From NCBI GenBank assembly GCA_028704415.1, contig JAQWFM010000003.1, positions 1 through 64,000 of the forward strand: DNA of 64,000 nucleotides, written 5' to 3'. The notes below the pieces were generated by a model. It saw only the letters and a list, made by a program, of their open reading frames with translations. It had not been told where the DNA came from and did not search any database. This document shows, piece by piece, positions 1-64,000 of the stretch. A program made the translations under genes and the position numbers. Each line of letters starts with the position of its first letter. Position 1 is the first letter of the stretch. This stretch comes from Oscillospiraceae bacterium. GTDB taxonomy: Bacteria > Bacillota > Clostridia > Saccharofermentanales > Fastidiosipilaceae.

Positions 1-720
1 AGACAAGACAGCCCTGGCCAAAGAGTCAATGGGGGTTCGGATAATCCATTCCAGCGGGGTTACTAATAACGACAAGAGCTGGCTCAGATAGCTGCTGCCA
101 AATATGATCAGGACAATAAAGGCCATGCCTATATAACGCTCGTACTGCATAATTTTATAATATATTTTATCCGGCATGAGTAAGCCAAAAAATTTGTAGC
201 CGTCTAGCGGCGGAACAGGCAGGAGATTAAAAATAGCCAGATAAATATTGCGGGTATACAGCGTCGCCAAAAACAAGCGCACAATCGACAGGATTGAATT
301 GATCGCGCTGCCGCTGGCCGGCTGGGCAGCGACCGTTATCACATAAAAGATGGCATAGGCCAGGTAAGCGGCAACAGCCATAATCAGGTTGGCGCTTATA
401 CCGGCAATACTGACCAGAGCAATTCCCTTGCGGACGGTATACTTGCGGTTAAAGCGGTTGGGATTAAAAGGGACTGGCTTAGCCCAGGCTACCGGCGCGC
501 CGATCAAAATCAGCAGGCCTCCCACCGGATCCAGATGAGCCAGCGGGTTCAGCGTGACTCGCCCGGCTTCTTTACCCGTGCTGTCCCCCAAAGCGTTAGC
601 TACCCAGGCATGCGCACACTCATGTACCGACAGGGACAGCAGTAATGCCAGCATCCCGATCAGATAAGAGGTCAGATCCGACATAGAAAATTGGGTGAAA
701 TTAAAGAGTGCTGCTATCAT
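1..720 (-). CDS. Site-2 protease family (M50) membrane metalloprotease, partial
   Basis: The frame is open from an ATG at 720 to the window edge, so the C-terminus is missing. About 240 codons are visible. After a short N-terminal hydrophobic segment there is a zinc-protease HEXXH motif (HECAH), followed by the LNPLAHLDPVG block and, further on, NLLPVPPLDGYKF, which is the NPDG-like second motif of rhomboid-like/FpoB-type site-2 proteases. Several hydrophobic helices surround these motifs, so it is a polytopic membrane protease acting in or next to the membrane. The ATG overlaps the ileS stop codon as ATGA, so it is probably translationally coupled to ileS. The substrate cannot be told from the sequence. 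It was missed by the ORF track because it runs off the edge. Confidence 0.85.
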   Translation of the reverse strand, partial: MIAALFNFTQFSMSDLTSYLIGMLALLLSLSVHECAHAWVANALGDSTGKEAGRVTLNPLAHLDPVGGLLILIGAPVAWAKPVPFNPNRFNRKYTVRKGIALVSIAGISANLIMAVAAYLAYAIFYVITVAAQPASGSAINSILSIVRLFLATLYTRNIYLAIFNLLPVPPLDGYKFFGLLMPDKIYYKIMQYERYIGMAFIVLIIFGSSYLSQLLSLLVTPLEWIIRTPIDSLARAVLS

Positions 721-3700
721 GCTGGCCTTACCCGCTCCACTTTTAGCCGGCAAGGCAGGCCGTTTATGGACCAGTCCTTCCCGTCTGGCGTTGAATCTGC
801 GGCCGCTATACTGACCGCCAGGACATCCCGGCTGATGTCAGCCTGATATTTCTGGATAACCGTCTGCAACTTAGTCCCGGCCTGATAAGTCAGTTTGATG
901 CGGTCAGTTACTTCAAAGTCACTATCCTTGCGCATCGTCTGAATTTTACTGACCAGTTCTCTGACCAGACCTTCCTCAATCAACTCCGGTGTCAGTTTCA
1001 AATTTAGGGCAATCGTTATATCCCGGTCTTTCTGGGTATTGTACCCGCTGACCTCCTCAGCTTCAATTAATAAATCAGACGCTTCCAGTCTGACCGTCGT
1101 CTCATCCAGTTTCACTTCAATAAAGTGCTGCCGCTGCAGATCCTGATATGCTTTTTGACCATCCAGTAGCTTAAGCGCCGAACTAAGCTTAGGTATCAGT
1201 TTGCCCAGACGCTTGCCCAGGGTCTTCAGTTGCGGCTTAAAGCTATAATTTTGCAGTTCATCCATATTATTGATATAGGTTAAAGTTTTGATATTCAGTT
1301 CATCCTTAATCAGCTCATTAAAGCCGGCCGGCAGTTCACGGGGGCTTTGCACCAGGATTTGGGCCAGAGGCTGGCGATTTTTCAGGTTACTCTGATTTCT
1401 GGCAGCGCGGCCCAGCGTCACAATTCTTAAAACCTCATCCATTTGGGTCTCCAGCTCAGGCTGAATCCAGGCTGGGCAGACCTGCGGGAAGCGGTTCAGA
1501 TGAACACTTGGCGCAGCAGCAGTTTCAGAATTAAGGACCAGATTCCGGTAAATGGTTTCACTGATAAACGGCAAAAACGGTGCTGTCAGCAGGGCCAGAT
1601 TTTTAAGGCAAGTATACAAGATCAAATAGGCGTTGATCTTATCCTGAGTCATCTCATGGCCCCAATAACGCTCCCGTCCACGTCTGACATACCAGTTGGA
1701 TAATTCATCGGCAAATGTCGCCAGACCGCGGGCCGCGCCGGTTATGTCATATCGGTCCAAAGACTGGTCCGTCTGGCTGATAACGGTATTTAAGCGGGAT
1801 AATATCCAGCGGTCCATCACTGCCAGCGAAGCATAGTTCAGGCGATAATCCGCCGGGTTGAAGCCGTCAATATTGGCGTACAGCACATAAAAGGCATATG
1901 TATTCCAGAATGTCGCCATAAATTTACGCTGCGTTTCAGCAACCGCCTCAGCTGAAAAGCGGCTGGGCAGCCAGGGCTGGGAATTGGTATAAAAATACCA
2001 GCGCACCGCGTCAGCCCCGAATTTATCCAGGACAGACCAGGGATCCACCACATTGCCTTTATGCTTGCTCATCTTAAGGCCGTTTTTATCCTGAACCAGG
2101 CCCATGACAATGACATTTTTATACGGAGACTGATTGAACAGCGCCGTGGAAATAGCGATCAGCGAATAAAACCAGCCGCGGGTCTGATCCTGAGCTTCTG
2201 AAATAAAATCAGCCGGATAATGCTGTTCAAATAATTCGCGGTTTTCAAACGGGTAATGGAACTGGGCAAAGGGCATGGCTCCAGAATCAAACCAGCAGTC
2301 AATCACTTCCGGCACCCGGGTCATCTGCTTACCACACTCAGGGCACTTGAGATGGACCTGATCAATATAGGGCTTATGCAGTTCAATGTCAGCCGGGCAG
2401 TCGTCCGACAATTGCCTGAGCTCCTCGATTGAGCCGATCACATGTTCATGACCGTCAGGACAAGTCCAGACCGGCAGGGGTGTGCCCCAGTAACGTTCGC
2501 GTGAAAGACCCCAGTCCACCACGTTATCCAGGAAATTGCCAAAACGTCCGTCCCTGATGCTCTCCGGGATCCAGTTAACCCCGGCGTTGTTTTGCATGAG
2601 CTGATCATGCAGCGCAGTCATACGGATAAACCAGCTGTGGCGGGCATAATAGATCAGGGGTGTATCGCAGCGCCAGCAAAAGGGGTAACTGTGCTCTATT
2701 TTGAGGGTACGGAACAATTTGCCATCAGCTTCCAGTTTTTGCAGAATCGGCAGATCCGCGTCCTTGCAGAACCGGCCGGCAAAATCCGTAACCTCAGGCG
2801 GCATCGTGCCGTCCTCCTGCACCAGCTGTACAAAGGGCAAATCATAGTGCCGGCCGATTCTGGCGTCGTCTTCGCCAAATGCCGGGGCAATGTGAACAAT
2901 ACCCGTGCCTTCATCCAAGCTGACGTAATCATCCATGGTGACGTAGTAAGCCTTTTTATGGCTTTGCCGGATCCGCTCCAGCGCATAGGGGAACAAAGGC
3001 TCATAAGCCTTGCCTTCCAGGTCACGGCCTTTGAACTCGGCCAGGACGCGGGTATGCTCTTCACCCAGCAAAGCCGCATACAAGGACTTCGCCAGGTAAT
3101 AACGAACCGTCCGGCCGCTTTCCTCAGTTTCCACCAGGACATAATCAGCTTCAGGATTAACACAGAGGGCTACGTTTGACGGCAACGTCCAGGGGGTGGT
3201 GGTCCAGGCAATAAATGAGGTATCGGCCTCACCCGGTACAGCAAAGCGCACAAAAGCGGAGGTATCCTTTACATCTTTATAACCTTGCGCCACTTCATGG
3301 CTGGATAAAGACGTGCCGCAGCGGGGGCAGTAGGGCACCACTTTATAGCCCTCATAAAGGAGGCCCTTCTCCCAGATCTGCTTAAGCGCCCACCATTCTG
3401 ATTCAATATATGTATTGTCATACGTGACATAAGGGTGGTCCATATCCCCCCAAAAGCCAACCCGATCCGACATCTGTTCCCACTCATCCTTATAGGTCCA
3501 GACACTTTGTTTGCATTTCCGGATAAACGGTTCAATCCCGTAAGCCTCAATCTGCGGCTTGCCGTTGATACCCAGAGCTTTTTCCACCTCAAGTTCAACC
3601 GGCAGGCCGTGGGTATCCCACCCGGCTTTAAAGAGCACCTGATACCCCTTCATCCGGCGGTAACGCGGAATAATATCTTTGATGGCCCGGGTCAATATAT

Positions 3701-3872
3701 GCCCGATATGCGGTTTTCCGTTAGCCGTAGGGGGCCCGTCATATACCGTGTAGACAGGTCCGTCAGGATTACTGACTCTGGCCTGTTCCTCAATTTTCTG
3801 ACTTTTCCAGAATTCAGTAACGGATTTTTCACGCTCAGCAAAATGCATATCATTGGGTACTTTTTGGTACAT
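717..3872 (-). CDS. ileS: Isoleucyl-tRNA synthetase, long type-2 form
   Basis: Charges tRNA-Ile with isoleucine in the cytoplasm. Class I signatures are present: PHIGH near residue 55 and KMSKHKGN, together with GWDTHGLPVE, the CPRCG metal-site motif and the tryptophan-rich editing/anticodon regions. The length of 1051 residues, the KMSK-x-KGNVVDPW form of the second motif and the long C-terminus match the eukaryote-like type-2 IleRS rather than the shorter type 1 of about 930 residues. I chose the ATG at 3872 over the longer track start because GGAGGT lies at the right distance just upstream and the protein then begins like its family (MYQKVPNDMHFAEREK). It follows a structured leader with a terminator-like hairpin and overlaps the downstream protease gene by ATGA. 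Confidence 0.97.
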   Translation of the reverse strand: MYQKVPNDMHFAEREKSVTEFWKSQKIEEQARVSNPDGPVYTVYDGPPTANGKPHIGHILTRAIKDIIPRYRRMKGYQVLFKAGWDTHGLPVELEVEKALGINGKPQIEAYGIEPFIRKCKQSVWTYKDEWEQMSDRVGFWGDMDHPYVTYDNTYIESEWWALKQIWEKGLLYEGYKVVPYCPRCGTSLSSHEVAQGYKDVKDTSAFVRFAVPGEADTSFIAWTTTPWTLPSNVALCVNPEADYVLVETEESGRTVRYYLAKSLYAALLGEEHTRVLAEFKGRDLEGKAYEPLFPYALERIRQSHKKAYYVTMDDYVSLDEGTGIVHIAPAFGEDDARIGRHYDLPFVQLVQEDGTMPPEVTDFAGRFCKDADLPILQKLEADGKLFRTLKIEHSYPFCWRCDTPLIYYARHSWFIRMTALHDQLMQNNAGVNWIPESIRDGRFGNFLDNVVDWGLSRERYWGTPLPVWTCPDGHEHVIGSIEELRQLSDDCPADIELHKPYIDQVHLKCPECGKQMTRVPEVIDCWFDSGAMPFAQFHYPFENRELFEQHYPADFISEAQDQTRGWFYSLIAISTALFNQSPYKNVIVMGLVQDKNGLKMSKHKGNVVDPWSVLDKFGADAVRWYFYTNSQPWLPSRFSAEAVAETQRKFMATFWNTYAFYVLYANIDGFNPADYRLNYASLAVMDRWILSRLNTVISQTDQSLDRYDITGAARGLATFADELSNWYVRRGRERYWGHEMTQDKINAYLILYTCLKNLALLTAPFLPFISETIYRNLVLNSETAAAPSVHLNRFPQVCPAWIQPELETQMDEVLRIVTLGRAARNQSNLKNRQPLAQILVQSPRELPAGFNELIKDELNIKTLTYINNMDELQNYSFKPQLKTLGKRLGKLIPKLSSALKLLDGQKAYQDLQRQHFIEVKLDETTVRLEASDLLIEAEEVSGYNTQKDRDITIALNLKLTPELIEEGLVRELVSKIQTMRKDSDFEVTDRIKLTYQAGTKLQTVIQKYQADISRDVLAVSIAAADSTPDGKDWSINGLPCRLKVERVRPA

Positions 3873-3901
3873 ATCTGACCTCCGGTAATAGCGATAAAAA
3901 A

Positions 3902-3927
3902 GGCCTTCCTCACGTAAGAAGAATGCC
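3902..3927 (-). terminator. Terminator-like hairpin in the ileS leader (possible attenuator)
   Basis: Read on the minus strand, GGCATTCTTC, a TTACGT loop and GAGGAAGGCC form a ten-pair stem with one mismatch and one wobble, followed directly by TTTTTT. It lies between the promoter and the ileS ribosome binding site, so it would stop transcription inside the leader unless it is prevented from forming. That suggests attenuation. I could not find a clear T-box consensus (AGGGTGGNACCGCG) or specifier loop, so the controlling ligand is unknown. Confidence 0.5.
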
Positions 3928-3969
3928 ACGCCTCCAGCCAGCTAAACTGCAAGTACGCGCCGACTACAG

Positions 3970-3990
3970 GGACAAGTCTGCTGCTTGTCC
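3970..3990 (-). other. Stem-loop in the ileS leader RNA
   Basis: GGACAAG and CTTGTCC form a perfect seven-pair stem with a seven-base loop. Flanking CCGA and TCGG can pair outside it to give a longer two-layer structure. It lies upstream of the terminator-like hairpin and may be part of the same regulatory leader. Confidence 0.5.
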
Positions 3991-4028
3991 AATCGACTCG
4001 GGGCAGCCCTCTGACCGCGTTGACGTTT

Positions 4029-4034
4029 ATTATA
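4029..4034 (-). promoter_or_regulatory. Extended -10 promoter of ileS
   Basis: TGCTATAAT on the minus strand is a full extended -10 element. The matching -35 at 17 bases (TTCGCC) is poor, as is usual for extended -10 promoters. It would give a leader of roughly 150 bases before the ileS start. Confidence 0.6.
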
Positions 4035-4152
4035 GCATAGTAACTAGGATTGGCGAAAACCTGTGTATCATTACAAGTCAGAATATGCCGGCAGGCTTGC
4101 CGAACGCCATTTTGCAAGTGCTTGAGGCAGGGTATTGCTTCCGCATTAATGC

Positions 4153-4179
4153 AAAAAAGCCGCCAGTAAAACTGACAGC
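4153..4179 (-). terminator. Intrinsic terminator of tRNA-Pro
   Basis: GCTGTCAG, loop TTTTA and CTGGCGGC form eight pairs, two of them wobble, followed by six T residues on the minus strand. It begins four bases after the tRNA 3' end. Confidence 0.75.
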
Positions 4180-4182
4180 TTG

Positions 4183-4258
4183 TGGTCGGAGTGAGAAGAC
4201 TCGAACTTCCGGCCTCTTGGTCCCGAACCAAGCGCTCTACCACCTGAGCCACACCCCG
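4183..4258 (-). tRNA. tRNA-Pro (anticodon CGG)
   Basis: The minus strand folds as a 76-base tRNA. The acceptor stem is CGGGGTG/CACTCCG with one G-T pair, the D arm contains GGCTCAGGTGGTAGAGC, the anticodon stem is CTTGG/CCAAG with loop TTCGGGA, and the T arm contains GTTCGAGTC. The encoded 3' end is ACCA. The anticodon read from the loop is CGG, which decodes the proline codon CCG. It has its own promoter and terminator. Confidence 0.95.
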
Positions 4259-4271
4259 ATTGCGAGTTTTA

Positions 4272-4300
4272 ATATTACTCAGATAAACCAACTATGTCAA
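4272..4300 (-). promoter_or_regulatory. Sigma-A-type promoter of tRNA-Pro
   Basis: On the minus strand a perfect TTGACA is followed after 17 bases by TAATAT, and the tRNA 5' end is 13 bases further on. This is one of the strongest promoter matches in the window, as expected for a stable RNA gene. Confidence 0.8.
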
Positions 4301-4472
4301 TAGCCAGGCCGAATATTTGTTGCCGACCTCAATTGAAAAAGTTAATTCCTGTATTAAGTTGAATTTTCCTGTTCCGAATTATTGAGGGATAAAGATAGCG
4401 TTTAGTTTTTCTGTACTAAACTGTATGATTTTCATTGGTCATCCTTCCTCCCCGGCAGAGTAGGAGAAAATC

Positions 4473-4891
4473 ATGAATAAACAGCAACATATGGCTATCA
4501 ATACACGTACCACCATCGAAACAGAACTGGTTAAGAAAAACAGCACATCTGCAAAAATCACGCAGATGAATTGATGCAGCCAGAACAGACCTTTTATACC
4601 TATGTGGCTCATGGACTGCTCTCCGCACGGAACCTTGACATGCCCAGAGCGGCAAGGATGCGGCCAAGAAAAACAAAACCGAAAGCGTTAAAAGTCGATA
4701 AGTCCTGCCGGATTGGACGGACTTACCGGGAATATCAGGCGTATCACAAAGAGAATCCCGACATTCCTGTCCGACAGTTAGATTCCGTTGAAGGAATCAA
4801 AGGCGGTACCGTTCTCCTTACGATCCACTTTGTCCAGCAGGAATTCCAACTGGCCTGTCTGCGACCATCCAATGATTCACGGAAAAAGTAA
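4473..4891 (+). pseudogene. IS30-family transposase remnant
   Basis: Two pieces in different frames together resemble an internally deleted IS30-family transposase. The first, from the ATG at 4473 (AGGAG upstream), gives about 33 residues resembling the N-terminal helix-turn-helix start. The second, 4571-4891, reads SARNLDMPR, then KALKVDKSCRIGRTY, then a stretch with LDSVEGIKGGTVLLTIHFV. The last part is the segment around the first catalytic aspartate of the DDE domain, and here the DT/DS position is kept as LDSVEG. The frame breaks between the two pieces and the rest of the catalytic domain is absent, so it cannot make an active transposase. Terminal inverted repeats were not recognised with confidence. 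Confidence 0.7.
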
Positions 4892-5461
4892 ATGCACCCT
4901 CGCTGTTTAAGTGGAATTTAACCGTGCATAGTAGAATTTACGTTTGTAATTGCCCCTTTGTTGCCGGAGGGGAAATTCAGAGAAGTCAGACGTCAACTGG
5001 CAGCCTGGCCCAGCACAAGTGGCCATAAGTAGCTCTGAAGCTAAGCCCGGCAAACCGGGTGATTCGTCTTGCCGCAAAGTGGATCCCATCACGCGGCCAG
5101 CCAGACTGTGCCCAGAACTAAACCGGCACATCCGTCTTAAAAACATCAAATCCCGGCAGCTCGCCGGGCCTCCCCGTGCCGGCGCACTGCCATAGCGGGC
5201 CGCTGCGCGCCTGGTATTGGCTTGGCTTTTACCTGTTCCGCCTGACAACTTTTCCCTTTGGGCAGGTACACGCAGTATAATCAGTTAGAAATAGCTAACC
5301 AGCGGTTCCGTTATCTTACCGCACGGATCCGCCCCGTTTGGGGACAGACGTGTCAGGTAAATCTGTCCCTCCCGTCGCGCTGGTTTGCGCAGAGCCATCC
5401 GGGAGCTGACGCGGGCTGCCGGCGACTGATCCGCTACCTGAAGGCATAAGGAGGAACGGTA
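4892..5461 (+). other. Gene-poor stretch after the transposase remnant
   Basis: About 570 bases without a convincing gene. Three short overlapping open frames on both strands (track entries of 63 to 113 residues) show no recognisable family, no good ribosome binding site and low-complexity composition, so I treat them as spurious. A TATAAT at about 5275-5280 could be a -10 box for the following gene but lacks a good -35. The stretch may be debris from the IS30 element or another insertion. Confidence 0.5.
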
Positions 5462-6103
5462 ATGAATTATATCGGGATGCCCCTGGCGATATGGGTGCTA
5501 TTCTCAAAGTCATTCCAGGTACAGCTCACTAAAGAGTTCGCTTACGATGCGGCCACAGCTAAAAAGGTAACGGAGAAAGCAAAAGCAAAGTATCGCCACC
5601 TGATCCGGGAACTGCCAGCCTTTGAACAGGCCGATCCTTTCAAAATGAACCTCGTGAGCTGCGCCATGCTGGGAGCGTATGTTCTTGCCATGCCGGAACG
5701 TCCGAACGCAGACAGACTGGCGGATTACTACGCCCGGGCCATGCTGACGCCGGTTTTGCGGTGGTTTTGTCGCCGGCGGGGGAAAAACATCTTTACCCCC
5801 CAGGCCATAGAGCGCATGAAAACTGCCTCCGCGTTAAAAGCCGCTGACCGCAACCCCTTTTCATGGAACCTGGACTTTTACGGGTATCCGGACGGCAGCG
5901 GCTATGAGGTGCGGTTTTCAAAGTGCGGCATCTGTACGCTGATGCAAAAGCTGGGCCTGTATGACCTGACGCCCGCGCTCTGCCGGCTGGACTATACCAT
6001 GAGTGATGCCGGTGGCGCGACGGATTTTAAGCGGAACTGTACGCTTGCTTCCGGCGGGCCGTACTGCGACTGTGGCTATAAGCGGAGGACCGGAAAAGGA
6101 TAG
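5462..6103 (+). CDS. L-2-amino-thiazoline-4-carboxylic acid hydrolase family protein
   Basis: A 213-residue protein with the layout of the ATC hydrolase family. It has a helical N-terminus, then a CGICTLMQKLGL segment, and a C-terminal part with LCRLDYTMSD and a final CTLASGGPYCDCGY, where the conserved cysteines and the LA-x-GG motif lie. The founding member of the family opens the ring of L-2-amino-thiazoline-4-carboxylate on the way to L-cysteine. Many members are uncharacterised, so the substrate here is unknown. AAGGAGG lies well placed before the ATG. It stands alone on the plus strand beside the IS30 remnant and converges on folA, suggesting accessory DNA. Confidence 0.7.
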   Translation: MNYIGMPLAIWVLFSKSFQVQLTKEFAYDAATAKKVTEKAKAKYRHLIRELPAFEQADPFKMNLVSCAMLGAYVLAMPERPNADRLADYYARAMLTPVLRWFCRRRGKNIFTPQAIERMKTASALKAADRNPFSWNLDFYGYPDGSGYEVRFSKCGICTLMQKLGLYDLTPALCRLDYTMSDAGGATDFKRNCTLASGGPYCDCGYKRRTGKG

Positions 6104-6208
6104 TTTATGACCGCCCCACACGCATCAGCAGCTGCGGCAGCAAGGTCCAGGGCTGCAGCAGAAAACCCGGCACAGCACGCTATGACGGCCCCTCCGCGGC
6201 GCCCGCCC

Positions 6209-6231
6209 GCCGCCCTGATGCTGAGGGCGGC
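6209..6231 (-). terminator. Stem-loop after folA, weak terminator candidate
   Basis: GCCGCCCT and AGGGCGGC form a perfect eight-pair stem with a seven-base loop, directly after the folA stop and between two converging genes. No T-run follows on either strand, so termination by it is uncertain. Confidence 0.35.
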
Positions 6232-6232
6232 T

Positions 6233-6796
6233 TCAGGGCCTGGTTGACTGCGGTTCAGGCGAGCAGGCTTTTCGGGCGTAGCGGCAAAAACAGAAGCTGA
6301 GTTTACTGTCTGTATCAAGATAAGGTGCGGAACAGCTTACTTGCTGCCAGCCCTCAGCTTGCTCCAGATTGGGTAAAAACGCATCTGCTTCAGGGAAGCT
6401 GTAATCAATCCGGGTTATCTCCGCCTGGGAACAGTAAGGGAGAAACTGCCGAAATATACTGGCTCCGCCTATGATAAAGCAAGGCCTGGCAGATTGAGCG
6501 GCCAGTTTCAGGGCAGCCTCGACAGAACCGGCGGTTTGCGCGCCGGCGATGTGTTCAAGGCTGCGGGAGAGAATGATGTTGTCCCGTTTGGCCAGGGGTT
6601 GACCGCCGGGAAACGTGTCCAGTGTCTTGCGGCCTAAGATCACCACATTATTTAAAGTCAGGCGACGGAAATGACGCAAATCAGTCTTAATTGGCAGCAG
6701 CAACCGCCCCTCCCGGCCAAGCGCCCAGTTTTGGTCCACCGCGGCGAGCATGGTTAAGGGGTACTTCAGGTTAACTGTGGCGGTTAAGCTGTTCAT
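6233..6796 (-). CDS. folA: Dihydrofolate reductase
   Basis: Reduces dihydrofolate to tetrahydrofolate with NADPH, regenerating the folate used up by thymidylate synthase. Family landmarks are LAAVDQNWALGREG near the N-terminus, the substrate helix TDLRHFRRLT, VILGRKTLDTFPGG for NADPH binding and FIIGGASIFRQF. The protein has 187 residues, slightly longer than the usual 160 to 170, with a short charged tail. Its ATG overlaps the thyA stop as ATGA, so the two are translationally coupled, which fits their shared folate cycle. Confidence 0.95.
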   Translation of the reverse strand: MNSLTATVNLKYPLTMLAAVDQNWALGREGRLLLPIKTDLRHFRRLTLNNVVILGRKTLDTFPGGQPLAKRDNIILSRSLEHIAGAQTAGSVEAALKLAAQSARPCFIIGGASIFRQFLPYCSQAEITRIDYSFPEADAFLPNLEQAEGWQQVSCSAPYLDTDSKLSFCFCRYARKACSPEPQSTRP

Positions 6797-7623
6797 ATGG
6801 CAACCTCAAAGCGCGGGACCGCAGGCCCATGCTCATAGTTAGTCAGTTGGAAACTGTCCAGGGTAAAGTCATAAAAATTTTTGATGGCTGGGTCCAGGGT
6901 CAACGTGGGAGCCGGATAGTCAGGGCGCGCGATCAAATCCTTCACAATGGGAATATGACGGTCATAAATATGAGCATCAGCAATGACATGTAAAAACTCC
7001 CCGGGGAGCAGATCCGACACCTGGGCAAACATCATAACCAGCAGCGCATACTGTGCGACGTTAAAATTATTGGCCGCCAGCATGTCCTGGGAGCGCTGGT
7101 TCAAAATAGCATTCAGGCGGTTACCGCTCACATTAAACGTCATACTGTAAGCACAGGGATATAGATTCATCTCATGCAAATCCGCAAAATTATAAAGATT
7201 AGTCATAATTCTGCGACTGCCCGGGTTGTGTTTCAGGTCATATAAGACCCGGTCAACCTGATCAAACCAGCCTTCTTTATATAGGTTCTTGACGCCCAGC
7301 TGGTAACCGTATGCTTTGCCAATCGATCCAGTCTCATCCGCCCAGCTGTCCCAGATGTGACTGTGGAGGTCATGAATATTATTGGATTTTTTCTGCCAGA
7401 TCCATAAGATCTCATCTGCCAGCGTCTTAAAATTCATTTTCCGGATGGTCAGTAAGGGGAATTCCCGGCTTAAATCATAGCGGTTGACGATCCCAAAACA
7501 CTTAATGGTATGCGCCGCAGTTCCATCCTCCCAGTGAGGCCTGACCTGCAAAGACTCATCTGAGACCCCCTGGCTTAAGATCTGTTTGCAGTTGGCTTGA
7601 AAAATTTTATCAGTCTGACTCAT
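6793..7623 (-). CDS. thyA: Thymidylate synthase (ThyA type)
   Basis: Methylates dUMP to dTMP using methylenetetrahydrofolate. The catalytic cysteine lies in NLYPCAYSMTF (about residue 157), followed by the conserved RSQDMLAANNFNVAQYA motif and the C-terminal EVAI end, which closes over the active site in this family. The 276-residue length is normal. An AAGGAAT ribosome binding site precedes the ATG. It is coupled to folA by a four-base overlap. Confidence 0.96.
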   Translation of the reverse strand: MSQTDKIFQANCKQILSQGVSDESLQVRPHWEDGTAAHTIKCFGIVNRYDLSREFPLLTIRKMNFKTLADEILWIWQKKSNNIHDLHSHIWDSWADETGSIGKAYGYQLGVKNLYKEGWFDQVDRVLYDLKHNPGSRRIMTNLYNFADLHEMNLYPCAYSMTFNVSGNRLNAILNQRSQDMLAANNFNVAQYALLVMMFAQVSDLLPGEFLHVIADAHIYDRHIPIVKDLIARPDYPAPTLTLDPAIKNFYDFTLDSFQLTNYEHGPAVPRFEVAI

Positions 7624-7722
7624 AATCTCATTCCTTTACTACCAGCTTGTTATTTTGTCTTCATCAAGGATAGCGCTGAATAAACCTCTGCGACGTTACT
7701 TTTAGCACTCAGCGGCCACGCC

Positions 7723-8523
7723 CTAACGCGCACAAATCAGATCCTTAATCTGCTCGTACTTTTTTTCCTTTATGCCGGTTACCCGCATGATGTCCTCTGG
7801 CGAAGCAAAAGGGCCGTAAGCCTCACGATTCTTGACAATCGCGCGGGCATAACTTTCACCTATACCCGGCAGTGCGGTCAGTTCCTCCCACCCGGCGCTG
7901 TTGATGTCAATCAGCTGGGATTCAGAGCCGGCGGTCCCAGCCTGGCTTGGCTCAGCAGACGCCAGCGCCGTGGCAGAAGACTGCGCCAGCAGGTCGCCCG
8001 GCGGCTTGGCGGCTGTCACCTCATCCATAAAAGGAATCCTTACCAGGCTGTGATCCTGCAGCAGCATGGCTAAGTTTACATAGTCTGCCGCGGCGTTTTC
8101 ACACAGCCCGCCCGCTGCGGTCACCAGATCATTCAGAACACTGTCTGAGGCGATTGAATATACCCCCGGAAACTGAACCGCTCCGCTGATGTGAACCGTG
8201 ATCAGACTGGCCTGCGCAGCCGACTCCTGACCAGCCGGCGCAGTTGCCGGGGTCGGCCTGCCTTCAGGCAGGCCGGCCGCACTGCCGGTAAGCTCCGGCT
8301 GGCCGCTGCTGGTATCAGTCTCATCATCGTGAGCCGTTGATGCCGCCGGCCCCCCCGTGGCTGTGGGTTCACCTGCTACAGTCTTATCATATACAAATGC
8401 CGGCTGCGCATCAGCCATGTATTTATCATACCCGGAAAAAGCCAGTGCGGCCAGACTAAACAGCAAAACCACAGCCGCAGCTTTGATGGCCTGGCGTGAA
8501 AACGGCTGTATCGTTGCCGCCAT
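7723..8523 (-). CDS. comEA: ComEA-like helix-hairpin-helix DNA-binding competence protein
   Basis: A 266-residue protein with one N-terminal membrane helix (about residues 13-30), a long Ala/Pro/Thr-rich low-complexity linker, an SLBB domain (about 105-165, VHISGAVQFPGVYSI) and a C-terminal pair of helix-hairpin-helix motifs (IDINSAGWEELTALPGIGESYARAI, then MRVTGIKEKKYEQIKDLI). ComEA binds incoming DNA at the outer face of the membrane during natural transformation. No comEC or comEB lies next to it in this window. A good GGAGGG site precedes the ATG. Confidence 0.88.
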   Translation of the reverse strand: MAATIQPFSRQAIKAAAVVLLFSLAALAFSGYDKYMADAQPAFVYDKTVAGEPTATGGPAASTAHDDETDTSSGQPELTGSAAGLPEGRPTPATAPAGQESAAQASLITVHISGAVQFPGVYSIASDSVLNDLVTAAGGLCENAAADYVNLAMLLQDHSLVRIPFMDEVTAAKPPGDLLAQSSATALASAEPSQAGTAGSESQLIDINSAGWEELTALPGIGESYARAIVKNREAYGPFASPEDIMRVTGIKEKKYEQIKDLICAR

Positions 8524-8677
8524 ATCCTTATCCCTCCTGACTGCGTTTTAACAACGCGGTATCAGTTTAAGGATAACAAACCTTCACCTAATGCTAAGGT
8601 AAAAGTCTGACAAAGCAGGACAAAAGCGGACAGCCTGATCATTAACGCCCGGATCAACTCCGCAGGCTATTCCGGTC

Positions 8678-9028
8678 TTACGGCCGGTCCCAAAGCTTAT
8701 CCAGGCTGTAATACTCCCGGTCTTTATCTAAAAACAGATGCACCACGAAATCCCGATAATCCAGCAGCACCCAGTGACCGCTGTCACGTCCCTCAACATG
8801 AGCGGGAACCAGACCGGCGGCTTCCTGCTCCAGGCGGGCCTCTACCTCGTCCGCCAAAGACTTAATCTGCGGTAAGGAGCTGGCGCTGGCCACAATGAAA
8901 TAATCTGCCAGGGAACTCTTCTGTCTCAGGTCATGTATTTTAATATCCTTGCCCTTCTTGTCTTCCAAAGCCTGCTTTACCAGGTTAACCTGTGCTTCAA
9001 TGCTCAAAATTACATCCATCCTTTTCAT
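8678..9028 (-). CDS. rsfS: Ribosome silencing factor RsfS
   Basis: RsfS binds ribosomal protein L14 and blocks subunit joining when nutrients are short. The family features ALEDKKGKDIKIHDLR, the SLADYFIVASASSLPQIKSLADEV core and HWVLLDYRDFVVHLF are all visible. The start is uncertain: the track begins at a TTG at 9034, the first ATG is at 9028 and another lies at 9019, and none has a well-spaced ribosome binding site. It follows the nadD-yqeK fusion, the classic nadD-yqeK-rsfS gene order. Confidence 0.92.
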   Translation of the reverse strand: MKRMDVILSIEAQVNLVKQALEDKKGKDIKIHDLRQKSSLADYFIVASASSLPQIKSLADEVEARLEQEAAGLVPAHVEGRDSGHWVLLDYRDFVVHLFLDKDREYYSLDKLWDRP

Positions 9029-9068
9029 TGACAATTTGCGGTTTGCTGTGGCTAGACAACATTGTGCT

Positions 9069-10268
9069 TCATTTGGTGCTCTGATCAGTTATCTCCCGGA
9101 GTGCAGCCGCACTCAGGGGGTTCAGGGTCTGGCCATCGACGGCCAGATGGTGCTCCACTGCTTTCAGGCAGGCAGCGACGGCCTGGTCCAAATTGGTTTC
9201 AGCCAGCTGCCTGAGCGGAGCCAAATCGCCGTAAGTTCTGCCCGGTTCCAGTTTATCCGCCAGATATATCACCTTTTCTAGCGGCGAAGCCCCTGCTCTT
9301 AAGACGGTATGATAACAGATTGCCAGCTCAATTGCTTGATCGTGAATATTAAACAGCTTAGCTAAAAGCCGGGCGGCTACCGGTCCGTGCCAGGCAGCTT
9401 CACTGTGCTGCATCTCGGCCGGGATCGGCAGAGACCACTCCTGCCGGAGCCGGGGAGTCTGCTCCTTGGCAAAATCATGTAATAAGGCTGCAACCGCAGT
9501 CTGATCCGGGTTGACGCCAAAGCGGCTGGCCAACTGCAGCGCATAAAACATCGTATCCAAAGAATGGATGATCCTGGGAACATGAATATAATTGTATAGT
9601 TTAGCCTCATATTCAGGCAGCCGGTTTCTGACGGCCGGACTAACCGTGTCCAGTATTTTTTCTTTCTGATAGAGCTGGTGCTTTTGGATAAAAGCAGCTA
9701 CCTTTGGGTTTAAGCTGGCCCAGGCGCTGTCATCATGCCGGGCTATCCGGGCTCGAATATCATGGGAAGCGTCCTCCGCCAGTGCCTGGCCAAGGAATAC
9801 ATAGCGCAGCCCCAGAGTCTGCTGCAGTCTCCGGGCTGCTGACTCAGCCTGGCTCGGATCAGTTCCCCGGCGGGGCGCAATAGCCAGCGTAACCAGTTTC
9901 AGCAACTCCGCCACATCATACCATCGGGTCAGATCTTTCAGGATATCCGAACCGCAGAGTAAATATATCTGATCGCCTGTATCTAAACCTGCTTTAATCT
10001 GTGCAATGGTTTCATAGGTAAAAGAAGGTTTAAGCCGGCGAACCTCTATCTGTGATATTTCAGTATCAGCCTGGCCGGCAAAGGCCAGCTCACACATCCG
10101 GTAGCGATAAGTCATGGAGCTTACACCCGCCGCGGCCTTGTGATAGGGATTACCCGCCGGCATGACCAGTACCCGGTCCAGCCGCAGCTGGCGACGCGCC
10201 AGGTCAGTCAAAGCAGCATGACTCAGATGCACCGGATCAAAGGTTCCGCCAAAATAGCCCAGGCGCAT
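9069..10268 (-). CDS. nadD-yqeK: NadD-YqeK fusion: nicotinate-nucleotide adenylyltransferase plus HD-domain hydrolase
   Basis: A 399-residue two-domain protein. Residues 1 to about 200 are NadD, with the nucleotidyltransferase motif GYFGGTFDPVHLSH at the start and the later HDIRARI, which correspond to the ATP-binding HxGH-type and ISSTxIR-type motifs. It makes deamido-NAD from nicotinate mononucleotide and ATP. Residues from about 205 are a YqeK-type HD domain with HVPRIIHSLDTM, AALLHDFAKEQ, HGPVAARLL and YLADKLEPGR. YqeK proteins hydrolyse symmetrical diadenosine tetraphosphate. In most Firmicutes these are two adjacent genes, and here they are one frame with no stop between. The ATG overlaps the purD stop by one base (TGATG). 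Confidence 0.93.
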   Translation of the reverse strand: MRLGYFGGTFDPVHLSHAALTDLARRQLRLDRVLVMPAGNPYHKAAAGVSSMTYRYRMCELAFAGQADTEISQIEVRRLKPSFTYETIAQIKAGLDTGDQIYLLCGSDILKDLTRWYDVAELLKLVTLAIAPRRGTDPSQAESAARRLQQTLGLRYVFLGQALAEDASHDIRARIARHDDSAWASLNPKVAAFIQKHQLYQKEKILDTVSPAVRNRLPEYEAKLYNYIHVPRIIHSLDTMFYALQLASRFGVNPDQTAVAALLHDFAKEQTPRLRQEWSLPIPAEMQHSEAAWHGPVAARLLAKLFNIHDQAIELAICYHTVLRAGASPLEKVIYLADKLEPGRTYGDLAPLRQLAETNLDQAVAACLKAVEHHLAVDGQTLNPLSAAALREITDQSTK

Positions 10269-11572
10269 CAGCGCGCCCCCTTAATCAGCGGATTATCTGC
10301 GCCGCCAATATCCTGGCGATAATAGGCTTGCTCAAAACGAATGTCTCGCACAGCCTGATAAGCCTGGCGGATCGCGTCAGCTAAGTGAGGAGCGGTAGCC
10401 ACCACATCCAGCACCCTGCCTCCCGCTGTTACCAGCCGTCCCTGGGCGTCAAGCGCGGTCCCCGCCTGGTATACCGTCACCCCTGAAAGCTGCTCCGCGG
10501 TTTCCAGGCCGTGAATTATCTTCCCCTTCTGGTAGGGGCCGGGATATCCGCCTGACGTCATAACAACACAACAGCTGGCCTCAGTCTGCCACTTAATGTC
10601 CATAGTGTCGAGCGTACCGGCCACGCAAGCTTCCAGAATATCCAGCAAATCAGTCTGCAGCAGTGGTAAAACAGTCTGGCATTCCGGATCGCCAAAGCGG
10701 GCATTGTATTCGATAACTTTGGGGCCCTGCTGCGTCAGCATCAGGCCCACATATAATACCCCGCAAAACGGCGTATAACGCTCCCGCATCAGTTGTAAAG
10801 TCGGCTCAATAATCTGCTGACGGATCACCCGCCACTCGTCCTCAGTCAGCCTGGCTCCGGGCACGACAACCCCCATGCCGCCGGTATTGGGCCCCTGATC
10901 GCCATCCCGGGCTCGCTTATGATCACGCGAAGGCGGCATCAGCGCATAATGAATCCCATCAGTAAACAGCAGCACGGTCAGTTCCGGCCCGCTCAGACAT
11001 TCCTCAAACAACAAGGTATTGCCAGCCTGGCCAAAGGCATGCTGATCCATAAGATATGAAACCGCCTCCTGAGCTTCAGCCCGGTTCTGGCAGATAAATA
11101 CGCCTTTGCCCAGGGCCAGACCATCGGCTTTGACCACAACCGGGAGGTCGCAGGTCTGTACATAAGCCCGGGCGGCCTCCAGCTGATCGCAGCTGACCGC
11201 CCGGGCTGTCGGTATACCGGCCTCACGCATCACCGTCTTGGCAAAGGACTTGCTGCTTTCAAGTCGGGCCGCGGCCTGTCTGGGACCAAACGCCGTTATG
11301 CCGGCTTCCTGCAGCCGGTCAGTCAGGCCCAGCGCCAGGGGATCATCCGGAGCCACCACCACCAGATCAGCCTGCAGTTCCTGAGCCAGTTTGACTTGTC
11401 CTGCCAGATCCGTTGCGGCAACCGGCGCGGTTTGCGCAAAATCCATAACACCCGCATTACCGGGGGCCACCACCACCTGACTGACCCGCGGGCTTTGCGC
11501 CAGCTGTCTGGCCAGCGCGGCTTCTCTTCCGCCGCCCCCGACTACTATGACCGTGTTATTCAATGCTTTCAT
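10268..11572 (-). CDS. purD: Phosphoribosylamine-glycine ligase
   Basis: Second step of purine synthesis, joining glycine to phosphoribosylamine with ATP in an ATP-grasp enzyme. Visible are the N-terminal VVGGGGREAALARQLAQSP, the ATP-grasp core VVVKADGLALGKGV, DHKRARDGDQGPNTGGMG and EYNARFGDPECQ. Its 434 residues are a normal length. It lies 62 bases after purH and its stop overlaps the nadD-yqeK start by one base, so it is the last purine gene of the cluster. Confidence 0.96.
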   Translation of the reverse strand: MKALNNTVIVVGGGGREAALARQLAQSPRVSQVVVAPGNAGVMDFAQTAPVAATDLAGQVKLAQELQADLVVVAPDDPLALGLTDRLQEAGITAFGPRQAAARLESSKSFAKTVMREAGIPTARAVSCDQLEAARAYVQTCDLPVVVKADGLALGKGVFICQNRAEAQEAVSYLMDQHAFGQAGNTLLFEECLSGPELTVLLFTDGIHYALMPPSRDHKRARDGDQGPNTGGMGVVVPGARLTEDEWRVIRQQIIEPTLQLMRERYTPFCGVLYVGLMLTQQGPKVIEYNARFGDPECQTVLPLLQTDLLDILEACVAGTLDTMDIKWQTEASCCVVMTSGGYPGPYQKGKIIHGLETAEQLSGVTVYQAGTALDAQGRLVTAGGRVLDVVATAPHLADAIRQAYQAVRDIRFEQAYYRQDIGGADNPLIKGAR

Positions 11573-11634
11573 TCCGCTAAGCTTACCTCCTGTACACTCT
11601 CAGATCATCCTGCGGCAGCGTCGGATGGCCGGTA

Positions 11635-13197
11635 TCAGTGTCTGAAATGTCTGGTTCCGGTCATCAGCATGCAGAGGTGCAGTTCATCACACGCTTTGAC
11701 TGAATCCTGATCTTTCAGCGAGCCGCCCGGCTGCACTACCGTTTTAATGCCGTAGCTGGCCGCCAATCTGACACAATCATCAAAAGGAAAGAAGGCATCA
11801 GAAGCCAGCACCGCGCCGCGAGCCTTATCCCCTGCCTGTTTTAAGGCAATCTCAGCGGCGGTAATCCGGTTGACCTGGCCGGGTCCGATCCCCAGAGTCT
11901 GCTCATTTTTCACCACGCAAATGCCATTGGATTTGACATGTTTTACCACGGTCATACCAAAGGCCGCATCTTTCCAATCCTCGCGTCCCGGCTGGACCTG
12001 AGTGACGCAGCGCAAGGCTGCCTCATCCCAAAGCGTGTTATCGGCCGTCTGAATTAAGAGGCCGTCATAAACGCTTTTGTAGATCATTTGCCCCTTAATG
12101 GCACCGCTTTGCAGCTCAGGCAGCTGGAGCAGGCGGATATTTTTCTTTTTTTCCAGAATGGCCAGAGCCTGTGCGCTAAAAGACGGTGCCAGGACAATTT
12201 CCAGGAATATGTGAGACATCTTTTCAGCCATGGCTGCATCTACTTCGCGATTGGCCGCTATAATCCCACCAAAAATGGACACCGGATCAGCTTCATAGGC
12301 CTTATCCCAGGCTTCATCCAGGGTATCCCTTACGGCAATGCCACAAGGATTGGCGTGCTTGACTGCCACGACTGCCGGCCGGTCAAACTCTCTGAGCATG
12401 GCCAGCGCGGCATCCGCATCCGATATGTTGTTATAGCTCAGTTCTTTTCCGTGCAGTTGCACTGCGCCCGGTAACGAGCCCTGATGCAGCAGAGGCACTC
12501 TGTAAAAAGCCGCAGACTGGTGGCTGTTTTCGCCATAACGCAGATCCTGCTGCTTTTCAAAAGTCAGGGTCAATTGGTCCGGGAAGCGCTTTGCCGCAGC
12601 CGGTTCAGCCTCTTTGGCCGTCTGGCCGCGGAAATAATCCGCAATCAGACTGTCATAAGCCGCGGTATGCGCAAAGACTTTGGCCGCCAATGCCTGGCGG
12701 AAAGCAATGGTCGTTTCACCAGTCGTCTGCAACTGAGCCAAAACCCGGGGATAATCCGCCGGATCGCAGACGACCGTTACGGCAGCGTGATTCTTGGCTG
12801 CCGCCCGCAGCAAGGTAGGGCCGCCGATATCAATGTTTTCTATACAGTCTGCAAAACTGGCGTCAGGGCGGCTGACAGTTTGCTTAAAAGGATATAGGTT
12901 AACTGCAACCAGATCGATTGGCGCAATGCCCAGCTTCTGAAGCGTCTCCAGATGCTCCGGAAGCTCACGGCGGGCTAAAATGCCGGCATGAATAGCGGGA
13001 TGCAGGGTCTTGACCCGGCCATCCAGGCACTCAGGAAAACCGGTTATCTCAGCTACATCTGTTACCGGCAGGCCATAGCCTCTTAAGGCTGCCGCGGTAC
13101 CACCGGTTGACAGTAACTGCCAGCCTGCTTGAATCAAGCCGCGGGAGAAGGCTTCCAGGCCTTGTTTATCTGATACACTAATCAATGCTCGTTTCAT
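11635..13197 (-). CDS. purH: Bifunctional AICAR formyltransferase / IMP cyclohydrolase
   Basis: Carries out the last two steps to IMP. The N-terminal cyclohydrolase (MGS-like) domain begins RALISVSDKQGLEAFSRGL, and the C-terminal formyltransferase domain carries the KHANPCGIAV motif and DAFFPFDDCVRLAASYGI. The track ORF starts 95 codons too early. I use the ATG at 13197, because the extra part is antisense-like and not family sequence, and AAAGG and GAGG lie upstream of this ATG. The 520-residue length is typical. Confidence 0.96.
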   Translation of the reverse strand: MKRALISVSDKQGLEAFSRGLIQAGWQLLSTGGTAAALRGYGLPVTDVAEITGFPECLDGRVKTLHPAIHAGILARRELPEHLETLQKLGIAPIDLVAVNLYPFKQTVSRPDASFADCIENIDIGGPTLLRAAAKNHAAVTVVCDPADYPRVLAQLQTTGETTIAFRQALAAKVFAHTAAYDSLIADYFRGQTAKEAEPAAAKRFPDQLTLTFEKQQDLRYGENSHQSAAFYRVPLLHQGSLPGAVQLHGKELSYNNISDADAALAMLREFDRPAVVAVKHANPCGIAVRDTLDEAWDKAYEADPVSIFGGIIAANREVDAAMAEKMSHIFLEIVLAPSFSAQALAILEKKKNIRLLQLPELQSGAIKGQMIYKSVYDGLLIQTADNTLWDEAALRCVTQVQPGREDWKDAAFGMTVVKHVKSNGICVVKNEQTLGIGPGQVNRITAAEIALKQAGDKARGAVLASDAFFPFDDCVRLAASYGIKTVVQPGGSLKDQDSVKACDELHLCMLMTGTRHFRH

Positions 13198-13270
13198 TTC
13201 CTCTGATCCTTTCTGTTTGAAACCGGAGGCGCCAGCCGCAGTACAGCCTGTCCATCCGGCTGATATGCTA

Positions 13271-13936
13271 TCAATCGGGCTGGACCTGTTGTTTAGTGAT
13301 GTAGACCCGACCGTCCTTCCAGAGCACACGGTTTTCCGCAATCGCCCGGACACAAGCGGGCAGGATGATCCATTCGGCCTCCCGCATAACCCGGGCCTGC
13401 AGCAGTTCAGGGGTGTCCTCCGGCTGAACCGCAACCGGTTTTTGCAGCAAAATCGGGCCGTGGTCATAGGCCGCGTCCACAAAATGCACAGTAGCCCCGG
13501 TTATTTTACAGCCATAATCCAGCACTCCCTGATGCGGGCGCAGGCCATAAAAGCCTGAGCCGCCAAAACTGGGTAAGAGCGACGGATGAATGTTAATAAT
13601 CCGGCGATCATAATGATGAATAAAATCCGGACCCAGCCTGGTCAAAAAGCCCGCCAATACCACCAGATCCGGCTGATAAACGGCCAGCGTTTGCAGCAGC
13701 GCCGCATCATAGGCAGCCTGAGAGGGATAGCTTTTGCGACTGACCACCGCCGCCGGTAAGCCGGCCGCCTTTGCCCGGTCCAAAGCCAGGGTCTGGGGCC
13801 GGGACGCAATCACCGCGCATAACCTGGCCGGTCCCAGCTGCTGTTCCTGCTGACTTTTAATCAGCGCCGCCAGATTGGTACCGCCGCCTGACACCAGAAC
13901 CGCGACCTTAAAGTTGCCAGATCTGACCCCGGGCAT
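13271..13936 (-). CDS. purN: Phosphoribosylglycinamide formyltransferase
   Basis: Transfers a formyl group from 10-formyl-tetrahydrofolate to GAR. Features are KVAVLVSGGGTNLAALI at the N-terminus, the folate/catalytic region with AGFLTRLG, INIHPSLLPSF and the histidine-aspartate pair in ITGATVHFVDAAYDHGPI. At 221 residues it is slightly longer than usual because of a short N-terminal lead. Its start overlaps the purF stop by one base (TAATG). purM, which often sits between purF and purN, is not here. Confidence 0.95.
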   Translation of the reverse strand: MPGVRSGNFKVAVLVSGGGTNLAALIKSQQEQQLGPARLCAVIASRPQTLALDRAKAAGLPAAVVSRKSYPSQAAYDAALLQTLAVYQPDLVVLAGFLTRLGPDFIHHYDRRIINIHPSLLPSFGGSGFYGLRPHQGVLDYGCKITGATVHFVDAAYDHGPILLQKPVAVQPEDTPELLQARVMREAEWIILPACVRAIAENRVLWKDGRVYITKQQVQPD

Positions 13937-15438
13937 TACCTGGCCTCCCCGGCGGCGGACAAAAACGCTGCAGCCGCTGCGTCGGTCTCAGGATAGCCCT
14001 GAGCGGCCAGATCGACTTTTTTCAAATCGGCCATGGCGCGTTTAGGCGCACCAGCCGGGAAGCTGCCGTCAAAGCAGCTGCTGCAGCAGCCCATTGTGAG
14101 GCCCTTAAGACTGTGTTTTAAACCGGCTAAACTTAAAAACGCCAGGCTGTCTGCCTCAATGAGTTGCCGCAACGCCTCCCGGCTCATATGACTGGCAGAA
14201 AGCTCTTCCTGAGCAGGGGTGTCAATGCCATAGTAGCAGGGATAGGCAACCGGGGGCGAAGCAACCCGCATGTGCACTTCAAGCGCTCCGGCTTGCTTGA
14301 GCATGTTAATCACGTGCCGGGTCGTCGTCCCCCTCACGACCGAATCATCTACCATAACCAGACGTTTACCCTTAACCGAAGGCGCCAGCGCGCTGAATTT
14401 CATGGAAACAGCTAATTCCCGCTGCATCTGGGTGGGCTGGATAAAAGTACGGCCGACATAGCGGTTTTTGAGGATACCCTGAGCGTAAGGTAAGCCGCTG
14501 GCTTCCGCAAAGCCCATGGCGGCCGTCAGGCCAGAATCAGGCGCTCCGATTACCAGATCAGCCGTCGCCGGTGCCTGAGCAGCTAACGCTTTACCGGCCT
14601 CATAGCGGGAGGCAAACACATTACAGCCGTCAATGGTGCTGTCGGGGCGGGCAAAGTAGACAAATTCAAACAGGCATAACCTGCCGGCTGCCCGACAGCT
14701 TTCCGCTTCCCCGCTTTGCATCCGTTCCGAAGCTAAACCGTGTTTGGAAATCGTCACCACTTCGCCCGGGTCAATATCCCGGATAAAGGTGCCGCCGATG
14801 GCCTGAATCGCACAGGATTCAGAGGCCAGGATATACGCATTGTCCAGCCGGCCCAAACACAGCGGGCGGATGCCCAGGGGGTCACGGACGCCAATCACTT
14901 TGCCGGCCGTCATAATGGTCAGTGAATAGGATCCCTTAAGCTCTGCCATCATCATAAACACCGCGTCTTCAATCCGGTTTGTCAGGATCCGGTTACGGGC
15001 CAGTAAAGACAGCATAACTTCTGAATCTGAGGTCGTCTGGAAGACTGCGCCGTTATCTTCAAGCCGGCTGCGCAGTTCCTCCGCGTTGGTGATGGTGCCG
15101 TTATGAGCCAGGGCAATCTGCCCGGTTCTTGACTTAATCAGTAAGGGCATGGCCAGCCCCGCGCCCAGGCCGCCTTGCGTCGGGTAGCGGACATGCCCGA
15201 TGGCCGCAAAACCCGGCATCAGATTCAGCGTCATTTCATCAAAAACTTCTACTACCAGCCCTTCCTCTTTATGTAGAAATAGCTTGCCCTGGTTATTGAC
15301 ACAGATCCCGGCGCTTTCCTGCCCCCGGTGCTGCAGTGCGAACAATCCGTAATAAGCCATTCTGGCGGCATCCTCGCGTTGCTGCGACACATCAAATATG
15401 CCGTAGACCCCGCACTCATCATGTAGCTTATCTGACAT
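13936..15438 (-). CDS. purF: Amidophosphoribosyltransferase
   Basis: Commits PRPP to purine synthesis using glutamine. After a short propeptide, Cys9 in HDECGVYGIF is the N-terminal nucleophile exposed by cleavage. The glutaminase half has LFALQHRGQESAGI, and the PRTase half has VMVDDSVVRGTTT. Cysteines in RLCLFEFVY, AYPCYYGID and MGCCSSC match the four 4Fe-4S ligands of the Bacillus-type oxygen-sensitive enzyme, so a cluster is likely. GGAGGT precedes the ATG. It is followed without a gap by purN. Confidence 0.97.
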   Translation of the reverse strand: MSDKLHDECGVYGIFDVSQQREDAARMAYYGLFALQHRGQESAGICVNNQGKLFLHKEEGLVVEVFDEMTLNLMPGFAAIGHVRYPTQGGLGAGLAMPLLIKSRTGQIALAHNGTITNAEELRSRLEDNGAVFQTTSDSEVMLSLLARNRILTNRIEDAVFMMMAELKGSYSLTIMTAGKVIGVRDPLGIRPLCLGRLDNAYILASESCAIQAIGGTFIRDIDPGEVVTISKHGLASERMQSGEAESCRAAGRLCLFEFVYFARPDSTIDGCNVFASRYEAGKALAAQAPATADLVIGAPDSGLTAAMGFAEASGLPYAQGILKNRYVGRTFIQPTQMQRELAVSMKFSALAPSVKGKRLVMVDDSVVRGTTTRHVINMLKQAGALEVHMRVASPPVAYPCYYGIDTPAQEELSASHMSREALRQLIEADSLAFLSLAGLKHSLKGLTMGCCSSCFDGSFPAGAPKRAMADLKKVDLAAQGYPETDAAAAAFLSAAGEAR

Positions 15439-15450
15439 TCGGACCTCCGC

Positions 15451-15957
15451 TCAGACTAAACCATCCTCAGCCAATTGCGTGGCTAAGCTGCGGTCTTTGG
15501 TTTCAACCTTATCTTTTAACTCCAGCTTATAGGCTTCCAGACATGCCGCCAAATGCTTATCCTCCAGCGCCAGAATCTGAGCAGCCAGAATCGCCGCGTT
15601 AACTGCGCCGTTAATGGCTACGGTAGCAACCGGAATGCCCGTGGGCATCTGTACCTCAGCCAGGAGCGCATCCACCCCCGCCAATGGTCCTGCGGCCAGC
15701 GGAACGCCAATGACCGGCAAGGTAGTGCTGGCAGCCAGGACACCGGGCAGATGCGCAGCCAGACCTGCGGCGGCAATGATAACGCCAAAACCCCGGGATT
15801 TAGCGTCCGCTGCCAGCTGCACCGCTTTTTGCGGCGTTCGATGTGCCGAACAAATATGGGTTTCAAACGGCATGCCCCAGGTCTGTAATTGTTTGAGACC
15901 GTTTTTCATAACCGCGTAATCTGAATCGCTGCCCATAATGACCAGAACTGATTTCAT
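15451..15957 (-). CDS. purE: N5-carboxyaminoimidazole ribonucleotide mutase
   Basis: Moves the carboxyl group to C4 of the imidazole ring in purine synthesis. The N-terminal IMGSDSDYAVM and the following ICSAHRTP motif identify class I PurE. The true start is the ATG at 15957 with AGGGGGAT upstream, not the earlier track start. Length is then 168 residues, as expected. Class I PurE normally works with PurK, which is not in the window. It leads the purEFNHD series and lies 31 bases after prfB. Confidence 0.95.
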   Translation of the reverse strand: MKSVLVIMGSDSDYAVMKNGLKQLQTWGMPFETHICSAHRTPQKAVQLAADAKSRGFGVIIAAAGLAAHLPGVLAASTTLPVIGVPLAAGPLAGVDALLAEVQMPTGIPVATVAINGAVNAAILAAQILALEDKHLAACLEAYKLELKDKVETKDRSLATQLAEDGLV

Positions 15958-15988
15958 GTTTATCCCCCTGTTGTAATAGAGCTTATAT

Positions 15989-17119
15989 TTAAACCTGATC
16001 CGCGCCTGCCAGTTCATTTTTAACATTCATCGTCAGGTAGGCATTAATAAAACCGTCCAGGTGCCCGTCCATCACGGCAGCCACATCACTCTCCTCATAG
16101 CCGCTGCGGTGGTCCTTGACCATGGTATAAGGGCAGAACACATATGAACGGATCTGACTTCCCCAGGCATTAGACATCTGATCCCCCTTAAGGTCATCAA
16201 TCTGATCCAGATGTTTTGACTTAGCCAGCGCAAAAAGTCTTGATTTCAGCATGGCCATGGCCGTGTCGCGGTTCTGGAACTGGGACCGCTCTGCCTGGCA
16301 GCTGACCACAATGCCGGTCGGAATATGCGTCAGCCGTACCGCGGAAGATGTCTTATTGACGTGCTGACCGCCGGCGCCGGAAGAACGGAATACATCCATT
16401 TTTATATCCTCCGGCCGGATTTCAATCTTTATCGTATCATCCAGCTCCGGCAGTATTTCACAACTGGCAAAGGATGTATGCCGGCGGCCGGAGGAATCAA
16501 AGGGCGAAATCCGCACCAGCCGGTGCACCCCCATTTCTGATTTCAAATAGCCATAGGCATTTTCCCCGGAGATGAGCAGGCTGCAGCTTTTAAGCCCGGC
16601 GGTTTCGCCGGGCAGTTCATCCAGCACTTTCACTTCCATCTCATGATCATCCGCCCAGCGCAGGTACATCCGTTCCAGCATCTCTGCCCAGTCCATCGCC
16701 TCTGTACCGCCCTCCCCGGCATGCAGTGTCAGGATGGCGTTATGGTCGTCATATTCCCCGGTAAAGAGCGTCTCCAGGCGCAAATGGTCAATCTCTTGCC
16801 TCAGTCTGGCGGTTCCCTGACTGACTTCCTCAACCTCGCCCAGGTCCTCCGCCTCATTGGCCAGATCAATCAGCAGCAGTAACTCCTCCCGCTGATGTTC
16901 CAGAGCCCGGAAACGCGAAACTTTACGGCGCATATGCGTGATTTGGGTCTGCACCTTTTGCGCGTTTTCCGTATCATTCCAAAAATCAGGCTCCTGAGCA
17001 CGAGCCTCCAGCTCAGATGCTTCATCCTCCGTCCGTTCAATATAAAGAGCGGCCTTTAAATCCTGCAGCTCTGCTTCCATCCGTGTCAGATCCTGTTTAT
17101 AAGCATCATATTCCAGCAT
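15989..17119 (-). CDS. prfB: Peptide chain release factor 2
   Basis: Ends translation at UGA and UAA codons. The SPF stop-recognition tripeptide (ISPFDSSGRRHTSF) and the GGQ hydrolysis motif (SSGAGGQHVNKTSS) are both present. The whole 376-residue protein is in one frame. The place where many RF2 genes carry the CTTTGA programmed frameshift reads CTT TAT here, so the autoregulatory frameshift is absent. The start overlaps the aminotransferase gene by 14 bases, with AGGA upstream. Confidence 0.97.
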   Translation of the reverse strand: MLEYDAYKQDLTRMEAELQDLKAALYIERTEDEASELEARAQEPDFWNDTENAQKVQTQITHMRRKVSRFRALEHQREELLLLIDLANEAEDLGEVEEVSQGTARLRQEIDHLRLETLFTGEYDDHNAILTLHAGEGGTEAMDWAEMLERMYLRWADDHEMEVKVLDELPGETAGLKSCSLLISGENAYGYLKSEMGVHRLVRISPFDSSGRRHTSFASCEILPELDDTIKIEIRPEDIKMDVFRSSGAGGQHVNKTSSAVRLTHIPTGIVVSCQAERSQFQNRDTAMAMLKSRLFALAKSKHLDQIDDLKGDQMSNAWGSQIRSYVFCPYTMVKDHRSGYEESDVAAVMDGHLDGFINAYLTMNVKNELAGADQV

Positions 17120-18338
17120 GCGCTTGTCTTTCCTGTTCCTTATAATTTGATGTCCTTTGCCGGGCTACAAAATCAGCCATCCGGCACATAGCGGTTTCTA
17201 TATTTTCCAGCGAAGCGGCGTAACTGATCCGGACATAACCTTCAGCACAGCTGCCAAACGCGGTTCCGGGCACCACGGCGACCTTTTGGTCAAACAGCAG
17301 CTGTTCGCAAAATGCCTCCGAGGAGAGGCCGGTGCTGCGGATATCCGGAAACACATAAAAGGCCCCGCCCGGTTCAAAGCAAGGCAACCCCATATCCTGC
17401 AGTCGGCGCAGTAATACGCGCCGACGGCCGTCATACTCATCCCGCATCTCCCGGACCAGATCCTCACTGTGCCGCAAGGCTTCAAGCGCCGCATATTGCG
17501 CCAGGGTCGGAGCACTCATGATAACATACTGATGAATTTTATTCATAGCCGCAATCACTGCCGCCGGCGCCATAGCGTAGCCCAGTCTCCAGCCTGTCAT
17601 GGCAAAGGCCTTGGAAAATCCGCCAATTACCACGCAACGTGATTTCAACTCTGGAAGGGCCGCCGGAGAAGTAAACGTATTGGGCGCGTAGGTCAGTTCC
17701 GCGTACAGCTCATCACTGATCACCGCAATATCCGGATGCGCCCGCAGCACCGGCAGCAACGCCTCCAGGTCCTGCCGGTTCATAACTGCTCCGGTAGGAT
17801 TATTGGGGTAGGCCATGATCAGTAGTTTGGTCCTGGCGGTAATGGCAGCTTCCAGCTGCCGGGGCTGCAGTTTAAAGTCAAAATCTGCCGACAGCGGAAT
17901 AGGCCGGGGGGTGGCGCCGGCCAGCTTCACGCAGGCGTTATAAGCTACATAGGCAGGTTCGGGCACTAAAACTTCTTCCCCCGGATTAATTAAAGCCCTG
18001 ACCGCGTCATCAATGGCCTCACTGCCCCCCACTGTGATCATGATTTCCTTTTGCGGGTCATAGCTAAGCTCAAAACGGCGTTTCACATAATCGGATACCG
18101 CCTGCCGCAGTTCTTTCATCCCCTGATTAGCCGTGTAATGGGTGCGACCGCTCTCAAGGGAGTAAATACCGGCTTCCCGCACCGTCCAGGGCGTCACAAA
18201 ATCCGGCTCGCCAATGGATAAGGAAATCACTTCGCCTTTCATTTCATTAGCCAGATCAAAAAAGCGGCGAATACCGGAAGGGGGAATAGACTGCACCCGA
18301 TCTGACAGGCGCGGGGACTCTGGTTTGGTCAAACTCAT
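17106..18338 (-). CDS. PLP-dependent class I/II aminotransferase
   Basis: A fold-type I aminotransferase of 410 residues. It shows the N-terminal SIGEPDFVTP motif, YPNNPTGAVM, DELYAELTY and the PLP-lysine motif GGFSKAFAMTGWRLGY, and the arginine that binds the carboxylate lies in GYVRISYAAS. The overall pattern fits the aspartate/aromatic/alanine aminotransferase group (PatA-like), but the substrate cannot be fixed by reading. Its ATG overlaps the stop of the Lrp-type regulator as ATGA, so this regulator probably controls it. Confidence 0.9.
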   Translation of the reverse strand: MSLTKPESPRLSDRVQSIPPSGIRRFFDLANEMKGEVISLSIGEPDFVTPWTVREAGIYSLESGRTHYTANQGMKELRQAVSDYVKRRFELSYDPQKEIMITVGGSEAIDDAVRALINPGEEVLVPEPAYVAYNACVKLAGATPRPIPLSADFDFKLQPRQLEAAITARTKLLIMAYPNNPTGAVMNRQDLEALLPVLRAHPDIAVISDELYAELTYAPNTFTSPAALPELKSRCVVIGGFSKAFAMTGWRLGYAMAPAAVIAAMNKIHQYVIMSAPTLAQYAALEALRHSEDLVREMRDEYDGRRRVLLRRLQDMGLPCFEPGGAFYVFPDIRSTGLSSEAFCEQLLFDQKVAVVPGTAFGSCAEGYVRISYAASLENIETAMCRMADFVARQRTSNYKEQERQAHAGI

Positions 18339-18901
18339 AGAACCATGACCTCACGTTCATCATCTGAGGGTGATTTAAGGATATGGCCTTCCATTTTATA
18401 TTTCTTTAAAATGAAATGGGTGCGGGTAGACAGCACCTCATCAATGACAGCAATCTTTTCAGACACAAAGTGGGAGACGTCCCTGAGGCTGTGCCCTTCA
18501 ACGGTCACCAGCAAGTCATAATCCCCGCTCATCAGGTAGCAGGAGTTCACCTCCGGGAAATTGTAAATCCGCTGGGCGATACGGTCAAAGCCCCGGTCCC
18601 GCTGCGGGGTTACTCTGACTTCAATCAGGCCGGTCACCGCTTCCCGGTCCCGTTTCATCCAGTCAATCAGAGCGCCATAGCCCAGGATGATCTGCTGTTT
18701 TTCCATCTGAGTGATCACTTCTTTAATTGCGGCAGTCTCCGTCCCCATCATGACCGCCAGTTCCTCCGGGCTAATCTTAGCGTTGTCTTTAAGCACCCGG
18801 AGGACCCGATCCTCCAGCCGGCTGTGATCCACGGCCGCTGAATTGGCCACGGCCGCAGCTGCCTGGGCCTGATTGTCCTGGTCTCGATTTTCTTTTGCCA
18901 T
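18335..18901 (-). CDS. Lrp/AsnC-family transcriptional regulator
   Basis: A 188-residue protein. After a poorly conserved Ala/Gln-rich N-terminus comes a winged helix-turn-helix (RVLKDNAKISPEELAVMMG) and then the RAM ligand-binding domain with GLIEVRVTPQRDRGFD and YLMSGDYDLLVTVEGHS. Lrp-type proteins sense amino acids. The start is the ATG at 18901 with TTGGAGGAT upstream, because the longer track start adds unrelated sequence. It is coupled to the aminotransferase, a common pairing, which suggests feedback on amino-acid metabolism. Confidence 0.9.
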   Translation of the reverse strand: MAKENRDQDNQAQAAAAVANSAAVDHSRLEDRVLRVLKDNAKISPEELAVMMGTETAAIKEVITQMEKQQIILGYGALIDWMKRDREAVTGLIEVRVTPQRDRGFDRIAQRIYNFPEVNSCYLMSGDYDLLVTVEGHSLRDVSHFVSEKIAVIDEVLSTRTHFILKKYKMEGHILKSPSDDEREVMVL

Positions 18902-18980
18902 AAGTTTATCCTCCAATAATATTTCGCCTGAGTGATATTTACGCGGACTTGAGCGAATGGCCGCCTGGCAGCACTTTCGC

Positions 18981-19802
18981 TCAGGTATCCGGCGAGTGAG
19001 GTGGCGAGCCGGTAATATCCTCAAACAGCTCCTTTTGCCGGTCTCTGGTGTACAGATAAAAACGGCTGATCTGCGGATGCCGGGAAAAGAAATAATAAAT
19101 CAGACCGATCAGTCGGCCGCGCATCAGCACGTACAGTGTTGCTAAAAATGCATATACCACCAGATAAACTAAGGTAAGCGATTCCGAAAATGACAGCAGC
19201 AGGCTTTCAGCCATAGAAGCCAGTAAAAACAGCAAGAAAAACAAGCCAAAAAAGAAGCCCTTGCGTTTGTGGCTCAAATCAGCCGAAGTCTGCATGGCCT
19301 GGCGCAGCGTAACGCGCTGATCGGCCAGGATCAACGGCGTCATAAACAGCATCAGAGTCAGAATGATCAGCGGGATCCAGAGTAAAAAAACGCTGAGCAG
19401 CGCCGGCACGATCAGCAGCAGCCCTAAGCCCAGGACCTGCGGTAAAACAACCGCCATGGCTTTCAGGCCTTTGACGGCGGGTAACCCCTGGCGTTCAGCG
19501 GTATAGGCGGAGGCATAAAAGAAGCTCAGCAAAAGGTTCAGGGCAAATTGCAGCAATCGCCAGCCCAGAAATATCAGGTTCCCGGTGCTGACCGGCGTGG
19601 GAAAGTTCGTGGTAACCACCGTGGTAGCCGGTACCAGTTCCCGGAGCAGATAACTTTGCAATGCAGAAAAGTCACTGTCGCCCGGGTTGTAAAAGCTGAA
19701 CAGCAGATTAATGCCCAGGGTCAGTAAAAAAAGCAGCTGAACCACCCGCTCTGACTTCATTTTATAGAATTTAAGAGACTCCAGAATAAAAATAAAGCTC
19801 AC
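18981..19802 (-). CDS. Polytopic membrane protein of unknown function
   Basis: 273 residues with about five or six hydrophobic segments: near the N-terminus, around 70-95, two long ones around 110-160, and two more around 185-235. The C-terminus is charged and cytoplasmic-looking. The pattern is reminiscent of DUF975-type membrane proteins, but no diagnostic motif was recognised. The chosen start is a GTG with a G-rich Shine-Dalgarno-like stretch. An ATG 14 codons later lacks one. It stands before the Lrp gene with an extended -10 promoter upstream. Confidence 0.7.
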   Translation of the reverse strand: MSFIFILESLKFYKMKSERVVQLLFLLTLGINLLFSFYNPGDSDFSALQSYLLRELVPATTVVTTNFPTPVSTGNLIFLGWRLLQFALNLLLSFFYASAYTAERQGLPAVKGLKAMAVVLPQVLGLGLLLIVPALLSVFLLWIPLIILTLMLFMTPLILADQRVTLRQAMQTSADLSHKRKGFFFGLFFLLFLLASMAESLLLSFSESLTLVYLVVYAFLATLYVLMRGRLIGLIYYFFSRHPQISRFYLYTRDRQKELFEDITGSPPHSPDT

Positions 19803-19853
19803 TTACGGCCCCCGACCTTTTGCTTAAACTTTGGCTAATCATCAATGTGATCC

Positions 19854-19859
19854 ATTATA
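19854..19859 (-). promoter_or_regulatory. Extended -10 promoter of the membrane protein gene
   Basis: The minus strand reads TGCTATAATGG, an extended -10 identical to the one before ileS. No good -35 lies 17 bases upstream. It may drive the long collinear run that follows. Confidence 0.55.
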
Positions 19860-20023
19860 GCATGTTTGAAATACTCTAAAACAGTCGCCAATATATTTAT
19901 GATCCGGGCCTTCCATTAACAGTCAGGTAAAAAATGGTCGCTCAGGCAATAACGTTTTTAGCAAGTTAAAGATGAGCTATTCAGGTAATGAATTTATTTT
20001 TACCATTTACCTAAAGAAAACGC

Positions 20024-20051
20024 TTGATATATTTTCAGTTTATGGTAATAT
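20024..20051 (+). promoter_or_regulatory. Promoter of the zinc-ribbon gene
   Basis: TTGATA followed after 16 bases by TAATAT on the plus strand. It gives an untranslated leader of about 110 bases before the AGGAGGT site. Confidence 0.6.
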
Positions 20052-20165
20052 GTAAACAACGGATTTGTCCTAGACTCAACTACCTACTATCCTGGTCTTT
20101 TCCTTGTACAGTACCGGTAACCACGTCTTCTAAGGCCGTCCGAATAAAAACAGGAGGTACAACCA

Positions 20166-20342
20166 ATGCCTGACAGGACTATTGTCTGCAAGGATTGTGG
20201 TGCCGAGTTTGTCTTTACTGAAGGTGAACAGGCTTTCTACAAGGAAAAGGGTTTTGAAAATGATCCCGTTCGTTGCCCGGATTGCCGTCGCGCTCGCAAG
20301 AATGCTCGCCGCTCACAGCAGAATGGTTATCAGAATTATTGA
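20166..20342 (+). CDS. 58-residue zinc-ribbon protein (zf_Tbcl type)
   Basis: Too short for the ORF track, but clear. ATG at 20166 with AGGAGGT seven bases upstream, 58 codons, TGA stop. Two CxxC pairs, CKDCGAEF and CPDCRRAR, form a treble-clef or ribbon zinc site, and between them lies EGEQAFYKEKGFENDPVRC, the hallmark of the probable zinc-ribbon family PF13451. The C-terminus is basic (RRARKNARRSQQN) and may bind nucleic acid. It is single, with its own promoter and a very strong terminator, which suggests high expression. The cellular role is not known. Confidence 0.88.
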   Translation: MPDRTIVCKDCGAEFVFTEGEQAFYKEKGFENDPVRCPDCRRARKNARRSQQNGYQNY

Positions 20343-20365
20343 TAACTGCTAAAGGTTAAGACCTG

Positions 20366-20399
20366 AGAAGCGCCGGATGCTTACGCATCCGGCGCTTCT
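20366..20399 (+). terminator. Strong intrinsic terminator after the zinc-ribbon gene
   Basis: A perfect fifteen-pair stem (AGAAGCGCCGGATGC with its complement) and a TTAC loop, followed by TATTTGTT. It lies between the plus-strand zinc-ribbon gene and the converging hom gene, and the A-rich 5' flank is too poor for clear action on the minus strand. Confidence 0.85.
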
Positions 20400-20487
20400 T
20401 ATTTGTTGACCCCGGAGCAGGTCCGGCTATGCCTGAACATAGCAATCAGGCCGGTTTAGCTCCGCTGATCCGGTCAGTCCGTATAAC

Positions 20488-21729
20488 TCAATCCAGCAGC
20501 CGCAGGACACCAACCTGATTTTTGGCAAGCCTGGCACCTAAAAAGGCCGCCAGATCAGCTTCACTTAAAAACCCGGTCTGACCTGCCACGACATAGCTCT
20601 GCCCATCGGTGCCCGTGGCAATGCCGGCTTTGAGCGTCTTAACGGCAGGCTCTGACCGTAACAGTTCAGCCGCCGCCTGATCCCGCGGATTCAGCGCCGC
20701 TTTAACCTGCTGCTGCTCCAGGTCAGCATAACGGTCCGGAGAGGCGCCGGTCTCCCAGCGTTCCGCGGTGGCCTGGGAAAACGGCGTCATGCAACAAGCC
20801 AGAATATCACCCACAATCGCGCTGGCAGTGGGCAGGGATCCTGCCCCGGGCCCATAAAAAGCAACATCATTGACGTATTCGCCATGCAATAAAACCAGGT
20901 TATACACCCCATGCACCGATGCCAAAAGGTGTGAGCGCGGGATCAGGCGCGGCGCCACAGACACCGCCAGACGGCCGTCAGCCTGCTCCCGCAAAGAAGC
21001 CACCAGCTTTATGACGCAGCCAAGCGCCTCCGCCAGATTGGCATCCGCCTGTGTCAGGGTGCTGATACCTTCCGTCAGGATCTGATCCGGGTTCAGATAG
21101 TCACCGGTAATCAGGTTGGTCAGGATCGCAATCTTTCGGCAGGCGTCAATCCCCTCTACGTCAGCCGTCGGATTTTTTTCCGCAAAACCCAGGGCTTGCG
21201 CTTGCTGCAAGGCGGTCTCAAAATCCAAACCGGCCTTTTCCATTTCAGACAGAATATAGTTGGTCGTTCCGTTGATGATGCCGTCCAGGCGGTCGATTTT
21301 ATTGGCTGCCAGGCATTCCCGGATGGGCTTAATCAGGGGAATACCTCCGCCGACGGCTGCTTCGTAATAATAATGAACGCCTTTTTCATAAGCCAGCTGC
21401 AAGAGTTCCACACCGTGAGTAGCAACCAGCTCTTTATTGGAAGTTACGACATGCTTGCCCTGACTTAAGGCCTGGCGGGTAAAGGACAGCGCCGCGCCGC
21501 AGCCACCAATGGTTTCACAGACCAGATCTATGTCTGAATCAGTAAAAACATCCTCCGCATTTTTGCTGGCCAGGGCGGCGTACGGCGCTTCCGTAATATC
21601 CTGGATGTCCAGAATGCGCTTCAGGACCACCGGCTGACCGGTTTCTTGTTCCAGCCGCCGCGCCTCCCTGAGCAAAATATGGCAAACGCCCTTGCCAACT
21701 ACGCCAAAACCTACAACTGCGATATTCAT
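20488..21729 (-). CDS. hom: Homoserine dehydrogenase
   Basis: Reduces aspartate semialdehyde to homoserine for threonine and methionine synthesis. N-terminal Rossmann motif VVGFGVVGKG, catalytic-domain motifs VVTSNKELVA, YEAAVGGGIPLIKPI and GIINGTTNYIL, and a C-terminal segment that is probably the ACT-like regulatory domain. I use the ATG at 21729 with GGTGGGG upstream rather than the GTG four codons earlier, giving 413 residues. It is 40 bases downstream of the ACT-domain gene, with which it forms a two-gene unit. Confidence 0.95.
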   Translation of the reverse strand: MNIAVVGFGVVGKGVCHILLREARRLEQETGQPVVLKRILDIQDITEAPYAALASKNAEDVFTDSDIDLVCETIGGCGAALSFTRQALSQGKHVVTSNKELVATHGVELLQLAYEKGVHYYYEAAVGGGIPLIKPIRECLAANKIDRLDGIINGTTNYILSEMEKAGLDFETALQQAQALGFAEKNPTADVEGIDACRKIAILTNLITGDYLNPDQILTEGISTLTQADANLAEALGCVIKLVASLREQADGRLAVSVAPRLIPRSHLLASVHGVYNLVLLHGEYVNDVAFYGPGAGSLPTASAIVGDILACCMTPFSQATAERWETGASPDRYADLEQQQVKAALNPRDQAAAELLRSEPAVKTLKAGIATGTDGQSYVVAGQTGFLSEADLAAFLGARLAKNQVGVLRLLD

Positions 21730-21769
21730 TAACCCCACCACTTTCTATCTGACTAAGCTTCTATTTGAT

Positions 21770-22228
21770 TCAGCCCAGGCTGCCGCCTGCTAAAATCCGA
21801 TGCTGCAACACGCCGTTAATCCGGCCGAGCCGGTTCATCAGTTCCTCCAAAGGACAATTCATAGACCGGGTTTCCATAGAAATCGTCACATCGGCCAGAC
21901 TATTTACCGGGATGCCCTGATTGATCGTCAGGACATTAGCGCTGGCTTCAGCCAGACATTGACTAATACCGGCCAAAATGCCCGGAAAATTCTCAATAAC
22001 GAAGACCATAGTAATGACGTGCCCTTCAGTAGTTTCATAAAACGGCCTGATAGCATCACGGTATTTGTAATAGGCACTGCGAGAAAGACCAGCCTGGCGG
22101 ACGGCATCATTGACTGAATGGGCCTCCCCCGAATTAAGCATGCGCTTGACTTGCATGACTTTGAGAAAGACATCAGGGAGTACCGCAGCCTTAACCAGAT
22201 AATATTCATCTTCCCTTTTTAAACGCAT
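21770..22228 (-). CDS. ACT-domain protein, PheB-like
   Basis: 152 residues from an ATG at 22228 with GAGGAGA upstream. The track ORF starts far too early, inside rdgB. The N-terminal half has a helix-turn-helix-like segment (NDAVRQAGLSRSAYYKYRDAI), and the C-terminal half is an ACT domain (VITMVFVIENFPGILAGISQCLAEA, then LTINQGIP). This layout matches the UPF0735/PheB family often found beside hom or chorismate genes in Firmicutes. It probably binds an amino acid and regulates. A palindromic operator-like site lies just before it. Confidence 0.85.
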   Translation of the reverse strand: MRLKREDEYYLVKAAVLPDVFLKVMQVKRMLNSGEAHSVNDAVRQAGLSRSAYYKYRDAIRPFYETTEGHVITMVFVIENFPGILAGISQCLAEASANVLTINQGIPVNSLADVTISMETRSMNCPLEELMNRLGRINGVLQHRILAGGSLG

Positions 22229-22268
22229 AGCCAATCTCCTCTGGTCTGAGCCAGCTCTGTCCGTATCG

Positions 22269-22286
22269 GGTGCACATTTGTGCACC
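22269..22286. promoter_or_regulatory. Palindromic operator-like site before the ACT-domain-hom unit
   Basis: GGTGCACA-TT-TGTGCACC, with perfect eight-base arms and a two-base centre. It lies a few bases downstream of the -10 box, over the expected transcription start, where a repressor would block initiation. Confidence 0.5.
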
Positions 22287-22291
22287 TGGTT

Positions 22292-22321
22292 ACTATAACA
22301 CGAAGCAGTCAAAAACGTAAA
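22292..22321 (-). promoter_or_regulatory. Promoter of the ACT-domain-hom unit
   Basis: On the minus strand TTTACG (22316-22321), 18 bases, then TATAGT (22292-22297). The match is moderate. It begins right after the rdgB stop codon. Confidence 0.45.
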
Positions 22322-22325
22322 GGCT

Positions 22326-22928
22326 TTACAGCCTGTCTCTGAGGCAGGAAATAATGCCTTCAAGAGCATGGGCGCGGTGGGATATTCTTTTTTTGACTGC
22401 CGGATCCAATTCAGCCATGGTAAGGTTATACTGCGGCAGATAAAAAATGGGGTCATAACCAAAGCCATTGGAGCCCTGAGCCTGAGGCGCAATCACCCCG
22501 GCTACCTGGCCCTGACTCACAAAGAGCTGACCTGCCGGTGAAATTAAAACCATCACGCAAACAAAGGCGGCCTGCCGGTCACTGGAGCCGGAAGCGGCCA
22601 GTTCCCGCTCCAGTTGTCTGAATTTTTCCGGGTAAGGCACGTCACCGGCATAGCGCGCGGAATAAATGCCCGGCCGGCCCTGCAAAGCATTAACACATAA
22701 GCCCGAATCATCGGCCAGTACCCAGGCTTCCGGACAGCGTGCTTTAATGTAGCGGGCTTTTATCTCCGCATTTTCCTGGAACGTCAGGCCGGTTTCTGCC
22801 GGTTCCTCAGTGCAACCGGCTTCGGCGGCCGAGCAAAGCTTTAGCGGCGGCAGCCCGGCCGCTTGCAGGACGGTCTCGATTTCACTTACTTTATGCTGAT
22901 TATGCGTGGCAACAATTAAAGTCTGCAT
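22326..22928 (-). CDS. rdgB: dITP/XTP pyrophosphatase (RdgB/HAM1)
   Basis: Removes non-canonical purine triphosphates from the nucleotide pool. The N-terminal LIVATHNQHKVSEI, the catalytic ADDSGLCVNAL, the GRPGIYSARYAG loop and GSNGFGYDPIFYLP identify the family. Its 200 residues are typical. GGAGGT precedes the ATG. The gene follows the rRNA methyltransferase on the same strand with a short gap. Confidence 0.96.
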   Translation of the reverse strand: MQTLIVATHNQHKVSEIETVLQAAGLPPLKLCSAAEAGCTEEPAETGLTFQENAEIKARYIKARCPEAWVLADDSGLCVNALQGRPGIYSARYAGDVPYPEKFRQLERELAASGSSDRQAAFVCVMVLISPAGQLFVSQGQVAGVIAPQAQGSNGFGYDPIFYLPQYNLTMAELDPAVKKRISHRAHALEGIISCLRDRL

Positions 22929-22993
22929 GGGACTTACCTCCTCCGTAAATGCCCGGCCGATACAGCCAGGGCCAAAACCCTGCTAAGCTGCTT

Positions 22994-24553
22994 TCAGCTG
23001 CGCCAGCCGGGCGGGAACAGATTTTTAGCGTAGCTGCCCTGACCTGGCTGCAGCCAGGTCAGGGGATAACCTGCCGCAAACACTGGTACAAACGCTGACG
23101 GCTTCCCCTGCCGCAGCTTTTGCCGTTCGGCTTCACTCAGGGGCACACTGCTGCCGCCCTGCACAGCAGTAATCCGGGGATCCGCAGCAGTCCAGTCCAG
23201 GGCCTGCGCAAAATAGCTCCGCGGCAAAGCCAGCAATAAGCTGTGCGAAGGCCGGAAACTAAGCGCCGGGGCCAGGCCGTGGCGTTTAGGTCTGTCCAGG
23301 GTCCGCGTTCGCTGCCCTAATGACTTGATATCGCCCAAATAAAGTCCGGTTTTAAGCAGATGCAGCGCACCTGCTACAGGCAAAACCGGCGGCCATAGAT
23401 GCAGATGATTGCCCGTCAGACGGCCATACTGGCTTAACTGCAGCCTTAACAGCTGCAAAGCCCGGGGCCTCAGCAAAGGTGCCGCAACCTCCATGACGGC
23501 CTGACAAACCGCCTGTCCTGGCGGCGAAGCCGGCGCAGGCGGTTCCGCGGGTTTTGCCGTAACGGTATAGGCTGCCTGAGGGTCATTTTGCAGTAAAGCC
23601 GCAAAATGGCCCTCCCCGCCGCTATCTCCCGGCCAGATTCGCACACAAAGTGACGTATCTGCGGTTAAATCCGGCAGTACAGCGCCCGGACTAAGCCGGC
23701 AGCCCCCGGGCAGTCGCCGGGCTGCCGGCAGCAGACGCAACTCCGGATGCCGCTGCAGCAGGGCAGCAATCTGCCGTTCATTTTCATCCGGATTAAACGT
23801 ACAGGTAGAATACAGCAGTTCACCACCCGGCTTGAGTAAGCCGACCGCGCTGTCCAGGATGCTTTGCTGCAGGGATGAAACAGACGCACTGCCATACGCC
23901 TCCCAGGCCCCGGTAGCTTTGTGGTCGCGTCTGAACATCCCCTCTCCCGAGCACGGCGCGTCAACTAATACTTTATCAAAGCGCTGCGGCCACAATGCTG
24001 CCAGTTTCTCCGGAGAGGCATTACTGACTACACAGTTTCTCACCCCCTGCTGCTCCAGGTTACGCAACAGGACCCGGGCGCGGTTATCGTTAATTTCATT
24101 GGCAACCAGGCAACCCCGGTGACGCAAATCCGCGGCCAGGCGCAGGCTCTTGCCGCCCGGGGCCGCGCACAGATCCAGCACCAGCTGCCCCGGCTGTGCC
24201 TGCAGCAGTACAGCCGGCAGCATGGCGGAGGGCTCCTGAATATAAAACAGGCCCAATTTATGAGCTAACGTCAGCGCGGGGCGCGTGCCGGGTGCAAAAA
24301 AGCAGCCATCATTGCACCAGGGAACCGGTTTCAGGCTAAAAGCATCCGGATCCAGCCCTTCCTGCCGCCAGCATTCTGCCAGTTTTTGCCAGGCGCGCGC
24401 GGCCAGGGCGCCAGTCTTCAGCCGGTTTACCCGCAGCCCGCTCTGCGAGGCGTCAGCAAAGCTTGCCAAAAAAGCCTCCAGTTGAGCCGGCGGGTAGTTG
24501 GCCTGTTGGAAAAAGGTCTGCATGGAGGAGATAAAAGCCGCGGGCAATTGCAT
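22994..24553 (-). CDS. 16S rRNA m5C methyltransferase, RsmF/RsmB (NOL1/NOP2/Sun) family
   Basis: Residues about 100-310 carry the SAM-dependent methyltransferase core: LVLDLCAAPGGKSLRLA, FDKVLVDAPCSGEGMFRRD with the PC catalytic motif, and LLYSTCTFNPDENERQI with the second catalytic cysteine in TCTF. The C-terminal half (from about 320) resembles the RsmF-type extension with a PUA-like end (LPRSYFAQALDW, GYPLTWLQPGQGSYAKNLFPPGW). The length of 519 residues fits RsmF better than RsmB. The exact target cytosine is not determinable from reading. Confidence 0.88.
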   Translation of the reverse strand: MQLPAAFISSMQTFFQQANYPPAQLEAFLASFADASQSGLRVNRLKTGALAARAWQKLAECWRQEGLDPDAFSLKPVPWCNDGCFFAPGTRPALTLAHKLGLFYIQEPSAMLPAVLLQAQPGQLVLDLCAAPGGKSLRLAADLRHRGCLVANEINDNRARVLLRNLEQQGVRNCVVSNASPEKLAALWPQRFDKVLVDAPCSGEGMFRRDHKATGAWEAYGSASVSSLQQSILDSAVGLLKPGGELLYSTCTFNPDENERQIAALLQRHPELRLLPAARRLPGGCRLSPGAVLPDLTADTSLCVRIWPGDSGGEGHFAALLQNDPQAAYTVTAKPAEPPAPASPPGQAVCQAVMEVAAPLLRPRALQLLRLQLSQYGRLTGNHLHLWPPVLPVAGALHLLKTGLYLGDIKSLGQRTRTLDRPKRHGLAPALSFRPSHSLLLALPRSYFAQALDWTAADPRITAVQGGSSVPLSEAERQKLRQGKPSAFVPVFAAGYPLTWLQPGQGSYAKNLFPPGWRS

Positions 24554-24569
24554 GGGCTAAGCTCACTTT

Positions 24570-26330
24570 CTATAGTTGAAAATGGTACGCCAGTCTAAAT
24601 GACGCCCGTCTGATCGTGCTCAGCGCAAAAGGGTCCGGCAGCCTGGCCGTTTGCAGAGCTTCATCCCAGGTTTCCCGGTTAATGGCATGGACAAAGCGCA
24701 GATAAGCGGCAAAGCCCGAACGTAGATTAACCCGGCATTGGTCCCAGAGGGTCAGACTGCTGACCGCAGCCAGCAACGGGGGCAGGTAAGCCAAAGGAGC
24801 CGCAAAGAGGCTGCAGGAGCCGTGCCACCCGTTGGCCTGGCTTTGTAACCAGGCACTGTCGGCAGCTTTTTCCGGATAGTAACGGACCAGGAGGCTAAGC
24901 CAAAGATCCTGACGGGCTAAAACCGTTTGATTGGCATCATTAAAGCAGGCCAGCTCAAAAGCGGTCAGCAAGGCGGCCTTGAGCAACGTCTGGATCGTTT
25001 CAGCCAGCCAGCCATCAAGCAGCTGGCGTGCGGTTTTATTGTCCGGCTCGGCTTGCAGCCAGTCAGCAAACAGCACCGCGGCCGCCAAACCGCGTAAAAA
25101 ACAAGCCTCAGGATAGGAGGCCGGAAAGCCCAGGCTACAGCCCGTTAAGCCCTGATCAGAAGCGCGCAGATAACCATACGCCAGACAGAGATCCAGGATC
25201 TTGGCAATGCTGTTATCCGGCCGGCTAAAATCCAGAACCACCCGCGGCAGCCGGCCCGCAGCGCCTTCCCCCACCCAGGCGGCCGGACCGGCTGCGCTGA
25301 GATCAGCTGTAACCAGGCTGAGATAACCTTTATTCCGAGCGATTTGCCATAGCTTTCCGTCACTCCATGGCGGCCCAAAACGCTGGTCTGCCCAGGCAAT
25401 AAACCGTTCCGGTTGGTTCAAAAAGTCAGGCCCGGCCGCAGCCGGCGCCTCCGGGTGCTGCCTTAACGCCGCAGCTAAAGGTATCAGCCAGCGCTCCAGT
25501 TCCTGCAAAAAACCTGACAGTTGCCCGGCCGTAACCCGGGGCAGCTCCATTTCGGCCAGGCAAAGACTCAGGCCGTCATTAAAGCCCAGCTTTTGGGCAT
25601 ATAATTGCCGGCAAGCCAGCAGTTCCGTATATTCATGATCATAAAGCAGCTGCATTTCACCCGGTTGAACCGGTTGCCGCAAATAATCAAATAACTGCCT
25701 GACCCGCAGGCGTTTTAGTCCACTGCCCGGCTGCGTCAAAGCCTTAAAGCAATCGGCTCTGCCGCGATCCGGCTTATCCAGGCTATTCCAATAGGCCAGG
25801 ACCGCGGTCTGGAGAGCCATGCGTTCCGCCGCGGCCGCAGGATCCGTCAGGCTGACGGCATTTTGCAGCCGCAGCAGCGGTCGCGAACCAATCTGTAAAG
25901 CCAATTGATACAGGTCCCGTGAGGTTAAAATCCGGGACAGGCACCCTACACGCTTAACCTCTGCCTGATCCGCCTGACTTAACAAATCATGACCGGCCGC
26001 CGCGGCCGGCCGGGGGCAGCCGCAGATCTCAGGGTGGTAGCCCCCCGTCAGCAGGGTCTCGGCCTGCTGGCTGACAGCATAAGTCAGCTGATCCCAGTCA
26101 TGGCTGAACCGGACCAGACAAGCCGTTTCCGCCTGGCTGGCGGCAGCCTGGGCCAAGGCCCGTTCAAAACGATTCAGCAAATCCTCAGCCTTTTTACCGG
26201 CATTCGGCAACAGGGCCGGTCGGCCGCCTCCCGGAATAAAAGCCTCCGGACCGGCCGCCTCCTGATAGCGCGGCACAGCAGCCCAGTCCGGCGTATAGGC
26301 ACTGTCTGCGGGTTGTTCAGCAGCAGTCAT
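24570..26330 (-). CDS. Degenerate M3-peptidase-like protein, probably not a peptidase
   Basis: 586 residues, not a clean member of any family I recognise. Its outline matches M3 oligopeptidases (PepF/thimet type): a helical N-terminus, a central DHEYTELLACRQLYAQKLGFNDGL block like the family's lead-in helix, and a C-terminal ELACFNDANQTVLARQDLW...YYPE like the end of M3 enzymes. Where the family has its HEFGHA zinc motif, the protein reads ILDLCLAYGY (about 378-387), so both histidines and the catalytic glutamate are missing, and the third ligand region is FPASYPEACFLRGL. If the homology is right, it is a pseudo-enzyme. ATG at 26330 with AGGA upstream, three bases after the argS stop. Confidence 0.5.
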   Translation of the reverse strand: MTAAEQPADSAYTPDWAAVPRYQEAAGPEAFIPGGGRPALLPNAGKKAEDLLNRFERALAQAAASQAETACLVRFSHDWDQLTYAVSQQAETLLTGGYHPEICGCPRPAAAAGHDLLSQADQAEVKRVGCLSRILTSRDLYQLALQIGSRPLLRLQNAVSLTDPAAAAERMALQTAVLAYWNSLDKPDRGRADCFKALTQPGSGLKRLRVRQLFDYLRQPVQPGEMQLLYDHEYTELLACRQLYAQKLGFNDGLSLCLAEMELPRVTAGQLSGFLQELERWLIPLAAALRQHPEAPAAAGPDFLNQPERFIAWADQRFGPPWSDGKLWQIARNKGYLSLVTADLSAAGPAAWVGEGAAGRLPRVVLDFSRPDNSIAKILDLCLAYGYLRASDQGLTGCSLGFPASYPEACFLRGLAAAVLFADWLQAEPDNKTARQLLDGWLAETIQTLLKAALLTAFELACFNDANQTVLARQDLWLSLLVRYYPEKAADSAWLQSQANGWHGSCSLFAAPLAYLPPLLAAVSSLTLWDQCRVNLRSGFAAYLRFVHAINRETWDEALQTARLPDPFALSTIRRASFRLAYHFQL

Positions 26331-26333
26331 CGC

Positions 26334-28064
26334 TTACATCCTGTCAACCGTCTGGATCCCCAGCAGATTCAAACCGGTCTCCAGCACCCTGCAGCAGGCT
26401 TTGACCAGTTCCAGGCGGTCCTGCCGATTATTCCGGTCAGTGGTGTTCAGGATGGGGGTTGAACCGTAATATTTATTGAAGGTCCGGGCCAGCTGCCCAA
26501 TATGACGAGCTACCATAAACGGTTCATTGGCCTGGCAGGCCTGATGCACGCTGTCGCCAAACGTATTAAGCAGCCGCCCCAGTTGAAGCTCGCTGTCACT
26601 GCCCAGACTGTTCAGGTCAGCCTCTGGATCCGGCTGCAGATCATTGCAGCCGGCCTTGCGCAGAATCGAACGGGCCCGGGCATAGGTATAGAGCAGATAC
26701 GGCGCAGTGTCACCCTCAAAATTGAGCATGTCGTCCCAGGAAAAAATAATATCCCGCTCCCGGCCGCTGCGCAGGTAAGTATATTGCACCGCCCCCAGAC
26801 CGATTCGCTCTGCCGCAATATCCATCTCAGCCGCAGACATATCTCCGCCACGCTGCTGGTTATTTTCTTCAATGATTTTCCTGGATTTGGCGACAGCTTC
26901 ATTCAGCAGGTCCTCCAGTTCAATAATGTGTCCTTCACGGGTAGAAAATTTGGTCCCGGCAAATTTTACTGTACCAAAGCCTATATGCTCACAGGCATCC
27001 GCACAGGCATATCCGGCTTTTTTGAGAACCGCAAAGACCTGCTGAAAATGCAGGGACTGCGGCAAGCCCACTACATAGAGGTTTTTTTGAAAATCATAGT
27101 GCTTTTTGCGGTACAGAATGGCCGCTATATCTCTCGAGGCATAAATAGTGGTGCCGTCTGATTTCAATATCATGCAGGGGGGCAGATTATATTCATCCAG
27201 GCGAACAATTTGAGCGCCTTCACTCTCCTCCAGCAAGTGTTTTTGCTGCAGCATGTCCACAACTGCCGGGATAAAGGGAGAATAAAAGCTCTCCCCGTTC
27301 ATGTTGTCAAAATGAATATTCAGGCGCTGGTACAGGCGGTTAAATTCTCTCAGGCTGAGATCCCGGAATTGTTTCCATAAGGTGGTCTCCGGCTCCAACC
27401 CCTCCTCCAGGCGCTTAAACCGCAGTCTGGCCTCAGGCTCTAACTCCGGATCTTCCTTTGCAGCCTGATGAAAGGCCACATACAACCGGTTTAGCTCCTT
27501 AATAGGATCTGCCTCCAATTCAGCCTGATTACACCAGCGTTCATAGGCCACAATCAGTTTACCAAACTGGGTACCATAATCACCCAGATGATTAAAACGC
27601 AGGACCCGATATCCCTGATGGGTATAAATCCTGGCCAGAGCTTCTCCTAAAATAGTCGTAAAAGCGTGGCCAATATGAAACGGCTTAGCAATATTGGGCG
27701 AAGAAAACTCCACAATCACCGGGCGCTGGTCGCTGACGCTGCCCTTACCCGGCTGCTGCCGTATATCCAAAGCCTCACTTACCGCTGTAGCTATATAGTA
27801 AGCCGGATCAAGAAAGATATTCAGATAGGGGCCCTGAGTTTCAATGGCACGAATATAGGGCGGCAAAGCGGACAGCTTTGACTGCAAGCTTAAAGCAATC
27901 TGCTGCGGGGCTTGATGCCAGCGCCGGGCCAGCGCAAAACACGGCAGGGCATAATCCCCTAACTCCGCTTGCGGGGGGATTTCCAATAGCTGCGTTAATT
28001 CCTTGGCCTCCCAGTCTGCTGCCGGCGCTAAATATGCTGCAATTTTGGCTTTAAAGTCGGTCAT
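26334..28064 (-). CDS. argS: Arginyl-tRNA synthetase
   Basis: Charges tRNA-Arg. Class I motif in SSPNIAKPFHIGHAFTT, and the KMSKS position is the ArgRS-type variant FSTREGHIIELEDLL. An N-terminal Add1-like domain and a C-terminal DALR anticodon-binding end (VKACCRVLETGLNLLGI) are visible. The start is the ATG at 28064 with GGTGG upstream rather than the GTG four codons earlier. 576 residues. It is followed three bases later by the M3-like gene. Confidence 0.96.
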   Translation of the reverse strand: MTDFKAKIAAYLAPAADWEAKELTQLLEIPPQAELGDYALPCFALARRWHQAPQQIALSLQSKLSALPPYIRAIETQGPYLNIFLDPAYYIATAVSEALDIRQQPGKGSVSDQRPVIVEFSSPNIAKPFHIGHAFTTILGEALARIYTHQGYRVLRFNHLGDYGTQFGKLIVAYERWCNQAELEADPIKELNRLYVAFHQAAKEDPELEPEARLRFKRLEEGLEPETTLWKQFRDLSLREFNRLYQRLNIHFDNMNGESFYSPFIPAVVDMLQQKHLLEESEGAQIVRLDEYNLPPCMILKSDGTTIYASRDIAAILYRKKHYDFQKNLYVVGLPQSLHFQQVFAVLKKAGYACADACEHIGFGTVKFAGTKFSTREGHIIELEDLLNEAVAKSRKIIEENNQQRGGDMSAAEMDIAAERIGLGAVQYTYLRSGRERDIIFSWDDMLNFEGDTAPYLLYTYARARSILRKAGCNDLQPDPEADLNSLGSDSELQLGRLLNTFGDSVHQACQANEPFMVARHIGQLARTFNKYYGSTPILNTTDRNNRQDRLELVKACCRVLETGLNLLGIQTVDRM

Positions 28065-28209
28065 CTGTCCACCCACCTACCTGTTTAATTATCAGTCTCT
28101 GCTAAATTCAGGCTGCCAGAGCAAACTCAATCTGCCAGGCAGGGCTGATCTGATAGCTATTTTAGCATACTGAGGCCTGAGCTGGTTTGTTGCCGGAGGG
28201 TGGATTGTG

Positions 28210-28215
28210 TATAAT
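28210..28215 (+). promoter_or_regulatory. Possible -10 box for the zinc-ribbon membrane protein
   Basis: A perfect TATAAT lies about 44 bases before the ATG at 28259. The -35 at 17 bases is only TTGTTG, so the promoter is moderate. Confidence 0.45.
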
Positions 28216-28258
28216 ACTTGCTATCGGTATTAACGGCAGTCAGGCAGGTAGAATGCTC

Positions 28259-28645
28259 ATGAAATGTCCCTATTGCGGAACTGAAAATGATAATCGGAAT
28301 GTTTGCAAAAAGTGCGGCAAATTCATTCAGGGTAAAAAACTGAGGCCCCGGGATTTAGATCCCAAAATGCGGCGGGATGTCCGGCGTCGGCATGTCTGGC
28401 AGGGGACCAAGTCCTGTCTGCTGTCTACGCTGCTGATGGTAGGCGGGCTGGTGGTACTGACGCTCCTGATGCTGCTGATTTTTTGGGGCTTATCCCATTT
28501 TATTGATTTTGATGCCTTAACCAGCAGTGTCTATGTAACAGACGCGTCCGGCCAGGTAGTCACGGACCAGGATGGTTCCGCCGTGCTGCAGACGGCGGAG
28601 ACTGAGCTTGAAAGCACTATAACGGCCTCCGCCTCAGCCAATTAG
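28259..28645 (+). CDS. Small zinc-ribbon protein with one membrane helix
   Basis: 128 residues from the ATG at 28259. An ATG two codons earlier is also possible, and the longer track start is not supported. The N-terminus is a four-cysteine zinc ribbon, MKCPYCGTENDNRNVCKKCGKF, followed by a basic stretch (RRDVRRRHV), one transmembrane helix (about 60-85, LLSTLLMVGGLVVLTLLMLLIF) and an acidic/threonine-rich outside tail. Such zinc-ribbon single-helix proteins are common in Clostridia and of unknown function. It is on the opposite strand from both neighbours. Confidence 0.75.
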   Translation: MKCPYCGTENDNRNVCKKCGKFIQGKKLRPRDLDPKMRRDVRRRHVWQGTKSCLLSTLLMVGGLVVLTLLMLLIFWGLSHFIDFDALTSSVYVTDASGQVVTDQDGSAVLQTAETELESTITASASAN

Positions 28646-28661
28646 GTCCTTCCCGCCTGGC

Positions 28662-30692
28662 TCAGGCTTTGAAGTTTAGCTGTTGATTCCCGGTCAGCAG
28701 GCAGGCTGAGTAGGGCTCAAGCGTCAGGTCTAAGTCAGCCTGGCGGATTTGCAGTTCTTTATCTCCTGCGTTTAACAGGACCCGGATTTCAGATTGACCG
28801 CCCGGGTACGGCTGCCCGCAGTAATCCAGCCCATCCGCTGCTATATAGCGCCGGAAAGCATAAAAGCTGCCGCTGGCAGACAGACATTCAAAGTTGCCTC
28901 GTACCAGCAGCGGATAGCGTCGGCGTAGCTGCAGCAACTCTTTTAATCGCTGATTTAAAGCGGATCCGGTCTGCTGCCAGTTAAAACAGCGGCGATTGAG
29001 CGGGTCCCTGTAACCTTCCATTCCAATTTCATCCCCATAGTAAATACTGGGAACGCCGGGACAGGTTACTTGTAAAAAGCAGGCCAGATAGAGCTTTTTT
29101 TCGCCCACAGCCCGCTGGGCCGGGTCGAGTTTTTGCCGGATCTGGTCTTCCCGATTTTCCGGCGGCGGCAGCGGTCCGGCAACTTCCGTTATAAACCGGC
29201 TGACATCATGGCTTGAAATTAAATTCATATTGCAGGCCAGCGCCTGGGGCGGGTAATTTTCTCTCAAGGTTTCCAGACTGTTATTTAATTCATCAGCCGC
29301 TATCGTCCCCTTGAAAAAGGAAACCAGCGCCTGTCGGAACGGATAACCCATCACCCCGTCATGGGTATTGCCCAGTAAGAAATCCCGGTAATGCCCATAA
29401 CTGACTTTATTACTGGCGTCCTCCCAGACCTCCCCTATGATAACCGCGTCGGCCTTAACCTTTTTGACCCGCTGCCTGAGCTCACTGATAAAGTCATCCG
29501 GCAGTTCATCTGAGACATCCAGCCGGAAGCCTGCCGCGCCGCGCCGCAGCCAGGTGGCCAGCACGCCGTCTTCGCCCAGAATAAACTCCCGGAAGGTCAG
29601 ATCATGCTCCCGCACCGCTGGCAATTCCGGGAAATTCCACCATGAATCATAGCTGATCTGGCCCTGATTTTGATGAATATTATACCAGCCAAAAAAAGGC
29701 GATATGCTTTTGTCCCGTACAGCCTGATACGCCCCGATCCCGGGGAAGCGTCCGTACTTATTAAAGTAGATGCTGTCCGCGCCAGTATGGCTGAAGACCC
29801 CATCCAGAATAATCCGGATTCCCGCCCGCGCGGCTGCCTGACATAAGGCTTCAAAATCTGCATTGGTCCCCAGCAGGGGATCAACATTCATGTAGTCGGC
29901 CGTATCATAGCGGTGATTGGATTTAGCCATAAAGATCGGATTCAGGTATAAAGCCGTAATCCCCAGCTCCCGCAAATAAGGCAGACCCTCTTGTATACCT
30001 TTGAGGCTGCCGCCATAAAAATCGGTTGCCTGATATCCCTGCCCCGGCAAGCCCCTGATATCCACTTCTTCAGCCCAATTGTCATGGTAAATCCGTTCCG
30101 GCTCCGGCCGGATCCGGTGAAACTTTTGCAAATCAAAATCCGCTCCCCGCCTAAAGCGGTCCGGAAAGATCTGGTACAGGGTTGCATCCTGGAACCACTG
30201 AGGGGTTGCAAAATTCTCCCGGTAAACCGTGACCTGAAAGGGCTGGGGTTGTCGGTTTTCCAAGGCATGGTACAGCGGAGGACCTGAGGTAATTAGTCCG
30301 CTGCCGTCATGGCTGGGATGCGCACATAAATAAAGGCAACCTTTGTTTTTCAGGCGAACCTCAAACCAATAAAAGAGCAGACAAGGCAGACCCGGTAAAT
30401 GAACGGCACTGCTGAAATGGCGTTTTTGCAGCAGGCGGAGATTTTCCCGGTCTTCTGCTTTGCTTTCCGCGGCGGCGGCTGCACCTGTCTGATCAACCGG
30501 CTGAGTTTGCTCATCCATCATGATTTTGCCGTCGTAAAACTGGTCTAAGCCATAGGCATAATTCAACAGGACAAAATCAATTTCGTCAGCTTCGCTTTCA
30601 GTCTCCACCGCCAGGGTCAGTAAACTGCCGGCTGGCCTGGCGCCAAAAGGGCAGCGAAACGTCTTGCTTCTGGATTGATGAAAAATTTGCAT
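28662..30692 (-). CDS. GH13 alpha-amylase-family glycosidase (neopullulanase-like)
   Basis: 676 residues with an N-terminal beta-rich domain (about 1-160, resembling the CBM34-type domain of neopullulanase/cyclomaltodextrinase) and a GH13 barrel. The conserved regions are all present: DGVFSHTG (297-304), GFRLDVSDE with nucleophile Asp392, IIGEVWED with acid/base Glu421, and NLISSHDVSRF with Asp496. The start ATQWF-type motif FATPQWFQDATLYQIFPDRF fits this subgroup. It would cleave alpha-1,4 (or 1,6) glucans. It follows glgA by 11 bases and belongs to the glycogen operon, probably acting in glycogen or maltodextrin breakdown. Confidence 0.9.
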   Translation of the reverse strand: MQIFHQSRSKTFRCPFGARPAGSLLTLAVETESEADEIDFVLLNYAYGLDQFYDGKIMMDEQTQPVDQTGAAAAAESKAEDRENLRLLQKRHFSSAVHLPGLPCLLFYWFEVRLKNKGCLYLCAHPSHDGSGLITSGPPLYHALENRQPQPFQVTVYRENFATPQWFQDATLYQIFPDRFRRGADFDLQKFHRIRPEPERIYHDNWAEEVDIRGLPGQGYQATDFYGGSLKGIQEGLPYLRELGITALYLNPIFMAKSNHRYDTADYMNVDPLLGTNADFEALCQAAARAGIRIILDGVFSHTGADSIYFNKYGRFPGIGAYQAVRDKSISPFFGWYNIHQNQGQISYDSWWNFPELPAVREHDLTFREFILGEDGVLATWLRRGAAGFRLDVSDELPDDFISELRQRVKKVKADAVIIGEVWEDASNKVSYGHYRDFLLGNTHDGVMGYPFRQALVSFFKGTIAADELNNSLETLRENYPPQALACNMNLISSHDVSRFITEVAGPLPPPENREDQIRQKLDPAQRAVGEKKLYLACFLQVTCPGVPSIYYGDEIGMEGYRDPLNRRCFNWQQTGSALNQRLKELLQLRRRYPLLVRGNFECLSASGSFYAFRRYIAADGLDYCGQPYPGGQSEIRVLLNAGDKELQIRQADLDLTLEPYSACLLTGNQQLNFKA

Positions 30693-30703
30693 GCAGATTC
30701 CTG

Positions 30704-32431
30704 TTATTCTTTGTCAGACTTGTTTGACTCAGTCTGGGCGCGGCCGGAACTGGCTTTACGCTTAGACGGCGCGGCTTCCTGGGTGGTCTTGCGCCTGGTT
30801 GCAGCTTTACTCCCCGCAGATTTGGTCTTATGGCCAGCTTTGCCTGACCGCCTGGCAGAAGTTTTGGTGGTTTTCCGGGCGGCGCCAGCTTTTGAGACAG
30901 CGCTGCTATTTGCAGGCCTGAGCTCAGGCTTTACCTGCAAGTCAGGCGCCGGGGCGCCCGGATTAGCCTCGGTCCTGCTGACACCGGTCAGGCCCTGGTA
31001 AAGGGCCAGATATTGAGCTGCCGATTGATCCCAGCTGAAATCACTGGATAAAGCGCTCTTGACCAAGGCAGTCCAGGCCTCATCATGCCGCCGGTAAACA
31101 TCTACCGCGTACTTACTGGTGAACAGGAGTTCATGTGCGTTAATGTTGGCAAACGAAAAGCCATTACCCGTACCGGTGTACTGATTATACGGGTGTACCG
31201 TATCTTTGAGGCCGCCGGTTTCACGCACGATCGGCAGGGCGCCATAGCGCATGGCAATCATCTGCGACAAACCGCAGGGCTCAAACACCGACGGCATTAA
31301 GAAGAAATCTGCCCCGGCGTAAATCCGGCGGGCCAGTTTTTCATCAAAACGGATTTGCACCGCCATACGGTCCGGTCTCCTGGCTGCGACCGCCTTAAGC
31401 GCGTCTTCATAGCGGGACTCGCCGTTACCTAAGACGACCAATTGAATATCATCATCCAGTAGTTCATCCAGAATAAAGAGCAGCAGGTCCAGGCCCTTTT
31501 GCTCCGTCAGCCGGCTGATCAGCGCAAACAAGGGCTTATCCGCGGCTGACGGCAGGCCCAGCTCCTGCTGCAAACTGGCTTTACAGGCCGCTTTGCCAGC
31601 CACAACATTGCTGCTGTCATAGTGGCTCGGTATAGCCGGATCACTGGCCGGGTCATACGACCGGGTATCCAGGCCATTAAGGATACCGCTGACCTTGTAG
31701 GAAAAGCCCCGCAAAATAGCGTCCAGCCCTTCGCCGTAAAAATCATTCATGATTTCACTGGCGTAAGTGGGAGATACCGTATTGACATGTTGGCTGTACA
31801 CAATCCCGGCTTTCATGAAATTGGCCGCGCCGTCTTTCAGGACGCCAAAATCATTCAGATAATCGGATGATAAATCACATAAATCCGCAATTCGGTCGCT
31901 GCCAAATACACCCTGAAACTTAAGATTATGGATGGTATATAGCGTTTTGGTCTGGCAGTGATAGCCATTGGATTGATAGTGCGCCTGTAACAGGCACGGA
32001 ATCAGGCCGGTTTCCCAGTCATTACAGTGAATGATATCTGGTTCAAAGTCCATCGGCTGCCCGCAGGCTTCCAGGACAGCCCGCTGAAAGAAGCAGAAAC
32101 GCTCCACATCAAAAGAGTAATCCTGATAAATCTGGTCTGAGCCGAAATAATAATCATTGTCAATAAAGTAATAAGTAATGCCGTTCTGGTGCAGAGTCAG
32201 CAATCCGCTGTACATGCTGCGCCAGCCAAGTTTAACCTGAGACCAGCGAACGAACTTGAGTTTATCTTTATATTGGGTTTTAACCGGCCGGTACAGTGGC
32301 ATGATGACGCGGATATCAATCCCGCGGGCAGCCAGGGCCTGCGGCAAAGAACCGGCCACATCAGCCAAACCACCGACTTTAACAAACGGTACCACTTCAG
32401 ATGAAACAAATAATACCCGTAACGGTGTCAT
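30704..32431 (-). CDS. glgA: Glycogen synthase with a basic C-terminal tail
   Basis: A GT5 glycogen synthase that uses ADP-glucose. It has the N-terminal PFVKVGGLADVAGSLPQ donor-binding motif and the C-terminal PSVFEPCGLSQMIAMRYGALPIVRETGGL motif. The catalytic part ends near residue 483 (family length about 475-480). After it comes a 92-residue tail rich in Lys, Arg, Ala, Ser and Thr (for example KTTKTSARRSGKAGHKTKSAG), like a histone-H1-type or linker sequence. The reading frame is continuous, so the tail is a real extension. It starts within the glgD stop (ATGA) and is followed by the GH13 gene. Confidence 0.95.
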   Translation of the reverse strand: MTPLRVLFVSSEVVPFVKVGGLADVAGSLPQALAARGIDIRVIMPLYRPVKTQYKDKLKFVRWSQVKLGWRSMYSGLLTLHQNGITYYFIDNDYYFGSDQIYQDYSFDVERFCFFQRAVLEACGQPMDFEPDIIHCNDWETGLIPCLLQAHYQSNGYHCQTKTLYTIHNLKFQGVFGSDRIADLCDLSSDYLNDFGVLKDGAANFMKAGIVYSQHVNTVSPTYASEIMNDFYGEGLDAILRGFSYKVSGILNGLDTRSYDPASDPAIPSHYDSSNVVAGKAACKASLQQELGLPSAADKPLFALISRLTEQKGLDLLLFILDELLDDDIQLVVLGNGESRYEDALKAVAARRPDRMAVQIRFDEKLARRIYAGADFFLMPSVFEPCGLSQMIAMRYGALPIVRETGGLKDTVHPYNQYTGTGNGFSFANINAHELLFTSKYAVDVYRRHDEAWTALVKSALSSDFSWDQSAAQYLALYQGLTGVSRTEANPGAPAPDLQVKPELRPANSSAVSKAGAARKTTKTSARRSGKAGHKTKSAGSKAATRRKTTQEAAPSKRKASSGRAQTESNKSDKE

Positions 32432-33534
32432 ACAATTGCCCCCTTACCAATGACAACTGGGTAAGCGGCCTGGCCAATTAACTTGATTCCGGGCCGGATC
32501 ACACATTTTTTATCTATAATAACATTTTCCAGCTCACAGCCGTCGGCGATCTGCGTATCCTGAAAAATAATACAATTTGTCAGCTTAGCCTTGCTGCCTA
32601 CGGATACATTCCGGAACAGCATGGAATGCCTGACACTGCCCTGGATATAGCAGCCGTCAGAAATCATACTGTCTCTGACCTCACAGTCTTCACTGTAGAT
32701 AGCCGGGGCTTCATCCTTAACCTTGGTAAATACCGGCTGCTTTTGCCAGAATACTTCCGTCCGGGTAGGTTCTGACAGCGCTCTTAAGGTCGCGTCAAAG
32801 TAAGCCTGGGTTGAGTTGATCCGCAGCGCGCAGCCCTTATATTCATAACCATATATGGCGTAGCGGTCAAACTCCTTCACATAAAATTCCGGATTCACTT
32901 CAGTCGTGCCGCGGGACATGGCTTCTCCCAGAATCTCCACAAACAGCTCCCGGCGCATCAGCATGACGCCCAGGCTGTTGCGGTTTGATACCGGATTGAG
33001 CGGGTTTTCATATACACCCTTAATCCGGCCGGAGCGGGTCATATCCAAAATAGTGACCGGGGCTTCCGCCTTATAGCCGTCACGGTTATACATCACGCTG
33101 ATATCCGCATTTTTATCCTTGTGATAGGTCATCAGCTCATCATATGTCGTATTCAGGATACAGCTGGCCGAGCTGACTATAATATACTCCTGTTTAATTT
33201 CCCTGAAAAAATTGATGATCCCAGACAAGTCATCCCCCCGGCCGGTATACGATTCAGAACTAATATAAGGTGGCAGAATGTAGAGGCCCTGTGACTTACG
33301 GTCCAAATCCCAGGCACTGCCGGTCCCCAGATGATCCATCAGGGACTTATATTTGTTAAAAGTGGATACAGCGATGGTGAGGATACCGCTGTTGACCATA
33401 TTGGACAGGGCAAAATCTATGATGCGGTAACGCCCGCCAAACGGAACGGCAGACAGCGCCCTGGGTCTGGTCAGGTCCCCCATATGAATCCGTTTGTCAT
33501 CAGCCAAAATCAACCCGCAGGTATTTCTTATCAT
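32428..33534 (-). CDS. glgD: GlgD, regulatory subunit of glucose-1-phosphate adenylyltransferase
   Basis: 368 residues, homologous to GlgC but without its N-terminal catalytic GGxGxRL motif. The corresponding part is ILADDKRIHMGDLTRPRALSAVPFGG, as in GlgD proteins of Firmicutes. It has the left-handed beta-helix C-terminus (SISDGCYIQGSVRHSMLF). GlgD activates GlgC in a heteromeric enzyme in low-GC Gram-positives. AGGAGGC precedes the ATG. It is 12 bases after glgC and its stop overlaps the glgA start. Confidence 0.93.
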   Translation of the reverse strand: MIRNTCGLILADDKRIHMGDLTRPRALSAVPFGGRYRIIDFALSNMVNSGILTIAVSTFNKYKSLMDHLGTGSAWDLDRKSQGLYILPPYISSESYTGRGDDLSGIINFFREIKQEYIIVSSASCILNTTYDELMTYHKDKNADISVMYNRDGYKAEAPVTILDMTRSGRIKGVYENPLNPVSNRNSLGVMLMRRELFVEILGEAMSRGTTEVNPEFYVKEFDRYAIYGYEYKGCALRINSTQAYFDATLRALSEPTRTEVFWQKQPVFTKVKDEAPAIYSEDCEVRDSMISDGCYIQGSVRHSMLFRNVSVGSKAKLTNCIIFQDTQIADGCELENVIIDKKCVIRPGIKLIGQAAYPVVIGKGAIV

Positions 33535-33546
33535 TGTAAATGCCTC

Positions 33547-34812
33547 CTATACCGCCGGTATATTTTCACAGCGTTCAATTACCTGGTCGGCTTCTGCCAC
33601 ATCCTGAGCCATGCTCACCATACAGTTACCCGGGACCGTGATATCAGGCTTAAGGATCAATCCGCCATTAATCAAGGTTATGTTATCACTGCAGATCTTT
33701 TTATTGTAATAAGGATGCTCCTTGTTCTCTTCCCCGCCGATCAGGTCATTTTCACCAATGATTGTCTCCATGCCGACAATCACCTTTTTAAGGCAGGCGC
33801 CGCGCCTGACCACCACCCCCGGCATCAGCACACTGTCTTCGACCACCGCTCCGGCCTCCACCACTACACTGTGGGAAAGAATCGAATGGTGAACGGATCC
33901 GTAAATAAGGCAGCCATCCGTCAGCGCACTGCTTCGCACTTTGGCGCCGGGCGCGATATAATGAGCCGGCTTAACGGGGTTACGGCTGTAAATCCGCCAG
34001 TTGTCATCCTGGAGATCAATGTCCCGCGGGCGGTCAATAATATCCATATTTGACTCCCACAAGGATTCTATGGTGCCAACGTCTTTCCAGTAACCCTGGA
34101 AAGGGTAGCTAAACACCTGCCGGTCTTCCGCCAGTAATTTGGGGATAACATTTTTGCCAAAATCATGCGAAGAGGTCACATCTGCCTCATCCTCAGCCAG
34201 TTCTTTTTTAAGCAAAGGCCAGTTAAACATATATATGCCCATTGATGCCTGGGTACTTTCCGGTTTGGCCGGTTTTTCCTCAAACTTAACGATGCGGCCA
34301 TTTTCATCCGAGGTCATGATCCCAAAACGGCGCGCTTCTTCTTTGCTTACCTCATACACCGCAATCGTCGCGTCCGCGCCCTTGGCTATATGGTATTCCA
34401 GCAATTTTGCGTAATTCATTTTATAGATATGATCACCGGATAGAATCAAAACATAATCCGGGTCAAAATTATCAATAAATGGAATATTCTGGTAAATAGC
34501 GTTGGCTGTATTTTTATACCAGTCACTGCCTTTGCTGTGTTGGTAGGGCGGTAAAATAAAAGCCCCGCCGTTATTTCTGTCCAGGTCCCAGGGATGACCA
34601 TTACCCACATACGTGTTCAGGGCCAGCGGTTGATATTGCGTCAGGACTCCGACGGTATCAATGCCGGAATTAACACAGTTGCTGAGGGGAAAATCAATAA
34701 TGCGGTAGCGGCTGCCATAAGGGACGGCCGGTTTGGCCATTGTATCAGTCAGAGCGCCCAGTCGCGAGCCCTGACCGCCTGCCAGGATCATAGCTATCAG
34801 TTCTTTTTTCAA
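33547..34812 (-). CDS. glgC: Glucose-1-phosphate adenylyltransferase (ADP-glucose pyrophosphorylase)
   Basis: Makes ADP-glucose from ATP and glucose-1-phosphate, the first committed step of glycogen synthesis. The nucleotide-binding motif [30 protein letters not shown], the catalytic [11 protein letters not shown] and the left-handed beta-helix C-terminus are clear. 421 residues, normal. The start is a TTG at 34812 with AGGAGGG six bases upstream, and no better ATG is near. First gene of the glgC-glgD-glgA-GH13 operon. Confidence 0.95.
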
Positions 34813-34931
34813 ATTGATCCCTCCTAACCAGATTGCCCATTGTTAAATGTATCAATCCGAAGGTGTTTTGATTGTTTATATATAAAGTTTACCATAATTC
34901 ATATTGAATAGACAGTTAGCAGCACAGCAAC

Positions 34932-34959
34932 ATGACAAATTCTATGATTATGTTAAAAT
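34932..34959 (+). promoter_or_regulatory. Promoter of the OadG-like gene
   Basis: ATGACA, 16 bases, TAAAAT on the plus strand, a five-of-six -35 and a good -10. It lies about 50 bases before the ATG at 35009. Confidence 0.5.
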
Positions 34960-35008
34960 GATAATCAACATATGTGCAGCTTAACATCTTAGCTGCCTGG
35001 AGGTAACG

Positions 35009-35419
35009 ATGAACCTAGCTATATCTTTCCTGGCCATAAATTACCCGGCTGTGATGGCGGTCTCACTGCTGGCTGGAGTGGTCACCCTGATTGTCCTGAC
35101 CGTTAGCTTCAGCAAGCTTGCGAGCTATCTAAGGCAAGGCGGCCACACGGATAATGACGGTTATGGAGCCGCCACGGTCTCAGCTGAGCCGGGGCCCGCG
35201 CCGCTAAACAGTCAAACGGCAGCAGCAGCAGATAACTTAAGCGCGGACTGGTCAGAAGAATGGGTGGCCGTCACCGCAGCAGCCATTGCCTGTTATGAGG
35301 CAGAACAGACTGCGCAGGCCGATCCGGCTCCGGCTGCAGCCGGGGCTTTACCGCAGCCTTGCTGGCAGGCTCCTACCACTGCCGGATTTAGGATCAAACC
35401 CCGGCGCAGGGTTTCCTAA
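35009..35419 (+). CDS. OadG-like single-helix membrane protein
   Basis: 136 residues starting at an ATG with GGAGGT upstream. One transmembrane helix (about 14-38) is followed by an Ala/Pro-rich soluble part, a helical VAVTAAAIACYEAE segment and the terminal GFRIKPRRRVS. This order, a helix, a V-x-V-TAAAIA-type motif and a basic GFRI-x-RR end, is typical of the OadG gamma subunit of Na+-pumping decarboxylases or its orphan relatives. No decarboxylase alpha or beta subunit is nearby, so the assignment is tentative. Confidence 0.5.
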   Translation: MNLAISFLAINYPAVMAVSLLAGVVTLIVLTVSFSKLASYLRQGGHTDNDGYGAATVSAEPGPAPLNSQTAAAADNLSADWSEEWVAVTAAAIACYEAEQTAQADPAPAAAGALPQPCWQAPTTAGFRIKPRRRVS

Positions 35420-35486
35420 TCACCGCCCCCTTAGCGGGGCCGTTTCCCCCCGGCAGCACCTTGGCTGACACGGACAAACGACATGT

Positions 35487-35521
35487 AAAAGGCAGCATAG
35501 TGAAACGCTATGCTGCCTTTT
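35487..35521. terminator. Bidirectional intrinsic terminator between OadG-like gene and prmA
   Basis: AAAAGGCAGCATAG and CTATGCTGCCTTTT form a fourteen-pair stem with a seven-base loop, with A- and T-runs at either end so it can work on both strands. It separates two converging genes. Confidence 0.85.
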
Positions 35522-35575
35522 AGGTATCGGCCGGAGCTATGGCTTAACAGGCTTTGCCGGTCACGGGCCGGGTGT

Positions 35576-36601
35576 TCATTTACTGACCACCAGGAGATAC
35601 CAATCATGCATTTCTTTTATCTGATGAAACGTAAAGCCGGCCTGAAGCAAAGCTGTTTTCACCTCATCCACCCGGTCAGCTATGATTCCGGACAAAATCA
35701 GCAGGCCCAGCTCATTCATGCGCTCAGCATATAAAGGTATGGAAGGCAAAATCACATCCGCCAATATATTGGATACGATAATATCATAGCGGTGCTGAAT
35801 ATCAGCCAGTACACCCTGGAAACAATGGACCCGGTCAGCCACGCCATTCAGTTGGCAGTTTTCCCGGCAGACCTCAACCGCATGCGGATCGATATCACAG
35901 GCATCAACCCGGCGCGCGCCCAGTTTGGCAGCCGCTACGGACAGGATGCCGGAGCCGGTCCCCAGGTCCAGAACCACAGACCCCTCCGGCATAAATTCAT
36001 CCACGGCAGCCAGACATAACTGAGTGGTTTCATGGGTACCGGTGCCAAAAGCGGAGCCCGGATCCAGGCGGATCAGCTGTTGACCTGCCGAAGCAGCCGC
36101 AGCCTCCCAGCTGGGTGAGATCAGCAGGCGGGGTGAAGGGGAAAAGGGATGATAGTAAGCCCGCCATTGATTAGCCCAGTCCTCCTCCTTGACAAAGGAG
36201 GAGCTGAGACTGGCAGGAGCGATATCCAGATACTGGCCAATATCAGTCAGCCGGGTCCGCAGATACGCTTCAAAGGCTGTTGCCGGCAGATGGCGGTTTT
36301 CACGGCTCTCATACAAGCGGTAAGCTTCCGCAGGGGCTAAAGTCTCGCCGCCCTCCATCCTGGTGCCAAAGCGGACCCCCAGCTCATCTTCAGGGAAGTA
36401 TGCCCGGATGCGGACATAATCCGGCAAACTGGCTATGAAAGCCGGTTCAGCAAAGGTCAGGCTGTCCGGCTGAGCCAGCAGGGCCTTGATTTCATCAGGA
36501 TTTTCAGTAGCCACGCCTAAGGCTCCGTCCTGCAATAAAGCTTCCTCTACCGCATCTGCGGCGGTCTCACTTGTCTTAATCTCTATTTCCAGCCAGCGCA
36601 T
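35576..36601 (-). CDS. prmA: Ribosomal protein L11 methyltransferase
   Basis: Methylates ribosomal protein L11. It has the SAM motif VVLDLGTGSGILSVAAAKLGA, DIDPHAVEVCREN and the IVSNILADVI motif near the C-terminus. At 341 residues it is longer than the E. coli protein because of an extended N-terminal domain. AGGAACAG precedes the ATG. It is 17 bases after dnaJ, the usual place for prmA after the heat-shock operon in Firmicutes. Confidence 0.94.
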   Translation of the reverse strand: MRWLEIEIKTSETAADAVEEALLQDGALGVATENPDEIKALLAQPDSLTFAEPAFIASLPDYVRIRAYFPEDELGVRFGTRMEGGETLAPAEAYRLYESRENRHLPATAFEAYLRTRLTDIGQYLDIAPASLSSSFVKEEDWANQWRAYYHPFSPSPRLLISPSWEAAAASAGQQLIRLDPGSAFGTGTHETTQLCLAAVDEFMPEGSVVLDLGTGSGILSVAAAKLGARRVDACDIDPHAVEVCRENCQLNGVADRVHCFQGVLADIQHRYDIIVSNILADVILPSIPLYAERMNELGLLILSGIIADRVDEVKTALLQAGFTFHQIKEMHDWYLLVVSK

Positions 36602-36618
36602 GAATCATCTGTTCCTAT

Positions 36619-37749
36619 CTATTTAAATGCGTCTCTTATTTTAGCAAAGAAACTTTTACGGCTCTGATAATTTTTATCCGTCGTACCGGCCTCAAACGTT
36701 CTCAGCAAATCCTTTTGTTCAGGACTCAGGTTGCGGGGAATTTCAATTTGTACGGTTACAATCTGGTCCCCGCGCTGATTTTCCCGCCGGATAATCGGGA
36801 TCCCTTTGCCCCGCAAGGTTATGGTGTCCCCCGGCTGGGTGCCCTCCTTGAGGTGATAGTTAACTGTGCCATCAATAGTCGGAATATCAATGTCCGCCCC
36901 CAGCGCCGCTTGCACAAAGGTTACCGGAATATCACAATAAGTATTATTGCCGCGGCGATTAAAAAAGGCGTGGCTGCGTACATTGATGTGCAAATATAAA
37001 TTGCCGTAAGGTCCGCCGTTTGCTCCCGGCTCGCCCTCCCCGCTTAATGTCAGCGTATCATCCTGATTGATGCCCGCGGGTATCCTGACGCGAAGATTTT
37101 TTACGATGTGCCGGTGCCCGCGGCCACCGCAGACATGGCAGGGCTGGGCAATCTTTTTGCCCCGGCCCTGACAATCCGGGCACACCCGATTAGTCATCAT
37201 CGTGCCCAGCATCGTCTGCTGTCGGTATTGAACCTGGCCCGTTCCGTGGCAGGTCGGACAGGTCGTAACTTTGGATCCCGGCTCGGCGCCACTGCCATCA
37301 CAAACATCACAGCGATCTTCTTTTTCAATCCGGACTTGTTTTTCAGAGCCAAAGGCTGCTTCCATAAAATCTATGGTAAGGCTGTACTGCAGGTCACTGC
37401 CGCGCTGTGGCTGACTGGGGCCGCCGCCCCGTCCGCCAAAGCCGCCAAAACCGCCAAAACCGCCAAAAAACTGATTCAGGATATCGTCAACGTTAAACCC
37501 GGAGGTATCAAAGCCCTGACCGTCAACACCGGCATGGCCAAATTGATCATACTGATGGCGTTTATCTTCATCCGACAGGATCGCATAGGCTTCATTGACT
37601 TCCTTGAATTTAGCTTCGGCCTCCTTATTCCCCGGATTCAGATCCGGATGATATTGCTTAGCCAGTTTGCGGTAAGCTTTTTTCAGCTCTTCCGGTGACG
37701 CGCTGCGGTCTACGCCCAATACTTCATAATAATCACGTTTATCTGCCAC
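36619..37749 (-). CDS. dnaJ: Chaperone protein DnaJ
   Basis: Co-chaperone that stimulates DnaK. It has the J domain ([30 protein letters not shown] with HPD), a G/F region ([13 protein letters not shown]), four CxxCxGxG zinc repeats ([32 protein letters not shown]) and the C-terminal substrate-binding domain. 376 residues, normal. The start is a GTG with AGGAGGAG upstream. A hairpin lies between it and dnaK. Confidence 0.97.
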
Positions 37750-37782
37750 GGGCTCCTCCTACCATGTTGGCTTGAACATCAG

Positions 37783-37819
37783 AAGTCTGCCGCAGCTTTA
37801 TCCGGGCTGCGGCAGACTT
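37783..37819. other. Perfect stem-loop between dnaK and dnaJ
   Basis: AAGTCTGCCGCAGC and GCTGCGGCAGACTT form fourteen pairs with a nine-base loop. On the minus strand it has only a short T-run after it, so it may be a leaky terminator or RNA-processing site that lowers dnaJ relative to dnaK. Confidence 0.5.
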
Positions 37820-37897
37820 TAAATAACTTCAGCAGTCAAAGACTTGAGTCTATCTAATGGTATCACTTTCAGTCTCTGGCTCAACGGTTAATCCAGC

Positions 37898-39733
37898 TTA
37901 ATGTTTGCTGTCATCCGTGTAATCGGCATTATAGTTCCCCTTGCCATCATTTGCGCCGCCACTTGTACCGGTGGCACTGCCATCTCCGCCTTGCTGAGGC
38001 GCCTGCTGTTCATAAACCTTGGCGCTGAGGGCATAGACTGCCTGCTGCAGACTTTCCGTGTCGCGCTTGATCTTTTCCAGATCATTCTTGCCGATGCTGT
38101 CCTTCAGCGCGCTCACCTTGCTCTCAATATCCTGCTTCAGCTGACTGTCTGCTTTGTCGCCAAAGTCCTTGACGGTTTTCTCCGCCTGATAGATGGCGGC
38201 ATCAGCGTTATTGCGGGTGTCAACTTCTTCCTTTTTAGCTTTGTCCGCCGCCGCAAACTGCTCCGCCTCCTTAACCGCCTTATCAATTTCCGCCTCATTT
38301 AAGTTGGTGGAAGCGGTTATGGTAATATCCTGCTCCTTACCCGTGCCTTTATCTTTAGCAGATACATGAACGATACCGTTAGCGTCAATATCAAATGTTA
38401 CTTCGATCTGAGGGACGCCGCGAGGTGCCGGAGCAATACCGTCCAGGATAAAATTGCCCAGGGTTTTATTGTCCTTGGCAAACTCCCGCTCGCCCTGCAG
38501 CACATGCACTTCCACCTGCGTCTGACCATCGGCCGCGGTCGAAAAGATCTGACTCTTTTTAGTCGGGATGGTGGTATTGCGGTCAATAATACGCGTGAAT
38601 ACACCGCCCATGGTTTCAATACCCAGAGACAAAGGCGTGACATCCAAAAGCAGCAGGCCCTTGACATCACCGGTTAAGACAGCGGACTGGATAGCCGCGC
38701 CAATAGCCACACACTCATCAGGGTTAATCCCCTTGAACGGTTCTTTATTAAAGAATTGCTGCACGGTCTGCTGAACAGAGGGCATACGGGTGGAACCGCC
38801 CACCATCAGGATTTTACTGATATCACCCTTGTCCAGGCCGGAATCTTTTAATACCGAGCGCAAGGGCTGCATGGTCGCTTCGACCAGGTCAGCGGTCAGT
38901 TCATCAAATTTGGCGCGGGTCAGCGTCATGTCGAGATGCTTGGTACCATTGGCATCCGCGGTAATATAGGGCAAATTGATATTGGTCGTGGTGGCCTGAC
39001 TCAGCTCAATTTTAGCTTTTTCAGCCGCGTCGCGCAGGCGCTGCATGGCCATTTTGTCCTGACGCAGATCCAACCCGTCAGTCCGCTTAAACTCCTGAAC
39101 CATCCAGTCTACAATGCGCTGGTCAAAGTCATCGCCACCCAGGTGGTTGTTGCCGCTGGTGGCCAGCACCTCAAACACGCCGTCGCCAATCTCCAGCAGC
39201 GAAACGTCAAACGTACCGCCGCCCAGGTCAAAGACCAGAATTTTCTGATCTTCCTCTTTATCCAGGCCATATGCCAGGGCTGCAGCGGTGGGCTCATTAA
39301 TAATACGCAGCACATCCAGGCCCGCAATTTTACCGGCGTCCTTAGTAGCCTGACGCTGGGCATCGCTGAAGTATGCCGGCACGGTGATGACCGCCTGAGA
39401 TACCGATTCGCCAAGATATGCTTCAGCGTCTGATTTCAGCTTCTGCAAAATCATGGCACTGATTTCCTGAGGCGAATACTTTTTTCCGTCTATATCTACC
39501 TTAAAATCAGATCCCATCTTGCGCTTGATCGAAGAAATTGTGCGATCCGGGTTGGTGATAGCCTGCCGTTTGGCAATCTGACCTACCAGGCGTTCTCCGT
39601 CCTTGGTAAACGCCACCACTGAAGACGTGGTGCGGTTGCCCTCAGAGTTTGGGATGACGACCGGTTCGCCACCTTCCATAACCGCCACACATGAATTTGT
39701 TGTGCCCAAATCAATACCAACTACTTTTGCCAT
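37898..39733 (-). CDS. dnaK: Chaperone protein DnaK (Hsp70)
   Basis: Hsp70 ATPase that folds and protects proteins. It begins [22 protein letters not shown], the classic phosphate-1 motif, and has [17 protein letters not shown] and [10 protein letters not shown] in the ATPase domain, the substrate-binding domain ([17 protein letters not shown]) and a lid. The C-terminus is Gly/Gln-rich rather than the usual EEVD-like end. True start is the ATG at 39733 with AGGAGG upstream, not the longer track ORF. 611 residues. Transcribed with grpE and hrcA from the CIRCE promoter. Confidence 0.98.
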
Positions 39734-39817
39734 AATATTAATCCTCCTCATGAATACCGACAGTCCGCCGGATTTTATTTTTTTATCTCTCAACCGCCGC
39801 AGCGGCAGCTGTCCTGC

Positions 39818-40459
39818 TTAATTGGCGACTTTAACCATCGCGTGCCGGATAACAGTATCATCCCGTTTATAGCCCTTTTCAAGAACCTCTATTACAGTAT
39901 TAGGACCGTAGTTATCGTCCTCAACGTGTAAAACTGCCTGATGCAAAGCCGGATCAAACGGCTGGTTAATGGCGTCAATCTCTTTGACCGCCAGTTTTTG
40001 TAGCACTGTGTCCACTTGCTTCAGCACCATAGCCACGCCCTCAGCGATTTTTTGGGCTTCGGCATTCTCTACCGTCTGGCAGGCGACTGCCGCTCGTTCC
40101 AGATTGTCCACTACCGGCAGCCAGGCAGACACCACATCGGTCACGGACTGACCGTATAAGGCGTCTTTTTCACTCCTGCTGCGGCGTCTGAAATTATCAA
40201 ACTCAGCCATCAGACGCATATAATTATCTGTTAGATCCGCCAGATCTTTTTGGCTTTTCTTCAGCGCCTCCGTCATACGCTTTAACTCGGCTTCATCCGT
40301 GCGGTCTGCCGCTTCAGTAGCTCCGGTCTCAGCCGGCTTTGGATCCTGTTTTACCGTCGGGTCAGCCGCAGCCGGTGCTTCCGGCCTGACGGCCGGCTCG
40401 CTGCCCGCGGCCTGATGCGGTTTCTGGTCCTGATCCTTGTTATCCTTTTTACTGCGCAT
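39818..40459 (-). CDS. grpE: Nucleotide exchange factor GrpE
   Basis: Releases ADP from DnaK. An N-terminal acidic/charged disordered part is followed by a coiled coil (LADLTDNYMRLMAEFDNFRRRSRSEKD) and the C-terminal beta domain (VDTVLQKLAVKEID, NQPFDPALHQAVLHVED). The start is the ATG at 40459 with GGAGG five bases upstream. The GTG of the track is too early. 213 residues. Confidence 0.95.
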   Translation of the reverse strand: MRSKKDNKDQDQKPHQAAGSEPAVRPEAPAAADPTVKQDPKPAETGATEAADRTDEAELKRMTEALKKSQKDLADLTDNYMRLMAEFDNFRRRSRSEKDALYGQSVTDVVSAWLPVVDNLERAAVACQTVENAEAQKIAEGVAMVLKQVDTVLQKLAVKEIDAINQPFDPALHQAVLHVEDDNYGPNTVIEVLEKGYKRDDTVIRHAMVKVAN

Positions 40460-40472
40460 GATATCCTCCACT

Positions 40473-41642
40473 TTACTGTTCTTTATGTTGTGAATCCCGG
40501 TTCAGTCTGGCTGAACGGGCAATCAAATCGTCCATCGTTTGCCGCACAAAGCTGATATGAGATATGACGCGACTGTAATTCATCCGCATCGGGCCCAACA
40601 CCCCAATAAATCCCATCAGTTTGCCGGGTAAGGTATAGGTCGTCGTGACAAAACTGCAGTCTTCCAGACCTTCACTCTGCAACTCCTGACCGATACGAAT
40701 CATATACCGGCAAGGTTTGCAGTCAGCCTCACCGGGTGTGGTCGGCCCGCGCTTCTGATCTGCCTGGTTTTCAGGCAGATCAGAAGGCTGCGGCGTCAGT
40801 TGCCCTGACGTGCGCTCAGACTCCCATTGACGGTCTAAAAGGCCAAACAACAGCCCTTCCTGCGACAACTTATCCACGACATTCCGCGCCCGGCTGATAT
40901 CCTGAAACTCCGGGTGGGCAAATAAGTTAGGCATCCCGTTCAGGTAACTATCCAGATTATCACTTTGCTTTATGGCCGTATAAGCTTCATACATGATCTG
41001 ATTCAGCAGTGATTCCGGCAAAGAGGTCGCCTGCATAGCAGACTGAACGGCCACAAAAGTTATATCCTTCAGCTTCATACCGGCCAGATTAGCTTCAATA
41101 GCCTGACTAATCTTAAGCAAATCCTCTGCGCTGAGCAGATCCGGGATCCGGACAATCCGGTCTTTAACCTGCCCTGCAGAAAGCACCACCACAATCAAAG
41201 CCCGGCCAGGTTCAATCATCAGTAATTTAACCTGTAATAACTGACTGCTCTGGGCCTGCGGAGGCAGCGCTACGGACAGATAACCGGTGGTCTCCGACAA
41301 GACCCCGGAGGCGCGGCGCAAAAGCGTAGAAATTTCATTGACCTGCTCAGTCAGCGCCATCCTGATACCCCTGGCTTCCTCAGGCGGAAGCCACTCCACC
41401 TGCATCAGATTTTCTACATATTCACGATAACCTTTATCAGACGGCACCCGTCCGGAAGAGGTATGGGGCTGCTCCAGATAGCCTTGCTGCTCCAGCTCCG
41501 ACATCGTGTTCCTTACCGTTGCTGAGCTGACAGGCAGATGGTATTTGCTCACCAGATATTTAGAACCCACTGGCTCGGCTGTCTCAATATAATCATCCAC
41601 TATGACCTTTAAAATGTCCTTTTTACGGTGATCCAACGCCAT
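40473..41642 (-). CDS. hrcA: Heat-inducible transcription repressor HrcA
   Basis: Represses the operon by binding CIRCE when GroEL is free. The N-terminal winged helix (DDYIETAEPVGSKYLVSKYHLPVSSATVRNTMSELEQQGYLEQPHTSSGRVPSDKGYR) is textbook HrcA, and the GAF-like core and C-terminus (VLGPMRMNYSRVISHISF) are present. It carries a 30-residue insert rich in polar residues near 300-330. ATG at 41642 with GGAAGGAG upstream, and the track start is earlier. First gene of the operon. Confidence 0.97.
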   Translation of the reverse strand: MALDHRKKDILKVIVDDYIETAEPVGSKYLVSKYHLPVSSATVRNTMSELEQQGYLEQPHTSSGRVPSDKGYREYVENLMQVEWLPPEEARGIRMALTEQVNEISTLLRRASGVLSETTGYLSVALPPQAQSSQLLQVKLLMIEPGRALIVVVLSAGQVKDRIVRIPDLLSAEDLLKISQAIEANLAGMKLKDITFVAVQSAMQATSLPESLLNQIMYEAYTAIKQSDNLDSYLNGMPNLFAHPEFQDISRARNVVDKLSQEGLLFGLLDRQWESERTSGQLTPQPSDLPENQADQKRGPTTPGEADCKPCRYMIRIGQELQSEGLEDCSFVTTTYTLPGKLMGFIGVLGPMRMNYSRVISHISFVRQTMDDLIARSARLNRDSQHKEQ

Positions 41643-41674
41643 ACATACCACTCCTTCCGTCAGCAACTTAAGGT

Positions 41675-41701
41675 TTAGCACTCAAGTCTCCCGAGTGCTA
41701 A
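41675..41701. promoter_or_regulatory. CIRCE operator (HrcA binding site)
   Basis: A perfect TTAGCACTC-N9-GAGTGCTAA inverted repeat immediately before hrcA, overlapping the promoter. Confidence 0.95.
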
Positions 41702-41705
41702 AAGT

Positions 41706-41734
41706 ACTTTAGCACCCCGCCAAACGAAAGTCAA
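41706..41734 (-). promoter_or_regulatory. Sigma-A promoter of the hrcA operon
   Basis: On the minus strand TTGACT, 17 bases, TAAAGT (with the extended TGC before it), placed just upstream of the CIRCE element, so HrcA binding would block it. Confidence 0.85.
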
Positions 41735-41838
41735 TTAAAATCAAAAAGAATCTGTTCTGCCTTAGTTAATAATATATGAACAGTAAATACCTGACCCGAT
41801 CCGGGCGTCGCCAGCCCTGAGGCGCTTACCGGCGACCG

Positions 41839-43071
41839 CTAAACAAAAGCAGCAAAAACGTCATTGCCCCAGTCCAGGCCGCGCCGGCTGAGGCGGTAAC
41901 GCGGACCTGCCGCCGGCTCACAGATCAGTAAGCCTTCAGCGCATAAACGGCGTAATGCCAGCAGGATGTCCGGCGGGGGGGCCTGGCCAAAGCGCTGCTG
42001 ATAATCTGACAGCCTGACTCCGGCCAGTTTCCTTAAGCCCAGCCAGAAAAACTCCCGCTGGGCTTCCGCGCGGTCGATTGTTTCCGCAGTATCCGCCGCA
42101 GCAAAAGCCAATTGGGACCAGTCAGCTTCCGCACTGCTGACCTGCCCATAGATAGACAGATAGCCAGCCAGATCGCGGCGGTTGCAGCGCCGTACCCCGC
42201 CAATATAGCTGGCCGCAGACAGGCCGCAGGCCAGGTAGGGTCTGCCATCCCAGTACACCTCATTATGCCGGCTGGCGTAACCGGGCAAGGCGGCATTGCT
42301 GACTTCATACTGCTCAAACTGCCAGTCTTGCAGGCAGTCAAGTACGCATTGATACATTTGCCGCTCGGTCTCCGGCTCCGGGAGGTCAGCCAGTTGCCCC
42401 TTTCGGGCAGCCTGCGCAAACGGGGTACCTTCTTCAATAATTAAGGAATAAAAGGACAGATGTTTGAGGGGGAAACGGGACAGATAGGTCAGGCTTTCTG
42501 ACACATCTGTCAGCGTCTGCCCGGGCAGACCAATCATGAGATCCGCCGACAGATTTGAGATGCCAGCTGCGGTCAGGGCGTTGACCGTATCCGTAAAGTC
42601 AGCCACCGTATGACTGCGGCCCAGGCGCTTCAGCAGGCGGTCCTGCGCGGCCTGGAGGCCTATGCTGACCCGGTTGAAGCCTGCCGCCTGCAGCCGCGCG
42701 GCGTCAAGCTTATGTGCGCTGAGGGGGTTGCACTCTAAGGTAATTTCAGGCTGCGCCGCTATATTAAAGACAGAGTAGACCGTCTGCAGCAGTCTGAGCA
42801 GCCGGTCACAACCCAGCACGGACGGTGTGCCGCCGCCAAAATAAATCGTTTCCAGCGGTTTGCTTAATTGATGCTGTCGGAGCCATAAGGCGCTGGCTTT
42901 GATTTCAATCTGGATCGCGCGGACGTAGGGATCATAAAGCTGCTGCTGGCCGGCGCTGGAACAAAAATCGCAGTAGAGGCATTTACTGTCACAAAACGGA
43001 ATATGCAGGTACAAGGCAGTTACCGCCTGGCTTTCCGCAGGGTTAGATGGCGCAAAGCCTGCGGAGGTCAT
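41839..43071 (-). CDS. hemW: Radical SAM protein HemW (heme chaperone)
   Basis: A 410-residue radical SAM protein. The [4Fe-4S] motif is CDSKCLYCDF, preceded by ALYLHIPFC and followed by ETIYFGGGTPS and VSIGLQAAQDRLLKRLGR, which set HemW apart from true HemN. A winged C-terminal domain (RLCAEGLLI) follows. HemW binds heme and hands it to targets. The family was long mis-called coproporphyrinogen oxidase. The ATG overlaps the stop of the TOPRIM protein as ATGA, an unusual neighbour, as hemW often follows lepA in Firmicutes. Confidence 0.93.
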   Translation of the reverse strand: MTSAGFAPSNPAESQAVTALYLHIPFCDSKCLYCDFCSSAGQQQLYDPYVRAIQIEIKASALWLRQHQLSKPLETIYFGGGTPSVLGCDRLLRLLQTVYSVFNIAAQPEITLECNPLSAHKLDAARLQAAGFNRVSIGLQAAQDRLLKRLGRSHTVADFTDTVNALTAAGISNLSADLMIGLPGQTLTDVSESLTYLSRFPLKHLSFYSLIIEEGTPFAQAARKGQLADLPEPETERQMYQCVLDCLQDWQFEQYEVSNAALPGYASRHNEVYWDGRPYLACGLSAASYIGGVRRCNRRDLAGYLSIYGQVSSAEADWSQLAFAAADTAETIDRAEAQREFFWLGLRKLAGVRLSDYQQRFGQAPPPDILLALRRLCAEGLLICEPAAGPRYRLSRRGLDWGNDVFAAFV

Positions 43072-43784
43072 GGGTCTGCCGCCTCACTGCCGGCCGCTTC
43101 AAACTGGTCCAGACAAAAGGTGAGATATTGATAAAAGCGCTTGAAGCTGGGAGAATTAATTCGCTGCGGCTCCAGGCCCGGCGCGATCTGAGCCGCCCAC
43201 TCACTCTTTTGCTGGCCCACGGCCGGATAGCCCAGCTTAATCAATTGTTCCGCGGCTGGCCCCAAAATCGCCCGGGCTAAGACTTCCCAGGTCCCGCAGA
43301 CACTGTCTTGTTCATATTGGTCCAGTATGGCCGTGTCAATCTCCGGATAAGCCCGTAAAAGCGCGCTGCGATCGGCCAGTAACCAGGCTTCAAGCTCTTC
43401 CACCGCAATGCCGATAACGACCGGAAGCTCCGGGGCGACAACATGGTTCAGGGTTTTGAGGGTCCTGAATAGGTCCTGGCTGTCATGATCATCAGCATCC
43501 AGCACGACAAGCACCAAAGCCAGTTCGCTTTGGCCCAAGTCTCTGCGGTAGGCTTTGAGCTCAGCGGGTAATAACTGCAGCAGCCCGGCAGCCAGTTTGC
43601 CCGGTTTAGCCTGCCAGTCCCTGGGCAGATGCCCCACCCCACGGTGCCGTCGGATACTGTAAGTCCAGCCAGCCTGCCGTCGGGCTAAAGCAGGACGCAG
43701 CAGACCGCTGACAATCTGGCCGCCGGAACGGTCTTCAACCAATACCTCTATATGCCGTTTATGACTTAGAACTGCTCCCGGCAT
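43068..43784 (-). CDS. TOPRIM/DUF4276-like protein, probable nuclease effector
   Basis: 238 residues from an ATG at 43784 with GAGG upstream. The track starts one codon earlier at a TTG. It carries the elements of a TOPRIM-type catalytic core as in DUF4276: an N-terminal VLVEDRSGGQ (Glu near residue 17), a middle VVLDADDHD with the acidic triad, and then GIAVEELEAWLLAD. This order of E, DxD and a glutamate-rich EAWLLAD motif is typical of metal-dependent nucleases or primases of the OLD/DUF4276 kind. It is not a known housekeeping gene. The start overlaps the ATPase stop by one base and its stop overlaps hemW, so the three are tightly coupled. Nuclease activity is inferred. Confidence 0.72.
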   Translation of the reverse strand: MPGAVLSHKRHIEVLVEDRSGGQIVSGLLRPALARRQAGWTYSIRRHRGVGHLPRDWQAKPGKLAAGLLQLLPAELKAYRRDLGQSELALVLVVLDADDHDSQDLFRTLKTLNHVVAPELPVVIGIAVEELEAWLLADRSALLRAYPEIDTAILDQYEQDSVCGTWEVLARAILGPAAEQLIKLGYPAVGQQKSEWAAQIAPGLEPQRINSPSFKRFYQYLTFCLDQFEAAGSEAADP

Positions 43785-45151
43785 CAATCCGTACCTCGGG
43801 TTGTGGCAGACGTTCCGGTCTCCCCGGTTGCCGGGTTGGTTGCCGGGGCATCCAAAAATCCGGCATAAAGCAAGGCACCCAGGCCTACCCCTTCGGCTGT
43901 CATAGCCGCTACATGCGGTAAGGTTGCGCAGTTGATGGCCTGGGCTGCCGGCCTTATTGTGTCAGCTTGACTTGCAGCCTGCCGGGGATCAGCCGCCGGC
44001 CTGTCAGCCGGCCAGCTTATGCTCTGACGCCTGAATGACCAGACCTCCTGCGCGGCAAGGCTGTCCAAAAGGAAACTGTTATGTGAGGTCATAATCACCT
44101 GACAGTTCGCGTTTTTAAGGCTATAGGTCCTGAGGGCAGCGGCCCAGTTCTCAACCATGTTATGATACAGGCCGATATCCGGATTTTCCAGCAACAGCAG
44201 CGGTCTGGGGGCGGGGTCCTGCAGCAGCAGCAGCAGAGCAAACAGTTTTTCTTCACTGCCGGAAATCCGCTGATCAAAGAGATCCCGGTCCAGCGAGGTG
44301 CGGTCCGGCATACAATCCAGGATCTGCTCCATCCGCTTTTTATAGTCTTCAGGGTCACGATTCATTAAGTAGGTCAGCACATTGAACAGGTTGCTGGCAT
44401 CCTCATTCAGATGATGATGTCCGCCGCCGGTCTGTAATTGCTGCCGGAATACCTGCTGATGGCCGGATCTGGCGCCAAACTGAGTCTGATCAATTTCAAT
44501 CTTGCTGCAATACCAGCGGGTGATTTCGTGATACAGGCTCCGCAGCGGCATAAGGGTGCTGACCTGACCCAAAGCGCTCAGCACCGGTCGTTTTAAATCA
44601 TTCAGACTCAGGTCTTCATAAACCGGCGCGGCCGCAGGAGCTAAATCTAGCGTCTGCAGCAGCTGACAAGAGCGCAATTGACAATTAAATAAGAGCTGTT
44701 CCCGCCAAATGCCCGGCTCAACCTGAGCCGCATCAGCAGCAGAGGCATAAATAACCCGGCAGGATTCTGCCGCCACAAAGGGCCGCTGCTCCGCATCCGC
44801 ATCCAGTACAAGGCGGTAGGCCAGCAGATTTGGGTAGTCAGCTGTTTTAATCAGAAGTTCAAAACCAACCGGAGCGGTCAGATCATATTGTCTAAGGCTG
44901 CCAAAACCGCCGCTTTGCTCCAGATCTTCTGCGGCTTTAGCTGCCCCGTTCTTCAACATGCGACTAATAAAGGTCAGCGCGTTCAAAACAGTCGACTTAC
45001 CGCTGCCGTTGGGCCCGATTAACAGCGTCAGAGGCGTCAGCGCCGCAGTCTTAGGAGCAGCAGGCGCCGGGCCCAGCAGATCCTGGGCCAGCAAGCCCAT
45101 CCTAAAGTCCTTGAGAATAGCGTAATTTCTGATATGCAGGCCTAAGAGCAT
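43784..45151 (-). CDS. ABC-type ATPase (AAA_21-like) paired with the TOPRIM protein
   Basis: 455 residues. It begins MLLGLHIRNYAILKDF, the usual start of SMC/RecF-like ATPases, then has Walker A GPNGSGKST (46-54), a signature-like ISGSEEKLFALLLLL (296-310), Walker B LLLLENPDIG with the catalytic-position glutamate, and the switch motif MTSHNSF (354-360). This matches single-polypeptide AAA_21-type ATPases of defence modules rather than transporters, as there is no membrane domain. The C-terminal 80 residues are low-complexity. Its stop and the TOPRIM start overlap, so the pair probably forms one complex. A weak stem-loop separates it from the M28-like gene. Confidence 0.85.
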   Translation of the reverse strand: MLLGLHIRNYAILKDFRMGLLAQDLLGPAPAAPKTAALTPLTLLIGPNGSGKSTVLNALTFISRMLKNGAAKAAEDLEQSGGFGSLRQYDLTAPVGFELLIKTADYPNLLAYRLVLDADAEQRPFVAAESCRVIYASAADAAQVEPGIWREQLLFNCQLRSCQLLQTLDLAPAAAPVYEDLSLNDLKRPVLSALGQVSTLMPLRSLYHEITRWYCSKIEIDQTQFGARSGHQQVFRQQLQTGGGHHHLNEDASNLFNVLTYLMNRDPEDYKKRMEQILDCMPDRTSLDRDLFDQRISGSEEKLFALLLLLQDPAPRPLLLLENPDIGLYHNMVENWAAALRTYSLKNANCQVIMTSHNSFLLDSLAAQEVWSFRRQSISWPADRPAADPRQAASQADTIRPAAQAINCATLPHVAAMTAEGVGLGALLYAGFLDAPATNPATGETGTSATTRGTD

Positions 45152-45244
45152 GGCAGACCTCCTAATAAAACAGCAGTAACTGAAAGCCCCGGCAACTGGG
45201 CTCCCCCCATCGCTTTGAACCGCCAGAGCAGCCGGCCGTTTCGG

Positions 45245-46675
45245 TCATTCAGCCGTCACCGACGGGTCTGGTTCGCTTTCAGGCGTACTGTCGGCAGGCT
45301 GCGCGGCCGTTCCGGTACTTGCCTCTGCTTCTGTGGACACCGCGGCAGCGTCAGCCGCACTGACGGCGGTGTAGTCATCCACAGGCGTGTCCGCGCAAGT
45401 CAGCATGATATATGCCGCCGCATTTATTCGAAAACGCAGCTGATCCGCATCATACAGGCTCATCAGTTTCCAGGTAGCATCGTAATCAGTACCCTTGATT
45501 TGGCCACCGGTAGCCTCCAGCTCATTTTGAGCTGAATCGCTAACCTCATCAGCGCTGGGCACATCATATTGGCCGGCTTCCATGAATACGACCGGGATGC
45601 CGGCATTGTCAAAAGGCTGATAATCGCCGTCCTCCAGTGTAAACTCCCTGTAAATATAAGATTCGCCGCCATCTTCCAGCGTTACGGAATAACTGCCCTG
45701 ATTGGTCATCAGACTGACCCCGATTTCAGAATTGAGGTCGCCTTCCAGCGAAGCGTTAACCGCATCATAAAGCTTACGGCGCATTGCATACTTTTGGCCT
45801 TCATTGAGCGAGTTATGTCCCGCATGCGCGTACAATTTGTCGCCGCCATATATGGAGCGCAAAATAAACGCGCCATCCAGCACTGACAAAGTCGCGTCAT
45901 CCAGGCTTGAGAGATAAACCGCAGCGCCGCGGGACTGATCATTGCAGGCACCCATAAAGACGATTTGCAAATCATAGGCTACGGGCTGCTCCCGCAGGTT
46001 ATTTAACAGGGTCAGCAGAGCCGCCACGCCAGAAGCATTGTCAGAGATACCATTATAATCGGGATAGTCGGCGGCCTGATCTGCGGAGACAGGCGTATCA
46101 TACCGGGCGGCCATAATCATGGTTCTGTGGTATACCGTCAGGTCTTCCAAACTGTCCTGAACAGCCGATTGATCACCGGAAACAGTCAGCTGCGGGGTGG
46201 GACTGGGTGTCGGGGTTGGCGTTAAGCTGCCTGTACTTTCCGTACCGGACACCTTTTCTTCGATACGGTTCATTAAGGAGAGCAGCCAGTTTTGCTCTTC
46301 AAGCGCTTTTTCTCTGGCTTCAACGTCTTCCGTCCGGTAAAAGCCAGTACCGGGAACCGTGACAATCAGATTTTGGGAACTGCCGCTGTAGCCGCTGTCT
46401 TCCGCTGCTGTAAAGCTTTGTACCTCCGGCTGATATCCCATATCTACTAGCAAATTATAAAGATAGGCCGCCGTATTTTGCTCTTCCTGGCTGTATGCAG
46501 ACCGATAAGGATAGGCATTTGCAATTTTTTGGGCCTGTACGGAGCCATAATAGGAGAACAAGGCCGGATTTTCCGAATCAGTGCTATCGGCACAGCCAAC
46601 TAAAGGCAACAGCAAACAGGCTGTCAGAAAACAAGCCAGTAAGGGAAACCGTCTGCGCGGAGATCTAAGCTGCAT
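45245..46675 (-). CDS. M28-peptidase-like lipoprotein lacking most zinc ligands
   Basis: 476 residues with a lipoprotein signal: a basic start, a hydrophobic helix and lipobox LVGC with Cys28. A Thr/Pro linker (150-161) leads to an M28-like fold. In place of the family's AHYD it reads AARYD (Arg191 for His), Asp212 is kept in SDNASG, the catalytic glutamate pair is changed to CND (244-246), and the last ligand SDHxPF is GDYQPF (Tyr352). Four of five metal ligands and the base are therefore missing, so a zinc peptidase is unlikely. The C-terminal tail is Ser/Ala/Glu-rich. It starts four bases after galT. Confidence 0.68.
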   Translation of the reverse strand: MQLRSPRRRFPLLACFLTACLLLPLVGCADSTDSENPALFSYYGSVQAQKIANAYPYRSAYSQEEQNTAAYLYNLLVDMGYQPEVQSFTAAEDSGYSGSSQNLIVTVPGTGFYRTEDVEAREKALEEQNWLLSLMNRIEEKVSGTESTGSLTPTPTPSPTPQLTVSGDQSAVQDSLEDLTVYHRTMIMAARYDTPVSADQAADYPDYNGISDNASGVAALLTLLNNLREQPVAYDLQIVFMGACNDQSRGAAVYLSSLDDATLSVLDGAFILRSIYGGDKLYAHAGHNSLNEGQKYAMRRKLYDAVNASLEGDLNSEIGVSLMTNQGSYSVTLEDGGESYIYREFTLEDGDYQPFDNAGIPVVFMEAGQYDVPSADEVSDSAQNELEATGGQIKGTDYDATWKLMSLYDADQLRFRINAAAYIMLTCADTPVDDYTAVSAADAAAVSTEAEASTGTAAQPADSTPESEPDPSVTAE

Positions 46676-46678
46676 GTT

Positions 46679-47653
46679 TTACCAACCCCGTGCCTGCCGA
46701 AATTTTTGACAAGCCCCCCGCAGGTCTTTAGCCACAGCTTCCGGGGCAGTGGTATTGCAATGCGCCCAGGCGCCGGTTTCACTGGAGGCGTTGTATTTTA
46801 TCTTGTTTGCTGACCGCATGGGCGGGAAAAATTCAATGTGGAAGTGAAAATCCTCCCAGCCTTCACTATTAACCGGTGCATTATGCATGCACATCATGTA
46901 AGGGAACTTCATATCAAACAGCGCATCAAGTGTCCCGGACGCGGTTAACACCGCATCGGCCAAATCCTGCCGTTCCTGATCCGTCATGTCCAGCAGGGTA
47001 CCAAAGTGGCGCTTAGCAGCAATTTGAATGCCATAGGGATATTCACTGTAAAAAGGCAAATAAATCAAAAAGCTTTCATTTTCATATACAATACGCAGCG
47101 AGGCCTCAGTCTCCTGCTCCAGCCAGTCACACATCAGGCAGTGCCCGCTTGCTTCCCGGTGTTCAATCTGGGCTTTAAGTTCCAGTTCCAGTTTTTTGGG
47201 AATGAACGGATAGGCATAAATCTGGCCGTGGGGATGAGGCATGGTGACGCCTACGGCCTCGCCCCGATTTTCAAAGATAAAAATATACTTAAACTCAGGA
47301 TTTGACTTCAGTTTTTCAAAGCGCTCACACCACAAATCAACCAGTTTGTGAACATGCTCCAGGCTTAGCTCCGGCAGCGTCCGATTATGCTCCGGCGAAT
47401 ATAGGATAACCTCACACTTACCGTAACTGGGCCGGGTTTTAAACAAGCCGCCGCCCACTGGATCAGGCTGGGGGGGATTGGTAGACAACGCGGGAAAATC
47501 ATTGTCATATTCATACACATCATAATGCTCCGGAACTTTACCGCTGCCCGGGCAAAAGGGGCACCAGTCTTTAGGCATCTGCGGCCGGTTCTGCCGGTGA
47601 GATGCAATCATAACCCAATCTTGTATAAAAGGATTCCAACGTAGTTCAGCCAT
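46679..47653 (-). CDS. galT: UDP-glucose-hexose-1-phosphate uridylyltransferase
   Basis: Leloir pathway enzyme, moving UMP from UDP-glucose to galactose-1-phosphate. The catalytic histidine motif MPHPHGQIYAYP, the CPFCPG and CLMCDW zinc-type motifs and the HFHIEFFPP end of the family are present. 324 residues. No galK or galE is next to it. It shares a control region with the S11-like gene on the other strand and is followed closely by the M28-like lipoprotein. Confidence 0.94.
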   Translation of the reverse strand: MAELRWNPFIQDWVMIASHRQNRPQMPKDWCPFCPGSGKVPEHYDVYEYDNDFPALSTNPPQPDPVGGGLFKTRPSYGKCEVILYSPEHNRTLPELSLEHVHKLVDLWCERFEKLKSNPEFKYIFIFENRGEAVGVTMPHPHGQIYAYPFIPKKLELELKAQIEHREASGHCLMCDWLEQETEASLRIVYENESFLIYLPFYSEYPYGIQIAAKRHFGTLLDMTDQERQDLADAVLTASGTLDALFDMKFPYMMCMHNAPVNSEGWEDFHFHIEFFPPMRSANKIKYNASSETGAWAHCNTTAPEAVAKDLRGACQKFRQARGW

Positions 47654-47726
47654 GGGTTCCTCCCTAAATAAATAACTAAAGCAGCAGCTTTACTCTATAG
47701 GTTAAGCGGTGCTGCTGATCAGTCCA

Positions 47727-47814
47727 ATGATAGCAGAAAACACGGCTTATTGCACAGCAAACCCGCATATTGGCAGCAGTGCAGCCGTCCTGGCCCCGAC
47801 TTTTCTGCTATCAT
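47727..47814. promoter_or_regulatory. Divergent inverted repeat in the galT control region
   Basis: ATGATAGCAGAAAA (47727-47740) and its exact complement TTTTCTGCTATCAT (47801-47814) lie 60 bases apart between the two divergent genes. Each half contains an extended -10-like TGCTATCAT pointing outward to its own gene. -35 boxes are not clear. Confidence 0.5.
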
Positions 47815-47869
47815 AGCGTTAAGTCACCAAAAATCAGCAAGAAGCTGCTCAGACAGAAAGGAGTGCGCT

Positions 47870-49234
47870 TTGAGGCCATACGGAAAGGCAGGCAGGATCA
47901 GACACTGCTTAAACCAGGTCGCAGTTTTCATTGGTTTTCTGTTAACAGTGCAGGCCTGGGCACAGCCTGCGGCCAGCATCGCCGCGGCGCAGGCTGTGTC
48001 GTCAGCGAATGCTGCCACATCGCCTCAGGCCCAGGCCGTTGCTGATTACAGTTTTTTAGAACTGGAGCCCGCATCCCAGTCCGTCCTGATCAAGGAAGCA
48101 GAGCACGGCACCACCTTATACGCCCAGCAAGCCTCCCAGCCTGACTATGCCCCGCTGGCTCACCGCATGCTGACCGCGGTGGTGGCGCTGGAGTATCTGG
48201 ACAGTAAAGCCATGCTGACGATCAGCAAAACCGCAGCCCAATATATTGAGGACCGCACCGTTTTTACCACCGGCGGCCGCTATGATCTTTTTTACGTCCT
48301 GCATGCCCTGATACTGGAGGATTCCCAGGCTGCGGCAGTGGCGCTGGCAGAAGAAATCAGCGGCTCTGAAGCTGAATTTGTACAGCTGCTTAACAGCCAC
48401 GCGCGGAGTCTGGGCATGAGTGGGACACAGTTTACCAATGTTACCGGCGTATATGATGAAGCTCAGTACACTACCGCGGAAGATCTGTATCTGCTCTATA
48501 AGTACGCTATGTCGGTAAGCAGCTTTAAAGCCATCTACAATCAGCGAGATCGCACCTATTATTACAGTCTTAACATTAACCATTATTTTGTCAATCACTT
48601 TTCCTACGCCTGGAATTACGCTGATCAGGTCCAGGGCGGCATGATTTCAAAACAGGGGCAGGCCTACAGTGCGGTTTATACTGTCCGCAACTCCGCCCAG
48701 GCCTATACCTATACTGTATTTTTATCCGGCAGTCATGTCACCTCTTCCTTAAGCCAAAACAGTGTTTTGATAACCGATATCATCGCCATTAACCGGCAGC
48801 TCCAGAGTCATTATGAAAAATCCATCCTGGCTTATAAAGGCGACAGCTTTGACCGTGAATATCAGTTAGCCGGCAAAACCGTAGCTTTGGAATTTCAGGA
48901 TACTGTTGCCTATGTCCACCCGGTAGGTGATGACTTCAGGCAGCAAACGGAACTGGTGATGAATGAATCACCGCCCAGTTTTCCTATTCTCACCGATGAA
49001 ACGCTAGGCTATGTCTGGTTTATGCTGGACGATGGCTCGGCTATCCAGGTGCCGGTCGCCTCTTCCACCGAAATTCATTCGCGCAATCAGTTTTTAGATT
49101 GGCTCCTGGTCATTATTGACAGTAATAAAACGTTGATCGGACTGATCCTGATTGTTTTTACAGCCCTGCTGGTACTGCTGAGCAGCCGTTTCAGGCAGCG
49201 CCGGCTGCTCAGGCAATTAAGGCAGCACCGCTAA
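47870..49234 (+). CDS. S11 D-Ala-D-Ala carboxypeptidase-like protein, apparently inactive
   Basis: The fold outline is DacA-like: after a signal peptide come QSVLIKEAEHGTTLYAQ, LTAVVALEYLDS and then LNSHARSLGMSGTQFTNVTGVYDEAQYTTAEDL, as in the family. But the SxxK nucleophile motif is replaced by PLAHRM (95-100), the SxN position reads LEDSQAA and the KTG position reads MISKQGQ, so all three penicilloyl-serine active-site motifs are missing. A C-terminal transmembrane helix (about 420-440) follows, then a basic tail. The start is a TTG at 47870 with GGAG six bases upstream, and the signal peptide begins there. The longer track start adds non-family sequence. Probably a pseudo-enzyme that may bind peptidoglycan. 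Confidence 0.75.
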   Translation: MRPYGKAGRIRHCLNQVAVFIGFLLTVQAWAQPAASIAAAQAVSSANAATSPQAQAVADYSFLELEPASQSVLIKEAEHGTTLYAQQASQPDYAPLAHRMLTAVVALEYLDSKAMLTISKTAAQYIEDRTVFTTGGRYDLFYVLHALILEDSQAAAVALAEEISGSEAEFVQLLNSHARSLGMSGTQFTNVTGVYDEAQYTTAEDLYLLYKYAMSVSSFKAIYNQRDRTYYYSLNINHYFVNHFSYAWNYADQVQGGMISKQGQAYSAVYTVRNSAQAYTYTVFLSGSHVTSSLSQNSVLITDIIAINRQLQSHYEKSILAYKGDSFDREYQLAGKTVALEFQDTVAYVHPVGDDFRQQTELVMNESPPSFPILTDETLGYVWFMLDDGSAIQVPVASSTEIHSRNQFLDWLLVIIDSNKTLIGLILIVFTALLVLLSSRFRQRRLLRQLRQHR

Positions 49235-49255
49235 CCACAGCCCTACGGCCCTGCC

Positions 49256-49864
49256 TTATCCCCGGTCGCCCCGGTGCTGCCTTAAGCGCCGCAGCCAGGG
49301 GTAAGCCTTTTCCAGGACAAAATCATAGACCAGACTAAAAATGATTTCCGCAGGTAAAATAAGATAAGGCCAGCCCGGCAGCGCGGCCCAGCTATTCAAC
49401 AGAGCTGTACCGCTGAGTTTAAGCAGCAGCCAGAACCACAGCCACAGCAGGCCCTGCAACAAAATTAAGGCCGGCAGCCGTGACAGCCAGCCTGACGCTG
49501 GTGCTGCCGCGGATTGATCCGGGGCCTTAGGCTGAACCGTCCGGAAGCGATATCTTGTTTTGCCCAATACACATTTGAGCAGCGGATACGGTCCACCAAT
49601 AATTACAAAAGAGAGTGCGTCCGGCAGTCCCGGGACCAGGAGACTGAAGGCCGACGCGCCCAGATAGACCAGCCCGCCTGCCGCTTTACCCCAGTTCAGG
49701 CAGACAAACCAGATAATCAGGCTCAACAGCAGATTGATAAACAAGTCAGCCGTAGGAAGATACCGGTTTATTAACTGCAACAGCAAAATCAGCGCAAGCG
49801 CGATGCCGCCGCCGGCCACAACTTTAACCTGTCCGGGTCCAGGCTGAGGGTCAGCAGCAGGCAC
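49256..49864 (-). CDS. Polytopic membrane protein of unknown function
   Basis: 202 residues from a GTG at 49864 with GGAGGGG upstream. The longer track start at 49903 has no site. About five hydrophobic segments fill most of the length, with a polar loop around 130. No family was recognised. It overlaps the end of the J-domain gene by 14 bases, so it is likely co-expressed with it and the DUF5685 gene. Confidence 0.65.
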   Translation of the reverse strand: MPAADPQPGPGQVKVVAGGGIALALILLLQLINRYLPTADLFINLLLSLIIWFVCLNWGKAAGGLVYLGASAFSLLVPGLPDALSFVIIGGPYPLLKCVLGKTRYRFRTVQPKAPDQSAAAPASGWLSRLPALILLQGLLWLWFWLLLKLSGTALLNSWAALPGWPYLILPAEIIFSLVYDFVLEKAYPWLRRLRQHRGDRG

Positions 49865-50273
49865 ACAAATCCCCTCCCATGCATTCACAACAGGTATCCG
49901 CAATGCAAAGGCCCGTCAGGGCATCACAGCAGCCGTCTCCGCTGCCATAAGGGCTGTAATAGCCTCTCCCCCAGCCGGAGGGCTGGCTGCCGCTGCCATT
50001 AGATTGATAAGGGCCGTAACTGCTCCGGCCAAACGGATTATCATAACCTGTATGCTGGCCGGACTGATCATAGCTCTGTCGCTTTTGCTCATTGCTCAGG
50101 ATATCATAGGCCTCATTAATTTCCTGCATTTTTTCCTGAGCCAGATTCTTCATATTAGGATCAGTATACTGATCCGGGTGATACTTTTTAACCAGCTGAT
50201 GGTATGCTTTTTTAATGGTTTCCGCATCACTGCCCCGGCTGACACCAAGAACCTGATAAGGATCTTTGTTCAT
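49851..50273 (-). CDS. J-domain protein with a cysteine-rich end
   Basis: 140 residues. The first 68 are a standard J domain (DPYQVLGVSRGSDAETIKKAYHQLVKKYHPDQYTD with the HPD motif). A Gly/Ser/Tyr-rich linker follows, and the last residues hold eight cysteines (CCDALTGLCIADTCCECMGGDLCACC). The start is the ATG at 50273 with AGGAG upstream. Unlike DnaJ it has no zinc repeats or substrate domain, so it is a specialised co-chaperone. It lies next to the DUF5685 gene, a pairing common in Clostridia. Confidence 0.85.
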   Translation of the reverse strand: MNKDPYQVLGVSRGSDAETIKKAYHQLVKKYHPDQYTDPNMKNLAQEKMQEINEAYDILSNEQKRQSYDQSGQHTGYDNPFGRSSYGPYQSNGSGSQPSGWGRGYYSPYGSGDGCCDALTGLCIADTCCECMGGDLCACC

Positions 50274-50373
50274 ACTGTCTCGTGCTCCTGTCTGTCTGGC
50301 TCCCGGCCGAACATTCATTATTATATCACGTGATTTTGCTCTTTTAGTCTAGTACGGTCAGGTTAAACGAAGC

Positions 50374-51435
50374 TTAAAGCTTATTGAGCGGCCGGCCGGC
50401 GGCAATTTGTCTGGCCACCGCGGGCAAACCCTGGGTCAGGATATTGCCAACCAGAGGCTGCAGCCGCTGATACGGTAAAAGCTCCAGAGCCTGCGCGCAA
50501 TCTGCCTGCTGGGTAAATAAAAGATAATCTGCCTTAACCCGGTAGAGCATCCAGGCACTGGCCTGGCTCAGATCCAGCTGCGCCGTCTCCGGATAGTTAG
50601 CCTGTGACTGCGCCCAGGCGTCTGCAGTCACAGGCAGGACAGCTGCCCGTAATAAAGCGTTATAGCGTCCGGCTGTTTGATCCGCCTGCCAGTCGGCCAA
50701 AGCGTCTGCATAGTAAACCCAGCGGCCCAGCGCGGTCATGCCCGTCCGGACCGCGGCCTGCTGGCCGGTGGTTAAGCCCGTCACCCCAGCCGTCTGCAGT
50801 CCCAGCAGCATCAGCTCCGCCAGTAAATTACCAAAGGCTGTCGCGGCCGGGTCAGCTCCGGCAAAGGCGCGGCAACTGACAGTCATGCTATCCGTCAGGC
50901 CGGACGCAGCTTCATCCGCCTGATTAAATACTGTACCGGCTAAAACCGGGTCAATGCTGCCGGCGCTGGCCGGGTTCTGCTGCAGCTCAGCGGCATTCAG
51001 CTCAGACAGGTGCTGCCGGATAAGCTTCCAGGCCAGCGGGTAGGCGCGCCGGGCCCTGGCGGCCGCGCTTTGCCAGATCAGCTTCAGGCCTTGATTGAGC
51101 ACACGTTTTTCACCATCCTGAATATTATCCTGCAGTTTACCTTCAGCCAGCAAAACTGAGACCGCCGCGCTGTAATCCAGTGCAGGATCCGGCTGTACAG
51201 CCGGCCGTTTTTGGCGTGGGTGAATCAGGCAGCTGACCTGCGCCCAGTCAGGCGGATCCGGCTGCAAAGCGTGCAGGTAAATGGCCATAAAGGTCAGGTC
51301 ATAGCTCAGGCTCAGGCGCGGCAGCTGGCCGTAATGATTCCGGATAGCCTGACACAAGCCGCAATAGTAACCGCGGTAGATATTGAACTCGCGGATCTTC
51401 AATTCTTCTTTAAGGGGGCGGACATTTCCGTACAT
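50374..51435 (-). CDS. DUF5685 family protein
   Basis: 353 residues. The N-terminus MYGNVRPLKEELKIREFNIYRGYYCGLCQAIRNHYGQLPRLSLSYDLTF is the diagnostic start of DUF5685 proteins, with the GYYCGLC cysteine pair probably binding metal. The rest is helical, with no other motif recognised. Function unknown. It leads a group with a J-domain protein and a membrane protein on the minus strand, divergent from gltX. Confidence 0.8.
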   Translation of the reverse strand: MYGNVRPLKEELKIREFNIYRGYYCGLCQAIRNHYGQLPRLSLSYDLTFMAIYLHALQPDPPDWAQVSCLIHPRQKRPAVQPDPALDYSAAVSVLLAEGKLQDNIQDGEKRVLNQGLKLIWQSAAARARRAYPLAWKLIRQHLSELNAAELQQNPASAGSIDPVLAGTVFNQADEAASGLTDSMTVSCRAFAGADPAATAFGNLLAELMLLGLQTAGVTGLTTGQQAAVRTGMTALGRWVYYADALADWQADQTAGRYNALLRAAVLPVTADAWAQSQANYPETAQLDLSQASAWMLYRVKADYLLFTQQADCAQALELLPYQRLQPLVGNILTQGLPAVARQIAAGRPLNKL

Positions 51436-51488
51436 TAAAAACCTCAGTCATATTAACTGTTACAGCCGCTCCGGCACCGTCTGAGCAG

Positions 51489-51517
51489 TTGTAAGGGCGC
51501 TGGTAAAACGTTATTAT
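51489..51517 (+). promoter_or_regulatory. Promoter of gltX-glnS
   Basis: TTGTAA, 17 bases, TATTAT on the plus strand, about 30 bases before the gltX ATG. Confidence 0.5.
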
Positions 51518-51549
51518 AACATGATGAAAATAAAGACGAGGAGTTAGGT

Positions 51550-53028
51550 ATGATGGATTTGGTAGTCCGCACCCGCTTTGCGCCCAGCCCGACCGGGTTT
51601 ATGCATATCGGCAATCTGCGCACAGCTTTATATGAGTATCTGGTGGCCCGCTCGATGCATGGTCGCTTTATTCTGCGTATTGAGGACACAGATCAGGAGC
51701 GTCTGGTTCCGGGCGCGGTTGATCTGATTTATCAGACCCTGGAAGCCTGCGGCATCAACCATGATGAGGGTCCTGATATAGGCGGGCCTTACGGTCCATA
51801 TATCCAAAGCGAACGTAAAGCGGTTTATCAGGATATAGCGCTGCAGCTGGTCAGTGAGGGGAAAGCTTATCGCTGTTTTTGTACTGAGGAGCGCCTGGCC
51901 AGCTTAAAAGCTGAAGGGGAGAAATCTCACCGCTTTGGAGGCTATGACCGGCATTGCCGCCATCTTTCGCAAGCTGAAATTGAAAGTAAACTCTCCCAGG
52001 GACAGCCTTATGTCATTCGTCAGAAGATGCCCCTGACAGGCCATACGTCGTTTGATGATGAGGTATTTGGTCATATTGAGGTACCTAATGAAGAACTGGA
52101 GGATCAGATTCTGCTGAAATCAGACGGGTACCCGACCTATAACTTTGCCAATGTGGTGGATGACCACGCCATGGCGATCACGCATGTGGTTCGCGGCTCG
52201 GAATATCTTTCTTCCACCCCCAAATACAATTTACTGTATCAGGCCCTGGGTTATCCTATCCCCACCTATATTCATCTGCCATTAATCCTGGGTGAGGATG
52301 GGCAAAAGCTCTCCAAGCGCCATGGCGCCACCAGTTTTGCGGATCTGGTCCAGGAAGGGTTTCTGCCAGAGGCCATTATTAACTATATTGCCTTGCTGGG
52401 CTGGGCCCCCAAAGATAACCGGGAAGTATTTTCTTTAGCCGAGCTCACCCAGGTGTTTGATGTGGCAGGTATTAGTAAATCTCCGGCTGTATTTGATTAC
52501 AATAAGTTGAAATGGTTTAATCAGGAATATATTCGCCGGATGCCGCTGGCGCAGCTGACCCAAAGCTGCCATCCCTATTTTGCCAGGTCACTGAATGGCC
52601 TGCCAACCGATGAGCCTTACCTGGCCGCTTTGCTCCAGCCACGCCTGGAAACCTTTACGGAGATTCCGGAAAAGATAAAGTTTCTGGGACACTATGAGCA
52701 GGATTTTGAGTTAACGCTGTTTGAACACAAAAAGATGAAGACTAATCTGGCGCTGTCTTTGCAAATGCTGGATACCGTTTTACCGGAGCTGGCTGCCCTG
52801 CAGCCCTGGGATGAAGCTAATCTGCACCAATACCTGATGGAGCGGGCGGCAAGCCTGGGCGTAAAAAACGGCCAGCTGATGTGGCCGGTCAGGATAGCCG
52901 CCTCAGGTCAGGCCGTTACCCCGGGAGGCGCGGTGGAAGTGCTGTATCTCTTGGGGCAGCCTGAAGCCCTCAGACGTATGACCCTGGCCCGGGACCGGCT
53001 AAAGCAGGCATTGGGGACGCAGGCTTAA
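51550..53028 (+). CDS. gltX: Glutamyl-tRNA synthetase
   Basis: Charges tRNA-Glu. Class I motifs are FAPSPTGFMHIGNLRTAL and QKLSKRHGATSF. 492 residues, normal. The start is the first of two adjacent ATGs with GAGGAG upstream. A glnS follows, so this enzyme could be a discriminating GluRS that charges only tRNA-Glu. That is an inference from the neighbour. Confidence 0.96.
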   Translation: MMDLVVRTRFAPSPTGFMHIGNLRTALYEYLVARSMHGRFILRIEDTDQERLVPGAVDLIYQTLEACGINHDEGPDIGGPYGPYIQSERKAVYQDIALQLVSEGKAYRCFCTEERLASLKAEGEKSHRFGGYDRHCRHLSQAEIESKLSQGQPYVIRQKMPLTGHTSFDDEVFGHIEVPNEELEDQILLKSDGYPTYNFANVVDDHAMAITHVVRGSEYLSSTPKYNLLYQALGYPIPTYIHLPLILGEDGQKLSKRHGATSFADLVQEGFLPEAIINYIALLGWAPKDNREVFSLAELTQVFDVAGISKSPAVFDYNKLKWFNQEYIRRMPLAQLTQSCHPYFARSLNGLPTDEPYLAALLQPRLETFTEIPEKIKFLGHYEQDFELTLFEHKKMKTNLALSLQMLDTVLPELAALQPWDEANLHQYLMERAASLGVKNGQLMWPVRIAASGQAVTPGGAVEVLYLLGQPEALRRMTLARDRLKQALGTQA

Positions 53029-53062
53029 ACTACGGCAAAAAATTTATGGAGGAACTGCAGTT

Positions 53063-54814
53063 ATGACTGATGACAATACGAACCTAACCGCGGCGGCTGG
53101 CGCCAGCCAGGATCCGGACTGTGGCTGTGCCAATCTGTCCACAGAACGCCCACACCATTTTATTCAGCAGGCCATTGAGGATGACTTGAAACCCGGTCAT
53201 CGCGCCTATGGCCAGACGATTCATACTCGGTTTCCACCGGAGCCAAACGGATATTTGCATATAGGTCACGCCAAAGCTATCTGCATCAACTTTACCATGG
53301 CGCAGATAAATCATGGTCTTTGCAATCTGCGGATGGATGACACCAATCCGGCCAAAGAAGACACAGAATACGTGGATGCCATTAAGGAAGATATCCACTG
53401 GCTGGGTTTTGACTGGGCCGACCGTTTTTATTACGCTTCCGACTATTTTCCGGTCATGTATGAATGCGCGGAGGACCTGATCCGGCAAGGTCTGGCCTAT
53501 GTTTGTGATTTATCCGCTGAAGAAATCCGGCAAACGCGCGGGACCCTGACTCAACCCGGTGTGCCCAGTCCTTACCGGGACCGGAGCCCGGAAGAAAATC
53601 TGGACTTATTTCACCGTATGCGGGAGGGAGCGTTTGCGGATGGCAGTCATACACTGAGAGCCAGGATTGATATGGCTTCCGGTAACATCAATCTGCGGGA
53701 TCCGGTCCTGTACCGGATTTCGCATCTGCCGCATCACCGCACCGGTACCACCTGGTGTATTTATCCCATGTATGATTTTGCCCATCCCATTGAAGATGCC
53801 ATCGAAGGCATCACCCACTCTTTATGCAGCATTGAATTTGAGGATCACCGCCCGTTATATGACTGGGTGGTGGAACACTGTCCGTTACCCTCTAAGCCCC
53901 GGCAAATTGAATTTGCCAGATTAGGCATGAACTATACGATGATGAGCAAGCGCAAATTGCGCGCTTTGGTTGAGCAAGGTATTGTCAGCGGCTGGGATGA
54001 TCCGCGTATGCCAACCTTGCGGGGGCTGCGCCGCCGCGGTTATACGCCACTGGCGGTCCGTAATTTTTGTGCCCGTATCGGGGTGTCTAAAGTACCCAAC
54101 GTGGTGGATTATGCCTTTCTGGAGCATTGCCTGCGGGAGGACCTCAACCAATCCGCCCGCCGCGTCATGGCCGTGCTGGATCCGGTCCGGCTGACCTTAA
54201 CCAATTACCCTGAAGAAGCACATGAGACCTTTTCTGTAGAAAATAATCCGGAGCGGCCGGAGGACGGCCGCCGCACTGTCACCTTCAGCAAACAGCTCTG
54301 GATTGAACGGACCGACTTTATGGAAGAGCCCTTCCGTAAATATTTCAGGCTCTATCCGGGTAACGAAGTCAGGCTCAAGGAGGCCTACATCATAAAATGC
54401 ACCGGCTGCCGCAAGGATGAGAACGGAAACGTGACTGAAGTACTGGCCACCTATGATCCGGCCAGTCGCGGCGGTAACGCGGCGGATGGCCACCGGGTAA
54501 AGGGTACCATTCATTGGGTTGACCAGGCCAATTGCCTGCAGGCTGAGGTCCGGTTATATGACAAACTATTCCTGAGTGAGGACCCTGACGCGGATGGCCG
54601 CCCCTATGAAGCGATCATCAACCCGGATTCGCTTAAAGTCTGCCGGGAGGCTAAACTTGAAGCCGGACTGGCTCAGGCCCAAATTGGTGAGGCTTATCAG
54701 TTCATGCGCAATGGCTATTTCACGCTGGATAACCGGGACAGCCGGCCAGACCATTTAATCTTTAACCGTTCGGTTTCTCTAAAAGACAGTTTTAAGCTGC
54801 CTGGCGCCAACTAA
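53063..54814 (+). CDS. glnS: Glutaminyl-tRNA synthetase
   Basis: Charges tRNA-Gln directly with glutamine. Class I motifs are RFPPEPNGYLHIGHAKA and NYTMMSKRKL, with the typical GlnRS IEFEDHRPLYDW and the C-terminal anticodon-binding barrels (TFMEEPFRKYFRLYPGNEVRL). 583 residues, with an N-terminal lead of about 30 residues. GGAGG precedes the ATG. It lies 34 bases after gltX in the same transcript. Many Firmicutes lack GlnRS and use GatCAB, so its presence is notable. Confidence 0.96.
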   Translation: MTDDNTNLTAAAGASQDPDCGCANLSTERPHHFIQQAIEDDLKPGHRAYGQTIHTRFPPEPNGYLHIGHAKAICINFTMAQINHGLCNLRMDDTNPAKEDTEYVDAIKEDIHWLGFDWADRFYYASDYFPVMYECAEDLIRQGLAYVCDLSAEEIRQTRGTLTQPGVPSPYRDRSPEENLDLFHRMREGAFADGSHTLRARIDMASGNINLRDPVLYRISHLPHHRTGTTWCIYPMYDFAHPIEDAIEGITHSLCSIEFEDHRPLYDWVVEHCPLPSKPRQIEFARLGMNYTMMSKRKLRALVEQGIVSGWDDPRMPTLRGLRRRGYTPLAVRNFCARIGVSKVPNVVDYAFLEHCLREDLNQSARRVMAVLDPVRLTLTNYPEEAHETFSVENNPERPEDGRRTVTFSKQLWIERTDFMEEPFRKYFRLYPGNEVRLKEAYIIKCTGCRKDENGNVTEVLATYDPASRGGNAADGHRVKGTIHWVDQANCLQAEVRLYDKLFLSEDPDADGRPYEAIINPDSLKVCREAKLEAGLAQAQIGEAYQFMRNGYFTLDNRDSRPDHLIFNRSVSLKDSFKLPGAN

Positions 54815-54887
54815 ACGGCCCGCACAGCCCGGCAGGCACAGTCCGGAACACCAGCCCTAAACTTAATCACGCCCTGCGCTTATCCTT

Positions 54888-54920
54888 AAGGAGTTGCTTC
54901 AATAAAGCGGCTCCTTTTTT
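54888..54920 (+). terminator. Intrinsic terminator after glnS
   Basis: AAGGAG-TT-GCTT and AAGC-GG-CTCCTT form a stem with a TT/GG internal mismatch and a CAATA-type loop, followed by six T residues on the plus strand. Confidence 0.7.
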
Positions 54921-54998
54921 GGAGGCTATTGGGGAGGTAAGCCCGGCTATCCGGTCCGGCAAGTTTCACTCACCCGGCCCTGGCAGCAGCAAGGCTGC

Positions 54999-56801
54999 TT
55001 AAGCTTCACGACCGGCAAACTGACTGTTATATAATTTATAATATAGACCTTTTTGCTGCAGCAAGGTGTCATGGGTCCCCTGCTCCACAATGCTCCCCTG
55101 ATTCATGACCAGAATCAAAGAAGCGTGGCGAATCGTCGAGAGGCGATGAGCAATTATGAACGAGGTTCTCCCCTCCATCAGGCGTAAAAAGGCCTGCTGG
55201 ACTAATAATTCTGTCCTGGTATCGATATTGGACGTCGCTTCATCCAAAATCAGTAATCTGGGATTCAGCAGCATAACCCGGGCTATGGTCAGCAGTTGTT
55301 TTTCACCCTGGGACAGATTGCTGCCTGCTTCTCTCAGGACCGTGTCATAGCCCTGCGGCAGGCGTCGGATAAACTCATCCGCACAAGCGGCTTTAGCTGC
55401 CGCAATGATCGCTGATTCACCGGCGTCCGGCCAGCCATAAGCCAGGTTATCCCTCACGGAACCCGCAAACAGCCAGCTGTCCTGCAAGACCATCCCGATA
55501 CTCCGGCGCAGACTTGAGCGCGTAACCGCCGTTATATTTTGCTGGTCAATAAAGATCTGGCCACCGGAAGGGTCGTAAAAACGCATTAATAAGTTAACCA
55601 GCGTTGTCTTTCCAGCGCCGGTTGGCCCCACAATGGCCACGCTGGCGTCAGGACGAATATCCAGATTCAGATCTGTAATCAGCTGCCGATCCGGGCGGTA
55701 GGAAAAGCTGACCCCGGCAAAGCGGACGGCGCCGGCCGTCACCTTAAGGTCCGGCAGAGAGGCATCGGCAGACTCTTCCGGCTGATCCAGCAGGGCAAAG
55801 ACGCGCCGGGCGCCAGCCAGGCTGTTTTGCAGCTGGGTGGTGACCGCAGATAACTCATTAACCGGTTTAGCAAACTGTAAGGTATAGTTAAGCAGCTGCG
55901 ACACCTGGCCGATACTGAGCCGCCCCGCCAGCGCGCTTAAGGTTGCCGCTAAGCCCACCGCTACATAGGCGATATTATTAACAAAGCGGGTTCCCGGATT
56001 AGTCAGCGAACTGAAAAACTGAGCTTTCTGGCCAACGACATAAAGCTCCTCGTTCAGTCTGCGGAAAGCCTGACGGCTGATTTCCTCCTGATTAAAGGCC
56101 CGGAGCAGATCTGCCTGTTCCACCCGTTCGTCCACATAACTGTTAAGTCGTCCGGCTAAATTGGCCTGTTCCATAAACATATGGTGCGAATTAGAAGCAA
56201 TAAACCGCGTTACCAGGAAATTGAAGGGCATGATCGCCAGCATTAAAACAGTTATCCAGGGCGAAGCCGCAAACATCATAAGCAAGGAACCCGCCAGCAG
56301 GATCAGGCTTGAAAACAACTGGTTGAACAGTAAATTCAGACCGTCGTTTACCGCATCGAGATCAGTCGTCAATCTGGAGAGCAAGTCACCCTTTCCCTTC
56401 TGGTCCAGGAAACTGAGCGGCAGCCGGGTCAGCCGGTCAAAACTGGCTTTACGCAGGCCGGTCGCTACCTGATTGGACAGGCGGACTGAACAGGCCGTCA
56501 TCAGCCACTGAAACAGTGCCGAGCTCAGATAAGTTAAAGCCAACGGTAAAATCAGGCTGGCCAGCGATTGCCAGCGCACCAGCCCCTTACCCAGCAGGGT
56601 GTCAATGGCCTTGCCCAGCAGCCAGGGCGCCAGCAGCGCGCTGAGGCTGTAAATAATGCCGGTTATGGCCACCGCCAAAAGCCAGCCGGGCTGCTGTAAA
56701 ATATAGGGTAGCAACCGCTGCCAGACGGGCCGCTGGTCAGCAGACTGCAACTGATTTTGATCCTGGGTGTCGTCTGTTTTGAAACCTTTATGAAGCATCA
56801 T
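54999..56801 (-). CDS. ABC exporter half, ATPase-permease (consensus subunit)
   Basis: 600 residues: an N-terminal six-helix exporter domain and a nucleotide-binding domain with GPTGAGKTT, signature LSQGEKQLL, Walker B LLILDEATSNID with the catalytic glutamate, and IIAHRLSTIRHA. It pairs with the preceding gene, which it overlaps (ATGA). The complete catalytic glutamate here and its loss in the partner are typical of heterodimeric exporters with one degenerate ATP site, as in TM287/288-type pumps. Substrate unknown, probably drug or lipid. Confidence 0.88.
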   Translation of the reverse strand: MMLHKGFKTDDTQDQNQLQSADQRPVWQRLLPYILQQPGWLLAVAITGIIYSLSALLAPWLLGKAIDTLLGKGLVRWQSLASLILPLALTYLSSALFQWLMTACSVRLSNQVATGLRKASFDRLTRLPLSFLDQKGKGDLLSRLTTDLDAVNDGLNLLFNQLFSSLILLAGSLLMMFAASPWITVLMLAIMPFNFLVTRFIASNSHHMFMEQANLAGRLNSYVDERVEQADLLRAFNQEEISRQAFRRLNEELYVVGQKAQFFSSLTNPGTRFVNNIAYVAVGLAATLSALAGRLSIGQVSQLLNYTLQFAKPVNELSAVTTQLQNSLAGARRVFALLDQPEESADASLPDLKVTAGAVRFAGVSFSYRPDRQLITDLNLDIRPDASVAIVGPTGAGKTTLVNLLMRFYDPSGGQIFIDQQNITAVTRSSLRRSIGMVLQDSWLFAGSVRDNLAYGWPDAGESAIIAAAKAACADEFIRRLPQGYDTVLREAGSNLSQGEKQLLTIARVMLLNPRLLILDEATSNIDTRTELLVQQAFLRLMEGRTSFIIAHRLSTIRHASLILVMNQGSIVEQGTHDTLLQQKGLYYKLYNSQFAGREA

Positions 56802-58567
56802 TGGGCTGCGGCCTCCTGTGATCTGGCAATATCCTGATACAGCGGGCAGTGCTGCAGCAAGGTCTGGTGGGTACCCAAACCGGCCATACGGCCGTTTTCC
56901 AGCACCAGGATCTGCTCCGTGTCCCGGACCTGGTATACCCGCTGCGAAATAATAATGACGCAGGCTTGCCGCGTCCGGCGCCGTACCGCCCGGCGCAGCG
57001 CCAAATCCGTAGCATAGTCCAGCGCGCTGGAGCTGTCATCAAATACATAAATCGAGGCTTGTTTCAGCAAAGCGCGCGCAATGGTCAGGCGCTGGCGCTG
57101 GCCGCCGGAAAAATTCTGTCCCCCACGCTCCACCGCCGCATCAAGTCCCCCCGGCAATAAGCGCACAAAATCCGCAGCCTGGGCATCCTGCAGCACGGAC
57201 CAGATGGCCGTTTCATCCGGCTGAACATCCGGAGGCAGGCCCCAGAGTAAATTGCTGCGTAAGCTGCCTGAAAACAGTACCGCCTTTTGCGGCACCCAGG
57301 CAATTTGACGGTGCCAGGCAGCAACCGGCGCCTGCCGGATAGACAGACCGTTGATGGTAATATCCCCCTGGCTTAAGGCATACTCCCGCAGCAAGGCCGC
57401 GATCAGCGTGCTTTTTCCCGACCCGGTAGCTCCGATCACGCCTAACTGTTCACCCGGTCTGAGCCGGAAGCTGATCTGGGTTAAAGAGGGCTCCCGATTG
57501 GCGGGGTAAGTCAGACTGACCTGGTTAAAGGCCAGGCCTGCCGGTACCGGCGTTGCGGGCTTAAGCGCGTTGCCCTGATCGGCTGACCCTGAATCCGGCT
57601 GCAAATTAAGCACTTCCGTAACCCGGCCACTGGAAGCATAGGCTCGCGGGAATAAAATGACCAAATTGGCGACAACCATCATAGCTAAAACGATCTGCCC
57701 TAAGTAATTAGCCAGAGCCAGCACATCGCCCTGATGTAATTGTCCCGTATCGACTAAGGCGCCGCTTTGCCAAATCACAAATACAATACCGCCGTTAAAC
57801 AGCAACGACGTAAGCGGGTTCATCAGTGAAGAGATTTGCCCCGCCCGGGTCAGGAAGTGATTCAGCTTGTCATTATTTGCTCCAAAGTAAGCCTGTTCAT
57901 GCGGCTCCTTGGCCAGCGAGCGAATAACCCGCGCGCCACTGATATTATCTCTGATCAGGGTCACGACTTTATCGGTCTGCCTCTGAGCGAGTTTAAAAAC
58001 TCTGACCGTAGCCCGCATGATGAGATACAACAGCAGTGCGGCGACCGGAACCGTCAGCAGCAGAATCACTGCCAGACGCGGTTCAATAATAAAGGACATA
58101 ATCATCCCGCCGATAGCCAAAAACGGCGCGCGCGACAGAAGTCTGATGGTCATAGCTACCGCCAGCTGAATTTGATTGATATCACCGGTGATCCGATTTA
58201 TCAGTGAGGCGGAGCCAATCGTCTGCAGCTGGGCTTTGGGCAGGCGCAGGATCTGCTCATACACCGCGGTGCGCAAACGGGTACCCACGCCCTGGCTGGC
58301 TACGGAGGCCATATATTGGCAGCACAGAGAAAAAAGTAAGCCGATGACCACTAAGCCCAGCAGCAGCAGGCCATGCGACCACAAATAGTGCTGATCCTGG
58401 CCTGCCACCCCAATATCAATCATCCGCGCCATTATCAGGGGGATCAGCAGTTCAATGATGGCTTCTATCAGCTTAAACAGCGGACCCAGACTTAATTGCA
58501 GGCGGTAGGGTTTTAGATAGGGCAGCAGGTTACGCAATGGCTTGGCAGCCGGAGATTTTTGTTTCAC
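56798..58567 (-). CDS. ABC exporter half, ATPase-permease (degenerate-site subunit)
   Basis: 589 residues from a GTG at 58567 with AGGAG upstream. The track ATG 14 codons earlier has no site. It has a six-helix membrane domain and a nucleotide-binding domain with GATGSGKST, FSGGQRQRL and Walker B IYVFDDSSSALD, where the catalytic glutamate is replaced by aspartate. That is the usual degenerate site of a heterodimeric exporter. The gene and its partner overlap by four bases and so are coupled. Confidence 0.88.
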   Translation of the reverse strand: MKQKSPAAKPLRNLLPYLKPYRLQLSLGPLFKLIEAIIELLIPLIMARMIDIGVAGQDQHYLWSHGLLLLGLVVIGLLFSLCCQYMASVASQGVGTRLRTAVYEQILRLPKAQLQTIGSASLINRITGDINQIQLAVAMTIRLLSRAPFLAIGGMIMSFIIEPRLAVILLLTVPVAALLLYLIMRATVRVFKLAQRQTDKVVTLIRDNISGARVIRSLAKEPHEQAYFGANNDKLNHFLTRAGQISSLMNPLTSLLFNGGIVFVIWQSGALVDTGQLHQGDVLALANYLGQIVLAMMVVANLVILFPRAYASSGRVTEVLNLQPDSGSADQGNALKPATPVPAGLAFNQVSLTYPANREPSLTQISFRLRPGEQLGVIGATGSGKSTLIAALLREYALSQGDITINGLSIRQAPVAAWHRQIAWVPQKAVLFSGSLRSNLLWGLPPDVQPDETAIWSVLQDAQAADFVRLLPGGLDAAVERGGQNFSGGQRQRLTIARALLKQASIYVFDDSSSALDYATDLALRRAVRRRTRQACVIIISQRVYQVRDTEQILVLENGRMAGLGTHQTLLQHCPLYQDIARSQEAAAQ

Positions 58568-58754
58568 TGGTGGGCTCCTGACTATAAATTCCCTGATACA
58601 ACTGCTCATTTTATTTGCAGTATACCGCTCATTTTAGCACATCCTGGAGGCTGGTTTTCCGGATCAGTTTTTGTATCAAAGGTACAGCAATAATGTTTCC
58701 CTTGAAGTAAAATAAAGTAAGACCCAAGATATTGGAAGAAAGGATGCATCAAAC

Positions 58755-59252
58755 ATGAAAATTAGCAGAGAAATGACTGAATTGCTGTCCAGGCAAGTTA
58801 ATGAAGAACTGAAATCAGCTTATCTGTATCAAGGTATGGCCATCTGGGCCAACGACGCCAAGTATGTAGGGCTGTCCGGCTGGATGAGTCATCAGGCTCA
58901 GGAGGAGTTGGAGCACGCGCGGAAACTGAATGCTTATATTCTGGAGCGTGGTGGCGCTACAGTTTTAGCGGCGGTACCCGCGCCTGATAAAGCGGTCTGG
59001 GCCAGCCCCCTGGAGTGTATGAAAGATACCTATGACCATGAAAACAAGGTCACCGCGGCTTTCTACAAGCTGACCGAAGAGGCTCAGGCAGCCCATGACT
59101 ATACCACCCTGGAATTTCTGCAGTGGTTCATTAAAGAGCAAACTGAAGAAGAAGCGCAATGCGCGTTCTGGGTAGACCGTTATGAACTGGCCGGAGATAA
59201 TAAATCCGCGCAGTTGTTTGTAGACGGTGAAATTGGTCAGCGCCAGGCCTAA
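58755..59252 (+). CDS. Ferritin-like iron storage protein
   Basis: 165 residues, the bacterial ferritin (FtnA) layout of a four-helix bundle. Ferroxidase-site residues are in VNEELKSAYLY (Glu17 or 18, Tyr25), SHQAQEELEHARK (Glu50 or 51, His54) and IKEQTEEEAQ. It stores iron as a mineral and limits oxidative damage. AAAGGA precedes the ATG at a rather long distance. A strong terminator follows. Divergent from the ABC exporter genes. Confidence 0.92.
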   Translation: MKISREMTELLSRQVNEELKSAYLYQGMAIWANDAKYVGLSGWMSHQAQEELEHARKLNAYILERGGATVLAAVPAPDKAVWASPLECMKDTYDHENKVTAAFYKLTEEAQAAHDYTTLEFLQWFIKEQTEEEAQCAFWVDRYELAGDNKSAQLFVDGEIGQRQA

Positions 59253-59299
59253 GTTGCGAGATTGTCTGGCCTGCTTTCCTTAAAACCCGGTATGACATA

Positions 59300-59335
59300 A
59301 AAAGTCCCTGCAGTCAATTGACTGCAGGGACTTTT
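59300..59335. terminator. Perfect palindromic bidirectional terminator between ferritin and htrA
   Basis: AAAAGTCCCTGCAGTCAA and its exact complement form eighteen pairs with no loop gap, and the A- and T-runs let it act on both strands. It separates two converging genes. Confidence 0.85.
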
Positions 59336-59387
59336 GCTATGGGATGAATGAATTAACTAACAGCACCCCTTGCGGTTCAGACGTGAT

Positions 59388-61070
59388 TTAATTACCACTG
59401 CTCTCACTGCCGCTGCTCTCACTACTGCTGTTGCCGCTGCCATCCATCAGGGCCAGGGTTATCTGCACCGTCATTTCCTGCCCCTGCCGCACCACAGTCA
59501 ACTCCAGTGTATCCCCGGCTGACTTATCAGCTTTGTACGAATTAAGCGCTTCAATTGTGTTAATGCCCTGACCGTCAACATCTGTGATGATGTCATAGGT
59601 GGTCAGCCCTGCCTCAGACGCGGGACTGTTATCCATAACCGCGGTTATCAGGATACCCTCCGGGAAACCATAGCTGTTATCTTCCGCAATATCGGCACCG
59701 GTAATTCCCAGCATAGGCCGCTGAACTGTGCCTGTCTCCAGCATTTGCTGCACAATCGGCTCAAAGACTTCAGACGGAATGGCAAAGGCAATACCCTCGA
59801 CGCCAACTTCAGACGTCTTGGCCACATTAATACCAATCAATTCTCCGTACTGATTTATCAAAGCGCCGCCGGAGTTTCCGGAGTTGATAGCGGCATCCGT
59901 CTGGATGACATCGGACATGGTCGTGTTACTGACGGTAATACTGCGGTTCAAAGCGGAAATCACCCCGGAAGTAACGGTGCCCTGCAGCTCGCCTAAAGGG
60001 TTGCCAATAGCGACGACCGGATCACCCACACGCAGCTGGGTACTGTCGCCAAAGGTCAGATAATCCAGATTATCCGCATCTATTTTGATAATCGCCAAAT
60101 CTGTAACACTGTCTGTACTGACGATCGTTGCATCATACTGAGTGCCGTCAGACATAGTGACGACCGTTGCGGTACTGGAATCAATGACGTGGTTATTGGT
60201 CAGGATATAACCGTCTGCCGAGACCACGACACCGGAGCCTGCCCCCTCAACCGTCTGCGTACCGAAGTAGGTTTCCTGCGAAGAAGAGGTATTAATGGCT
60301 ACCACGGAGCTGGACGCGGAGGCGGCAATATCCGCCACTGACATGGCCGTTCCGGAAGATGTCGTAGTATTGCTGTCTGACGATGAATCAGATGAACCAG
60401 ACGTAGCAGACGAACCAGACGTACTTAAAGCCGTTTTAAGCTGAGTATCAAGGCTGCTGACCTGGCTGCTCAAAGAGTTTATCTGCGGGCTAAGGTTACG
60501 ATTGGCTATAAATCCGCCTAAAAAGGCGCCAATCACACAAGCCGCAACTCCCGTAGCCACCAGAGCGATCCAGCGGGAGCGGCCACGGGCGCTGCCGCCT
60601 TTTTCGCCCAGGGCAAATTGCTTTTGAGCTTCCCGGGTAGCTTTGCGGCGCGCTTTAGCCTCCTGCTTCTCCCGTCTCAGCTGAGCTTTTTGCTCAGCTT
60701 TATTGTAAACCGGAGCACCGGTTGGCAGACCGGCATTCTGATTCACGTAATAATTGGCCTGCGGTTGAGCGTCGGGGCCGACGGCCGGGGTGACAACAGG
60801 ATTACCGGCGGGTTGGGCAGCCGCCGGCGGTGCCGTGACTGAAGTATATGCCGGCTGGGCCGCGGCGGCAGGCGTACTGGCGGGCTGTGCAGCAGCCGGC
60901 ACAGCCGGGCTGTCCTGGTCAGGGACCCCGGTAGCCGCAACAGGGGTAACAGGCGTCCCGGAAGGCTGACCGGCCGGGTTTTCAGCCGGTTGTTCTGGTT
61001 GCATGTCCGTTGTTGTTTCCGCTGGATTTTCCGCATCCAGATTTGCTTTCAAGTCATTATTGTCATTCAT
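59388..61070 (-). CDS. HtrA/DegP-family membrane-anchored serine protease with PDZ domain
   Basis: 560 residues from the ATG at 61070 with GAGGTG upstream. The N-terminal 120 residues are Pro/Ala/Gln-rich and disordered, followed by a Lys/Arg-rich part, one transmembrane helix (167-189) and a Ser-rich linker. The S1C protease has the triad His294 (TNNHVID), Asp324 (TDLAIIKI) and Ser400 (GNSGGAL), and a C-terminal PDZ domain (GIAFAIP, then ITAVMDNSPASEAGL) follows. It is a membrane-anchored quality-control protease acting outside the cell. The C-terminal end is Ser/Gly-rich. Confidence 0.93.
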   Translation of the reverse strand: MNDNNDLKANLDAENPAETTTDMQPEQPAENPAGQPSGTPVTPVAATGVPDQDSPAVPAAAQPASTPAAAAQPAYTSVTAPPAAAQPAGNPVVTPAVGPDAQPQANYYVNQNAGLPTGAPVYNKAEQKAQLRREKQEAKARRKATREAQKQFALGEKGGSARGRSRWIALVATGVAACVIGAFLGGFIANRNLSPQINSLSSQVSSLDTQLKTALSTSGSSATSGSSDSSSDSNTTTSSGTAMSVADIAASASSSVVAINTSSSQETYFGTQTVEGAGSGVVVSADGYILTNNHVIDSSTATVVTMSDGTQYDATIVSTDSVTDLAIIKIDADNLDYLTFGDSTQLRVGDPVVAIGNPLGELQGTVTSGVISALNRSITVSNTTMSDVIQTDAAINSGNSGGALINQYGELIGINVAKTSEVGVEGIAFAIPSEVFEPIVQQMLETGTVQRPMLGITGADIAEDNSYGFPEGILITAVMDNSPASEAGLTTYDIITDVDGQGINTIEALNSYKADKSAGDTLELTVVRQGQEMTVQITLALMDGSGNSSSESSGSESSGN

Positions 61071-61223
61071 TTTACTCACCTCATCAGCAGTGGATTGCTT
61101 TTTACTAGACCTTGTAACTATGTTATAACGGACTTTCCTTAAATTAGTTTTAAATGGTCAGCCGTAATACCTAAGCTATTGGTCCTGAGGTTTGCCTGCT
61201 GCAGCAATAAAGCTATGAATGGC

Positions 61224-62081
61224 TTAAGTCTCAGGCAGCTGGCCAATATGGGCTTCGCCGCAGCGAATGACATGGGTAGTTTTCCGGCCTGCGGCCGATT
61301 TGCTCTCAACGATCAAGGCGCCGTCAGCAGCTATATCAGCCGCCCATCCGCTAACCAGCTGGTTAGCGGAAGTCTGTACCTCAACCTTTTGATTCAGCAG
61401 CATACAATGTTGCTTGTAAGCGTTGCGGAAAGGCGCAAAATCGGATCCGCCGGTCAAATATTGCGCCGTCAGTTCCATGATGCTTTGGGCACAGGCCGCC
61501 GCCAGGATATTGGGATCGGTTGCTTGTCCGGTTGCAGCAAGCAGACTGCAGGCCCGGTCAGCAAGGTCAGGAGGAAACGCTGGTTGATTTACATTGATGC
61601 CGAAGCCTATCACCAGATGATGCACAAAGCCCTGACTGAAGCCGGTTTCACACAGGATGCCGCCCAGTTTTTTTGAGGCCAGCATGAGATCATTCGGCCA
61701 CTTCAGGCCTAAGCTGGCCAAACCCTCCACGGTATGTTGCAAGGCCTGACAACAGGCTAAGCCTGCTACCAGGGTTAGTGCAGAAAGGTCTGTCACCCTT
61801 TGAGGCGGCAAATACAACAGGCTGCAACAAATGCTCTGGCCGGCCATGGTGACCCAGCTGCGGCCCTGCCGACCTCTGCCGCTGGTCTGCCTTAAGCTGG
61901 CCGCGGCGTACCACTGCCCCGGGGTTGCAGCCGGGGTCAGGGCGTAACGTTTTAAGGCATTATTGGTCGAGTCAACCTGCTCAAACCACTGCAATTGGCC
62001 TGCCGGTAAACAGCTGGCCAGGGCCTGGGCAAAATCATGCTGATTAAATGCTGGTACAGATGGTACAGCTAACGGGCTCAT
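61224..62081 (-). CDS. birA: Biotin-protein ligase, no DNA-binding domain
   Basis: 285 residues. Catalytic motifs: STNNALKRYA, the biotinoyl-AMP loop TSGRGRQGRSW, GLKWPNDLMLASKKLGGIL, and the C-terminal SH3-like domain. There is no N-terminal helix-turn-helix, so it is the monofunctional ligase type that charges carboxylase carrier proteins but does not repress bio genes. The ATG follows the ALDH gene by a few bases. Confidence 0.93.
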   Translation of the reverse strand: MSPLAVPSVPAFNQHDFAQALASCLPAGQLQWFEQVDSTNNALKRYALTPAATPGQWYAAASLRQTSGRGRQGRSWVTMAGQSICCSLLYLPPQRVTDLSALTLVAGLACCQALQHTVEGLASLGLKWPNDLMLASKKLGGILCETGFSQGFVHHLVIGFGINVNQPAFPPDLADRACSLLAATGQATDPNILAAACAQSIMELTAQYLTGGSDFAPFRNAYKQHCMLLNQKVEVQTSANQLVSGWAADIAADGALIVESKSAAGRKTTHVIRCGEAHIGQLPET

Positions 62082-62085
62082 ATCT

Positions 62086-63408
62086 TCAGCGCCGCTCCAT
62101 AAAGCGCAAACTCTGACGTCTGATTAACGTCCTGGGGTAGGTAAAACGGCGCAGGCCTTCTATACCCTGATAAGCTCCTAAGCCGCTGGCCCCAATGCCG
62201 CTTTTAGGAATCTCATTGATTACCTGACCAACAGGGATGCCATTGATCCACAACGCACCGCAAACCGCAAATTGTTCCAGTAAAGTCCGATCTTCCTCTG
62301 CCTGGGTAAAGGCATAGATCAGCAGCGGATGAGGATACCCGTTCACGCTCTCGATGGTCTGCGGTAAATTGGTATAGGACAGGACCGGTAAAATGGGCCC
62401 AAAGATCTCCTGCTGCATGACCGGAGACTGAAAGGTCACCCGATCAAGGATGGTTAGTTCTATTTTTCGTTCTTTGTCATCAGCCCGGCCGCCCCAGACC
62501 ACCCGGCCGCTGGAGAGCAGGCGGCACAAGCGTTCATACTGATCAGGCTGGCTGAGCCTCTGATTAAGCGGGTTATGCAGCGGATCCAGGTCATTAAGAG
62601 AACGCATATAGTCAACCAATTCATCCAGAAACTGCTCCTTGACCGCCGCATCCACCAGGCAGTAATCAACGGCTTCGCAATCCTGCCCGCTGTTGAAGCG
62701 CTTGCTGTTAATGACCTCAGCTGCGGCTTGCTTCAGATCAGCTGCAGACGTCACAATACAGGGGACTTTACCTCCCAGGGCTAAGGTCAGAGGGGTCAGC
62801 CTGTGCGCGGCCTGCTTCATAATGCCCACGGCAGTCTGTGCGCGGCCGGTAAAAACGATATGGTCTACCGGCAGCCGCACCAGGCGCTCGCTCAGGTCAT
62901 CGCCGCCCCAAAGACATTGAACTAAAGTCGGGGTAAAGGCTTCCCGACAGATCCGGACAATCTGCTGACTGACATGGGGCTGATGAGACGGCGGTTTCAG
63001 AATCGCACAGTTACCTGCCGCCAGCACATCAATCAAAGGCAGAAAGCTATACCGCAAAGGTGCACTCCAATTGCTCAAAATGAGCACCACACCGTAAGGC
63101 TCGCGCACCGTAACACTGCGATACCAGGCACCTTCGGCCAGGTGGCGGACCGGTTCCGGACGCATCCAGCGGGATAAATGGCGCTGAAACAGTTTGATTT
63201 CACGGTACAGCGGCTGCAGTTCTGACTGCAGCGTATTTTTTACCGGTTTACCCAAATCGGCCGACACTGCCGCCAGCAACTGCTGCTCGTGGCGCTGCAA
63301 CACTGCCGACAGATTGCTTAACGCAGCTTGCCGCTGCGGTAAATCCTTGCTCTGACCGGTATTGAAGTAATTACGCAGCGTCATTAATCCGGCTTCTAAA
63401 TCTACCAC
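62086..63408 (-). CDS. Class-3-like aldehyde dehydrogenase lacking the catalytic glutamate
   Basis: 440 residues. It has VLILSNWSAPL with the catalytic asparagine, FTGRAQTAVGIM, GQDCEAVDY with the catalytic cysteine and QQEIFGPILPV. Where class 3 ALDHs have LELGGKSP, this protein reads LALGGKVP, so the general-base glutamate is alanine. It may be slower, use another base or be non-oxidising. The overall similarity to class 3 (ALDH3A) enzymes is clear. A GTG start with AAAGGGAG upstream. It shares its strand with birA and lies after pyruvate kinase. Confidence 0.85.
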   Translation of the reverse strand: MVDLEAGLMTLRNYFNTGQSKDLPQRQAALSNLSAVLQRHEQQLLAAVSADLGKPVKNTLQSELQPLYREIKLFQRHLSRWMRPEPVRHLAEGAWYRSVTVREPYGVVLILSNWSAPLRYSFLPLIDVLAAGNCAILKPPSHQPHVSQQIVRICREAFTPTLVQCLWGGDDLSERLVRLPVDHIVFTGRAQTAVGIMKQAAHRLTPLTLALGGKVPCIVTSAADLKQAAAEVINSKRFNSGQDCEAVDYCLVDAAVKEQFLDELVDYMRSLNDLDPLHNPLNQRLSQPDQYERLCRLLSSGRVVWGGRADDKERKIELTILDRVTFQSPVMQQEIFGPILPVLSYTNLPQTIESVNGYPHPLLIYAFTQAEEDRTLLEQFAVCGALWINGIPVGQVINEIPKSGIGASGLGAYQGIEGLRRFTYPRTLIRRQSLRFMERR

Positions 63409-63462
63409 GCTTCTCCCTTTCTCTGGTGTTCATGGTTCCATCCGGCTGCCGACAGCGGCCGT

Positions 63463-64000
63463 TCAGCTGATAATGCCACTGACGGGGTCCACGGTAATAA
63501 TCTGGCCACTCTTAACCAAATTGGTGACATTGGTACAGCCATATACCACCGGAATCTCCAGCGCCTTCCCCACCGTCACCGCATGACAGCCGGATTCAGG
63601 GTTTTCAACGACAATCGCGGATGCATGCCGCATAATATCAATCAGGCTGTTGTCCGTGTCCTTAGCCACCAGAATACAATCCATAGACCGGGCATTGCCA
63701 GTTACGGCGGTCAATTTATTCAAGACCAGCGCCTCAGAAGACACCGTCTTTTTGTCCGCAGTCGGTATACCGATGCCGTGGCTGATGATCTGGCCGACAT
63801 TGGAGACCTTCAGGGTATTGGTCGTGCCCGTCATCCCTACAGGTGTGCCACCCGTAATGACGACTAAATCGCCATTTGCAACCAGGCCTGAAGTCTTGGC
63901 CATCCTCAGTGCCATCTCAAACAGCTCATCTGTCGTGTGCATCTCATCCGCTAAAAAAGGCACCACCCCCCAAGACAAATTAAGCTGGCGCTGAGCATGG
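63463..64000 (-). CDS. pyk: Pyruvate kinase, C-terminal part (cut by the window edge)
   Basis: The frame is open to the window end, reading QRQLNLSWGVVPFLADEM, which matches the pyruvate kinase C-terminal allosteric domain (RxLxLxWGVxP). GLVANGDLVVITGGTPVGMTGTTN is the end of that domain. After it there is an extra 110 residues, ILVAKDTDNSLIDIMRHASAIVVENPESGCHA, then GKALEIPVVYG, which is a PEP-utilising-enzyme-like mobile domain as in Bacillus-type pyruvate kinases. The catalytic barrel lies outside the window. The track start (a TTG) is artificial. Confidence 0.93.
   Translation of the reverse strand, partial: HAQRQLNLSWGVVPFLADEMHTTDELFEMALRMAKTSGLVANGDLVVITGGTPVGMTGTTNTLKVSNVGQIISHGIGIPTADKKTVSSEALVLNKLTAVTGNARSMDCILVAKDTDNSLIDIMRHASAIVVENPESGCHAVTVGKALEIPVVYGCTNVTNLVKSGQIITVDPVSGIIS

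What the first reader, a model, noticed from the sequence alone, without database searches (positions are those of the whole stretch)
43068..45151. ATPase plus TOPRIM/DUF4276-like pair: candidate defence system
Sequence: the two genes overlap by one base. The first has Walker A, a signature-like motif, Walker B with a glutamate and a switch histidine, but no membrane part. The second has the E ... DADDHD ... EAWLLAD order of a TOPRIM-like nuclease. Family knowledge: an ATPase plus a TOPRIM nuclease is the make-up of OLD, Gabija and PARIS defence systems, and DUF4276 proteins are often found beside AAA_21 ATPases. Inference: this is an ATP-gated nuclease module of an unnamed subtype. It is unusually embedded in a housekeeping operon with galT and hemW.
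Basis: partly seen in the sequence, partly recalled or inferred. Interest (0 to 1): 0.78.

Follow-up and report, generated by a model that had tools for sequence, protein, structure and literature searches.

The report
Order-wide ATPase–TOPRIM pair beside hemW
Two overlapping genes for an ATP-binding protein and a probable TOPRIM nuclease, which resemble a known candidate phage-defence pair (HEC-01), turn out to be a vertically inherited chromosomal unit joined to the housekeeping gene hemW in about four fifths of the good genomes of one bacterial order, so here they look like a fixed core-genome part rather than a mobile defence system.

Summary
An ABC/SMC-type ATPase (43784-45151, minus strand) and a DUF4276/TOPRIM-like protein (43068-43784) overlap by one base, and the second overlaps hemW by four. 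The pair is not unnamed: PADLOC models of the candidate system HEC-01 match both proteins best. Its position is not unusual either. In the window's order 137 of 188 genomes (83 of 106 good ones) carry the relative. All 44 surveyed loci that reach that far have ATPase-TOPRIM-hemW. A profile search found none in about 373 genomes of the class outside the order. The TOPRIM tree follows the hemW tree (r = 0.81), and TOPRIM is more conserved than hemW. Pair-less genomes keep the operon without the two genes. The nearest outside relatives sit on prophages and plasmids. Catalytic acidic residues of TOPRIM are invariant (40 of 40), but the ATPase's catalytic glutamate is kept in only 8 of 39 (Asn323 here), whereas Walker A is intact. 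Best reading: an HEC-01 branch fixed early in this order as an ATP-binding-gated nuclease, more likely for genome or RNA maintenance than for classical mobile defence. The function is inferred, not shown.

The parts
43784..45151 (-). ABC/SMC-type (AAA_21) ATPase, 455 aa, HEC-01A-like
   Evidence: Pfam AAA_21 1.7e-18; PADLOC PDLC04182 9e-56; Foldseek hits of the model: retron PtuA, OLD, SMC, Rad50
43068..43784 (-). DUF4276 / TOPRIM-like putative nuclease, 238 aa, HEC-01B-like
   Evidence: Pfam DUF4276 4.5e-8; PADLOC PDLC04205 3.9e-64; catalytic acidic residues invariant in 40 relatives
44990..45016 (-). Walker A GPNGSGKST (residues 46-54)
   Evidence: G46, G51, K52 invariant in 39 relatives
44177..44200 (-). 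Walker B region LLLLENPD (318-325): acidic Glu322, Asn323 at the catalytic-glutamate position
   Evidence: position 323 is E in only 8 of 39 relatives; E in mobile relatives
44246..44266 (-). degenerate ABC signature ISGSEEK (296-302)
   Evidence: mobile relatives and L052/L056 have SDGTLK
44081..44083 (-). switch histidine His357
   Evidence: His in 37 of 39
43734..43736 (-). TOPRIM Glu17 after strand 1
   Evidence: invariant 40/40; model strand 11-16
43491..43499 (-). TOPRIM D96-A-D98 at end of strand 88-97
   Evidence: invariant 40/40; model
43389..43400 (-). TOPRIM E129-E130-x-E132 after strand 122-128
   Evidence: invariant 40/40
41839..43071 (-). hemW (radical SAM, HemN_C), overlaps the TOPRIM stop by 4 bases
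   Evidence: Pfam; adjacent to the pair in all loci that reach it
40473..41681 (-). hrcA, first gene of the hrcA-grpE-dnaK-dnaJ-prmA block downstream
   Evidence: Pfam HrcA
45245..46675 (-). M28-family peptidase (probable lipoprotein) upstream
   Evidence: Pfam Peptidase_M28 9.4e-9
46679..47653 (-). galT upstream; its proximity is seen in the window, its genus-mate and L063, not across the order
   Evidence: Pfam GalP_UDP_transf

Best explanation
The pair is a chromosomal branch of the HEC-01 ATPase-TOPRIM clade that was fixed at the hemW locus in the ancestor of this order and has since been inherited vertically, with losses in some small-genome lineages. Shown: its conservation, position, vertical descent and residue pattern. 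Inferred: the ATPase binds ATP and assembles with the TOPRIM protein, holding or licensing it. ATP binding (and release), rather than fast hydrolysis, works as the switch, because the catalytic glutamate has been replaced in most lineages while Walker A, the Walker B acid and the switch histidine stay. The TOPRIM protein is a two-metal nuclease cutting DNA or a structured RNA. Its present role is more likely a host maintenance or stress function made together with hemW than a horizontally traded phage defence.
For: Near-universal and nearly always single copy in the order: 137/188, 83/106 good genomes. None in about 373 other genomes of the class. ATPase-TOPRIM-hemW in every surveyed locus that is long enough, usually with overlapping TOPRIM and hemW genes. 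Family-clustered tree, one order clade against the mobile clade 100/99. hemW and TOPRIM tree distances r = 0.81, shuffles at most 0.23, 20 of 37 splits shared. Mean pairwise identity TOPRIM 44.7% against hemW 38.9%, grpE 39.1%, ATPase 33.9%. Catalytic acidic residues invariant 40/40; Lys52 39/39; catalytic Glu 8/39. By contrast the mobile relatives keep EEPENG and SDGTLK, and a canonical DUF4276 pair is in one genome of 188, inside a restriction island.
Against: No activity, target or phenotype is shown. Vertical inheritance does not exclude defence, as fixed innate systems exist. Absence from pair-less genera shows that it is not essential. The TOPRIM fold rests on motif order, model topology and the DUF4276 family; Foldseek gave no significant TOPRIM hit at this model quality. 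Loss of the glutamate does not prove loss of hydrolysis.
Confidence: 0.6

Rival explanations
1. A still-active antiphage system that became fixed in one order: the ATPase senses infection and releases or activates the TOPRIM nuclease (as AriA and AriB do in PARIS), but it is inherited vertically.
For: Both proteins match HEC-01 models best; close relatives are cargo of prophages and a conjugative plasmid; the split ATPase plus TOPRIM make-up equals PARIS (PMC12409363, PMC9122126).
Against: Fixed position beside hemW, no defence neighbours there, strong purifying selection on TOPRIM, absence from the rest of the class. In PARIS, mutation of predicted ATPase catalytic residues abolished defence (PMC9122126), while here the catalytic glutamate is mostly gone.
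Confidence: 0.3
2. A mobile defence island copy recently inserted into a housekeeping operon.
For: HEC-01 family membership by HMM.
Against: The same insertion point relative to hemW in four families of the order, congruent trees, no close relatives elsewhere in the class.
Confidence: 0.03
3. The TOPRIM protein replaces RNase M5 (5S rRNA maturation), which the order lacks.
For: No RNase M5 over the cut-off in any of the 188 order genomes.
Against: Pair-less members of the order lack RNase M5 as well, and many other genomes of the class also lack it without having the pair.
Confidence: 0.04

Closest known systems
HEC-01 (PADLOC Hma-embedded candidate; HEC-01A ATPase + HEC-01B DUF4276)
   Same: Best HMM matches for both proteins; same gene order; phage and plasmid copies of the same HMM cluster (PDLC04182/04205) are the nearest outside relatives.
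   Different: Vertically fixed beside hemW in one order; catalytic glutamate and signature decayed; no defence neighbours. The sources found here do not report experimental validation of HEC-01 itself.
PARIS (AriA + AriB)
   Same: Separate ABC ATPase and TOPRIM nuclease genes; AriA is a weak HMM and PDB match.
   Different: AriB is DUF4435, not DUF4276; PARIS is found in hotspots of phages and satellites and needs its ATPase catalytic residues (PMC9122126).
OLD / Gabija GajA nucleases
   Same: ABC ATPase coupled to TOPRIM; OLD 6P74 is the top PDB sequence match of the ATPase profile (5.5e-6).
   Different: One fused polypeptide there, two genes here; no UvrD-like helicase partner here.

Membership tests
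HEC-01 | ATPase matches HEC-01A models | tested here: met
   PDLC04182 9e-56, best of all PADLOC families
HEC-01 | adjacent DUF4276 protein matches HEC-01B models | tested here: met
   PDLC04205 3.9e-64; Pfam DUF4276 above cut-off
HEC-01 | located in defence islands or on mobile elements | tested here: not met
   housekeeping context in all surveyed order loci; met for the relatives L122, L123, L151, L152, L163, L182
HEC-01 | antiphage activity | not testable with these tools
   no experiment possible
ABC/SMC-type ATPase | Walker A, Walker B acid, switch His | tested here: met
   39/39, 39/39 and 37/39 in the alignment
ABC/SMC-type ATPase | catalytic glutamate after Walker B | tested here: not met
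   Asn323 in the window; Glu in 8/39 relatives
TOPRIM nuclease | E ... DxD ... E order with invariant acidic residues | tested here: met
   E17, D96, D98, E129, E130, E132 invariant 40/40
TOPRIM nuclease | TOPRIM fold | tested here: inconclusive
   model pLDDT 74 with beta-alpha-beta-alpha-beta-alpha-beta order and E17/DxD at strand ends; no Foldseek hit at E <= 0.001
PARIS | DUF4435 AriB partner | tested here: not met
   the partner is DUF4276
Gabija / OLD | ATPase and TOPRIM fused, or a UvrD-like helicase partner | tested here: not met
   two separate genes; neighbours are hemW and an M28 peptidase

The most novel reading that the evidence does not exclude
A defence-type ATPase-TOPRIM module was domesticated once at the root of a bacterial order into a core nuclease unit coupled to hemW, with repeated loss of ATPase hydrolytic residues turning the sensor ATPase into an ATP-binding regulator of a conserved nuclease with a host substrate.
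Probability: 0.35. Interest if true: 0.75.

Novelty: new variant of a known kind. Interest (0 to 1): 0.5.

Why it matters
Defence-finder models would probably label most species of this order as carrying a defence system, which on this evidence is a clade-wide core unit: a caution for defence censuses. If the domestication reading is right, it is a many-species example of a defence-type nuclease turned into a cell function, and the repeated loss of the catalytic glutamate makes the question of whether such ATPases need hydrolysis directly testable.

Tried and rejected
Recent horizontal insertion: rejected by synteny and tree congruence. RNase M5 replacement: no specific support. In-frame TAG in G173 and G179: the same loci give uninterrupted proteins of 226 and 232 aa, so probably the alignment ran past the end of the gene. 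Foldseek of the TOPRIM model: uninformative. Papers: no paper in the library uses DUF4276 by name, and no HEC-01 study was found. Consensus promoters and terminators: little above shuffles, so no transcript boundary was inferred. The related-loci scan of genome contigs found only the genus-mate.

Full report
What is there. On the minus strand at 43068-45151 lie two genes that overlap by one base (TGATG at 43784), and the second overlaps hemW by four bases. The first encodes a 455-residue AAA_21 ATPase (1.7e-18), the second a 238-residue DUF4276 protein (4.5e-8, over Pfam's cut-off). Among PADLOC models both match the candidate defence system HEC-01 best: HEC-01A PDLC04182 9e-56 and HEC-01B PDLC04205 3.9e-64. 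A model of the ATPase resembles retron PtuA, OLD, SMC and Rad50 heads. The model of the second protein (mean pLDDT 74) has strand 11-16 followed by Glu17, strand 88-97 holding Asp96 with Asp98 just after it, and strand 122-128 followed by Glu129-Glu132, which is the TOPRIM order; Foldseek found no significant match, so the fold remains unproven here.

Distribution. A protein search of the window's order found the DUF4276 protein in 137 of 188 genomes and in 83 of 106 good ones, with a single match in nearly all of them. The exceptions with two matches are G079 and G127, where two contigs each carry the block, and G085, where the match is split at contig ends. A profile of 40 order members, searched against 391 genomes of the class, found only order members; about 373 genomes outside the order had none. 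In 399 genomes of the phylum only seven weak matches turned up besides the window's own (2e-21 to 6e-7). A canonical DUF4276 protein (173 bits) occurs in just one of the 188 order genomes. There it sits with an ATPase, a GmrSD-type endonuclease and a type IV methyl-directed restriction enzyme. The mobile style of this family is thus visible in the same order and looks quite different.

Context. I fetched 45 loci from four families of the order. Next to TOPRIM lies an ATPase in every one, and hemW follows in every locus that reaches so far (44; one is cut by its contig end). In one genome (L071) hemW is turned round but still adjacent. Upstream genes differ: recG-rsmD-coaD and a DivIVA-like gene in family f3 (product names are my reading of the sequences), NfeD and an SPFH/stomatin gene or an M28 peptidase in the other families; galT near the pair is seen only in the window, its genus-mate and L063. 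Genomes without the pair keep M28-NfeD-SPFH-hemW-hrcA-grpE-dnaK, or a shorter form of it, with the two genes missing. Those listed are mostly small genomes.

Descent. In the TOPRIM tree the order forms one group apart from the mobile relatives (100/99), and the group labels need 5 changes where 4 is the least possible and shuffles average 25. For 40 shared loci, distances in the hemW and TOPRIM trees correlate at 0.81 (best of 1000 shuffles 0.23), and 20 of 37 splits are shared. Over 27 shared loci TOPRIM has a higher mean identity (44.7%) than hemW (38.9%), grpE (39.1%) or the ATPase (33.9%), though lower than hrcA, dnaJ or dnaK.

Mobile relatives. The nearest relatives found outside the order are on a prophage in a Rahnella plasmid, between antitermination and lysis genes (L151); on a conjugative Pseudomonas plasmid (L152); on proviral contigs (L122, L123, L163), where L163 has an integrase-like gene nearby; and on a human faecal phage record (L154). 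L122 scores 643 and 302 bits with the same two HEC-01 models, so these are HEC-01 proper.

Residues. In 40 TOPRIM proteins Glu17, Asp18, Asp96, Asp98, Glu129, Glu130, Glu132 and others never vary. In 39 ATPases Lys52 is invariant, the Walker B acid is D or E in all, and position 357 is His in 37. But the catalytic-glutamate position reads T13, N9, E8, S2, A2, Q2, Y1, H1, G1. The glutamate is kept in part of families f2 and f4 and in the mobile relatives, and lost throughout the sampled f1 and f3; the signature motif is also lost in f3. That suggests several independent losses from an ancestor that had it; I did not reconstruct the ancestor formally.

How it most likely works. Shown: a fixed, vertically inherited two-gene unit with a conserved nuclease-like active site and an ATP-binding site. 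Inferred: the ATPase binds ATP, assembles with TOPRIM and gates it, without fast hydrolysis. PARIS is the nearest worked-out parallel: AriA holds AriB until triggered, and AriB cuts tRNA with a TOPRIM site (PMC12409363). In PARIS, mutation of the predicted ATPase catalytic residues abolishes defence (PMC9122126), so the decay here suggests that the gating differs. I favour a host maintenance or stress role, with fixed defence as the main rival.

Known or new. The kind is known (HEC-01, a candidate system; PMC12988326 cites the HEC set and states that several HECs, including HEC-06, have antiviral activity in experiments, without naming HEC-01). New, as far as I could find, are its fixation in one order, the link to hemW, and the repeated loss of the catalytic glutamate. 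The only named relative fetched is Oscillospiraceae bacterium HV4-5-C5C, class Clostridia.

Noticed in passing
L182:914-9450 (G154): A separate HEC-01 pair in the same order sits in a restriction island with a GmrSD-type endonuclease and a type IV methyl-directed restriction enzyme; its ATPase keeps the canonical VDEPELGLHP and SDGTLR motifs.
   Followed up: partly
window 45245-51435: Block of M28 peptidase, D-Ala-D-Ala carboxypeptidase, small J-domain protein and DUF5685 recurs next to the pair or to hemW in several families of the order; function unknown.
   Followed up: no
order-wide: No RNase M5 over the family cut-off in any of 188 genomes of the order, whereas 39 of 196 class genomes exceed the cut-off and many more match over most of its length.
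   Followed up: partly
L071:6381-8341 (G022): hemW is inverted relative to the pair but still immediately adjacent, unlike every other surveyed locus.
   Followed up: no
L153, L165: HEC-01 pairs lying directly before a type I restriction R subunit and after an S subunit, on a Meiothermus plasmid and a viral contig.
   Followed up: no
L045/L046 (G127) and L047/L048 (G079): Two contigs of one genome each carry the ATPase-TOPRIM-hemW block; likely mixed strains in the assembly.
   Followed up: no
G003: A single-contig genome of the family lacks the pair and also shows no clear hemW (best match only 8e-10).
   Followed up: no
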